This document shows, in pieces, positions 1-37,303 of a stretch of 37,303 bases of DNA. The notes under the pieces were generated by a model. That model saw only the letters and a list, made by a program, of their open reading frames with translations. It did no database searches and was not told where the DNA came from. The translations under genes were made by a program, and so were the position numbers. The stretch spans positions 1-37,303 of the IMG/VR virus record IMGVR_UViG_3300006737_000074; one strand, written 5' to 3'. The stretch's first letter is position 1. Each line of letters opens with the position of its first letter. The stretch comes from a virus.

Positions 1-1
1 G

Positions 2-3000
2 AAATTAGAAGATGGATCAAATGGTCAAAGAAAGCAATATATAATCTCTGCACTGATAACTGCAATGACAGATAATGCTAAAGAAAGACTTGCTGCTAAG
101 TTGGGTCTTAGTAGAAATGCATTAGCTATTGTTACAACTATGACTGCAATGGGTGTTCCAATTAGAACATCTGTGGCAATGATGAATCATCCGTTAATAA
201 GAGAAGCATATAAGCTAGAATCTAGAGCACCTCAATTTGAATTTGATGTTAAAGAACACATTGAAGCTAAGATGGAAAGTCTTAAAAATGCTGCTGCAAC
301 TTATGACTTAGCATCAGAAGAAGACTTTGCAGCTGCTGCTGTTAACGAAAAGTCTTTACTTGATGCTGCTCAAGATCCCATAGTAACATTTACATCAGAA
401 GAAGAACTTCAAGATAAAGTTGATAGAGCTGCAGATAATGGAATAGAAGCTATTACTAGAGAGCAAGTACTTAGAGATTATGCAGCTTTAAATCAATTCT
501 TAAAAGCTTTTGATATTGCTGAATTTTTAAGACCAATGGGTGACCTTTTAAATTTAGCAAAAGGATTTGGTAAAGATACAAATGATGTATATAAAGTTAC
601 TAAGGCTAGAGAAAAATTAAAAATAGATTTGACAGATGCTGAAATGAAAGCGCTTCCGCCTAATGAAATTCCAATGTTTGATCTAAGACCTGTGTTTTCT
701 AAAGATAGATGGCAAACAGGAATGTTAGATATACAAAATGAATTTGTAAACAGTATTTTACCAAAAGTATTTTTAGATGAAAGTGCCGGTTTCAAAAATA
801 TATTTAGATCTCTTGAAGCAAACTATAAAAGATTTACCAAAGAAGAAAGAGCGGTAATAAACAATGACTTGCTTTCATATATAACACTTCAAGGTTATCT
901 AAATTATTTAAATAATAATCCAATGTCTACTTTAGGCATTCCAACAAATGATTTAATATATCCAGAGGAAGGTTCTAAAGATATTGTTGACACATATGAT
1001 GAATTAAAAACATTAAATGGAGATAAGTATAACTTCTTTTTAGATGGGTTTATAAGACCAGAATCTGCTACGGATGAAGGTAATAAAACAGGGATAAGTA
1101 TGCTAACTGCTAATACACTAACTCCTTTAAATGACTCTCAGAAATTAGATGTTCAAAATGGTTTCCAAGAACTATATGCAGATCCATTAACTAGAGCATT
1201 GGCAATGAAAGTATTAAACTATATGATAGTAAAAGACGGATTGCAGCCTGTCTATAGAAGTATAATAGCATCCATAAACCCAGAAATGTTTGCTGATTAT
1301 ATGTCTACTTTACCAAGTACATCTCAAGCATTTGCTGCAATGGATGATAACCAAATGATGGCTAATTTTGGAATGTCATTTAGAGATTTAAAATTAAACT
1401 TTTTGAGAGAGTACGGCTTGCACCCTAAAACTGCAAGACTTTTGCAAAGAGGATCAATACCTGCAGTAGGTATATTTAATGGTAAGTCACTTATAAATCA
1501 AGCTAAAAAACCATTCACTTTAGAGTATGTAGAAAATAATCCTGATAAACTATTTGTTATATTTGATAATGAGTCTGAAACAGGATCTGGAAATAGCAGG
1601 TCTGTTAGAAATGCAGACAATGTTATTAGAATAGTAATAAAAAAAGATCTATCTAACAATGAAGAAAGTTTTTATACAGGTACTGAAATAAATACTGCAT
1701 CTCAAGAGATTACTCAACAGGTTGAAAAAATAAAACAAAATATAGATAACTTTCCAGGAGGGGTTATGATTCAAAGTCAAATAGATAATGCTGAGTTAAT
1801 GGGTCTTCAAGAATTTAGTGAAGAACTTTATGATGATCTACTTTCAATAATGGAAGATAACTTTGGTTATAAAGCTGCGGGTGTTACAGAAAAAGAACAA
1901 AAAGCAGAAACAAAAGAAATAAATAGCAAAGCGAAAAGCAGAGGTATATATTTAAATGATCAGTTTGATAAAGCGGTTATTGAAATAGATTTGTATAAAG
2001 GTATTTCAGGTAGACCTAAATTTGAGGAGAATGATACTTTTGAGACTAGAAAATTTGGTAAAATTGGAAGCAAAGGTAAAAGGTATGCTTCAAATAGAGG
2101 TCAAATAAAAAAATCATTTACAATAAATGAAGTTGCAGATGGTAAAGAAACTAAAGATTTAATTGAATTTCCTCAAACTATGGCTTTTGTTGTAGATGGA
2201 AAAACTAGATACTTTCAACTAGTAAGACATGCCGGTCCTCAATATGGTAATATAGGTGAAGGATTATCTCAAGAAATAGCTGTAGGTACGTATGCTCAGT
2301 ATATAGAAATAGATGTTATGGGATCAGTTGCACAAACTCCAATTGGTTTTATATTTGGAGAAAGACCTACAAATAATTCAGTAAAAGAAACAGTTAAAGA
2401 AGCTAATCCAGGAGAGAATGATTCAGGCGATGGTTCAGGAAGACCAAGTAGAGATCCTAATAAGATATATGGATCTATAGAATATGAATATGGAACAGAT
2501 GCAACTCTAGATGCTATGTTGGATAAAGCATATGATAACTTTGTTTTTAAAGATAAACTTGATAAAAAAGGCTGGCTAAATACTCCGGTGGCTAAAGAAA
2601 TAGTAAAAAAATATCAAGCTAAAATGTCAGATCCAAAACAAGATATTGAAGTTGATGGAAAAGATATAAAAGTTGGTGGTGCAAGCATTGCTGAAGAAGC
2701 CGCACAAGGAGAAGAGCAAGATACATTTAGTATTGATAATGAGGGCAATGAAGTTCCTACAAATGATTTAACAGATGCTTTGGAAGATGCGGAAGATTTA
2801 GATACCTTTAGCATTGATTCAAATGGTAATCCTATGGAATCTGGAGAGAATGCAAATGAAGGTCTTGATACAATTGATAATAAGGAAAAACTTGAAGCAT
2901 ACTTATCAACTTTAAGTATGGGTCAGCTAATGAATCTTAAAAAAGTTGGAGAAGCCTTTAATAGAGATTATGGTAGTATAGATGCTTTAATGAAAGAGTT

Positions 3001-3058
3001 TGCAAAAACATCTGATACAATGGAAGAATTTATTGAACAATTAAAATCCTGTTTTTAA
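2..3058 (+). CDS. Giant virion-type protein, C-terminal part (5' end outside window)
   Basis: The reading frame is open from base 2, so the ATG at 65 is probably internal and the gene starts left of the window; about 1018 residues are visible. The segment at about 1523-1880 resembles the phage DUF7831-type domain (NPDKLFVFGDN...R...NA, then a long helical tail ending in LYxxLL), but the usual GDN reads FDN and the GGQA-like part reads GNSR, so its active site may be lost. Most of the rest is charged and helical. Two acidic copies of DTFSIDxxGN begin at 2720 and 2801, 27 residues apart. The stop overlaps the next start by one base (TAATG), so the two giant proteins are probably translated together. 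Function is inferred: an internal or injected virion protein. The domain assignment is from memory. Confidence 0.75.
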   Translation, partial: KLEDGSNGQRKQYIISALITAMTDNAKERLAAKLGLSRNALAIVTTMTAMGVPIRTSVAMMNHPLIREAYKLESRAPQFEFDVKEHIEAKMESLKNAAATYDLASEEDFAAAAVNEKSLLDAAQDPIVTFTSEEELQDKVDRAADNGIEAITREQVLRDYAALNQFLKAFDIAEFLRPMGDLLNLAKGFGKDTNDVYKVTKAREKLKIDLTDAEMKALPPNEIPMFDLRPVFSKDRWQTGMLDIQNEFVNSILPKVFLDESAGFKNIFRSLEANYKRFTKEERAVINNDLLSYITLQGYLNYLNNNPMSTLGIPTNDLIYPEEGSKDIVDTYDELKTLNGDKYNFFLDGFIRPESATDEGNKTGISMLTANTLTPLNDSQKLDVQNGFQELYADPLTRALAMKVLNYMIVKDGLQPVYRSIIASINPEMFADYMSTLPSTSQAFAAMDDNQMMANFGMSFRDLKLNFLREYGLHPKTARLLQRGSIPAVGIFNGKSLINQAKKPFTLEYVENNPDKLFVIFDNESETGSGNSRSVRNADNVIRIVIKKDLSNNEESFYTGTEINTASQEITQQVEKIKQNIDNFPGGVMIQSQIDNAELMGLQEFSEELYDDLLSIMEDNFGYKAAGVTEKEQKAETKEINSKAKSRGIYLNDQFDKAVIEIDLYKGISGRPKFEENDTFETRKFGKIGSKGKRYASNRGQIKKSFTINEVADGKETKDLIEFPQTMAFVVDGKTRYFQLVRHAGPQYGNIGEGLSQEIAVGTYAQYIEIDVMGSVAQTPIGFIFGERPTNNSVKETVKEANPGENDSGDGSGRPSRDPNKIYGSIEYEYGTDATLDAMLDKAYDNFVFKDKLDKKGWLNTPVAKEIVKKYQAKMSDPKQDIEVDGKDIKVGGASIAEEAAQGEEQDTFSIDNEGNEVPTNDLTDALEDAEDLDTFSIDSNGNPMESGENANEGLDTIDNKEKLEAYLSTLSMGQLMNLKKVGEAFNRDYGSIDALMKEFAKTSDTMEEFIEQLKSCF

Positions 3059-6000
3059 TGGCACAGAAATGCATAAATAGAAGTACTGCTGAATTTAAAA
3101 ATGTTGCTGAAGCATTGGGTTCACCAATTGAGGCAAATTATTTAATGAATAAATGGCAGAAAGCAAACAACACGGATGCGTTACCCACAGTATCTGAAGT
3201 AATGCAATATAAAAAAGATCAGAAAGCTTTTAATAATTTAAAAACTAGAGAGTTTACAGAAGCGTTATATGCAAATTTAGTTAGACTTGGTATACTTACT
3301 AAATTTAAAGGAGATTATTATGTAGTGTCTTCTAGAAATAGAACATATGATCCTTCTATAAGAAAGTATAATTTAGATAGATTATATAATTATTTAAGAG
3401 TAAACCATATACCGAAGGAATCTATAAATAGAAGGAGTAAAGGTAAAGGTTTAGTTATAGATATAGAAAGAAATGTTTTTACACCAAGTGATATAATACC
3501 CGCTGCAAGAGGTTTTAATACACCACATTCTAGGGAAGTGGTGAGGCATTTGATGAGAATGTTTCCTCAAGTTTCTGTTGTTATGTTATCACCGGCAGAT
3601 GCTAAAAGAGCATATGATGATTTACCAATGGAACAAAAATCAAAGGTTCCATTTAAAGATATAAGATCTTTTTATGTAGATGGCAAAGCGGTTTTAATAG
3701 AAGGCCGTGTTACTGATGATGTAGCAATAGAAGAAATATTACATCCTTTTATAGATAGTGTTTATGTAGATAACCCTGAATTATTCAATAAGTTATTAAA
3801 AGAAGCAAGAAAAAGTTTTCCTGAACTATCACAAGAAATAAATGATGCTTACAATAAGCGAAGAGGATTTTCAGAAAAGCATAGACAACTTGAATTAGTA
3901 ACCCAAGCTTTATCTAGACATTTTAATAAAGAGTTTACTGAGAATGAAACTAGATCATTTAAAAGTGCAGTAAAAGAGTTTCTAAGTTGGTTCATGGATA
4001 TAATTAAAAATTTATCCGAATACTTAACAGGAAAGCCATTTTCTGCTAGATCAATATCACAGAATGCTACATTAACTGGTATAGCAAAACTTTTAAATAC
4101 ATCTGGTATTGAATTTAAAATAGATAGAATTGCTGATAGAAAAGTTAGATACAATCTTACAGGTGGTGCAAAGATAGCATATGATAAAGCTATGGAGTCC
4201 GGCAATGCAGTTCAAAAAGAAATAGCAAGGCAATTATTTCACTCAGCTGTTCATTCACCAAAAGATATAGGTATATTAGCAGCATCATCTTACAATAGAA
4301 AAAGTCCAATGCTGGTTCTTAATCAAAAGACACACACCTATAAAGATATAAATGATATAGAAAGATCTTGGAAAAGTACTACTGAAAGATTTAATGGAAA
4401 GAAAAGTCCTGAGAAGCAAGCTGAAATGGATGAAAAATATGCCATCAATCAAGCTTTAGGTAATAACTTTGATAGTATTACAGAAGCTTTAGCTGCGGGA
4501 TTAACTAAAAAAGAAGCTTTTGAGAGAGTTAAAGAAGATGCCGCAGAGGTTGGAGGACAAGTAATTCTTACAGAAGAGCAAGCAGGTAGAGCTTATGATG
4601 ATATAAATAATGTACTATATGACAAAGAAAGTGGATTATTAAGAGATGGTAGTATTGCATTACCTCAAGTAACAGTTTATGATGAAGCTACAGGAACTGC
4701 TGGTACAATAGATTTATTGGTTATAAAACCAGATGGTACATTAAAAGTTGTTGATCTTAAAACTTCTAAAGATGGGGTTAAAGATTATCAAGGTATTGCA
4801 GGTAAAAGATTAATGTATGATAAACAGTGGGATGTAGAAGAAAGCAGTGAACTTGTTGAAAAAGGTTTATTAAAAAAAGGTAAAAACGGAAAAGGTAAAC
4901 TATCAAAAAGACAAAAGCATAACCTACAAGTTAACATGTATAAAAGGATGTTGCAAAATATGGGATATACTATATCTACAGAACCAGATGCTGTTAGTAC
5001 TATACATGTAAAAGTAGGAATAAAAGGTAGAGGTGAAAATCAAACTTTTACAGGAAAGTTTGATTATGAAGGAGAACAAACCCATCCACCTGGTCAGAAT
5101 CAGCCGTATGTAGATGCACTTATTCCTCTTAATGTTAATCAAACTGCAAAAGAAGAAATAGATGAAGCAATGGAGCAATCTCCAGAATCTGTACAATCAG
5201 CTAGTCTAGAAGAATTATTAGATGGTCAAGAACAGCAACCAGAGGGCGTTGAAGTTTCACCTGAATTTTCTATTATAACTCAAGCTTTAAGAACATATCA
5301 AAAAGGTCTTATTAAAAAGCAAGAAGCGCTGAATCAACTTGGAAAACAAACTTTTTTAGGTAGACATCAAACTACAACACAACTTCAAGAACAAATACTT
5401 AATTCAATTAGTGCTATTAATATTGCATTAGGATCAGGTCCCAGTGCTAGATCAAGAATATTTAGTAGTTTAATGCGGGATGCTCTCAGGCAAATAAATG
5501 AATTCAAAGCGTATGTAGAAGATCCAAAAAACTTTGGTAAGCCGGAATATATATCTTATGTATTGAACTTTGATAGATTCATGGAAACATTTCAAGGTTT
5601 ATATAAACTTCAAGATTCTGCAGAATTAAATGCAACTCAGAAAAGTTTGGTTTTAAATCTACAAACAAAAGCTAATGATTTAGTAGGTGTTGGTAGTTTT
5701 GATAATTATACTCCGGGTATTATTGATAATGCAATTGAGAACTATGTAAGAACAATTGTCAAGAATACATCATCAAGAAACTTTACTGAAGATATGTTGG
5801 ATGATTTAATGAAGTTTGGAGAAGATATTAATGTAATAGAGTTGCAAACAAGAGATCTAGCTACATCTAAAGATACTTTATTAGCTTTAATGGATAAGAT
5901 TTATAAGTCTAAAAAACAAGAGCTTCTTGATAAAATACAAGACAGAGAAAAAATGATCCAGGCTGCTGCTTCTAAATTGCAAAAGCTTGCTGGTATAAAA

Positions 6001-8838
6001 GATCCTCAAGATTTATATGATTTTATGCTAGAGTTTGATGAAGCTGGAGAATTTACAGGAATGTATGTTCAAGAAATAGGACCGCAGTATTATGCTAGAA
6101 TGAAAGAGTTAAGAGATAAATTATTTGATTCTACTGGGCAGCCTAAACAATTTAGAGACATCTCAGATATAGCATCTGCTAGTTTAGAAGATATAGAATA
6201 TAATATTGAATTAGCAAAAGCTAAGGAAGAATTTGGAAACTTTTTTAGAGCTGAAACTATAGGTTTAAATGATCAACCTGCAGATGGCCAATATCATAAA
6301 TATACTGATGAGTTTAAAACGGAAAGAGCAAAGTACCAATACTTTGTTGCAAATGGTAAACATGGATTCTGGAAAAGAAAGAGTGATGTAAGTGATAGAG
6401 CCTATGATAGATTTATAGCTAAATACTTTAGAGTAGGTATTGAACAAGATGAAACAACAGTTGCTAAAAGAGGTAAAAATGGGGAATTTACAGGAGAGGT
6501 TAAAACTATTTATAATACAACACCTTACCCAAGACCTGAGTATAGAGTAGTAAGAGCCGAGCAACCTTTGAGGGATAGTGCTGGAAACATTACGCATAAA
6601 AATTTAAGAAGTGCTAAGTATGAAGCAATCATGAATGATGATACAGCACTAGGTCAAGCTAAAAAAGAATTTTACTTAATGTTTAAAAAATTATTTGAAG
6701 ATGATCTTTTAAATAAATTACCACCAAATCAAAGAAGTCAAATGCTTGGTAAAGTGCCTGTAATGAGAGGTAAGATATTTCAAGATTTAAAAGGTAAACC
6801 TAATTTAGTATCTAAAATGTTTGCCAAGTCAACCCGCGGCATTAAAAATCTTTTTACGACTACAATGCAGCAAAGAACTGTATTTGCAGATGAGACAGGT
6901 CAAATTGTTGATAGTATGCCTATATTTTATACAGGTAAAACTAGAAATGATGATATATTAAAAGGCATTGATGAAAAAATAGAACAATTAAATCAAGAGA
7001 GAATAGATGGTAAAATAAAACTTGATCCATTCAAAAAGAAAATGGCAGAACTAAAAGGCCTAAGAATGGAAGAAGAAAGTAAACCATCAAGAGGTGAACT
7101 AAATAAAGATATGGGAAATGCTTTACTTAAGTTTGCAAGTATGGCCGAACATTATGAAACAATGGGGTCTGTTGAAGATACCATGAAAGCAATGCTTAAA
7201 CAAATTGAAAGACGTCAATATAAAACTTCTGATGGAAAAGTTAAAAAGGTTATTAAAACTAAATTAGGTTTTGAAGAAAAAGCATCAATAAAAGGAAGTG
7301 ATTCTAATATTCTTAGAAGAGCTAAGAAATGGATGAATATGGTTTACTATGATAATGATCAAATGACTAAAGGCTTTTTTGAAAAAGTTTCAGATGGACT
7401 TATACAGTTATCATCATTATCTTATGTTGCATTTAACCCTTTTGGTAACTTTAATAACTATGTTCTAGGGCGGATCAATGATAACATTGAAGCAATAGGC
7501 GGCAGATTCTATTCCAAAGATGCTTTCTTAAGAGCATCCTTAGAGTTTAATAAAAGAGGTATTCCAGATATGATACACAGATTAGCTTCATCTGCAAAAT
7601 CTATAGGTGGGCCTAGAGGTGGTTATGACCCTGATAAAGCCAATAGTAAATTTGAAGCCTTTGTAGAACTATATAGAATGATGGATAGTCAAGCTGAAAT
7701 CCGAGAGTCAGGTTCTGAAATAGATAGAGTAGGAAAGTCTTATTTTAGAAGATTCATGGATTGGGGTTATACTTTACAAGATGCAGCTGAGTGGAATGTT
7801 CAGACTAAAGTAGGCATGGCCATGGTAATAGATACAATGGTTAGAAATGAAGAGACTGGAGAAATATTATCTTTATATGATGCTCATGACTTTGATACTA
7901 AAACTCATGAGTTAAAAATGAAAGAGGGTGATTGGACTGTAGTTAAAGTTGATAATAAAAACTTAAACAAAGAAGGTAATCCAGAAGTTCTTAGAGAATT
8001 AGGTAAGTATGATGATCAATATAGATATCAACTTAGAAATCAAATGCGTGAAGTAAATAAACAAATTCACGGTAACTATGCTTATGAAGATAGAATGGTT
8101 ATGCAGTCTAGTACTGTTGGTAAACTTGCAGCTCAGTTTCACAAATGGATTGCTCCAGCAATGAGAGCTAGATTTGACAAAGAATACTATGATGAAAACT
8201 TAGGTTGGATGGAAGGTAGATATAAATCTTGGTGGGGCTTTATGGGTTATACAAGAAAACAGCTTGCTCAAGGTAACTTTAAATTTAATCAATATGCTGA
8301 GGGATTCTTAGAAGATAATGGTTATTTAAAAGATGGGGATTGGCAAGATAATCAAAGAGCCCTTAATAGGCTGCAAGGTTTTTATAGATCTATGGGCGAG
8401 ATGGGTATTATACTTTTAACTGTTCTTATAAAAGAATTAATGCAAAGTCTTTGGGCAGATGATGGAGATGAAAGTGAGTTAGAAAAAAGAATGGAAAATA
8501 TCCTAATGTACCAAGCAGATAGAACATTAAAAGAACTTATTCTATTTGTCCCTATTATAGGATCTCAAGAACAAATGCAGATGGTAAAGTCTCCAATTGC
8601 ATCTACAAGAACAATGGGTGAATTAGGAGAAGCAATGTTCTCATTAATAGAAACTCCTTTTTATGCTATTACACAAAGCGGAGATGATTTTTATGAAAAC
8701 TCTGCTGTAGTATATCAAAGAGGTAGAAGAAAAGGACAACTTAAATTAGTCAAAGAATGGCAAGATGCTGTGCCTATTTTATATACAATCAAGAAGTGGC
8801 AAAACTATCTTGACATGAAAAACTTCTTTATTAAATAA
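3058..8838 (+). CDS. Giant multidomain virion-type protein with PD-(D/E)XK nuclease domain
   Basis: The product has 1926 residues. Around residues 222-231 is EEILHPF, followed by NPELFxxLL and QLELVTQALSRHF; this matches the pattern of phage HExxH metallopeptidase-like domains, but the first His is Glu (E225-E226-I-L-H229), so peptidase activity is doubtful. Residues about 415-640 form a PD-(D/E)XK nuclease domain: an NQKTHTYKD start, then D552 (GTIDLL), D566-L-K568 (VVDLKTS) and Q624...Y628 (QVNMYKRML). The long remainder is helical and charged; a hydrophobic stretch (MGEMGIILLTVLIKELM) lies near the C-terminus. Such mixed domains fit the polyvalent proteins described by Iyer and colleagues, thought to be injected with phage DNA. 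A bidirectional terminator follows. The nuclease core is seen in the sequence; the injection role is inferred. Confidence 0.85.
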   Translation: MAQKCINRSTAEFKNVAEALGSPIEANYLMNKWQKANNTDALPTVSEVMQYKKDQKAFNNLKTREFTEALYANLVRLGILTKFKGDYYVVSSRNRTYDPSIRKYNLDRLYNYLRVNHIPKESINRRSKGKGLVIDIERNVFTPSDIIPAARGFNTPHSREVVRHLMRMFPQVSVVMLSPADAKRAYDDLPMEQKSKVPFKDIRSFYVDGKAVLIEGRVTDDVAIEEILHPFIDSVYVDNPELFNKLLKEARKSFPELSQEINDAYNKRRGFSEKHRQLELVTQALSRHFNKEFTENETRSFKSAVKEFLSWFMDIIKNLSEYLTGKPFSARSISQNATLTGIAKLLNTSGIEFKIDRIADRKVRYNLTGGAKIAYDKAMESGNAVQKEIARQLFHSAVHSPKDIGILAASSYNRKSPMLVLNQKTHTYKDINDIERSWKSTTERFNGKKSPEKQAEMDEKYAINQALGNNFDSITEALAAGLTKKEAFERVKEDAAEVGGQVILTEEQAGRAYDDINNVLYDKESGLLRDGSIALPQVTVYDEATGTAGTIDLLVIKPDGTLKVVDLKTSKDGVKDYQGIAGKRLMYDKQWDVEESSELVEKGLLKKGKNGKGKLSKRQKHNLQVNMYKRMLQNMGYTISTEPDAVSTIHVKVGIKGRGENQTFTGKFDYEGEQTHPPGQNQPYVDALIPLNVNQTAKEEIDEAMEQSPESVQSASLEELLDGQEQQPEGVEVSPEFSIITQALRTYQKGLIKKQEALNQLGKQTFLGRHQTTTQLQEQILNSISAINIALGSGPSARSRIFSSLMRDALRQINEFKAYVEDPKNFGKPEYISYVLNFDRFMETFQGLYKLQDSAELNATQKSLVLNLQTKANDLVGVGSFDNYTPGIIDNAIENYVRTIVKNTSSRNFTEDMLDDLMKFGEDINVIELQTRDLATSKDTLLALMDKIYKSKKQELLDKIQDREKMIQAAASKLQKLAGIKDPQDLYDFMLEFDEAGEFTGMYVQEIGPQYYARMKELRDKLFDSTGQPKQFRDISDIASASLEDIEYNIELAKAKEEFGNFFRAETIGLNDQPADGQYHKYTDEFKTERAKYQYFVANGKHGFWKRKSDVSDRAYDRFIAKYFRVGIEQDETTVAKRGKNGEFTGEVKTIYNTTPYPRPEYRVVRAEQPLRDSAGNITHKNLRSAKYEAIMNDDTALGQAKKEFYLMFKKLFEDDLLNKLPPNQRSQMLGKVPVMRGKIFQDLKGKPNLVSKMFAKSTRGIKNLFTTTMQQRTVFADETGQIVDSMPIFYTGKTRNDDILKGIDEKIEQLNQERIDGKIKLDPFKKKMAELKGLRMEEESKPSRGELNKDMGNALLKFASMAEHYETMGSVEDTMKAMLKQIERRQYKTSDGKVKKVIKTKLGFEEKASIKGSDSNILRRAKKWMNMVYYDNDQMTKGFFEKVSDGLIQLSSLSYVAFNPFGNFNNYVLGRINDNIEAIGGRFYSKDAFLRASLEFNKRGIPDMIHRLASSAKSIGGPRGGYDPDKANSKFEAFVELYRMMDSQAEIRESGSEIDRVGKSYFRRFMDWGYTLQDAAEWNVQTKVGMAMVIDTMVRNEETGEILSLYDAHDFDTKTHELKMKEGDWTVVKVDNKNLNKEGNPEVLRELGKYDDQYRYQLRNQMREVNKQIHGNYAYEDRMVMQSSTVGKLAAQFHKWIAPAMRARFDKEYYDENLGWMEGRYKSWWGFMGYTRKQLAQGNFKFNQYAEGFLEDNGYLKDGDWQDNQRALNRLQGFYRSMGEMGIILLTVLIKELMQSLWADDGDESELEKRMENILMYQADRTLKELILFVPIIGSQEQMQMVKSPIASTRTMGELGEAMFSLIETPFYAITQSGDDFYENSAVVYQRGRRKGQLKLVKEWQDAVPILYTIKKWQNYLDMKNFFIK

Positions 8839-8842
8839 AAAA

Positions 8843-8868
8843 GGGGAGTGCTATGACTCCCCAATTTT
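8843..8868. terminator. Bidirectional intrinsic terminator after the giant genes
   Basis: A perfect 7-bp stem (GGGGAGT/ACTCCCC) with a 6-nt loop is followed by AATTTT on the plus strand and preceded by a run of A, so it can end the plus-strand giant genes and also transcripts arriving from the tRNA/nrd side. Confidence 0.85.
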
Positions 8869-8887
8869 AATATACTGTAGCTAGTAG

Positions 8888-8961
8888 TACACCCACCAGG
8901 ATTCAAACCTGGGACCTATGCATTAGAAGTGCATTGCTCTATTCAGCTGAGCTATGGGTGC
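8888..8961 (-). tRNA. tRNA-Arg (anticodon UCU)
   Basis: A full cloverleaf of 74 nt without encoded CCA. The acceptor is GCACCCA/UGGGUGU with a G1-U72 wobble, U8 A9, D stem GCUC/GAGC with loop AGCUGAAUA, anticodon stem AUGCA/UGCAU with loop CUUCUAA (anticodon UCU), variable loop AGGUC, T stem CCAGG/CCUGG with loop UUUGAAU, and discriminator A73. It reads AGA and AGG; AGA is by eye the dominant Arg codon in the surrounding phage genes, which explains why the phage carries it. Odd point: G19 is A and C56 is U, a matched change in the D-loop/T-loop tertiary pair. It lies downstream of nrdA on the same strand, so it may be cut from that transcript. Confidence 0.93.
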
Positions 8962-8965
8962 ATAT

Positions 8966-9013
8966 GGATGAGGTCTGGGGCTTTAACCCATATAGCTTTA
9001 CACTCCCCCATCC
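8966..9013 (-). other. tRNA-like folded element between nrdA and tRNA-Arg
   Basis: On the minus strand GGATGGG (plus 9007-9013) pairs over 7 bp with CTCATCC (plus 8966-8972), like an acceptor stem, and encloses a small arm TGGG/CCCA with the 7-nt loop TTAAAGC. The whole is 48 nt, too short for a normal tRNA and lacking an assignable anticodon arm. It ends 4 nt before the mature 5' end of tRNA-Arg. It could be a decayed tRNA, a processing signal, or chance pairing in a GC-rich spot. Confidence 0.4.
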
Positions 9014-9015
9014 TA

Positions 9016-9031
9016 CCGGTGTAACACCCGG
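9016..9031 (-). other. Hairpin directly after the nrdA stop
   Basis: CCGGTG/CACCCGG forms a short GC-rich stem with one bulged base, starting at the base after the nrdA stop codon. No U-tract follows, so it is not a classical terminator; it may protect the 3' end or separate nrdA from the tRNA part of the transcript. Confidence 0.4.
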
Positions 9032-10678
9032 CTAACCTTCACAAGAAGAACATTCAAGAATATTCCTAGAGAAAGCTTGAGCTGAACTTTGACTAAATTG
9101 ATAGTACAAAGTTTTTACACCTTCTTTCCAGGCATATAGATAGAGTTGATTTATATCTCTAGCTGATACGCTGGGATCAATCATTAAGTTAAGACTTTGA
9201 GACTGATCAATATACTTCTGTCTTTGAGCTGCTTGAAGTACAAGTTCTTTTGGAGTAATTTCAACAAAAGACTTAAATACAGCTTTGGTAGGAAAATCAA
9301 GATGTTGAACTGATCCATCCTTCTTTAAGATACTATCCCAAGTTTCCGGGGTATCTAAGCCATACTTCTGCAACTCTTCCTTTAAGAAAGGATTCTGATA
9401 AACAGTTTTACTCTTAGCTAGATCTTTTATAAAGTAATTAGACTTTATAGGTTCTATACCCATGCTTACAGCACCGTGTATAAAAGAACTAGATTTAGTT
9501 GGAGCTATTGCTAACAGAGTTGTATTAGCATAACCTTTACGAATAGACCTATAACCAAAGTTATCATGCAACCATTCAGAGGCCGCCTCCGCTTTAGTCT
9601 TTATCAGTTTAAACATATGTTCATTTAAACCTTTAGTCTGCAACGAATCAAACTCAAGTAGCTTAGACTGCAATAACGAATGATATCCGAGTACACCTAA
9701 ACCAATAGCTCTATGCTCTTTGGCAAAGTTATACGCTCTTTTCATTCCGGGTAGAGTACGAGCTTTGGTAATAAACTCATCCATCACGGCATTCAAGAAC
9801 ATAACATACGTTTCTATTGCGTCACATCTTTCGATCTCATCCCAATGCAGCAGGTTCAGTGAGCCAAGACAACATACAAAAGAATTGTAGCTATCAGTTG
9901 GCAGCTGAATCTCTGAACAAAGATTAGATGCAGTAATCTCCATACCCAATTCTTTATAAGGAGTGGTATGATTATTACTATTGTACCGGAACATGATATA
10001 CGGAAATCCAAACTCAGAACGTCTCTGGAGGATCTTGGCCCAAACTTTACGCTTGTCCTCATCACCGGCTTCCATATCTACCATCCAATCATCACCTGCG
10101 GTTATACCGTACTGTAAGTTTTGGATGGGATTACCTTCTGTTCCAATATCTAGAAACTCCATTATATCTGCATGTTCTACAGGTAACCAAACAGCACAAG
10201 CTCCACGCCTGGCTTCTGACTGCTTGCAAACATCCACAACTGTGTCATAAATTTTTGCGTAATGCACGGGGCCATCTGCATGACCTCCTGTTGATATTTC
10301 TGTACCGCGAGATCTAAGGTTGCCTAGGTAGGCGCTTGTTCCTCCACCATACTTTGACATCATACCAATCTCACGTCCTGCGTTTAATATGCTATCTAAT
10401 GAATCATCTACGTTAGATCCATAGCAGCTGATTGGCAAACCTTTCTGTTTACCAAAGTTAATCCAAACCGGAGTTGAAAGACTATAAAAGCCACGGGCCA
10501 TATAGTCTTCAAACTTCTCAGCAAACCCATCAATACCTAAATACTTCTGGGCTGTAATTGCTATGTCTTTTATTCTTTGTTCAGGTGTTTCACTGATATA
10601 TCCTCTTGAAAGAAAGAGGCGCGACTCATCATTGAGCCAATAATATTTAGGGTACTTCATATTAGAATAAATCTGCAT
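9032..10678 (-). CDS. nrdA: Ribonucleoside-diphosphate reductase, class I alpha (large) subunit
   Basis: Catalytic subunit of aerobic ribonucleotide reductase, which turns NDPs into dNDPs for phage DNA synthesis together with NrdB. The 548-residue product shows the expected parts: STPVWINFG, the redox cysteines C85 (LPISCYG) and C269 (VCCLGSLNL), the thiyl-radical loop N252-L-C254-S-E256, the paired tyrosines of radical transfer Y525-Y526 (TLYYQ), and a C-terminal CSSC (C543, C546) that would exchange electrons with thioredoxin or glutaredoxin. It is shorter than cellular NrdA and starts directly at the catalytic domain, so the N-terminal ATP-cone used for activity feedback is absent, as often in viruses. 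It overlaps the end of nrdB by 17 nt, so the two are translationally linked. Its base composition is much richer in GC than the rest of the window, suggesting recent acquisition. Confidence 0.96.
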   Translation of the reverse strand: MQIYSNMKYPKYYWLNDESRLFLSRGYISETPEQRIKDIAITAQKYLGIDGFAEKFEDYMARGFYSLSTPVWINFGKQKGLPISCYGSNVDDSLDSILNAGREIGMMSKYGGGTSAYLGNLRSRGTEISTGGHADGPVHYAKIYDTVVDVCKQSEARRGACAVWLPVEHADIMEFLDIGTEGNPIQNLQYGITAGDDWMVDMEAGDEDKRKVWAKILQRRSEFGFPYIMFRYNSNNHTTPYKELGMEITASNLCSEIQLPTDSYNSFVCCLGSLNLLHWDEIERCDAIETYVMFLNAVMDEFITKARTLPGMKRAYNFAKEHRAIGLGVLGYHSLLQSKLLEFDSLQTKGLNEHMFKLIKTKAEAASEWLHDNFGYRSIRKGYANTTLLAIAPTKSSSFIHGAVSMGIEPIKSNYFIKDLAKSKTVYQNPFLKEELQKYGLDTPETWDSILKKDGSVQHLDFPTKAVFKSFVEITPKELVLQAAQRQKYIDQSQSLNLMIDPSVSARDINQLYLYAWKEGVKTLYYQFSQSSAQAFSRNILECSSCEG

Positions 10679-11648
10679 GTGTTATACTCTTACTTTTTTT
10701 GTTATAATCAATTTGTTTTTTGTAGAAGAAATCACCTTCCTTAGTAGCAGTGCATTCTACATCAAACCAACGTGTGTTTTCTAAGAGATCTTGATCAACA
10801 TGGAACATTCTCTCCATACCAATCTTACTTAAAGAATTATTGAATCTATTTGCAATAAAGTTAGTTATTGTTTCTTTTGTTAGAAAGTCTAACTCACCTT
10901 TTTCAAAGATCCAGTTTAATATATCTACTTCTGCAGCATAAGCTTTCATGCATGCAGAGTAAACTAACTCTTCAAAATCTTTATCAAACCACTCAGGATT
11001 TTCCTTCTTAATGATATTGATTAACTCAACACCAAAGTTTCCGTGTATATCCTCTTCTTTACTGGTAGCTTCAACAACGTTTGAGATACCCTTGAAAAGG
11101 TTTTTCTCTTTATTAAAACTCATCATAATAAGAAACTGACTAAATAAACTTACATGTTCAATGAACAGTGAGAACAATAGTACAGATTTGGTATACATCT
11201 TATTATCTTTACTTCTAGTACCATCAAGATACTTATTCAGATAATCCATGCGTCCCTTTATAGCAGGAACATTAATTACATTTTCAAACTCTTTCTCTAA
11301 ACCTAAGATCCTTAGCAATCTAGCATAGGCATCTTTGTGTCTAACTTCAGACTCTGCAAATGTCATACCTACATCACCAATCTCGGCTATAGGCATTCTT
11401 TTAAAACAATCACCCCAGAATGTTTTGACCTTTACTTCTATTTGAGCAATGGCTAACATTGTGCGTTTAATTACTTCTCTTTCTTGATCAGTAATCTTTG
11501 TTTTAAAATCAGAAATATCTTCTGTGAAATTATACTCAGTATCAATCCAATAGGAATGTCTGATAGCGTCTTTGTAATCTAATAATTGTGGGTATTCATA
11601 AGGCAAAATGTTTACTCTCGGCATAAAGATATTTCCGTTCATATTCAA
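10662..11648 (-). CDS. nrdB: Ribonucleoside-diphosphate reductase, class I beta (small) subunit
   Basis: Radical-generating subunit, 328 residues. All six metal ligands can be placed: E71, E101 and H104 (SEVRH), E164 (FIEHVSLF), E199 and H202 (EEDIH). The radical tyrosine is present as Y108, four residues after H104, which argues for a tyrosyl-radical enzyme rather than the Tyr-lacking class Ic. The first ligand is Glu where E. coli NrdB has Asp84. The C-terminus (THADLF) would be the tail that docks on NrdA. It comes first in the nrdB-nrdA unit and is preceded by a hairpin and U6 tract only about 22 nt before its ATG, with no Shine-Dalgarno sequence. Confidence 0.96.
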   Translation of the reverse strand: MNMNGNIFMPRVNILPYEYPQLLDYKDAIRHSYWIDTEYNFTEDISDFKTKITDQEREVIKRTMLAIAQIEVKVKTFWGDCFKRMPIAEIGDVGMTFAESEVRHKDAYARLLRILGLEKEFENVINVPAIKGRMDYLNKYLDGTRSKDNKMYTKSVLLFSLFIEHVSLFSQFLIMMSFNKEKNLFKGISNVVEATSKEEDIHGNFGVELINIIKKENPEWFDKDFEELVYSACMKAYAAEVDILNWIFEKGELDFLTKETITNFIANRFNNSLSKIGMERMFHVDQDLLENTRWFDVECTATKEGDFFYKKQIDYNKKSKSITHADLF

Positions 11649-11664
11649 TTTTTAAAGGGTTAAT

Positions 11665-11696
11665 AAAAAAGGCCATATCATCTGGACGGATATGGC
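11665..11696 (-). terminator. Hairpin plus U-tract upstream of nrdB
   Basis: GCCATATC/GATATGGC is a perfect 8-bp stem with a 9-nt loop; read on the minus strand it is followed by CCTTTTTT. It can end transcripts of the 62-residue gene, but the nrdB start codon lies only about 22 nt beyond the U-tract, so it may also act as a leader attenuator for nrdB-nrdA. Confidence 0.8.
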
Positions 11697-11733
11697 AATG
11701 TCTAATTCAATTTAAGAAAAATAAGGATTAAAA

Positions 11734-11922
11734 TCAAGATATTTCTGATCCAATTCTCATAAAAGAAAATCTAAAAAATAATAATCCTATTTCAAGACCA
11801 TAATAATGATGTTTGACTACATTGCCATCTTCACCATTCATATGGATTTCTGTGTTAAAGATTTGTGCTCCAACTAAAGGCTCCCTTGGAAGCATTATTA
11901 AATGAAATTGATTTCTACTCAT
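11734..11922 (-). CDS. Small protein of unknown function (62 aa)
   Basis: I do not recognise this product. It has a hydrophilic N-terminal part with several His residues (VKHHYYGLE) and a short hydrophobic aromatic stretch GLLFFRFSFM near the C-terminus. It is supported as a gene by position: it fills the space between the hairpin upstream of nrdB and the divergent promoter region, on the same strand as nrdB, with its own hairpin terminator just downstream. It could be a short leader gene for the nrd unit or an independent early protein. Confidence 0.55.
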   Translation of the reverse strand: MSRNQFHLIMLPREPLVGAQIFNTEIHMNGEDGNVVKHHYYGLEIGLLFFRFSFMRIGSEIS

Positions 11923-11970
11923 ATTAAAAAATTTAAAGTTATGTGATTTAAACTACAAAAATTAATTAGA

Positions 11971-12010
11971 TTTTTTGTATATTATATTATAGAGTACTAA
12001 GTGCTAGTAC
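11971..12010 (+). promoter_or_regulatory. Divergent promoter region with a short inverted repeat
   Basis: The 112-nt gap between divergent genes holds TTTTTTG (11971-11977), a TATATTATATTATAG box (11979-11993) and the perfect inverted repeat GTACTA-5 nt-TAGTAC (11994-12010). The repeat would cover the transcription start if the TATA-like box is used, as an operator would. I find no exact Bacteroidota -7 TAnnTTTG box, so the promoter call is tentative. Confidence 0.4.
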
Positions 12011-12034
12011 ATATTTGTTTCTAATTATTGCAAA

Positions 12035-12406
12035 ATGCTTTCAAAGATAAAAAACATTTTAACTTATTATGACTCTGAGCCTACAGAAATAACTCAGGGT
12101 ATAATATGGCTAATTTTTTTCCCTATTGTATATACAGCTGAGCACGGTTTAAACCTAACATTAGTAATTTTATCAATACTTATTGGGTTTACTACTATTT
12201 ATTCTGTTTGTTATCATTCACTATCTACTAGAAAGACTTTAGCTTTAGCTGTATTTTTATTTTCTATTGTTGTTGTAATTATGTATTACATAAAAGGAAC
12301 ATTTGTATGTCCCACTCATTGGGGTTGGATTGTGATATCCTTCAGTGCTTTTTTCAATTTAAAAAGAATATGCAATCACTATTATAATAAAGTAAACAAT
12401 GGATAA
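12035..12406 (+). CDS. Four-helix membrane protein of unknown function
   Basis: A 123-residue protein that is mostly membrane: hydrophobic segments at about residues 21-35, 38-60, 67-85 and 95-108, with a short charged N-terminus and a basic C-terminus (KRICNHYYNK). It is the first gene of the plus-strand cluster that contains the holin, so a part in lysis or in altering the host envelope is possible, but no family is recognised. Its end overlaps the next start by 8 nt. Confidence 0.65.
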   Translation: MLSKIKNILTYYDSEPTEITQGIIWLIFFPIVYTAEHGLNLTLVILSILIGFTTIYSVCYHSLSTRKTLALAVFLFSIVVVIMYYIKGTFVCPTHWGWIVISFSAFFNLKRICNHYYNKVNNG

Positions 12407-12704
12407 TTTAACTACAGTCATAGTGACAATTGTAACTGTACTTTTCTCAGCTGGGGCTTGGAAGTTTTACGAAAAAAGAATACAACTAAAGTCAGAACAA
12501 ATGAAAGATGAAAAAGATGATCAAAATATGTATAGAGATGATCTTCGGTCTAGAGTAAAAAATCTTGAAACTCTTTTAGCAGAAAGTTCTCAAGAAAAAG
12601 ATACAATGAGAGAACAGATCCTATCCCTTACAGAGGAAGTGGGAGTATTAAGAACTAAGGTGGCTTTTTTAGAAAAAGAAAACGAAAGACTAAGAAACAT
12701 CTAG
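12399..12704 (+). CDS. Membrane-anchored coiled-coil protein
   Basis: A 101-residue protein with one N-terminal membrane helix (about residues 5-22) followed by a long charged coiled coil to the C-terminus with regular Leu spacing (LETLLAESSQEKDTMREQIL). This shape, one anchor plus a coiled coil, is that of an inner-membrane spanin (Rz-like) or of other phage envelope proteins. The position in a cluster with a holin favours a lysis accessory, but no outer-membrane spanin partner was identified, so the function is a guess from shape. It overlaps the preceding gene by 8 nt and ends with TAG. Confidence 0.65.
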   Translation: MDNLTTVIVTIVTVLFSAGAWKFYEKRIQLKSEQMKDEKDDQNMYRDDLRSRVKNLETLLAESSQEKDTMREQILSLTEEVGVLRTKVAFLEKENERLRNI

Positions 12705-12707
12705 ATC

Positions 12708-13034
12708 ATGGTAATTTTGTATATTTCATTAATTTTTATTATCTTATATTATACTATGGCTATCTTATTAGCCCCTAAAAAAGTTAATATTATGAAAATT
12801 ATTAAAATTATTTTTAAAGTGATATGGACAATATCATTGCAAAACATTTGTCTATGGGCCTTAGCGGGTTGGAAGTGGTTATGGTCTTTAACTACAGTAG
12901 ATGAAAAAGCAATTGCTGCGGCCAAAGAAGTTGGACGTAGAACTAAGAATGCTGTTGATGAAATGGATGATGTAGTTGACGCAATCAAAGGAAAGAAATT
13001 TAGTAAAAATGGCAGTCCAAAAAAGAAAAAGTAG
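12708..13034 (+). CDS. Small membrane protein with a lysine-rich tail
   Basis: 108 residues: two hydrophobic segments (about 1-22 and 29-55, with many Trp in LWALAGWKWLWSL), then an amphipathic, charged helix (DEKAIAAAKEVGRRTKNAV) and a tail ending in KKKK. It follows the previous gene after 3 nt and ends in a double stop (TAG TAA). The next gene begins inside its last codons in another frame. Function unknown; likely an envelope or lysis-cluster protein. Confidence 0.6.
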   Translation: MVILYISLIFIILYYTMAILLAPKKVNIMKIIKIIFKVIWTISLQNICLWALAGWKWLWSLTTVDEKAIAAAKEVGRRTKNAVDEMDDVVDAIKGKKFSKNGSPKKKK

Positions 13035-13224
13035 TAAACTTAATATTAAAAAAGCTATTAAGAAGCCAGGTTCTCTAACTGCTACTGCAAAAAGAGCAGG
13101 AGCTATAAAGAAAGATGGCACTATCAAAGTTTCTTGGTTGCGTGAAAAATCTAAAGGAGGAAATAGTAAAACTGCACAACGTGCTAGATTTGCATTAACT
13201 CTAAGGAAGTTAAACAAAAAATAA
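13009..13224 (+). CDS. Small lysine-rich basic protein (KPGSLTATAKRAG)
   Basis: I place the start at the ATG at 13009 (MAVQKRKSSK), not at an earlier in-frame ATG at 12976, because this gives a 71-residue, strongly basic protein and only a 26-nt overlap with the preceding gene. It contains KPGSLTATAKRAGAIKKDG and a C-terminal RARFALTLRKL helix. Short basic proteins with this KPGxLT look occur in phage structural regions and may bind DNA or pack in the head; this is a resemblance from memory, not an assignment. Confidence 0.65.
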   Translation: MAVQKRKSSKLNIKKAIKKPGSLTATAKRAGAIKKDGTIKVSWLREKSKGGNSKTAQRARFALTLRKLNKK

Positions 13225-13232
13225 AAAAGAAA

Positions 13233-13553
13233 ATGAAAAAGCCAGATCCAAAAAATTACGTAGGTAGACCAATGCAATACTTCAATGACAAAGCGGAATA
13301 TGGAAGAGAAATCATGATGCAAAATGGTAGCGAAGTTCCTCCTAATTCTCCTGCTAAAAGATTTGATGATTGGTTAGAAGAAAAAACAGGTGGATTAATA
13401 AACAGTGTACCTGGTTATCAATTTATGAAAAATACCATTAAAGGTGCTCATAAAGAAAAAATGGATAGGCTTAAAAAAGCAAACTATCCAAAACTAAAAG
13501 CTCCGGATGTTAGAGACTATTATGGACCGGATGGAAAAAAGAAATCAAAATAA
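13233..13553 (+). CDS. Small virion-type protein with modules A then B
   Basis: 106 residues, basic. Residues 7-32 (module A, KNYVGRPMQYFNDKAEYG...) and residues 45-70 (module B, DDWLEEKTGGLINSVPGY...) both have counterparts in the next protein, where they occur in the opposite order. By hand alignment without gaps module A is identical at 19 of 26 positions and module B at 13 of 26. The C-terminus is lysine-rich (DGKKKSK). It follows the previous gene after 8 nt. Function unknown; the duplication suggests a structural role in the particle. Confidence 0.65.
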   Translation: MKKPDPKNYVGRPMQYFNDKAEYGREIMMQNGSEVPPNSPAKRFDDWLEEKTGGLINSVPGYQFMKNTIKGAHKEKMDRLKKANYPKLKAPDVRDYYGPDGKKKSK

Positions 13554-13575
13554 ACAAACAATTAAAATTTAAGTT

Positions 13576-14388
13576 ATGCCAGCAAACATGAGAAAAGCAG
13601 GAATGAAATACCAAAAAGGTGGTTCAAAAAAGAAATCTGAAACATTAGGTCAAGCAACAAAAAGAGTTGCTAAAAAAGTTGACGATGCATTAGAAAAAGT
13701 TACTTCAGGAGCTATTAATAAAATCCCAGCATATAAGAAAACAAAAAATTTGGTTAAATATGCTATGGGAATGCAGTCAGGTGGTTCAACGAAAAAAAGA
13801 TATGGACACGGTGGCCCTATGGCTAAAAATTATGTAGGTAATCCAATGGGTTACTTTAATGATAAAGCTCAATATGGGAAAGAAATGATGAGGCAAACAG
13901 GAGGATCTATATTAGAAGGTGTTGAACAAACAGCTAAAGATGCTCAAAAAGCAACAGGAGCTATTCAAGATGCAAGACAACAAAAACTAGATGCCAAATT
14001 AAAAAGAAAGCAAACTAGAGCTAAAATCAGAGATGCCAGAACTAAAGGTGGTGTAAGAGAAAAGATTATATCTAAAATGCAATCAGGTGGCCAAACAGGT
14101 AAAGGTGGTGCTTCGTCACCAAACCAACCTGATACTAAAAGGAGAGCTGATGCAATAAAAAAAGCTATAGGCAGCAAAGTAGGCAAACCAAAAAGTATAA
14201 AAAGAGGTCCAAAAATTAGTGAAAAAGCTGCTAAAAGAAAAGTTGCTAAAGGTAAAGGTATGATTACATACAAAGTAGGCGGAAAAGATCCGGGACCAGG
14301 TATGTATACTAAACTAGCAAAAAAGAAACCTGGAGCTATTGGTCGTAAGGTCAAAGGAAAAAGCAGAATGATAAGAAAAAAATCTTAA
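13576..14388 (+). CDS. Basic glycine-rich virion-type protein with modules B then A
   Basis: 270 residues, very rich in Lys, Arg and Gly. Module B lies at residues 36-61 (DDALEKVTSGAINKIPAY...) and module A at 84-109 (KNYVGNPMGYFNDKAQYG...), the reverse order of the neighbour. Short xGG patches recur (YQKGGSKKK, MQSGGSTKKRYGHGG, RQTGG, MQSGGQTGKGG). The C-terminal third is almost all Lys/Arg/Gly/Pro with repeated KRGPK- and KKKPG-like bits, looking disordered and nucleic-acid binding. The start is preceded by AAAATTTAAGTT with no Shine-Dalgarno. A structural or DNA-condensing virion role is an inference. Confidence 0.65.
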   Translation: MPANMRKAGMKYQKGGSKKKSETLGQATKRVAKKVDDALEKVTSGAINKIPAYKKTKNLVKYAMGMQSGGSTKKRYGHGGPMAKNYVGNPMGYFNDKAQYGKEMMRQTGGSILEGVEQTAKDAQKATGAIQDARQQKLDAKLKRKQTRAKIRDARTKGGVREKIISKMQSGGQTGKGGASSPNQPDTKRRADAIKKAIGSKVGKPKSIKRGPKISEKAAKRKVAKGKGMITYKVGGKDPGPGMYTKLAKKKPGAIGRKVKGKSRMIRKKS

Positions 14389-14389
14389 C

Positions 14390-14848
14390 ATGGCAGCACC
14401 TTGGATAGGCAATTTATTAGGAGGTCTTTTTGGAAAAGCTGATAAGATCATTGATGAGGTAGTTACTTCTAAAGAAGAGAAGATGACTCTCAAAAATGCT
14501 ATGCAGAAAATGTTACTGGATAGTGAAGATACTATTCAAGAGAATGTAACAAAAAGATGGGAGTCTGATATGAATTCAGATTCCTGGCTATCTAAAAATG
14601 TTAGACCAATGGTTTTAATATTCTTAGTTGTGTGTACAATGATTTTAGTTTTTATTGATGCAGGTTTAATAGAGTTCAAAGTTGAAGACAAATGGATCAG
14701 TCTTCTAGAGATCACATTACTTACTGTAATAGGGGCTTACTTTGGAGGAAGATCTATTGAAAAGGTTAAAAATACAAATGCAAAAGCAGAAATAAAAAAT
14801 GAGACTAAAAGAAAAGGTTGGTTTAGAAAGCGGGACAAAGAAGCGTAG
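14390..14848 (+). CDS. Holin-like protein (3TM holin family type)
   Basis: 152 residues matching the layout of the small phage holin family described for gene-transfer agents (holin of 3TMs, PF11351): an amphipathic N-terminus (WIGNLLGGLFG), a charged helical part, the signature RWESDMNSDSWLSKNVRP just before membrane helix 73-91, a second helix at 102-120 ending in GAYFGGRSIEK, and a basic tail. It would form lesions in the inner membrane at the end of infection, letting a muralytic enzyme out; no endolysin gene was recognised in the window. It begins 1 nt after the preceding stop, and its last 50 nt overlap the next short gene. Confidence 0.8.
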   Translation: MAAPWIGNLLGGLFGKADKIIDEVVTSKEEKMTLKNAMQKMLLDSEDTIQENVTKRWESDMNSDSWLSKNVRPMVLIFLVVCTMILVFIDAGLIEFKVEDKWISLLEITLLTVIGAYFGGRSIEKVKNTNAKAEIKNETKRKGWFRKRDKEA

Positions 14849-14933
14849 ACCTGGTGTACATGCTAAAAGCAAGACTTCTAAAGTAAAGAGTAGTAAACAC
14901 TATATTAAAAAATATAAAGGTCAAGGAAGATGA
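14799..14933 (+). CDS. 44-aa basic protein, overlapping the holin gene end
   Basis: A short gene in a different frame from the holin: ATG at 14799, stop TGA at 14931-14933. The product is very basic (KKRRPGVHAKSKTSKVK... ending KKYKGQGR). Short peptides with this RPGVHAKxKTS...KxYxGQGR look are, as I recall, widespread next to holins and small virion genes in marine phages, which supports the call despite the overlap. Its stop overlaps the start of the next gene (ATGATGA). Function unknown. Confidence 0.7.
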   Translation: MRLKEKVGLESGTKKRRPGVHAKSKTSKVKSSKHYIKKYKGQGR

Positions 14934-15082
14934 TGCAAGAACAACCTTTATTGGAAATAATGTTTCACCTACCTCATGATAGATTTGCACTAGGATGGGA
15001 TTGGATGAGGCCAGATGATGAGTATGATTATACTACTTTTAAGTTATACTTATTACTAGTAACTTTAACATTTAATATTTAA
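14930..15082 (+). CDS. 50-aa conserved-type small phage protein
   Basis: ATG at 14930, stop TAA at 15080-15082. The product begins MMQEQPLLEIMFHLPHD, has a central FALGWDWMRPDDEYDYTTF stretch and a hydrophobic C-terminus (YLLLVTLTFNI). The FALGW...P..E.....F..YL pattern is one I recall from small proteins encoded beside phage lysis genes. It overlaps the previous gene by 4 nt, as in a translationally coupled unit. Confidence 0.7.
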   Translation: MMQEQPLLEIMFHLPHDRFALGWDWMRPDDEYDYTTFKLYLLLVTLTFNI

Positions 15083-15085
15083 ATT

Positions 15086-15274
15086 ATGGCTTATAAAAGA
15101 AAATATAAACAAGGTGGTCAGCCATCTCTTTTAACTTCATTGGAAGGCAGATTGGACATGACTATGCCCGGTTCTACAAATAATACTTATATGAAAGGTA
15201 AGCCATGTGGATGCAGTAAAAAAATGAATATGGGTGGTACGGTCACTACTGCTAATACTTATTCTGGAAGATAA
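15086..15274 (+). CDS. 62-aa glycine-rich small protein (KQGG type)
   Basis: Short basic N-terminus with KYKQGG, a middle part (SLEGRLDMTMPGSTNNTY) and a GKPCGCSKKMNMGG segment with a CxC pair. The K/Q-x-G-G patch matches those in the 270-residue protein upstream, suggesting a shared binding partner. The start is preceded by ATATTTAAATT, no Shine-Dalgarno. Its stop overlaps the tail-fibre start by one base (TAATG). Function unknown; probably virion-associated. Confidence 0.65.
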   Translation: MAYKRKYKQGGQPSLLTSLEGRLDMTMPGSTNNTYMKGKPCGCSKKMNMGGTVTTANTYSGR

Positions 15275-17610
15275 TGAATATTCTAACTGACATATTAAGT
15301 CTTTTTAAAAGGAAAAAGGTAACTAGCATTGTAAAACCTAATGACGCTATAGTTGTAGCTAAACATGAGGAACCGGATATGGAAGGGATTGCTTCTCCAG
15401 TCCCTTATAAAAGTGTTGAATTAGTTAGAGTTAGAGATCTTATAACATCTCAAGATTTAGAGTTTGAAAATGTACCAATAGGTGATAGTAGTCCTGGTTG
15501 TTTTAAAGATAAAACAAATGACCCGGTTACTGGTCAAGGTGTTTGCAATCTTAGAAGACTTAAATCAACTAGCTTGAATCTTACGATAGATGAAAACGGA
15601 GACTTTATTGAATTTGATAATTTAGCTGAAGCTAATACTGCATCTAATGTTGGATCTGGAGTTGGTACATTTAAACAAAAAGTTGGAGAAGATCTTGAAT
15701 TTAAAAGCATAACAAGTGTAGATGGCAGTGTAAATGTAACTGATAATGGAGATACGATAGACCTTGCGTCTGGTGCTAGTGGTGAAGTTAATACAGCATC
15801 TAACGTTGGTGGTGCTCCCGGTGAAGTATTCTTTCAAAAAACTGCTGAAGATTTAGAATTTAGAACAATAGATTCTACAAATGGAAGTATAAGTATTGAT
15901 CAAACAACTGATCCAGATGTTATTGATTTAAGCACTAATATAGCTACAGATGGAGTTACGATTGCAGGTGATGGAACTTCATCTAGTCCTCTTTCTGCAA
16001 TTCCAGCTGGAACAGGAGGCACTCAATTATTATCAGGAGCTGCCGCTTATTCAGGTACAGGTTTAATATTTGACGTTAGTGATTTAGTTTATATAATAGA
16101 TGGAATTCAATATACCAGTGCTGCAACACAAGTTACTCTAAATAACGGAGATCCATCTAATGGAAGATTTGATGCAATTGTAGCTGATGATACTGGAACA
16201 GTATCTGTAGTTCAAGGAACTCCTTCTGCAACACCAAGTACTCCCACACTTTCCCCAGAACAAGTTTTAGTTCAATATGTATTGGTAGGAACAAATGCTT
16301 CAACACCTAATATTACTACAGAGTATGTTTATAGAGAAGGTTCCACTCCAGATTGGACAGGATCAACATTTGGTAATAATAATACTGCTAATTTTTCATC
16401 AACTACACCTACACCTTTTCAAGGTACAGAATGTACTTTAGCTAGTGTAGGACAATACGGATGGAATAGAGGTGTTGGATTCGTAGCACCGTCTCCTATA
16501 AGTAGATCTCAATTTACTATTTTAAGCTTCAGAATTCAAATAACAGAAGACTTGGTTGCCGCAGGTGTAACTAGATTTTATGTTTTTGCCTGGGCAGATA
16601 CAACTTTTAGTAATTATAGTACGAGAATTGGTTACAAAAGGATTGAAGGTCTTATAAACATGGATGCATCTGCAATTGGTACATGGCAACTTGTAAATAT
16701 TCCAGTTTCTAATTTTGCAATGTTTCCACAAAATACAACTATAGGTGGTTTATGGTTTACATTATATCCAAATAGGCCACCAGGTGTAAGTCCTGCCCCA
16801 TATACACCAGCTACATTTGCTTTAGATGATATTAAATTTCAAACAGGATTTGGACCTTCAACTAATGGAGCTACAATTGATGTATTTGAAAATGATCAAA
16901 TAGTTGGAGATGCATCTAGATTAAATTTTAAAGATACAGATAGTATTTCAGTTACAATAACAGATGATACTATTAATAATAAAATGGATATTGAGTTTGA
17001 TGCTGTTCCAGATAACTCTAAATTATTAAAAACTTCTGTTTGTGCAGTTACTACTTCGGCTGTTACTGATTATGCTTTAATCGGAGTATCAAATACTACT
17101 ACATTTAGTTTAGTTGAATATAATCCTAGTGCCCCTAGTACAGCTGCATCTCATACAGCAAATATACAATTTAATAGACCTACAGAAGATTCAAATTATG
17201 TTAGAATATCTATTGAGCTAAGTGCGATGACAGCAGCATCTTCTTTGACGGGAGAATTTATACATTGTGGATTACATCATACTCCCTCAACTACTACAAC
17301 TCCAACATATGGTTGGAGAACTATAGGTGTAGATGATGATGCAACAAATCTTACAGTATATAATGTTGTATTTGATGTACTTGTAAGTGATATGTTAGAT
17401 TGGTCAGGTAATGCAGCTGATCCTAATGAAATATGTTTCTTCTTTTTAATGTTATCATCTTCAGGCTCTACTAGTGTTTTTATAGGAAGACAATGGGCTC
17501 TTGGTTTATCAGCAACAAATTCAAAATCTCCGGGGCCAATTGTATTTGAAGCTCATGAAATTATAGCTGGTACTAGATTACTTAATCCAGGAGATGCTCC
17601 ACCATCATAA
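15274..17610 (+). CDS. Tail-fibre or receptor-binding protein with repeated modules
   Basis: 778 residues. Residues 1-70 look like a particle-binding N-terminus. Two repeats follow, at about 120-170 and 172-222, each NTASNVG...F(K/F)QK..EDLEF then ...SV/I....IDL; a partial copy (SQDLEFENV) lies at 59-67. Residues 223-243 (TDGVTIAGDGTSSSPLSAI) are a motif common in phage tail fibres. Residues about 355-525 look like a beta-sandwich carbohydrate-binding fold (FxFAW core, WQLVNIPVSNF, then FALDDIKF). The C-terminal 250 residues are beta-rich and probably form the receptor-binding tip. The protein should sit on the virion and recognise host surface glycans. A strong terminator follows at once. 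Confidence 0.82.
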   Translation: MNILTDILSLFKRKKVTSIVKPNDAIVVAKHEEPDMEGIASPVPYKSVELVRVRDLITSQDLEFENVPIGDSSPGCFKDKTNDPVTGQGVCNLRRLKSTSLNLTIDENGDFIEFDNLAEANTASNVGSGVGTFKQKVGEDLEFKSITSVDGSVNVTDNGDTIDLASGASGEVNTASNVGGAPGEVFFQKTAEDLEFRTIDSTNGSISIDQTTDPDVIDLSTNIATDGVTIAGDGTSSSPLSAIPAGTGGTQLLSGAAAYSGTGLIFDVSDLVYIIDGIQYTSAATQVTLNNGDPSNGRFDAIVADDTGTVSVVQGTPSATPSTPTLSPEQVLVQYVLVGTNASTPNITTEYVYREGSTPDWTGSTFGNNNTANFSSTTPTPFQGTECTLASVGQYGWNRGVGFVAPSPISRSQFTILSFRIQITEDLVAAGVTRFYVFAWADTTFSNYSTRIGYKRIEGLINMDASAIGTWQLVNIPVSNFAMFPQNTTIGGLWFTLYPNRPPGVSPAPYTPATFALDDIKFQTGFGPSTNGATIDVFENDQIVGDASRLNFKDTDSISVTITDDTINNKMDIEFDAVPDNSKLLKTSVCAVTTSAVTDYALIGVSNTTTFSLVEYNPSAPSTAASHTANIQFNRPTEDSNYVRISIELSAMTAASSLTGEFIHCGLHHTPSTTTTPTYGWRTIGVDDDATNLTVYNVVFDVLVSDMLDWSGNAADPNEICFFFLMLSSSGSTSVFIGRQWALGLSATNSKSPGPIVFEAHEIIAGTRLLNPGDAPPS

Positions 17611-17613
17611 AAA

Positions 17614-17660
17614 GGTCCCACTAGAACGTCTAACTAGCGGGGTTGGTTTTCCTTTTTTTA
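17614..17660. terminator. Terminator between converging transcription units
   Basis: GGTCCC-A-CTAG pairs with CTAG-C-GGGGTT (17614-17624 with 17634-17644; one A/C mismatch and three G-T pairs), followed on the plus strand by TTTTCCTTTTTTT and on the minus strand by CCTTTTT. It serves the tail-fibre unit and the minus-strand unit coming from DUF932. Confidence 0.8.
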
Positions 17661-17690
17661 ATTATATCACATTGACGTTTTTAGTTTCCA

Positions 17691-17777
17691 CTAAGCAGGC
17701 GGATCCTTTCTACTAGCTACTAAATAGATCAAAAGGCAAGCTATTAAAGCTTTAAATATAAGGCCTGCTACTATCAA
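17691..17777 (-). CDS. Possible 28-aa membrane peptide (TTG start)
   Basis: A short frame beginning with TTG, overlapping the stop of the DUF932 gene (TTGA), would encode a peptide with one hydrophobic helix (LIFKALIACLLIYLVAS) and a charged end (RKDPPA). The sequence can also fold (AGCAGGC/GCCTGCT at its ends), so it may instead be a non-coding 3' region. The only support is the coupled position and the sensible membrane-peptide composition. Confidence 0.3.
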   Translation of the reverse strand: MIVAGLIFKALIACLLIYLVASRKDPPA

Positions 17778-18664
17778 ATTTCAAAATCAAAATCTTCTAA
17801 CTCTTTTTCTTCAATGATTTCATCAGTCTTCATCTCTTGCATTTCTGCATCAGCATCAAACTCATCTTGAGAATTGTCAATATCATTTACTTCATTTTCA
17901 ATGGTATCATCAGTATTAATGGTATCTTGTTGGGTAATACCCATACCTTTTAATACATTAGCCATCATGAAATCATGAAAGTTTTTAGTATCACTTAACC
18001 AAGATCTTGGATGCACAGACTTATATGAATGTGTAACATGATTATAAAAAGCCCATGCGTTTTCTTGATCACACTGGTAATCAAATGAAGGCTTTTCCAT
18101 TTCATCTTTAACACAACTCATTTGTCTAGGACTGATGAGATCTTCATTAAAGTACATGCGTCCTAATAACTCTGCTTGTTTTTTCTTAGTTAGAGTTACA
18201 GTTCTTAAGTTATCTCTATCTTGCTTTATTCTATCAAAAGCTTTTTGAGCATTCTTAATTTGACTTGATATTTGCATCTTGATCTCTTCATCTGCAGTTC
18301 CTGTATGCTTTCTAGCATAGTTTAATTCACCACAAACCATTCCGTTAGAACATGCAAATACTTGAGCTCCAATAGCACATTGAAATCTTATTGATTTATC
18401 ATAGGAGTTTGTCCAAGCAAACATCATACCTAGTTCATTATCAGATTGTCCTGATATTGGCTTTATATGATATATTCCTTGAGCTACTTCTCCCCGATTA
18501 TTAGCCCTATAAATTTCATTTGTGACTATGAATCCACTATTAGCAAGCATTTGCTTGGTGTTATCAATTACAAATTTGTGAGATATAACCGTATACGTAT
18601 CTCCATGAGATGGCAACGGTGCATTTATAACAAAATCTCTTGTTACTTCTATTTTACTTTTCAT
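17774..18664 (-). CDS. DUF932 family phage/plasmid protein
   Basis: 296 residues. It resembles the DUF932 (phage/plasmid-like TIGR03299) family: a core with NSYDKSIRFQCAIGAQVFAC followed by SNGMVCGELNYARKHTG, the family's most recognisable stretch. A helical middle follows and then a very acidic C-terminus (DIDNSQDEFDADAEM...EDFDFEI) of the kind seen on proteins that bind replication partners or mimic DNA. The molecular role of the family is not established; it is common near phage recombination genes. It is the last large gene of the minus-strand region and has about 50 nt of AT-rich upstream sequence after a hairpin. Confidence 0.8.
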   Translation of the reverse strand: MKSKIEVTRDFVINAPLPSHGDTYTVISHKFVIDNTKQMLANSGFIVTNEIYRANNRGEVAQGIYHIKPISGQSDNELGMMFAWTNSYDKSIRFQCAIGAQVFACSNGMVCGELNYARKHTGTADEEIKMQISSQIKNAQKAFDRIKQDRDNLRTVTLTKKKQAELLGRMYFNEDLISPRQMSCVKDEMEKPSFDYQCDQENAWAFYNHVTHSYKSVHPRSWLSDTKNFHDFMMANVLKGMGITQQDTINTDDTIENEVNDIDNSQDEFDADAEMQEMKTDEIIEEKELEDFDFEI

Positions 18665-18716
18665 ATGTAAACTTTATAAGTGTAAATATATAAATTATTT
18701 TTGTTTAAAACAAATT
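18665..18716 (-). promoter_or_regulatory. Candidate promoter upstream of the DUF932 gene
   Basis: Read on the minus strand this AT-rich stretch has TTTG, about 20 nt of spacer, then TATATTTA, close to the Bacteroidota -33 TTTG / -7 TAnnTTTG pattern but with the final G missing. It lies between the hairpin at 18717-18745 and the ATG. Weak by itself. Confidence 0.3.
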
Positions 18717-18745
18717 CTTACCCGGTTACATAATAACCAGGTAAG
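18717..18745 (-). terminator. Hairpin between polB and the DUF932 gene
   Basis: CTTACC-x-GGTTA / TAACC-x-GGTAAG: 11 bp with one internal mismatch and a 5-nt loop; on the minus strand it is followed by AATTTGTTTT. It fits a terminator for the polymerase transcript and overlaps the end of a tiny membrane-peptide frame. Confidence 0.6.
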
Positions 18746-18797
18746 CTATTAATATGCATAAAATGACAAAACCTATGTCTTTTATTACTTTCATCAT
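18726..18797 (-). CDS. Possible 23-aa membrane peptide downstream of polB
   Basis: An ATG ATG start 11 nt after the polymerase stop encodes MMKVIKDIGFVILCILIAY and then LVIM: a short charged N-terminus plus one membrane helix. It is too short for most gene finders. The stop codon lies in the loop side of the terminator hairpin, so translation would run into the hairpin. It may be a small membrane effector or chance. Confidence 0.4.
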   Translation of the reverse strand: MMKVIKDIGFVILCILIAYLVIM

Positions 18798-18808
18798 GTT
18801 ATCATTCA

Positions 18809-20809
18809 TCAGAATAGTTCTAGTTGGTTAATACTTACATTGAGTATTGAGTCTATTTCAGATTCAATGGCCTTGCTATAATATCCTAAATCAATATCAT
18901 AGTCTTCCCATTTAGGTTGCAGCTTTATTTCATTGAATAAAGTTTGCATCCACTTTCCGGACTCACACTGTATTTGCCTACCATCTTCTTTATTGACTTT
19001 AGTTATCTTAACGCTATTCTTACTTTGTTTAGATATATAATATCTGTTTATTTTTTGCAAATCCTCCTCACGGTATTCACCGTCTGGAGTAGATCTAGCT
19101 ACTTGTTTCCAATTACCTTTGGATTTCATACCTATACAGTAATCAAGTATATTTCTATTCTTTGCAAGATAATCTTCAGGTAAAATATCTTTAACAAAAT
19201 AATTATAAATAGCTTTTTTAACTATCAGTTTAGATTTATTCTTATGAAGTTGAAGTTCATGAAAATTAAATCTACCTTTTAACTTAACAGGAGCATACAT
19301 AAATTCTGGGCCCTTTACTTTAAATAAGTAATGAGGATTGTTTTCTTTTACGTTTCTCCATGTAGTCATGTCTACTGATTTAAAATCATTGACGGCAATA
19401 TAATTATTAACATCACCAAGAACAAGCTTTTGATATGTGTCATGTTCAAGATTTAGTTGAGTTAATTCTTCCCATTCTTTACAGACCTCCAAATAAAGAT
19501 CTTTCTTATTTTTTGGAATTCTAATCTCAACACCATCTGTATTTTGCAACAAACCAAATGCTTCAGGTATTGCATCAAGTATCATATCATATAACATCAT
19601 AAGGCTTAGTTGGCCATTAAGAGTTATACGCATACACAGTTCAGGATCATAAAAGAAACTATTCTCCTCATTGCTTAAACCAAAAGTTGAATTAAGTATA
19701 ATTTTATATACATAATTCATTGGATTAGACTTTGGGATTTTAACTCTTTCATTAAAGAACCATTCATACTGATCACAAAACTCTTCTTTTGGAAAGTGTG
19801 CGGGTGACCATTGATTGCGGATACACAAATTGGGATAGAAAGATGTAACATCTGAAGACATAATAATATGTTCATCATCTGATTTATAAACACCACTCTT
19901 TCTTGCACCGTGTATACCACCTAAAGCAAACGTTGTATGTACACCTTTATGTTCAAGTTCATATTTAAACTGACCTTTTAAGCTCATTGCATCTAGCTCC
20001 AGTGACTCAAACCTTTTTAGTGCCTGCTGAAATATAGGAGACTTAAACTTTATATACGGAAGTATCAAGTCTTTAACCTTGATTATATTCCTATAAGTCC
20101 TCATACCTTTTATTTCTTTAGGATGTACGTTTAACTTTTTACTTAAATAATAAGCAAATAGTTCTTTAGCAATACGAGGTTCTGATGCACTGAATAAATT
20201 GATATTATATTTAGATGTTAATTCTTTACGCAGTTTAATTTGAGACTTAGATGTATCAAATATAGCTTTAGTAGATTCAACATCATTAATACAATATTTT
20301 ACAATTGTATCTAGTTCTTCTTTAGTTTTGATTTCTGTCTCATGATGTATTGGCATATCTAAAAGATTTTCCCAATCCATACTAAATTGTATCCACTTAA
20401 GACTAGAACGTTTTGCCGGGTTGTCCCAGTGATGTAATTTAAATAAATCAATTTGACCTATTTGTATATGCCACGGTGCAAATACACCCCACTCTTTCCT
20501 GTTTTGTCTAGCTATTGTCTGTTGAGCAAATGCATAAATAACTTCTGCTATTGCACAACCTGACATGTTGGACCACAACTCATGATTGTTTAGTATATAC
20601 TGAGTAACTTGAGCATCAAATGCTAATCCATTATAGGATATATGCCATTGCTTCTCTTCTCTATTTTCATGTAAAAATTCTATGAATTTATCAAAATCAT
20701 TTTGCAGGTCATGCACTATAAATATCTTTTGTTCAGATGTTTTATAATGTTTAAAGACTGCTACAAAACAATTAGATAAAGTTTCATAATCCATTATCCA
20801 ATGATTCAT
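18809..20809 (-). CDS. DNA polymerase, family B, with 3'-5' exonuclease
   Basis: Replicative polymerase of 666 residues. The exonuclease domain has D7-x-E9 (MDYETLSN), N60...F64-D65 (YNGLAFDAQ) and Y172...D176 (YCINDV). GGIHGARKSG (297-306) links to the polymerase domain. Motif A is D320-VTSFYP, motif B is K369-IILNSTFG, and motif C reads Q-N423-T-D425-G where most family B enzymes have DTDS. It has its own unit: a strong hairpin terminator lies just upstream and another hairpin downstream. No terminal-protein gene was recognised, and the separate primase and DnaB-type helicase argue for RNA-primed rather than protein-primed replication. Confidence 0.93.
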   Translation of the reverse strand: MNHWIMDYETLSNCFVAVFKHYKTSEQKIFIVHDLQNDFDKFIEFLHENREEKQWHISYNGLAFDAQVTQYILNNHELWSNMSGCAIAEVIYAFAQQTIARQNRKEWGVFAPWHIQIGQIDLFKLHHWDNPAKRSSLKWIQFSMDWENLLDMPIHHETEIKTKEELDTIVKYCINDVESTKAIFDTSKSQIKLRKELTSKYNINLFSASEPRIAKELFAYYLSKKLNVHPKEIKGMRTYRNIIKVKDLILPYIKFKSPIFQQALKRFESLELDAMSLKGQFKYELEHKGVHTTFALGGIHGARKSGVYKSDDEHIIMSSDVTSFYPNLCIRNQWSPAHFPKEEFCDQYEWFFNERVKIPKSNPMNYVYKIILNSTFGLSNEENSFFYDPELCMRITLNGQLSLMMLYDMILDAIPEAFGLLQNTDGVEIRIPKNKKDLYLEVCKEWEELTQLNLEHDTYQKLVLGDVNNYIAVNDFKSVDMTTWRNVKENNPHYLFKVKGPEFMYAPVKLKGRFNFHELQLHKNKSKLIVKKAIYNYFVKDILPEDYLAKNRNILDYCIGMKSKGNWKQVARSTPDGEYREEDLQKINRYYISKQSKNSVKITKVNKEDGRQIQCESGKWMQTLFNEIKLQPKWEDYDIDLGYYSKAIESEIDSILNVSINQLELF

Positions 20810-20827
20810 ATTTTAATTTTTAGTCAT

Positions 20828-20865
20828 AAAAAAAGGCTCCGGAAGTTGAATAACACGGAGCCTTT
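20828..20865 (-). terminator. Strong hairpin plus U-tract before polB
   Basis: AAAGGCTCCG (20832-20841) pairs perfectly over 10 bp with CGGAGCCTTT (20856-20865). On the minus strand it is followed by a T7 run. It ends the unit that stops at 20911, but the polB ATG lies only about 18 nt past the U-tract. Confidence 0.9.
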
Positions 20866-20910
20866 AATTGATGTGACGATGAGCTGATCAATCACATCTA
20901 TTTAATACTA

Positions 20911-21339
20911 TTATGCAGGCATAATAATGTTTGATGTTTTGGTTTCATTAGCATCAACTTCTTTCATATACTGTGCAGAATCAAAGTCTTTGAAGTTAAC
21001 TGCAAAAATTGCAAGAAAATTTTCAATTTCTTCTTTTTCTGTAATATAGAATTCAGAAAATGTATTAATAGAAACTCTTTGTTCTTTTATTACTTTACCT
21101 GTTTCCTTATTTGGAAACTTTAGTTTTTGAGGATTTCCTGATTCATCTAATCTGGGTAACATGGTAAATGTTTCTTTCATTGTTTTAGAAATTACAACCA
21201 GTATTCCAGTAGATGGATCAAACATTCCTTCTACGTATGGGCAGTCTTCTGTGACTGAAATTAAATTAAATGATTTAACTCCTCTAAAAGAAGAAGAGAC
21301 TAACATCATGTTTTGTCCAATATTTGTTTTTGCGCTCAT
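20911..21339 (-). CDS. Conserved-type hypothetical protein (142 aa)
   Basis: Not recognised. A mixed alpha/beta protein without membrane segments: an N-terminal part with SSSFRGVKSFNLISVTEDCP, a beta-rich centre (GMFDPSTGILVVISKTMKE), and a C-terminus ending NIIMPA. It is the last gene of the unit that carries the exonuclease and the radical SAM protein and lies just ahead of the polymerase, so a part in DNA metabolism is plausible. Its start overlaps the previous stop by 4 nt (ATGA). Confidence 0.6.
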   Translation of the reverse strand: MSAKTNIGQNMMLVSSSFRGVKSFNLISVTEDCPYVEGMFDPSTGILVVISKTMKETFTMLPRLDESGNPQKLKFPNKETGKVIKEQRVSINTFSEFYITEKEEIENFLAIFAVNFKDFDSAQYMKEVDANETKTSNIIMPA

Positions 21340-21920
21340 TTATTATTTTTGTCTAAAGATATAGAATTATTCTTTAATAATGCAAATTCATCTGGAATTT
21401 TCTCAATTAATGTTTCTTTTGCTAAGTCTGGTGGTGAACAAAGCTCATGTGTTGATTTAATTAATTCTAAGTCTACGTCTAACTCTTTTGCATATGTTTC
21501 GTGGTGTGATTTTGGGTCCAAATAAGATTGTATATAACCGCTTATTCTACCCACTCTACCAAAGTATATAAGTATTTTTCTTTTAGTTTCAACTGAAAAT
21601 TTTGAATAGGAACCTTTTACAAACATTTCATGATCATGTTTAAATTTTGAATAATCAAAAACATAGATCTGTCTATCCTTACCCTTTTCATTATGTTCTA
21701 ATAAAGGGTGAGAGGCTAGATGTCTCATCTCAAAAGTCTTAAATTTTTCTGACCTTTCTGTATGATAAATACAAATGTATTTACAATCATACTCGGCATA
21801 AAGACCATCCCAGCAGATGTAAGTTTCTACTGGGACAAAGTCTTCACCTTTTTTAATATCTAATAAAGGGTATAAAAAAATCTTAGATTTTTGAAAATAC
21901 TGCATGTAGGCTCCTGTCAT
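21336..21920 (-). CDS. Hypothetical protein (194 aa)
   Basis: Not recognised. Aromatic-rich N-terminal half (ETYICWDGLYAEYDCKYICIY), a basic centre (KFSVETKRKILIYFGRVGR) and an acidic helical C-terminal part. It is linked by a 1-nt stop/start overlap to the exonuclease upstream and by a 4-nt overlap to the gene downstream, so its production is tied to the exonuclease. It could be a partner of that nuclease; nothing in the sequence proves it. Confidence 0.6.
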   Translation of the reverse strand: MTGAYMQYFQKSKIFLYPLLDIKKGEDFVPVETYICWDGLYAEYDCKYICIYHTERSEKFKTFEMRHLASHPLLEHNEKGKDRQIYVFDYSKFKHDHEMFVKGSYSKFSVETKRKILIYFGRVGRISGYIQSYLDPKSHHETYAKELDVDLELIKSTHELCSPPDLAKETLIEKIPDEFALLKNNSISLDKNNK

Positions 21921-22906
21921 TATAGTCTTATTTTATTTGTTGCAAAATCATAAGGTAGGCTATAATCTTTCTCTGTATAATGGTATTCCGCTCTATTTAA
22001 TGTATCACTTAAACTAAACGCCCATGCCCTCATAGTTTCATTAAGTACATCAAATACGTAAACTTGATTATACTTATCTATTACAACAAACTTAAATAAA
22101 ATTTCATAATTATCCTTGATTTCAGGATCTAAATTTTCATAAACTAACTTAAAATATATAGCTGCTTGAAGATAATAATTATAATATTCAACAGTTTCTG
22201 GAAAATCTGAAATAGTTTTTCCGGTTGTTTTCACATCAGTAATTATAACTTTTTTATTTTCATGATCTATCTTATAGAAATCAACATAACCATGTAAACC
22301 AAATTCATGATTCATAAGATTACATTGTAAATACTTTTCTACAAATCTTCCTGATTGATCTAATTCAAAATCAGTTTCATTATTTTCAAAAAGATCACTT
22401 ACTTCTTTATTAGCTTTTAGTATGTCAACGTAACTATTGCAACGAGCCAAGGTATCTTGGTCAACAACGTCCACGTCTTTAGTAAGAATAAACTTCCAAT
22501 ACATTTCATAATCATCTATTTTAACTTTATTAATTCTAGCTTCATCAGTCTTTAGAGACTGATATAGATTTACTTCTTTTAAAACATCTGTTACCATAAA
22601 GTCTGGAACATCTGCTAATTTTTCAGCAGTAAATCTTTCAGATATAATATGTAATACTTTTCTTACACTATCTGTAGGAGTTTTACCAGGTACAATCTTA
22701 AATTTCTTTTCAAGATTCTCAGGTTCCAATAAAAGACAATGTACAAGTTTACCTTCAACTAAATGCTTATCAGTACGGACTTCACGGTCTTTTAATATAT
22801 ACTCCTTATAAAATAAGGATGGAGAAAATAATAATTTATTTATAGAGGAATAACTAAAGTTAAACTTTTTAGCATAAAACTCCTCTTCTTTTTGTTTATC
22901 AACCAT
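21920..22906 (-). CDS. PD-(D/E)XK exonuclease (DUF3799-like phage nuclease)
   Basis: 328 residues. The N-terminus FSYSSINKLLFSPSLFYKEY and LVEGKLVHCLLLEPE (residues 49-63, with E51 and H56) are typical of the phage DUF3799/RecB-like nuclease family. The catalytic core is D209 (HGYVDFYKI), D224-x-K226 (IITDVKTTG) and Q247...Y251 (YYLQAAIYF). Such enzymes chew one strand of duplex DNA for recombination; here a Sak4-type ATPase and an SSB further up the strand are natural partners. It overlaps the preceding gene by 8 nt and the following by 1 nt. Confidence 0.88.
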   Translation of the reverse strand: MVDKQKEEEFYAKKFNFSYSSINKLLFSPSLFYKEYILKDREVRTDKHLVEGKLVHCLLLEPENLEKKFKIVPGKTPTDSVRKVLHIISERFTAEKLADVPDFMVTDVLKEVNLYQSLKTDEARINKVKIDDYEMYWKFILTKDVDVVDQDTLARCNSYVDILKANKEVSDLFENNETDFELDQSGRFVEKYLQCNLMNHEFGLHGYVDFYKIDHENKKVIITDVKTTGKTISDFPETVEYYNYYLQAAIYFKLVYENLDPEIKDNYEILFKFVVIDKYNQVYVFDVLNETMRAWAFSLSDTLNRAEYHYTEKDYSLPYDFATNKIRL

Positions 22907-23309
22907 ATTTTTCTAAATAATCATTGAATTTTTGATCTTTAAATTGTTTTAAGTCTTCTTTAGATATGTTAAAATTTTTCATCAATCTTTCTATTATATC
23001 TTTATCTGAAACTTCTACTTCAGCTACTATAATACCAACAGAACTAAGTCTTTCCATTAAAAGCTCTTTCTCTAATGTAAGTTTAGTAACTTCCCATAAA
23101 AGAAAATTTACATTTCCTACTTGTTCTAAAGTAAACTCTTTCATTACATCTGTTCTTTTTTTTGTAAAGGCTGCTACCTTTCTTTCAAGAGCATTAGCCA
23201 TTTCTAAATCACTCACTCCACTAAGATGAGACATAATCATATCTGTTATATAGGGAGCATATTTTTTACCATGCTCATTGTATTCCTTTTTCTTTTGTTC
23301 TTCACTCAT
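22899..23309 (-). CDS. Hypothetical helical protein upstream of the exonuclease (136 aa)
   Basis: Not recognised. Almost wholly helical and highly charged; a central stretch (EQVGNVNFLLWEVTKLTLEK) may form a coiled coil or dimer contact. Its stop overlaps the exonuclease start by 8 nt, suggesting coupled synthesis and perhaps a complex. The start is preceded by TTTTAAATT, without Shine-Dalgarno. Confidence 0.65.
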   Translation of the reverse strand: MSEEQKKKEYNEHGKKYAPYITDMIMSHLSGVSDLEMANALERKVAAFTKKRTDVMKEFTLEQVGNVNFLLWEVTKLTLEKELLMERLSSVGIIVAEVEVSDKDIIERLMKNFNISKEDLKQFKDQKFNDYLEKYG

Positions 23310-23312
23310 AAT

Positions 23313-24152
23313 TTAAAATATATATCTAATTGTATCAAGATTAAAATAGTAAGAGTATAACTTTTTAAACTCTTCAATTAATCTTGTTTTATGTTTTATA
23401 GGATATCTCATGATACCTTTGCTATTCTTTTTTTCATATGCTCTTCTCATAAGCTCCTGTGCTTCTGGTGAAGCTTTAGCCATTTGATTAGCATGATTAG
23501 TTAATGCAATTACTTCACATTTATTTTCACCTGCAATTGCAGACACAAAATGAAATAACTCTTGATACTCATCCTTCCAACCTGGATAGAATACAAGTGG
23601 GCTATAATTAATATGAACTTCCCAACCTAGATCTTTTAATCTCTGAATTTCTTTTATTCTTAATTGAGTTTTTTGCATCTTAGGTTCTAATATATTAGCA
23701 TATGCTTGAGGCATGAGGCTGACCCTTACTCTTGGCTTTTTGTTGAACTTTTTAACGTCAAGTTTCAACAAACTAGGATACTTAGTTGCCATTGTAGTAT
23801 TAAGCTGAGGATGATCATCATATCTTTTGAGATAATCATGTAGACCACCTGGTATATATCTTTGCATTAATACCAAATCAGTATTACAAGCTATATCTAC
23901 CATAGTATATACAGGATCCTGTTGATCAGGAATCTTGGTAAAACCTTTCTCCCATTCTACAACAGACTGAAATATCTCATCAACGTTCTCATTTACAAAC
24001 ACTCTATGGCCATTATATCTAGACATATAACAATAGGTATCTACACAACCACCAAAGCATCCGTATATTAGATTTGGAGCTATACAGTTTGCACTATTAT
24101 TATTGTCTTTAGTAACTAAAGTTTTTGTTTTTTGAACTTTAATTTGATTCAT
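23313..24152 (-). CDS. Spore-photoproduct-lyase-like radical SAM protein
   Basis: 279 residues. An N-terminal iron-sulphur segment (NLIYGCFGGCVDTYCYM; C32, C36, C41) is followed by a body that resembles the spore photoproduct lyase family: RVRVSLMPQAYANILEP, then HINYSPLVFYPGWKDEYQELF (the family's SP....W...Y..L signature). Known members open thymine dimers with a 5'-deoxyadenosyl radical, so DNA repair in sunlit habitats or another DNA/nucleotide reaction is possible. The cysteine spacing here is CX3CX4C, not the usual CX3CX2C, which leaves open whether the cluster binds SAM normally. It overlaps the lipoprotein gene by 14 nt. Confidence 0.75.
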   Translation of the reverse strand: MNQIKVQKTKTLVTKDNNNSANCIAPNLIYGCFGGCVDTYCYMSRYNGHRVFVNENVDEIFQSVVEWEKGFTKIPDQQDPVYTMVDIACNTDLVLMQRYIPGGLHDYLKRYDDHPQLNTTMATKYPSLLKLDVKKFNKKPRVRVSLMPQAYANILEPKMQKTQLRIKEIQRLKDLGWEVHINYSPLVFYPGWKDEYQELFHFVSAIAGENKCEVIALTNHANQMAKASPEAQELMRRAYEKKNSKGIMRYPIKHKTRLIEEFKKLYSYYFNLDTIRYIF

Positions 24153-24522
24153 GTTCTGCTAATTTTGATCCTAGAAATTGATTTTCTTCTTCTAACATGC
24201 GGATGTAATCATCTAACTCATGACTAGTAGTATCTATAGGTATTATTGCTTGCATAGCACTACCACGGTCATTAAAATATATTACAAACTTATATCCATC
24301 CATCTCAAAGGTTTGTAAATACCTTGGGTCAGTGTCACTCTTGTAATATTTAACATCAATCAACTCAGCTTTATCCCATTTAGAATCTCTTAGTAAACTT
24401 TTTTTCTGATTTTCTTCTATAGTATCACAAGAAGCTAAGAACAATCCCATCATACATATAAGCCATATAGCAAAAAACCATAGGCCATATTTTTCTATTA
24501 CTTTTATTATTTTATCTCTCAT
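24139..24522 (-). CDS. Predicted phage lipoprotein (127 aa)
   Basis: Residues 1-32 form a lipoprotein signal: a basic start, a hydrophobic helix (WFFAIWLICMMGLFLA) and a lipobox ending in LASC, with Asp-Thr-Ile-Glu-Glu after the cysteine. Acidic residues just after the cysteine are part of the surface-export signal in Bacteroidota but also of inner-membrane retention in E. coli, so the side of the envelope is unclear. The mature part is a small alpha/beta domain with a helical end. Phage lipoproteins often block superinfection. It is first in its unit, with a structured hairpin region 12 nt before the ATG. Confidence 0.75.
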   Translation of the reverse strand: MRDKIIKVIEKYGLWFFAIWLICMMGLFLASCDTIEENQKKSLLRDSKWDKAELIDVKYYKSDTDPRYLQTFEMDGYKFVIYFNDRGSAMQAIIPIDTTSHELDDYIRMLEEENQFLGSKLAEHESN

Positions 24523-24532
24523 AATTTTAATT

Positions 24533-24597
24533 TAAAAAAGGGGTGGGCAGATGCTCACAGAATACACCCGCCCATAACAATCAATTATGGCTACCCC
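24533..24597 (-). terminator. Structured terminator or leader between two units
   Basis: GGGGT (24540-24544) can pair with ACCCC (24593-24597), enclosing the hairpin GCC-C-ATAA/TTATGGC (24570-24577 with 24585-24591, one bulge, 7-nt loop) and further GC-rich sequence. On the minus strand a T6 run follows the last C. It ends the MoxR/VWA unit and lies 12 nt before the lipoprotein start. Confidence 0.55.
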
Positions 24598-25814
24598 TAA
24601 AACGGTAGATCATCTGCAACTGTATATGCAGGCTTCAGTTTTAAGTCTGATGCTTTTAAATCAAATACTGAACGATCATCAGTTAAATGCACATATTTTA
24701 ATATTGTCTTACACATTTTATTTGTGATAGCACCAATAGCAAATTCTGTAAGTGCATTTTTACTATGCAGATGTTTTACTAAGAAACTAAATCCGTGAGC
24801 GGATCTACCATCTATAGAATTAACTTTATCCATTGTTTTTCTTAAAGATTTTACATTAACATGATTCCAATTTGAACAATATCTAAGTTTATGGTCATAA
24901 AATGCAAATATTAATGCAATTTTATCATAAGACTTTTCAATATTACAATTAGCCATCATTTCTAATGCTAAGCTAGCACTATCTGCATCATCTGAATTAA
25001 TCATATCAGATATTGTTTTGCAATCTTTAGGGCTCAATACAACAGAATCTTCATTACAAATATTTAATAAATTTGAATCTAAAACTAATCTTTCTTGCTT
25101 AGACATTTCCGCTAGTACATTATACATACTTGGGTCTTTGCAATAAAAAAGAGTAAAGCCTTTTTCTAATGGGCTCCTTCCATTACTTTTATCAAAGATA
25201 TTTGTTACTTGATTTTTCCAATTCCATGTTTGATATAAAATTTCAATATATACTAATGATTCAGGATCATCATTTTCCATCTGTTCTTTTAAAGCATACA
25301 ATTCAGAAGAAACATCATCACTAATATTTTGTGATATGTGCTCAATATAATCTGTAAATTGCTTAATTGAATGAACATCTTTATATGAATAATGAAATAA
25401 GTATTCTAAGTACTTCTTAGATGTAATAACATAATCTGCTGCTAATCTATTTCTAACAATAGAAACATCATATTTATCCTTTAGATTTTGCACTTTCATT
25501 TGAGGTAAATCTAGCTTTTTAGTTCTATAAAAAGACTTGTCCTTTAATGAAGAGCTATCTATTTCTTTTACATTATCTAATAAATTGCCAAATGGGCCTT
25601 CATACCGAGGTATTTTTTTATCATGCAAAATACCTTTAAAATAACCATATTTACCACAATCAGTAATAAGTTGTGCAGATTCCCTTATTGGGTTATTATA
25701 TGAGGAATCATCTTTCTCTGATATTGTTTTTACTCCACATACATTAAGACGTGAGTTATATGTAGCATCACTTAAACTAATTGATAAGTAATATATATTT
25801 TTTAATTTATTCAT
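24597..25814 (-). CDS. MoxR/VWA-cassette protein with SSB-like C-terminal tip (405 aa)
   Basis: No family recognised. It is a diverged paralogue of the protein encoded just upstream: both have a V(S/T)I......AD(Y/F)(V/I)IT stretch (here 117-131) and a helical segment with NSxDxxxxxxA (here 268-300). The C-terminus is VADDLPF, nearly the DDIPF tip by which bacterial SSB recruits its partner proteins; this suggests docking onto host or phage SSB-binding enzymes. It overlaps its paralogue by 4 nt (ATGA) and closes the cassette. It may form part of the substrate recognised by the MoxR ATPase. Cytoplasmic; no signal or membrane segment. Confidence 0.65.
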   Translation of the reverse strand: MNKLKNIYYLSISLSDATYNSRLNVCGVKTISEKDDSSYNNPIRESAQLITDCGKYGYFKGILHDKKIPRYEGPFGNLLDNVKEIDSSSLKDKSFYRTKKLDLPQMKVQNLKDKYDVSIVRNRLAADYVITSKKYLEYLFHYSYKDVHSIKQFTDYIEHISQNISDDVSSELYALKEQMENDDPESLVYIEILYQTWNWKNQVTNIFDKSNGRSPLEKGFTLFYCKDPSMYNVLAEMSKQERLVLDSNLLNICNEDSVVLSPKDCKTISDMINSDDADSASLALEMMANCNIEKSYDKIALIFAFYDHKLRYCSNWNHVNVKSLRKTMDKVNSIDGRSAHGFSFLVKHLHSKNALTEFAIGAITNKMCKTILKYVHLTDDRSVFDLKASDLKLKPAYTVADDLPF

Positions 25815-26839
25815 TTTAAGTATTTTTTATATTCTGGTTTTACACTTACTTTAAATACATAAAGTTCTCTATTATGTATAGAGATTTCTGTACGTACTAT
25901 TCTTTCTAGATATCTAAATGATTCATTAGTTAGTTTTTCTTCTTTTTCAAGTTTCATAATCATTTCTTCTGCTGAAGAATGATATAGTTCACTTAACTCA
26001 GCTTTTTCTAACCAATACTTTACATCTTTATCTCTATTAAAATTATGAGTATAACTATATAACTTTTGAGCTAGCTCCCATAATAAATGAGGCTTTTTTG
26101 TATAGTCAATAGTTGGTAAAATTTTAGCAGCAACTGCTATATTTTCACTGTCATATGAATTAACCCAATCACCTATTTCTTTTACTAAAGTTTCAGTTAA
26201 ATCTATTTTATTAGCTGATGCATGTAAAATAGTTTCTTCATTTATAACCTCTAGTTCTCCAGTGTCCACAAGATGTGCAATATTTAAAGCTAATCCTGTG
26301 ATACCCCATTCATCCATTAGACTTATAGGACTACTGCATTGATAACTTGGTATTCCGCGATCATCCCACTTATAATCCCATATAACCGGACAATGGTGAG
26401 ATTGTATAACTCCTATTCCGGGAACATCTTCAGGTTTAAAAGCCTCATAATTCCATAATCTATACATAAGTCTGCTGGTTTTTATTCTTTCACCATTACT
26501 AAACTTTTCATAAAGATCATCATTTGTTATTATAAAATCAGCTTTTTCATAGTCATTTGTTATAGTAACTTTATGTTCTTTACAAGCGGCTTTTAATCTA
26601 TCTTGTGTAACAGAACCTCCTGACATTATAAAAGCCCTTTTGTAGTTCTGTATTTTAGTACCATCAATAGTTTCATCTGTTAGCAAGTCTTTTACTTTTT
26701 CAAAAGTAGTTTGATCTTGTGTTATAAGCACATCTTCCACTAGGCTGGAAGTAACGACCCCATAAAAGGGGTCATTATCCAAGCCAAAATGTTTCAATGC
26801 ATCATTATCATAATCTTGATAAACATTTTTATTTGCCAT
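25811..26839 (-). CDS. MoxR/VWA-cassette protein with BRCT-like segment (342 aa)
   Basis: No family certain. Residues 67-112 (YKRAFIMSGGSVTQD... followed by VTITNDYEKADFIITNDD) have the rhythm of a BRCT domain: a strand, a conserved GG, a helix, a second strand and an AD-hhhT end. Residues 222-260 contain the helical NSYDSENIAVAAK motif shared with its neighbour and with the 125-residue protein upstream of the VWA gene. It starts 1 nt after the MoxR stop and overlaps the next gene by 4 nt, so ATPase and paralogues are made together. A link to DNA-end or protein recognition is inference. Confidence 0.65.
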   Translation of the reverse strand: MANKNVYQDYDNDALKHFGLDNDPFYGVVTSSLVEDVLITQDQTTFEKVKDLLTDETIDGTKIQNYKRAFIMSGGSVTQDRLKAACKEHKVTITNDYEKADFIITNDDLYEKFSNGERIKTSRLMYRLWNYEAFKPEDVPGIGVIQSHHCPVIWDYKWDDRGIPSYQCSSPISLMDEWGITGLALNIAHLVDTGELEVINEETILHASANKIDLTETLVKEIGDWVNSYDSENIAVAAKILPTIDYTKKPHLLWELAQKLYSYTHNFNRDKDVKYWLEKAELSELYHSSAEEMIMKLEKEEKLTNESFRYLERIVRTEISIHNRELYVFKVSVKPEYKKYLK

Positions 26840-26840
26840 A

Positions 26841-28115
26841 TTATTTTACAGTCATTTTAATTATTTCCGGCTTCATCATAAGTTTATTAAACTTTTGTTT
26901 GTTGCCATTAAATATAGTTCTCACAACTAGATACTTAAGATCATTTGTGAAATATTCTTTTGTGCATAGGATTTCCAATCTATCAGTAATCTTTTGATTG
27001 ATTGTATTATCTTTTGAATACACAACTGCAAAGTTTGCAAGTCTTGTTGCAAGTGTTGATGCAATATCTGCACGATATGCGTCATCTTTACCAATGCAAC
27101 CGGTTAATTCACCTAAAATATATTGCTCATTATCATGAGTTAATAAATCTTTTGGTGTAACAAGTTTATCTAACTTATTATTAATAAACACGGTAAACAT
27201 AGATGCAAATTCATCACCAACACTACCTTCACCAATCATTTGGATATAAGGTAAGCTATCTTCAAAACTTTCAAAACTAGATATTGCATTAAAGAATGTA
27301 GTAATAGCACGAGCATTTGTTTCTTGTGTAACAAGCTCTGGATGTAACAACATAAAGTTAATACACCTTGTATCAATACCTTCTTCTTCTGCCCAACGAG
27401 CCCAACAGTTCACATCAAACTGCAAATTAGCAGTAATGTAACGTGTCTTCTGAGCTGCATCAACAGAATTAACCATATAGTCTCCATTATCCGGATTTGC
27501 GGTTAATACAATATGCCAATCTTCAGGAAGTGACCAAGAGATATACGTCTGACGATCTATCAGCTCCATTACGGCTTGAATAAATCTAACGTCTGCACGG
27601 TTCCAGTCATCTAAAAGGAGGATACCACCTTTTTTCTTTCCTGAAATCCACTCTGGCGCACAATATGACATACGGTTTTTACCTGTCATCTTGTAACCAT
27701 TGCTCAAATAATCACTAACAGCGAGCTCACTTACCCACTGCCCAATCTTCTTTGTAACAGAATTATTAGATGCTAGTTTAGCAACATCATTAGATGCTGC
27801 AGACTTTGCACCGTAGTTTACAGTGTCACCTTTAGATGGAATGTTAACTACTTGTTCTTTATACATCTGGAACTCTCTTACTGGGAAACCAACAAGATCA
27901 CCAAGTTCTTCAATCTGAGCTAAATTTAACTTAACAAAATCCATGTCATGATCTTCAGCGATCTGTTTAACGGTAGATGTTTTACCAATACCTGATTCAC
28001 CAAGAACTTCTACTGCAACAGGTAGTTTACCCTGTCCTTGTAGAAATCTATTATTATTTATAATGTGCTTCATAAAGCCATTTAAGTCATCAATGTTTAA
28101 ATTTACTTGTGCCAT
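26841..28115 (-). CDS. MoxR-type AAA+ ATPase
   Basis: 424 residues. Walker A is GESGIGKTS (39-47), Walker B ILLLDDWNRAD (165-175, the MoxR-style D-x-NRA), and sensor 1 TANPDNGDY (205-213) followed by the VNSVDAAQKTRY stretch that in MoxR proteins is LPEAxLDRF. MoxR ATPases act as chaperones, usually with a VWA-domain partner, to remodel or load cofactors into other proteins. The partner is the gene just upstream (10-nt gap). The start follows AACAATT with no Shine-Dalgarno. Base composition is a little higher in GC than in the paralogues that follow. Confidence 0.9.
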   Translation of the reverse strand: MAQVNLNIDDLNGFMKHIINNNRFLQGQGKLPVAVEVLGESGIGKTSTVKQIAEDHDMDFVKLNLAQIEELGDLVGFPVREFQMYKEQVVNIPSKGDTVNYGAKSAASNDVAKLASNNSVTKKIGQWVSELAVSDYLSNGYKMTGKNRMSYCAPEWISGKKKGGILLLDDWNRADVRFIQAVMELIDRQTYISWSLPEDWHIVLTANPDNGDYMVNSVDAAQKTRYITANLQFDVNCWARWAEEEGIDTRCINFMLLHPELVTQETNARAITTFFNAISSFESFEDSLPYIQMIGEGSVGDEFASMFTVFINNKLDKLVTPKDLLTHDNEQYILGELTGCIGKDDAYRADIASTLATRLANFAVVYSKDNTINQKITDRLEILCTKEYFTNDLKYLVVRTIFNGNKQKFNKLMMKPEIIKMTVK

Positions 28116-28125
28116 AATTGTTTTT

Positions 28126-29280
28126 TTAATTTAATTGTATTTTTTGTCCTGGTAGTTCTTCATTGACGTTGCAATGACTGCTGTGAACCCAAAGTGTATT
28201 ATTGGGACAGTTTTCCGGAGCCCAAGCTTCTCCATCTGTAAAATATATAAGAGCTGTATAACTCTTTTTCTCATTATAGTGATCTACTACGGGTTGAAAT
28301 GATGTACCACCTCTACCGTGTATCTCCCAATCCATTTTAGGATTAAAATCCTTAACAGATTTAATTCTTGTATCACATTGTACAATTGTAATTTTATGAC
28401 CAGTCTTGTGCATATGAACTAATTCAGAGAAAAACTCTTTTAATTCATCATTGCTAACTGATCCGGATGTATCAACACCCACACATATATGATTTTTGAA
28501 CTTAATCTTCAAACCGGGATTCTCAAAGTACCTCTTATTATATTTACGTCTTAGTTTTTTTGTAAAAACTATACTAGAGTTACCAACAAATCTTCTAAGA
28601 TAACCACGCCAATCAAACTTTGGAGGTTCTGTATGACGTAATCTTTCAATAAGATCAGCTAATTCACCTGGAATATTACCACATCTTTTTTCAGTTGCAT
28701 CTGCATTCTCTTTGAGTCTATGCTCAATTTGTTTTTCAATCAACTTTTTTTCTGCTTCAGGTAAATCTTCAAATTCTTCCCATGTAGCATGACATTGAGG
28801 AGTTGTACCGTCCATCTGACTAAGTAAGCCATCCAATGATGGACATGTTCCATTTTGTTTTGCTTGACTTAACAAATCATAATATACATCTGTACCTGCT
28901 CTTGTAGGAAGTTTCAATTCAGGAAATGTATCCAGAGTTAATCCACCTTCTGGCAAATAATTAGGATCTATATATTGATTGATCTCTATATCAGCAGCTA
29001 TATTAAATAACTTCTTATCATCATAACGTTCTCTTGTAGTAAGATGACCAAAAGATATATGTAATAGTTCATGTTTTAATAAACCTATTCTGTGATTCTC
29101 ACTTAAATTTGTGAAAAATTCAGGATTAACTGCTAGTTGTGCGCCAATGCCATTCTTACTAACACCAGCTGTAGGAATATCCTCTCTATAAACCTTATTA
29201 AGGCCAACCAAAAAGAGCCCATAAAAGGGCTCTGTAAATATTAATGTTTTACTTGTTTTTGATACTAAATTTGCTACCAT
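28126..29280 (-). CDS. Metallopeptidase-like plus VWA domain protein (DUF2201 type)
   Basis: 384 residues. The N-terminal half has a zinc-peptidase motif H70-E71-L-L-H74 with H79 nearby (LLKHELLHISFGH), and D/N-rich sequence after it (FNIAADIEINQ), as in the DUF2201 N-terminal domain. The C-terminal half is a von Willebrand A domain with a complete metal site: D270-T-S272-G-S274, T326 (GGTSFQP) and D349 (YFTDGE). VWA proteins of this kind pair with MoxR ATPases, encoded here next. Whether the peptidase site cuts a target or is structural is unknown. It overlaps the gene before it by 7 nt. Confidence 0.88.
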   Translation of the reverse strand: MVANLVSKTSKTLIFTEPFYGLFLVGLNKVYREDIPTAGVSKNGIGAQLAVNPEFFTNLSENHRIGLLKHELLHISFGHLTTRERYDDKKLFNIAADIEINQYIDPNYLPEGGLTLDTFPELKLPTRAGTDVYYDLLSQAKQNGTCPSLDGLLSQMDGTTPQCHATWEEFEDLPEAEKKLIEKQIEHRLKENADATEKRCGNIPGELADLIERLRHTEPPKFDWRGYLRRFVGNSSIVFTKKLRRKYNKRYFENPGLKIKFKNHICVGVDTSGSVSNDELKEFFSELVHMHKTGHKITIVQCDTRIKSVKDFNPKMDWEIHGRGGTSFQPVVDHYNEKKSYTALIYFTDGEAWAPENCPNNTLWVHSSHCNVNEELPGQKIQLN

Positions 29281-29651
29281 ATTACTTCGTATTTTCCATC
29301 TATAAAATTATATTCTTTAGTCAAATGTTGAAAATGCTCAAGAACCAATGTTTCATAAATTTTTTTTATGTTATCTATATTTGAATCTTTTGATCCTTTT
29401 ATACAATTATATATTTCTGCCATTGTTAAGTCATTAAATCCCCATTTACTCTGACCTAACATTTCGATCAATGCTGATCTACCTTGATAAGTAGTTTTTT
29501 TTAAAAATAATCTTATCAACTCTTCACAAGGATTTAAATTTTTTATTGTTTCTAATGCCATTTGTATGTCTTCATTATTGCTTGACTGAAGCATTTGGCT
29601 TAAGTTTTTAAAAACCTCTACATCTATTACTACTATTTTTTCTTTTGTCAT
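29274..29651 (-). CDS. Small helical-repeat protein ahead of the VWA gene (125 aa)
   Basis: Not recognised. Residues 17-50 (LSQMLQSSNNEDIQMALETI and on) form a HEAT-like helical hairpin that also occurs in both paralogues at the end of the cassette, with the pattern L..M/W..S.D/N.......A...I. It overlaps the VWA gene by 7 nt and follows the previous gene without a gap, so it belongs to the same unit. It may be an adaptor for the MoxR/VWA machine; this is inference from shared motif and position. Confidence 0.6.
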   Translation of the reverse strand: MTKEKIVVIDVEVFKNLSQMLQSSNNEDIQMALETIKNLNPCEELIRLFLKKTTYQGRSALIEMLGQSKWGFNDLTMAEIYNCIKGSKDSNIDNIKKIYETLVLEHFQHLTKEYNFIDGKYEVIW

Positions 29652-29999
29652 TTAATCTTCAATTTTTAAAGTTTTTCTCATCCAATCTGGTTTTTCTTTT
29701 CTGTTCATATGAACAATCCATTCTTTAGCTGAGGGAATGTAATTATTACAATCTTCTTTGACATGCTGCTCTCCAACATATCTTGTATACACGGTTTTAC
29801 CGTCTGAATTTTTAAACTTTTTTCCAAAGATTATTTCACATTCAAAAATACCTTCACTGTGATGACGATACAATCTATGCATAGAATGACCTATCCATCT
29901 TTTTGTTTCATCAAACCAATCATGTATTTTAATATAATCTTCTGGGATGCCTCCCCATTTTTTAACTGAGGATTTGGCATGCATTAAAGGATGTGCCAT
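29652..29999 (-). CDS. DUF6915-like small protein
   Basis: 115 residues matching a small conserved family I recall as DUF6915: start MAHPLMHAKSSVKKWGG, PEDYIKIHDWFDETK, then HRLYRHHSEGIFECE, IFG, NSDGK, RYVGEQHVKED and a C-terminal I.....W..H. The many conserved His, Asp and Glu residues suggest a metal site or an enzyme, but no reaction is known to me. It overlaps the gene before by 1 nt and abuts the next. Confidence 0.7.
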   Translation of the reverse strand: MAHPLMHAKSSVKKWGGIPEDYIKIHDWFDETKRWIGHSMHRLYRHHSEGIFECEIIFGKKFKNSDGKTVYTRYVGEQHVKEDCNNYIPSAKEWIVHMNRKEKPDWMRKTLKIED

Positions 30000-30379
30000 T
30001 ATTTAAAGATGCTTGAAGACCAATCATATTCATCTACTGTTCGTTGATAATAGTTACATTCTACTTTAAAATCAGTTAAATATAATTCTAAAGTACCATA
30101 ACCTCCATCATTATTAACCCAGTCACCGCCATAACTATTAACAGCATCTTCTATTTTATCATATACAAAGTCTTCTACTTTACCTACTGTTCTTTTATAT
30201 ATCTTATCTTCACTTAAATATAACTCTAGGTTTATTTCTTCACCTTCTTTAGAATAAAATAATGTTTCATATACGTCTCCTGAATCTCCTTGTCCGTCAA
30301 AGTTAGAAACAACTTTATAGACACCGTAATCTTTAAGTCTTCCTATTATTGGAAGCATTTCTATTGGTTCTTTTGCCAT
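29999..30379 (-). CDS. DUF6878-like small protein
   Basis: 126 residues. VVSNFDGQGDSGDV and GGDWVNNDGGYGTLEL match the two signatures of a small conserved family I recall as DUF6878 (YDGxGDSG...GWExNDGxxG). No function is known to me; it is acidic and probably binds a partner. The start lies 47 nt inside the RusA gene, in another frame, a deep overlap that implies co-translation. Confidence 0.6.
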   Translation of the reverse strand: MAKEPIEMLPIIGRLKDYGVYKVVSNFDGQGDSGDVYETLFYSKEGEEINLELYLSEDKIYKRTVGKVEDFVYDKIEDAVNSYGGDWVNNDGGYGTLELYLTDFKVECNYYQRTVDEYDWSSSIFK

Positions 30380-30743
30380 TTTTTATTATTTCAATTATTA
30401 CGCCTGGTTTTTCTTTATCATATTTATAAGGCTTGAACACAGGGATCATGTTGACCATATTGTCATCTTCAATCCAACCATGTGTTACCATATCATCTTG
30501 CACTGTTTGCGCAGGATTTATGTAATCAAACTTATGTTTAGTACCACGAATAAAAGTGAAAGCAATTGTAACTGGTAGTTTATGCTTCTTCAGTTCTTTT
30601 TGAAACTGAGGGGCATACTTTTGATAGATAGATTTAGTATCTTTTCTATATTTCATAACTGTTTTACTAGATATGAAGTACTTGCCTGTCCAACGTCTTC
30701 CATTCTTACTTGATGGTACATTTCCTGGGATAAACCATTTCAT
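30333..30743 (-). CDS. RusA-like Holliday junction resolvase
   Basis: 136 residues, the usual length. It begins with the RusA-type GNVPSSKNGRRWTG, followed by the helical Y..........A part, TIAFTFIRGTKHKFDYIN and AQTVQDDMVTHGWIEDDN, which contains the catalytic aspartates of the family (D of FDYIN, the paired DD, and IEDDN). It cuts four-way DNA junctions produced by recombination or replication. It overlaps the primase stop by 4 nt and the next gene by 47 nt. Confidence 0.88.
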   Translation of the reverse strand: MKWFIPGNVPSSKNGRRWTGKYFISSKTVMKYRKDTKSIYQKYAPQFQKELKKHKLPVTIAFTFIRGTKHKFDYINPAQTVQDDMVTHGWIEDDNMVNMIPVFKPYKYDKEKPGVIIEIIKNGKRTNRNASNNRKT

Positions 30744-31717
30744 TTATGTATAGTGTTTTTAAGTGTAACTTTTAAACTCTTGTGTACCTTTTCCCAACCA
30801 TAATCTTTTACAGCATCTGAAATATCTTTACTTAATTCTAGGAAAGTACCCGGTATACCGTAAAGTTTTTCATATTTCTGTATAGCAGCCTTACCTGCAT
30901 CATCATTGTCAAAAAGTGTAATTATCTTTTTATATTTTAATTTTAAATTCTCAATTAAATAAGGTTTTATAACTGTATTCTCACTATCTGGTGCAATAAC
31001 TTCAATATTATAACCAAAGCTTTTTAAACACATTGCATCTTTTAATGAAGAACATATCACCAAATAAGGTTTATTATACTCTAACTGATCCAAACCTTGT
31101 GTATATGATTCAATTTTATAAAACTTAAATCCATCTCTATGAGGTTGATATATTTTAAATGCTTCACCATGTTTATTATAATAACCATACATATTTTTAC
31201 CACGTATAGTCTTTTTCTCCACGGTCCCTTTATTAGACTTTACTAAATTATAGTAATCAATAGGTTTAACATTATATTTAGATAACATAGAACTACCTAT
31301 TCTATACTGGAGCCAGTATTTGGCGTCATCTTGTGTCCAATCACGGGTATTAATAAGTTCTATCTCCCATTTAGGTTGAGGTGTAAAGTCAATTTTAGCG
31401 CATCCATTTTGCGCTACAAACTTATTGTAATCATTAACCATTTTTTCAATAGCCCCTGAATAATTTAAATCAAATACATCTTGAATTAAATTAATTTTAT
31501 TACCACCTTTCCCTGTAGAAAAATCTTTATACATATAACAACGCTTTGATTTATCAACATATATGCACATACTTGCTGTACGTTCTGTTGGATTCCAAAG
31601 AGATTTTATTTTTATATCCTGCCCATTGAGATGTTCACTGAGATTCAAATAATACTGAAAAACCCAGTAACTTGGAACAGATGCTTCATTAGCCACTAAG
31701 TTTTTAGTACTTATCAT
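30740..31717 (-). CDS. DNA primase (CHC2-like N-terminus without cysteines, Toprim)
   Basis: I start the gene at the ATG at 31717 (MISTKNLVAN), 325 residues, because the upstream in-frame extension runs through a T7 tract and a structured intergenic region, and because the same start sequence opens two other genes here. The N-terminal part WNPTERTASMCIY...YMYKDFSTGKGGNKINL matches a CHC2 zinc domain (NPS...I......DFS.GKGG), but its zinc cysteines are missing. The Toprim domain has YLVICSSLKDAMCL (Ser where Glu is usual) and the metal motif LFDNDDAG. It makes RNA primers for the family B polymerase. It overlaps RusA by 4 nt. Confidence 0.87.
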   Translation of the reverse strand: MISTKNLVANEASVPSYWVFQYYLNLSEHLNGQDIKIKSLWNPTERTASMCIYVDKSKRCYMYKDFSTGKGGNKINLIQDVFDLNYSGAIEKMVNDYNKFVAQNGCAKIDFTPQPKWEIELINTRDWTQDDAKYWLQYRIGSSMLSKYNVKPIDYYNLVKSNKGTVEKKTIRGKNMYGYYNKHGEAFKIYQPHRDGFKFYKIESYTQGLDQLEYNKPYLVICSSLKDAMCLKSFGYNIEVIAPDSENTVIKPYLIENLKLKYKKIITLFDNDDAGKAAIQKYEKLYGIPGTFLELSKDISDAVKDYGWEKVHKSLKVTLKNTIHK

Positions 31718-31732
31718 ATTTGTAAATTTAAT

Positions 31733-31813
31733 AAAAAAAGGCAGAGGTGTGCTCCTTTGTTTTCGGTTGATGCCGGTCTTAACCATACTCACGTCCACTT
31801 TTCCACGTGCCTT
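31733..31813 (-). promoter_or_regulatory. GC-rich structured leader upstream of the primase gene
   Basis: In the gap between the SSB and primase genes, AAGGCA (31738-31743) can pair with TGCCTT (31808-31813) and CACGT (31790-31794) with ACGTG (31805-31809); the two pairings share bases, so they exclude each other. On the minus strand the element ends in TGCC followed by T7, 15 nt before the primase ATG. It has the form of an attenuator or terminator. Confidence 0.45.
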
Positions 31814-31831
31814 ATTTTTTACATTTTATTT

Positions 31832-32500
31832 TTACAGATCAAAATCATCACCTGCTGTTGATGCAGGTTCAAATGTATCTGTTGTTGGAGATGACTTCTT
31901 TTGAAGTTCTCTCACATGCTCTGATTTATCAAACTTATAGAGTCTACTATTTTCAACATCTAAAGCTTCCATAGCAATTCCATCTTTGGAATTCCTTGGT
32001 AAAAACAAATCATAGTTTACATAACCTTCTTTGTTTTCCCATTCTCTACCACCAACACATAGATTTATATATGTATCTCCAGATAAAACTGAATCTGCAG
32101 ATTTCATAAATTCTTCAATAGTATCAGCTTCAATGCTATCTAGATCATCTCTTTTGTTAAGAGTTTCACCTAAGAAAATCATAGCTTTCAATACCTCAGT
32201 ATCTCTGCTAATTTCCCTACCGCTTGGTAAAGTAGCATCTTTGTATGGATAAGGGCTTAACCTTATTCTTCCAACTTGACCTTTATATCTAGGTCCGTTT
32301 TTGTCATTAGGATCTACTAAAAATCCTTCAAATTCTCCACCTACTGGCTCAGATTCTACATGTAATACAACATTATATGCATCTTTATCATATGGAGTTT
32401 GATCAAAAGTAATACTATTAATTTTTACTTTTTGGTTACCAACTCCAATTACCGGTCTTGCTTTGCCTGAACCTGCAGACATGTCTTTAGTACTTAACAT
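31832..32500 (-). CDS. Putative single-stranded DNA-binding protein
   Basis: 222 residues. A beta-rich N-terminal part (KVKINSITFDQTPYDKDAYN, VVLHVESEPVGGEFEGF, GQVGRIRLSPY) would make an OB fold; the C-terminus is a Ser/Thr-rich linker ending in the acidic tip AGDDFDL, the hallmark of SSB proteins. It follows a Sak4-type ATPase by 21 nt, a pairing common in phages where the recombinase and SSB work together. It begins MLSTKDMSAGS, sharing its first codons with two neighbours. I cannot confirm the OB fold from sequence alone. Confidence 0.72.
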   Translation of the reverse strand: MLSTKDMSAGSGKARPVIGVGNQKVKINSITFDQTPYDKDAYNVVLHVESEPVGGEFEGFLVDPNDKNGPRYKGQVGRIRLSPYPYKDATLPSGREISRDTEVLKAMIFLGETLNKRDDLDSIEADTIEEFMKSADSVLSGDTYINLCVGGREWENKEGYVNYDLFLPRNSKDGIAMEALDVENSRLYKFDKSEHVRELQKKSSPTTDTFEPASTAGDDFDL

Positions 32501-32521
32501 ACGCTTTTTTTGTTTTATTAA

Positions 32522-33205
32522 TTATTGTTCATATTTGATTATACAATCTTTTACATATTGTAAATCGTTCTCTATAAAGGATTCTTCAAACATATCCATG
32601 GGAGACTTACAAGTGTTATTCCCATCAGTTTGTGTTTCAAATCCATACTTTAATGTACCATCTTCTTCTTTGATAACTCTACCAAATAATACAATGGAGA
32701 ATAGACCTTCCAAAGTTAAAGCATTATCTATCATTTTACCAACAGTTTTTGCTTTTACTTTTCTACGGCCATTCATGTCTGTTGAATCTTCTGAGTGAGT
32801 CAAAAAGAAACAATATAAGTCATCCCTCAAATCTTTTGGATATTTTGCAACCTGAGCTAGGTTAGTAGCGATTGAGGTGAATTTGTCATACCCTTTTTCC
32901 TGAGCTTTATCAAAATATTCAAAAGCAGACATGTATTGCCAATCATCTATAACTATATTAGTTATATGCGGCATATTATCATTAACATGTTTTAAAGCTT
33001 TAATAATGCCTGTGGCTGATGACGCATTTGTCATATTACCTTTAGGATTATCTTTACTTATCAACGTATAATTTTTCTTCCAACCTTTAAAAGGTAAAGG
33101 TTTATTTGCAATATTGATCCAAAAAGTTTGTTTTGGATCTAAATTTCTACCTGATGTAGATTTACCAGAGCCTGACTCTGCAACGACTAATACACTTTGT
33201 GCCAT
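32522..33205 (-). CDS. Sak4-like RecA-fold ATPase
   Basis: 227 residues. Walker A AESGSGKST (9-17), Walker B TNIVIDDWQYM (82-92) and a sensor-like LYCFFLTHSE stretch give a RecA-core ATPase without extra domains, as in the Sak4/AAA_24 phage recombinases that promote strand annealing with SSB. SSB follows directly, a PD-(D/E)XK exonuclease is in the same region, and RusA would resolve the products. It could instead be a related AAA_24 NTPase with another task. Confidence 0.82.
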   Translation of the reverse strand: MAQSVLVVAESGSGKSTSGRNLDPKQTFWINIANKPLPFKGWKKNYTLISKDNPKGNMTNASSATGIIKALKHVNDNMPHITNIVIDDWQYMSAFEYFDKAQEKGYDKFTSIATNLAQVAKYPKDLRDDLYCFFLTHSEDSTDMNGRRKVKAKTVGKMIDNALTLEGLFSIVLFGRVIKEEDGTLKYGFETQTDGNNTCKSPMDMFEESFIENDLQYVKDCIIKYEQ

Positions 33206-33207
33206 AT

Positions 33208-33711
33208 TTATTTATTTGATATTTTTTCTAATGCTACTGCTATCCTTGTTAATACTTTTATCATTGGATCAGTATCATCTGGATTAGGAAGATCATCTAA
33301 TTCAAAAATTGTTTTAATTTCCTCTTCCTTTCTATTTGTTACATCATTTATAATCTGAAGTTCACTAACAGGTATTAAATGTCTTTCAAATCCTGAGTTA
33401 CTTGTTATAAGTTCATACTCTTGTTTCCAATGTGGATTATGTTTATGAAGATATAATGTTCTTTTTGGATCTTCTGATTCATAATTGATACTTACAAATT
33501 CTGTATATATGTCTTCACCTTTCTCAAGTTCACTTGGAAAGAATGATACATATAGCTCATCCTTGCCTGATGGTCTATAAGCCATCTTTGGTATATACAG
33601 AGCTTTTATATTTCCAATAGTTTGAAAATAATCTTCATGCTCTTCTCTAAGTTTCCCAACTTTTTCTTTTCTCTCTGACGGTGTCATAATTTTATTTTTA
33701 GTACTTATCAT
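33208..33711 (-). CDS. Hypothetical protein between helicase and Sak4 (167 aa)
   Basis: Not recognised. A charged alpha/beta protein; the centre (LYIPKMAYRPSGKDELYVSF) looks beta-rich and the end is a helix (PMIKVLTRIAVALEKISNK). The first 17 bases of the gene are identical to those of the primase gene. Its ATG overlaps the helicase stop by 4 nt; a second ATG at residue 9, preceded by AAAATT, could also be used. Replication accessory role inferred from position only. Confidence 0.6.
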   Translation of the reverse strand: MISTKNKIMTPSERKEKVGKLREEHEDYFQTIGNIKALYIPKMAYRPSGKDELYVSFFPSELEKGEDIYTEFVSINYESEDPKRTLYLHKHNPHWKQEYELITSNSGFERHLIPVSELQIINDVTNRKEEEIKTIFELDDLPNPDDTDPMIKVLTRIAVALEKISNK

Positions 33712-34664
33712 CTTCTATCTTGTTGTTCTGGTGTTGGCATTTCAGATATCTGCATTTTTTCAAACTCACCTTTAAAGAAACTCATTCTAGCATCACCATT
33801 TCTAGCTTTAAGAAAGTGTAAAACTAAAGTTCTATCATCTTTTATAATATATCTATCTGGGCCATAATACCTAATTTTTTGTTTAGCTGGACGGTTGATA
33901 CCTATTAATGTATCAGCATGTTGTAGCATTGCATCTGAACCAAATATATCTGATTCTAATACATAGTTACCATACTTACCATCCACAGCTCTATCAGGAT
34001 TATCAATATTCCTATTAAGTTGTGATAAAGCAATAAACAAACATGGATAATCTCTTTTAGCTTGTGTAAAAAACTCACCTAACTCAAATAACATATCTAA
34101 TCTGTTATTCTGATATGGGGCTCTTTTAACAAGTATAGTGTGATCAAGAGTAATAATTGTTTTTTTACCCTTGTGCTCATCCATATAAGCATCTAATTGT
34201 TCACGCATTTGATTAACAGTCATTGGTCTACTTACTATATCAACCGGATTCTTAACTCTATCTTTTGCATATTGATGGCATGTATTAATTATATCCTTAG
34301 ATATCCTACTACCTGCACTACATAATTCTTTATAAGTTTTACCAGTTAAAGAACTAAATTCACGCAATGCTGAGGTTCTACCAACCATCTCAAATTGAAA
34401 TTCCAAAACTCTAAAATCATCATCAGGATTTAATGTAAATGATTCTCTGATAATCTGATCCTTAATAAGAGTTTTACCTGAACCAGGTCTTCCGCCAATA
34501 ACAGTTAAAGTATTCCATTCTAATCCATCTGTAGTAGCATCATTAAACTTAGGCCAAGGTGTATATATTGACTTTTCCTCACCGGATTGTCTTTTAATCA
34601 TATATTTCAATGCTTCATTAAAAGCATTATATTGACCATCCCAGGCCGGTTTCATTCTACTCAT
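33708..34664 (-). CDS. DnaB-type replicative helicase (RecA domain only)
   Basis: 318 residues. GRPGSGKT (58-65) is Walker A, LEFQFEM the helicase motif after it, TIITLDHTILV (169-179) Walker B, FIALSQLNR the glutamine-containing motif 3, and FLKARNGD motif 4. It lacks the N-terminal hairpin domain of cellular DnaB, being only the C-terminal motor. It should unwind the fork for the family B polymerase and act with the primase. Two likely initiator or loader genes precede it in an overlapping series. Confidence 0.9.
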   Translation of the reverse strand: MSRMKPAWDGQYNAFNEALKYMIKRQSGEEKSIYTPWPKFNDATTDGLEWNTLTVIGGRPGSGKTLIKDQIIRESFTLNPDDDFRVLEFQFEMVGRTSALREFSSLTGKTYKELCSAGSRISKDIINTCHQYAKDRVKNPVDIVSRPMTVNQMREQLDAYMDEHKGKKTIITLDHTILVKRAPYQNNRLDMLFELGEFFTQAKRDYPCLFIALSQLNRNIDNPDRAVDGKYGNYVLESDIFGSDAMLQHADTLIGINRPAKQKIRYYGPDRYIIKDDRTLVLHFLKARNGDARMSFFKGEFEKMQISEMPTPEQQDRR

Positions 34665-34897
34665 ACTAAATTTTTCTTTAGCTTTAAATATTGTGTTACT
34701 TCATAATAAAACTTTTTTGCTGTGACTTTTGCTAACTCTTTAGATGTAATTATAGATGCATGTATAGCTTGTTCATGTTCCATTACACCACCAACTGTAT
34801 CATGTCTATAACCTTTATGCGTTCTAATTAAATTTTCCGCATAATCTTTAACTTCTGCAAAATCTACTTTATCTTGTTTATGTTCTATATTATTCAT
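34661..34897 (-). CDS. Small hypothetical protein before the helicase (78 aa)
   Basis: Not recognised. A helical, basic protein rich in Lys and His (GYRHDTVGGVMEHEQAIHAS). It overlaps both neighbours by 4 nt, so it is made with the helicase and may be a loader subunit or regulator; the sequence gives no more. Confidence 0.6.
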   Translation of the reverse strand: MNNIEHKQDKVDFAEVKDYAENLIRTHKGYRHDTVGGVMEHEQAIHASIITSKELAKVTAKKFYYEVTQYLKLKKNLV

Positions 34898-35475
34898 ACT
34901 ACTCTTTCTTTAAAATGGTCTTCTTCAGTGCTTATGCCATCACGAATCATATCACAATAATCAGCAAGCTTTGAAGTTTTTACTTTATGTTTATCTTGTT
35001 TTGAAATAAAATATTGACTATTCTGCATATACATGTAATTATTCTTTTGAAATTCATTTACATACATTTTAGTTGCTTTCATTATTTCTTCCCAAGTATA
35101 ATCATATTCTGCAAAAAACCATCTAAAATTTTCAGTCAGTATTTTGACATTGTTTCTACCTGGTACACCTGAAGGTAATTTACCTTTAGGAAATATAGCT
35201 CTATACTGATCTATATTTAATGAACCTGATTTTCCCAATAACTGTTTATTAGTTTTCTTTTTATTTACAGTAAAATAATTATCTAATGTTACAATAACTT
35301 TTCTCCCTTCTGGGGTTATTTTATTTTTATTAGTTATATATCCTTCATGATGTAAAGCTATTGTATCTGTAAGATCACAATCTGAAGGTGTAACTCCTTC
35401 ATTAAATGCAAATAATATCATGCATTGATTAGGAGTTATTCCATACCGTTTTATTTTAAGAAATAGATTCCACAT
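34894..35475 (-). CDS. Winged-helix-like replication protein (candidate initiator or loader)
   Basis: 193 residues. Residues about 10-65 (ITPNQCMILFAF... LTDTIALHHEGYITNKNKIT PEGRKVI) have the pattern of a winged helix: three helices, then a short strand pair. The C-terminal half is helical with aromatic residues (NFRWFFAEYDYTWEEIMKAT) and resembles helicase-loader or DnaD-like ends in general shape. It lies between the DnaA-domain-IV-like gene and the helicase, overlapping both the upstream gene (20 nt) and the downstream one (4 nt). An origin-binding or loading role is inferred. Confidence 0.6.
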   Translation of the reverse strand: MWNLFLKIKRYGITPNQCMILFAFNEGVTPSDCDLTDTIALHHEGYITNKNKITPEGRKVIVTLDNYFTVNKKKTNKQLLGKSGSLNIDQYRAIFPKGKLPSGVPGRNNVKILTENFRWFFAEYDYTWEEIMKATKMYVNEFQKNNYMYMQNSQYFISKQDKHKVKTSKLADYCDMIRDGISTEEDHFKERVV

Positions 35476-35911
35476 TCTTTTTTACTTTATTTAATAATAA
35501 ATGGTACTTGTGTGAAAAGTCAAAATCTTCTAAATCTAAAAGATCTTCACCTTTTTTTGCTGAGTGAATTATTGATGCATGATTTTTTTTTAAAAATCTA
35601 CCAATAACACTGGGTCCATAATTCAATTGTTTCAATACAATTAAACAATATGAATGCATATAGTTCATCCATTCTCTTTCTCTTGTTAATAAAGGATCTT
35701 TATAACAATTCATATATTGTGGATGAAATTCTTCAACTATTTCAAATAATAAATCCCATACTTTACTTAATTCAATAGGATGAATATCTTCAAAATTAGA
35801 ATTAGCTATGTATAATTTAATTCCATATTTTGATTCTATTTCTTCTCTAAATTTCTTAATATCTGAATTAAATTTTTTATGTATTTTTTGCTTAATTGTT
35901 GGTTTTGACAT
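35456..35911 (-). CDS. DnaA domain IV-like DNA-binding protein (candidate origin binder)
   Basis: 151 residues. Residues about 76-122 follow the C-terminal DNA-binding domain of DnaA: R-x-x-x-MNYMHSYCLIVLKQLNYGP then S-V-I103-G-R-F-L-K-K-N-H111-A-S-I-I-H116-S-A-K-K, comparable to the DnaA signature IGxxFxxRDHTTVxHAxxK. N110 stands where DnaA has Asp and A112 where it has Thr. There is no AAA+ domain, so this would be a stand-alone duplex DNA binder. The N-terminal half is helical and unassigned. With the winged-helix and helicase genes after it, it is the best candidate for recognising the phage origin or for competing with host DnaA. Confidence 0.65.
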   Translation of the reverse strand: MSKPTIKQKIHKKFNSDIKKFREEIESKYGIKLYIANSNFEDIHPIELSKVWDLLFEIVEEFHPQYMNCYKDPLLTREREWMNYMHSYCLIVLKQLNYGPSVIGRFLKKNHASIIHSAKKGEDLLDLEDFDFSHKYHLLLNKVKKNVESIS

Positions 35912-35941
35912 AGACTATAAATTTACAAAATATTAGGGTAT

Positions 35942-36652
35942 TTACCAAGTTATTGGTATAGTCCCTTGAGTTTTTAAATACTCATTTATGTTGACAAATA
36001 TGTTACCTGAATCCCATACTCCTCCTTTGTATGCAGCGGATGCTGGGTGAGGTGCTTTAAATATTTTTTGAGAGTGTAATCTTAAATGCCATTCTTCAGC
36101 TTTTTTACCCAGTAATGCAACTGCAATTCCTTTTTTATCTTCATTAATTGCATCTAATATCATTTTAGTAATAGGCTTCCAAATGCTATAATGGGATCCT
36201 ATCTTGCCTATTTCTACAGTAAATGCTGTATTTAACATTAGTACGCCTTGCTCTGACCATCTTTTTAGGTCTGGGTTTTGATAACTAGGAAATTCTTGAT
36301 AAACTGTTTTTTCAATTTCTGAGAATATATAACGCAATGATGGCTGAACCTTTCCTGTTTTAGAACAACTAAATGATATACCATCTGCTACTCCTAATTG
36401 CGGGTAAGGATCTTGTCCTATAATTATTGCTTTTAAATCTTCATACGGACAATAAACAAACCCATTAAATATTTCTGATAATTTAGGTGTAAATCTCTGA
36501 TCATTTTCTACATAAGACTTGAGCTTATATATAGCTATTTCAAATTCTTCTGAATCAATCACTGGATTCATTATTTTGTTCCAACCGTTTAATTCTAATG
36601 AATCTTTAAATTTTTTTCTTATATCATTTATGTTTATATTGATTTTATTCAT
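35942..36652 (-). CDS. ung: Uracil-DNA glycosylase, family 1
   Basis: 236 residues, normal length. The water-activating motif is G79-QDPYP (usual form GQDPYH), the uracil-binding Asn is N141 (LMLNTAFTV), SHYSIWKPIT follows, and the DNA-intercalation loop is H202-PASAAY (usual HPSPLS). It removes uracil from DNA, limiting mutations from dUTP incorporation or cytosine deamination. It is first in the minus-strand replication region, only 27 nt from the divergent gene at 36680. Confidence 0.94.
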   Translation of the reverse strand: MNKINININDIRKKFKDSLELNGWNKIMNPVIDSEEFEIAIYKLKSYVENDQRFTPKLSEIFNGFVYCPYEDLKAIIIGQDPYPQLGVADGISFSCSKTGKVQPSLRYIFSEIEKTVYQEFPSYQNPDLKRWSEQGVLMLNTAFTVEIGKIGSHYSIWKPITKMILDAINEDKKGIAVALLGKKAEEWHLRLHSQKIFKAPHPASAAYKGGVWDSGNIFVNINEYLKTQGTIPITW

Positions 36653-36679
36653 TAAATTTATGTTTTAAAATTTGTAATT

Positions 36680-37102
36680 ATGTCTGACGATAAAATTAAA
36701 GTGCAAGATACATATGATTTCTCAAAAAATATTGAAAATATATCTTTAAGCACTACCTATATACTTGGCCTTGAAAATCTTATGATGTACTTCATAAGAA
36801 AGATGGATGATCCAAGCGTTCTTACAGGATACTTCAAAAAATTTGAACAATATATAGATGGCAGTCTTGACATGGAAAAAAATCCATTTAGTGAAGAAGA
36901 GGCTCAATTATATACTATATTCTCATTACAGCAATTACTTAAAGCAAATGCATATGATCAAGGATTAAATGTAAAAGTAGATGCTACTATAGATCAATCT
37001 TTAGTTGAAGATCTTATGAAGGCCATAAATGACAATAAGTTTGATAAAATAGAAGAGATTAATGCTAAAATGAATGAGCAAGTCAATCAACAATTATCTT
37101 AG
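36680..37102 (+). CDS. Hypothetical acidic helical protein (140 aa)
   Basis: Not recognised. Almost entirely helical, acidic (IDGSLDMEKNPFSEEEAQLY), with no membrane segment. It points away from the replication region and probably opens a plus-strand structural module beyond the right edge. Its start is preceded by AATTTGTAATT without Shine-Dalgarno; its last 9 nt overlap the converging gene at 37094. A capsid assembly or head accessory role is possible but unsupported. Confidence 0.6.
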   Translation: MSDDKIKVQDTYDFSKNIENISLSTTYILGLENLMMYFIRKMDDPSVLTGYFKKFEQYIDGSLDMEKNPFSEEEAQLYTIFSLQQLLKANAYDQGLNVKVDATIDQSLVEDLMKAINDNKFDKIEEINAKMNEQVNQQLS

Positions 37103-37303
37103 TTGAATACCCTGCTCATCACCTATTCTTAAACACTCTTGTATTGCCAGATTTAATTCATCTGAATCACAATCTGCAAAAGATTTACAATACTCTTTCT
37201 TATCTCTCATAAAGCAAAGACCGGTTTGCCTTTTTATAAGGAGCTTCATCTCCATAAAAGTATAACCTATATCATTTGCTAGTTCTCTAATCATAGCATG
37301 CAA
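37094..37303 (-). CDS. Hypothetical protein, 5' end outside window
   Basis: Only the C-terminal 69 or so residues are visible; the frame reaches the right edge, where the first visible codon is TTG and the first ATG is three codons in. The piece HAMIRELANDIGYTFMEMK and SFADCDSDELNLAIQECLRI looks like a helical phage protein found near recombination genes, but I cannot name a family. Confidence 0.5.
   Translation of the reverse strand: MHAMIRELANDIGYTFMEMKLLIKRQTGLCFMRDKKEYCKSFADCDSDELNLAIQECLRIGDEQGIQLR

Follow-up and report, generated by a model that had tools for sequence, protein, structure and literature searches.

Pairs of a MoxR-type AAA+ ATPase and a VWA protein are widespread in phages, the model phage N4 included, and the literature that we found gives only a proposed role for them. 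Adjacent MoxR and metallopeptidase-vWA genes have been described in group 2.2 jumbo phages (Iyer et al. 2021, PMC7824862), and the VMAP ternary conflict systems combine MoxR and vWA proteins with a rapidly diverging third protein that has a helical region (Kaur et al. 2020, PMC7159879). Here, we consider such a locus in a viral window of 37,303 nucleotides (IMG/VR record IMGVR_UViG_3300006737_000074, positions 1 to 37,303). The MoxR-type AAA+/metallopeptidase-VWA pair as such is already known from phages; what is new on top of it is a dedicated third component, a set of adaptor-like proteins of which one carries an SSB-type tip.

As the initial annotation had reported, seven co-oriented, abutting or overlapping genes fill positions 24597-30379 of the minus strand. 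From 5' to 3' on that strand they encode a DUF6878 protein (P0007, 29999..30379; Pfam 1.4e-8), a DUF6915 protein (P0006, 29652..29999; Pfam 6.4e-40), a helical protein of 125 aa (P0005, 29274..29651), a zincin-type metallopeptidase fused to a VWA domain (P0004, 28126..29280), the MoxR-type ATPase (P0003, 26841..28115), and the proteins P0002 (342 aa, 25811..26839) and P0001 (405 aa, 24597..25814), the latter with a small beta-alpha-beta-beta core and a C-terminal helical domain. Overlaps amount to 1 nt (P0007/P0006), 7 nt (P0005/VWA) and 4 nt (P0002/P0001), P0006 and P0005 abut, and gaps of 10 nt and 1 nt separate VWA from MoxR and MoxR from P0002. The DUF6878 and DUF6915 proteins had been counted among the components of the machine. 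Their genes occur between RusA and P0005 in only 35 of 86 complete loci, and DUF6915 is also found in unrelated Streptomyces and Sinorhizobium phages; we therefore rejected both as machine parts and regard them as optional neighbours.

The core of the locus has the composition of the known phage pair: an AAA+ ATPase gene with Walker A and B motifs adjoins a VWA gene whose product carries an N-terminal zincin HExxH domain and a MIDAS. In the ATPase, Walker A (GESGIGKT) is kept in 151/151 MoxR relatives and Walker B (LLLDDWNRA here) reads LLLDDWNR in 147/151, with Asp where the catalytic Glu is usual; the protein matches PHROG 1297 'ATPase' at 2e-33 and, weakly, the Pfam families AAA, AAA_3 and AAA_5. 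P0004 matches DUF2201_N (7e-18), with the motif HELLHISFGH, and the DUF2201 VWA domain (7e-18) with an intact MIDAS, and the PHROG search of the locus also returned PHROG 1314 at 3e-67. Among VWA relatives, HExxH....H is present in 152/152 and the DTSGS MIDAS in 149/152. Pfam, PHROG and the motif census thus agree on a MoxR ATPase beside a peptidase-VWA protein with a full metal site, as had been read from the sequence. PHROG labels the VWA protein 'HNH endonuclease', which was rejected because Pfam identifies a metallopeptidase and a VWA domain. By HMM, P0003 is homologous to the ATPases of N4 (gp24), PBS1, S-TIM5, AD45 and MTATph1, and the metal ligands of P0004 are kept in alignment with N4 gp25 and the proteins of the other four; 461 records of one collection match the VWA protein.

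Is this pair tied to its neighbours? Counting only distinct MoxR-anchored contexts with a flank long enough to test, P0002 lies immediately 3' of MoxR in 62/62 and 57/57 contexts of two lineages, and P0001 follows P0002 in 49/49 group-1 contexts. The sister lineage retains P0002, mostly lacks P0001 and P0005, and has SPL-like and 5'-3' exonuclease genes where group 1 has RusA and PDDEXK. Conceivably, the MoxR-VWA pair might be independent and the paralogues no more than conserved genes beside it, kept there by operon organisation and by synteny inside a single virus order. MoxR-VWA does occur elsewhere without them, but the persistence of P0002 behind MoxR in all 57 testable contexts of the sister lineage, despite its changed flanks, makes this reading very unlikely. 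In N4, PBS1, S-TIM5, AD45 and the Moorella phage MTATph1, the ATPase and VWA genes are present and the paralogues were not detected around them, and the human-faecal contig MT837993 encodes MoxR and VWA with no P0002 relative. The expectation that related phages would carry the pair together with the paralogues accordingly fails for distant phages and holds, for P0002, in the sister lineage. That the majority of related phage pairs do without these partners was counted against the adaptor model. The virus family carrying the module is marine and infects bacteria. Terminase matches of about 25% identity between a relative and Crassvirales or similar Bacteroidota phages suggest a deep relationship of the phage to Crassvirales; in seven classified Crassvirales genomes the module is absent, with neither VWA nor P0002 found.

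The initial annotation had further proposed that two of the proteins are diverged paralogues and that a helical motif is common to the partner proteins, and calibrated profile comparison bears out both proposals. Separate alignments of P0001 and P0002 were compared against a background of unrelated neighbour families; iterated HMMs merge the two. When 105 pairs of neighbour profiles were ranked by score, the three pairings of the paralogues took ranks 1, 2 and 4, with the genuine P-loop pair at rank 3. P0001 and P0002 head the ranking with 270 colinear columns and the same architecture, and the P0005 motif (A2-A3 comparison; S.ED...A.eNi.N, common to the P0001 C-terminal domain) reaches 90% over 46 columns in hhalign at rank 2/105. 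The signal is remote (hhalign 81-90%), and it supports P0001, by common architecture, and P0005, by one common helical motif, as true relatives of P0002. AlphaFold2 models have a mean pLDDT of 84 for P0001 and 90 for P0002, PDB sequence searches with both alignments returned nothing significant, and PDB fold searches gave no match at E<0.001. Visual inspection and Foldseek at the domain level (2le0: 45 columns, 2.0 A, prob 0.89, E 0.43) had pointed to a BRCT identity of the P0002/P0001 core, the likeness being confined to the first half. This identity was rejected because the profile test failed (hhalign probability at most 1.5% against 28 bacterial LigA BRCTs; PF00533 at E=0.05 only, in 3/46 members) and because the secondary structure is incomplete against beta-alpha-beta-beta-alpha-beta-alpha. 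A C-terminal segment of P0002, I.NR.LY.F.V.VKPEYRKY, is strongly conserved.

P0001 ends in DDLPF (residues 401-405, minus strand 24600..24614), a tip with the defining features of the SSB type: a flexible tail that closes, at its very C-terminus, with acidic residues and then [LI]PF, here predicted disordered (pLDDT<50, AlphaFold2). LPF tips occur in 40/104 distinct P0001 proteins versus 0/162 P0002 proteins, and in P0001 only among 21 neighbour families surveyed for tails. They are scattered over deep P0001 branches, and the tail before them does not align; the tip cannot be essential to the machine, because more than half of the distinct P0001 proteins lack it. Known SSB tips are the bacterial DDDIPF and NDYPPF of phage HK620 SSB, which binds Sak4 (PMC5872125, PMC5928155), and bacterial SSB tails in two MAGs read EDDIPF, DDEIPF and NDDIPF. 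P0001 resembles these in its acidic-LPF tip on a disordered tail but differs in that an adaptor-like protein bears it, whereas the phage's own SSB-like protein (31832..32500, minus strand) ends in a conserved GDDFDL. The latter was recognised by its acidic tail and its position beside a Sak4-like AAA_24 ATPase gene (32522..33205, minus strand; PF13479 1.1e-6), and had no match in Pfam and PHROG searches; Sak4-SSB gene pairing has been described previously (PMC5928155).

Across the same 86 complete loci for all genes, identity falls from MoxR (83%) and VWA (73%) to P0002 (48%), P0001 (30%) and P0005 (25%), with DnaB (85%), RusA (71%) and primase (60%) as references. Median dN/dS rises from.057 (MoxR) and.087 (VWA) to.218 (P0002),.283 (P0001) and.354 (P0005), six other neighbour genes lying at.05-.12. 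The ATPase is about as conserved as DnaB, and evolution of the paralogues is 2-6 times faster, in line with what substrate adaptors would show. Positive selection was rejected, every gene having a median dN/dS below 1, and the rapid evolution is compatible with relaxed constraint too. The steep gradient from engine to adaptors, the variable length and sequence of P0005 among relatives and a P0001 tip of bacterial rather than phage SSB type might instead reflect host takeover or counter-defence, with fast-evolving adaptors directing the remodelling, cleavage or inactivation of changing host restart, repair or defence complexes. We consider this doubtful, as median dN/dS never exceeds 1, matches to defence families are limited to weak P-loop similarity, and a single-copy, syntenic and near-invariant presence resembles a core function more than an arms-race accessory.

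The module lies, as noted earlier, between resolvase and repair genes, with RusA upstream and an SPL-like radical SAM protein downstream (Pfam). Sak4, SSB, primase and RusA genes flank it on one side and PDDEXK and DNA polymerase genes on the other; it belongs to the replication-recombination block and not to the virion block. This setting weighs on a role in virion assembly or maturation, in which MoxR-VWA would fold or process structural proteins and the paralogues would be adaptors for virion proteins. Such a role has been proposed in print for the same domain architecture in group 2.2 jumbo phages (PMC7824862), one has been reported for a two-tailed virus of archaea, and the metallopeptidase motif is intact in all 152 members. 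It appears unlikely here, since a relative carries its portal, terminase, capsid and giant virion genes on the strand opposite to the module, N4 gp24/gp25 also sit among non-structural genes, and a virion function for an SSB-like tip is not obvious.

What might such a machine act on? We favour, at a probability of roughly one half, a remodelling machine for replication or repair complexes, built from a MoxR/VWA engine and dedicated adaptor subunits. A machine acting on replication, repair or host complexes had been hypothesised at the outset; dedicated, related partners, the replication/repair block and a P0002 inseparable from MoxR in two lineages speak for it, and the DUF6878 and DUF6915 proteins drop out of it. 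We envision that the AAA+ ring and its VWA co-chaperone, with their conserved motifs and high conservation, would form a constant engine, that P0002 would be an obligate adaptor, and that its lineage-specific relatives P0001 and P0005 would pick out the substrate or bring it into position; these adaptor roles are suggested by the strict linkage of the genes, the domains that the proteins share and their rapid evolution. Genomic location and the SSB-type tip on P0001 suggest DNA replication, recombination or repair proteins as likely substrates. More tentatively, in many members the DDLPF tip may dock on the SSB-tail-binding pocket of bacterial proteins, which might thus be delivered to, or kept at, the machine. 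With the pair tied to related adaptor-like proteins, one of them bearing a docking motif, what the machine acts on can be asked directly in a binding experiment.

Near its 5' end, the VWA ORF also contains an intrinsic-terminator-like hairpin (29214..29233, minus strand) whose GC-rich stem of 7 bp leads into a run of T, a regulatory element that would overlap the sequence encoding EPFYGLF. The stem uses rare codons, those for G, P, L and E ranking 1, 2, 3 and 8 of 164 columns in codon bias across 106 VWA genes. It is kept in 76/96 distinct group-1 contexts, with 6 T within the next 8 nt in 76/76, and probably acts as a transcriptional attenuator for the machine genes. An elaboration that we hold to be improbable would make P0001 an SSB-tail mimic that captures SSB-docking proteins for the MoxR-VWA-metallopeptidase, letting the phage remodel or remove proteins of restart and repair at its replication forks, with the level of P0001 set by the embedded terminator.

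How does the locus compare with described systems? The parallel to E. coli RavA-ViaA, drawn from the beginning, holds as an analogy: a MoxR AAA+ ATPase with a VWA partner may work in a comparable mode. It does not extend to RavA- or ViaA-specific domains, for which P0003 and P0004 had no Pfam or NCBIfam match, and here the VWA protein is a DUF2201 metallopeptidase fusion accompanied by extra adaptors. With the VMAP ternary systems the locus shares MoxR, vWA and a fast-diverging partner with a helical region, but it lies in a phage replication operon, without a detected VMAP-C component; VMAP, effector and peptidase-fusion domains were not detected in P0001, P0002 or their alignment members. 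Membership of a defence system was rejected, nothing beyond weak P-loop similarity having been matched. The closest likeness in composition is to the jumbo group 2.2 and N4 gp24-gp25 pairs, where a MoxR AAA+ ATPase likewise stands beside a DUF2201-type metallopeptidase-VWA protein with its metal ligands kept, whereas the partners P0002, P0001 and P0005, the Walker B Asp-Asp and the replication-block setting belong to the locus described here.

All seven open reading frames of the locus (24597-30379) lie on the minus strand, co-oriented and abutting or overlapping as the initial annotation had observed, with the short gaps and overlaps typical of a translationally coupled operon. Families could be assigned to DUF6878 (P0007), to DUF6915 (P0006) and to the VWA protein P0004 (28126-29280; DUF2201_N-DUF2201, i.e., metallopeptidase plus VWA), and the AAA+ protein P0003 (MoxR; 26841-28115) best matches the phage 'ATPase' PHROG 1297. 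For P0001 (24597-25814), P0002 (25811-26839) and P0005 (29274-29651), searches of Pfam, PHROGs, NCBIfam and PADLOC gave no significant family. PHROG 1314, the metallopeptidase-VWA family, is labelled 'HNH endonuclease', as are many matching phage records, and the MoxR Walker B reads LLLDDWNR in 147/151 relatives, with Asp where the catalytic Glu is usual. Genes upstream of the module encode RusA, a primase of the Toprim type, an SSB-position protein, a Sak4-like ATPase (AAA_24) and a helicase of the DnaB type; those on its downstream side encode an SPL-like protein of the radical SAM type, a PDDEXK nuclease and a DNA polymerase. The polymerase (18809-20809, minus strand) ends in SINQLELF, which is similar to the QLxLF motif of bacterial beta-clamp binding, and its relatives keep the terminal F in 64/66, mostly as NQL[KTE]LF. 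The SPL-like protein (23313-24152, minus strand) has CX3CX4C (YGCFGGCVDTYCYM) in group 1, the lineage of the window, and the usual CX3CX2C (YGCLYNCSYCYM) in group 2, the sister lineage. Both ribonucleotide reductase subunits, large and small, are encoded at 9032-11648 (minus strand).

Scanning viral contigs with P0002, MoxR, P0001, primase and the second-lineage MoxR yielded about 280 loci; bacterial genome contigs gave matches in three MAG contigs only. The group 1 order is RusA - [DUF6878 - DUF6915] - P0005 - VWA - MoxR - P0002 - P0001, whereas in group 2 a 5'-3' exonuclease comes after VWA - MoxR - P0002, P0001 and P0005 are mostly missing, an SPL-like gene lies upstream in many contigs, and P0002 is of about 37-40% identity. 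A single intermediate locus (L296) carries P0001 and lacks P0005, and in one relative (L198:12858-14474) the gene for a full GroEL-like protein lies only a few kb away from the module. Because selection by P0002 itself was to be avoided, linkage was counted only at MoxR-anchored loci, in distinct contexts with enough sequence; these contexts have a common ancestry and cannot be taken as independent events, and there is some overlap between the two query sets. With the group 1 and group 2 queries, respectively, P0002 directly follows MoxR in 62/62 and 57/57 contexts and VWA precedes it in 64/65 and 60/61, while P0001 comes after P0002 in 49/49 and 25/42. P0002 is an obligately linked partner of a conserved MoxR-VWA engine. 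The proposal of a machine with dedicated partners holds for this core but was too generous in including the optional DUF genes, which are not borne out as machine parts.

That the partners are related to one another was correctly anticipated. Among 105 comparisons of 15 neighbourhood family profiles, the strongest were P0001-P0002 (270 colinear columns), P0001-P0005 (49 columns), AAA_24-MoxR, which reflects a true P-loop relationship, and P0002-P0005; judged by these profiles, P0001, P0002 and P0005 are true paralogues. In AlphaFold2 models, P0002 and P0001 (pLDDT 90 and 84) each combine a small beta-alpha-beta-beta core with a helical region at the C-terminus. Four uncharacterised viral proteins, including one from a crAss-like virus and two from one podovirus (ctz6O13), match the P0002 model across most of its length, with TM-scores of only 0.3-0.4. 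Structure searches liken the core to one half of a BRCT fold, but it did not pass a profile comparison with 28 bacterial BRCT domains, and we therefore do not file it as BRCT.

Across the same 86 loci, mean identity declines from engine to partners: MoxR 83, VWA 73, P0002 48, P0001 30 and P0005 25%, with DnaB at 85, AAA_24 at 79, RusA at 71 and primase at 60% where carried. Median dN/dS rises in the same order (0.057, 0.087, 0.218, 0.283 and 0.354), other neighbour genes lying at 0.05-0.12. A constant engine with variable partners would be the pattern expected of substrate adaptors; alternatively, the fast evolution of the partners may reflect relaxed constraint. We infer an adaptor function for P0002, P0001 and P0005, and the substrates are probably replication and repair proteins.

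How might P0001 reach such substrates? In the window it ends in ADDLPF, an SSB-type tip. An LPF end occurs in 40/104 distinct P0001 proteins versus 0/162 P0002, and an initial census covering 21 neighbour families found it in P0001 only. The tip recurs over deep branches although the tail before it does not align; it changes state 8 times on the MoxR+VWA tree and is absent from one large clade. The SSB-position protein of the window phage ends in GDDFDL, and in group 2, where P0001 is mostly absent, this protein itself often ends in bacterial-type DLPF (e.g., L018, L019). The place beside the Sak4-like gene and the acidic tail suggest that these SSB-position proteins are SSBs, an identity that no profile confirmed. 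SSB tips read directly in two bacterial MAGs are EDDIPF, DDEIPF and NDDIPF. In HK620, Sak4 binding needs the SSB tip NDYPPF (PMC5928155). Conceivably, P0001 docks on SSB-tail pockets.

A terminator-like hairpin lies within the first codons of the VWA coding sequence (29214-29233, minus strand; AGAGCCC-TTTTAT-GGGCTCT, then TTTT; -13.4 kcal/mol). It is kept via rare codons across group 1 relatives: when the 164 columns of 106 group 1 VWA genes are ranked by codon bias, the stem codons G, P and L take places 1, 2 and 3, and E takes place 8. The stem is kept in 76/96 group 1 contexts, with six T within the next eight bases in 76/76; the full stem was not found in group 2. Promoter-like sites in the region were not above chance, and Rfam returned tRNA only. 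On the simplest reading, the hairpin would attenuate the downstream machine genes.

We treat the virus as a putative deep relative of Crassvirales. A 118-kb relative (L065), whose terminase has matches of about 25% identity in Crassvirales and in Flavobacterium/Cellulophaga phages, shows PHROG matches for capsid, portal and terminase; in seven classified Crassvirales genomes, VWA and P0002 genes were absent and no MoxR match was convincing. Of the 461 phage records that match the VWA protein, many are N4-like. The MoxR-VWA pair is already of a known kind, because it is homologous (HMM) in N4, PBS1, S-TIM5, AD45 and Moorella phage MTATph1, and because the same domain combination has been described in group 2.2 jumbo phages, where an aid to virion assembly was proposed (PMC7824862). 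In Cyanophage S-TIM5, an Hsp20 gene lies immediately upstream of the pair. In none of these five phages is a relative of P0001, P0002 or P0005 detectable near the pair.
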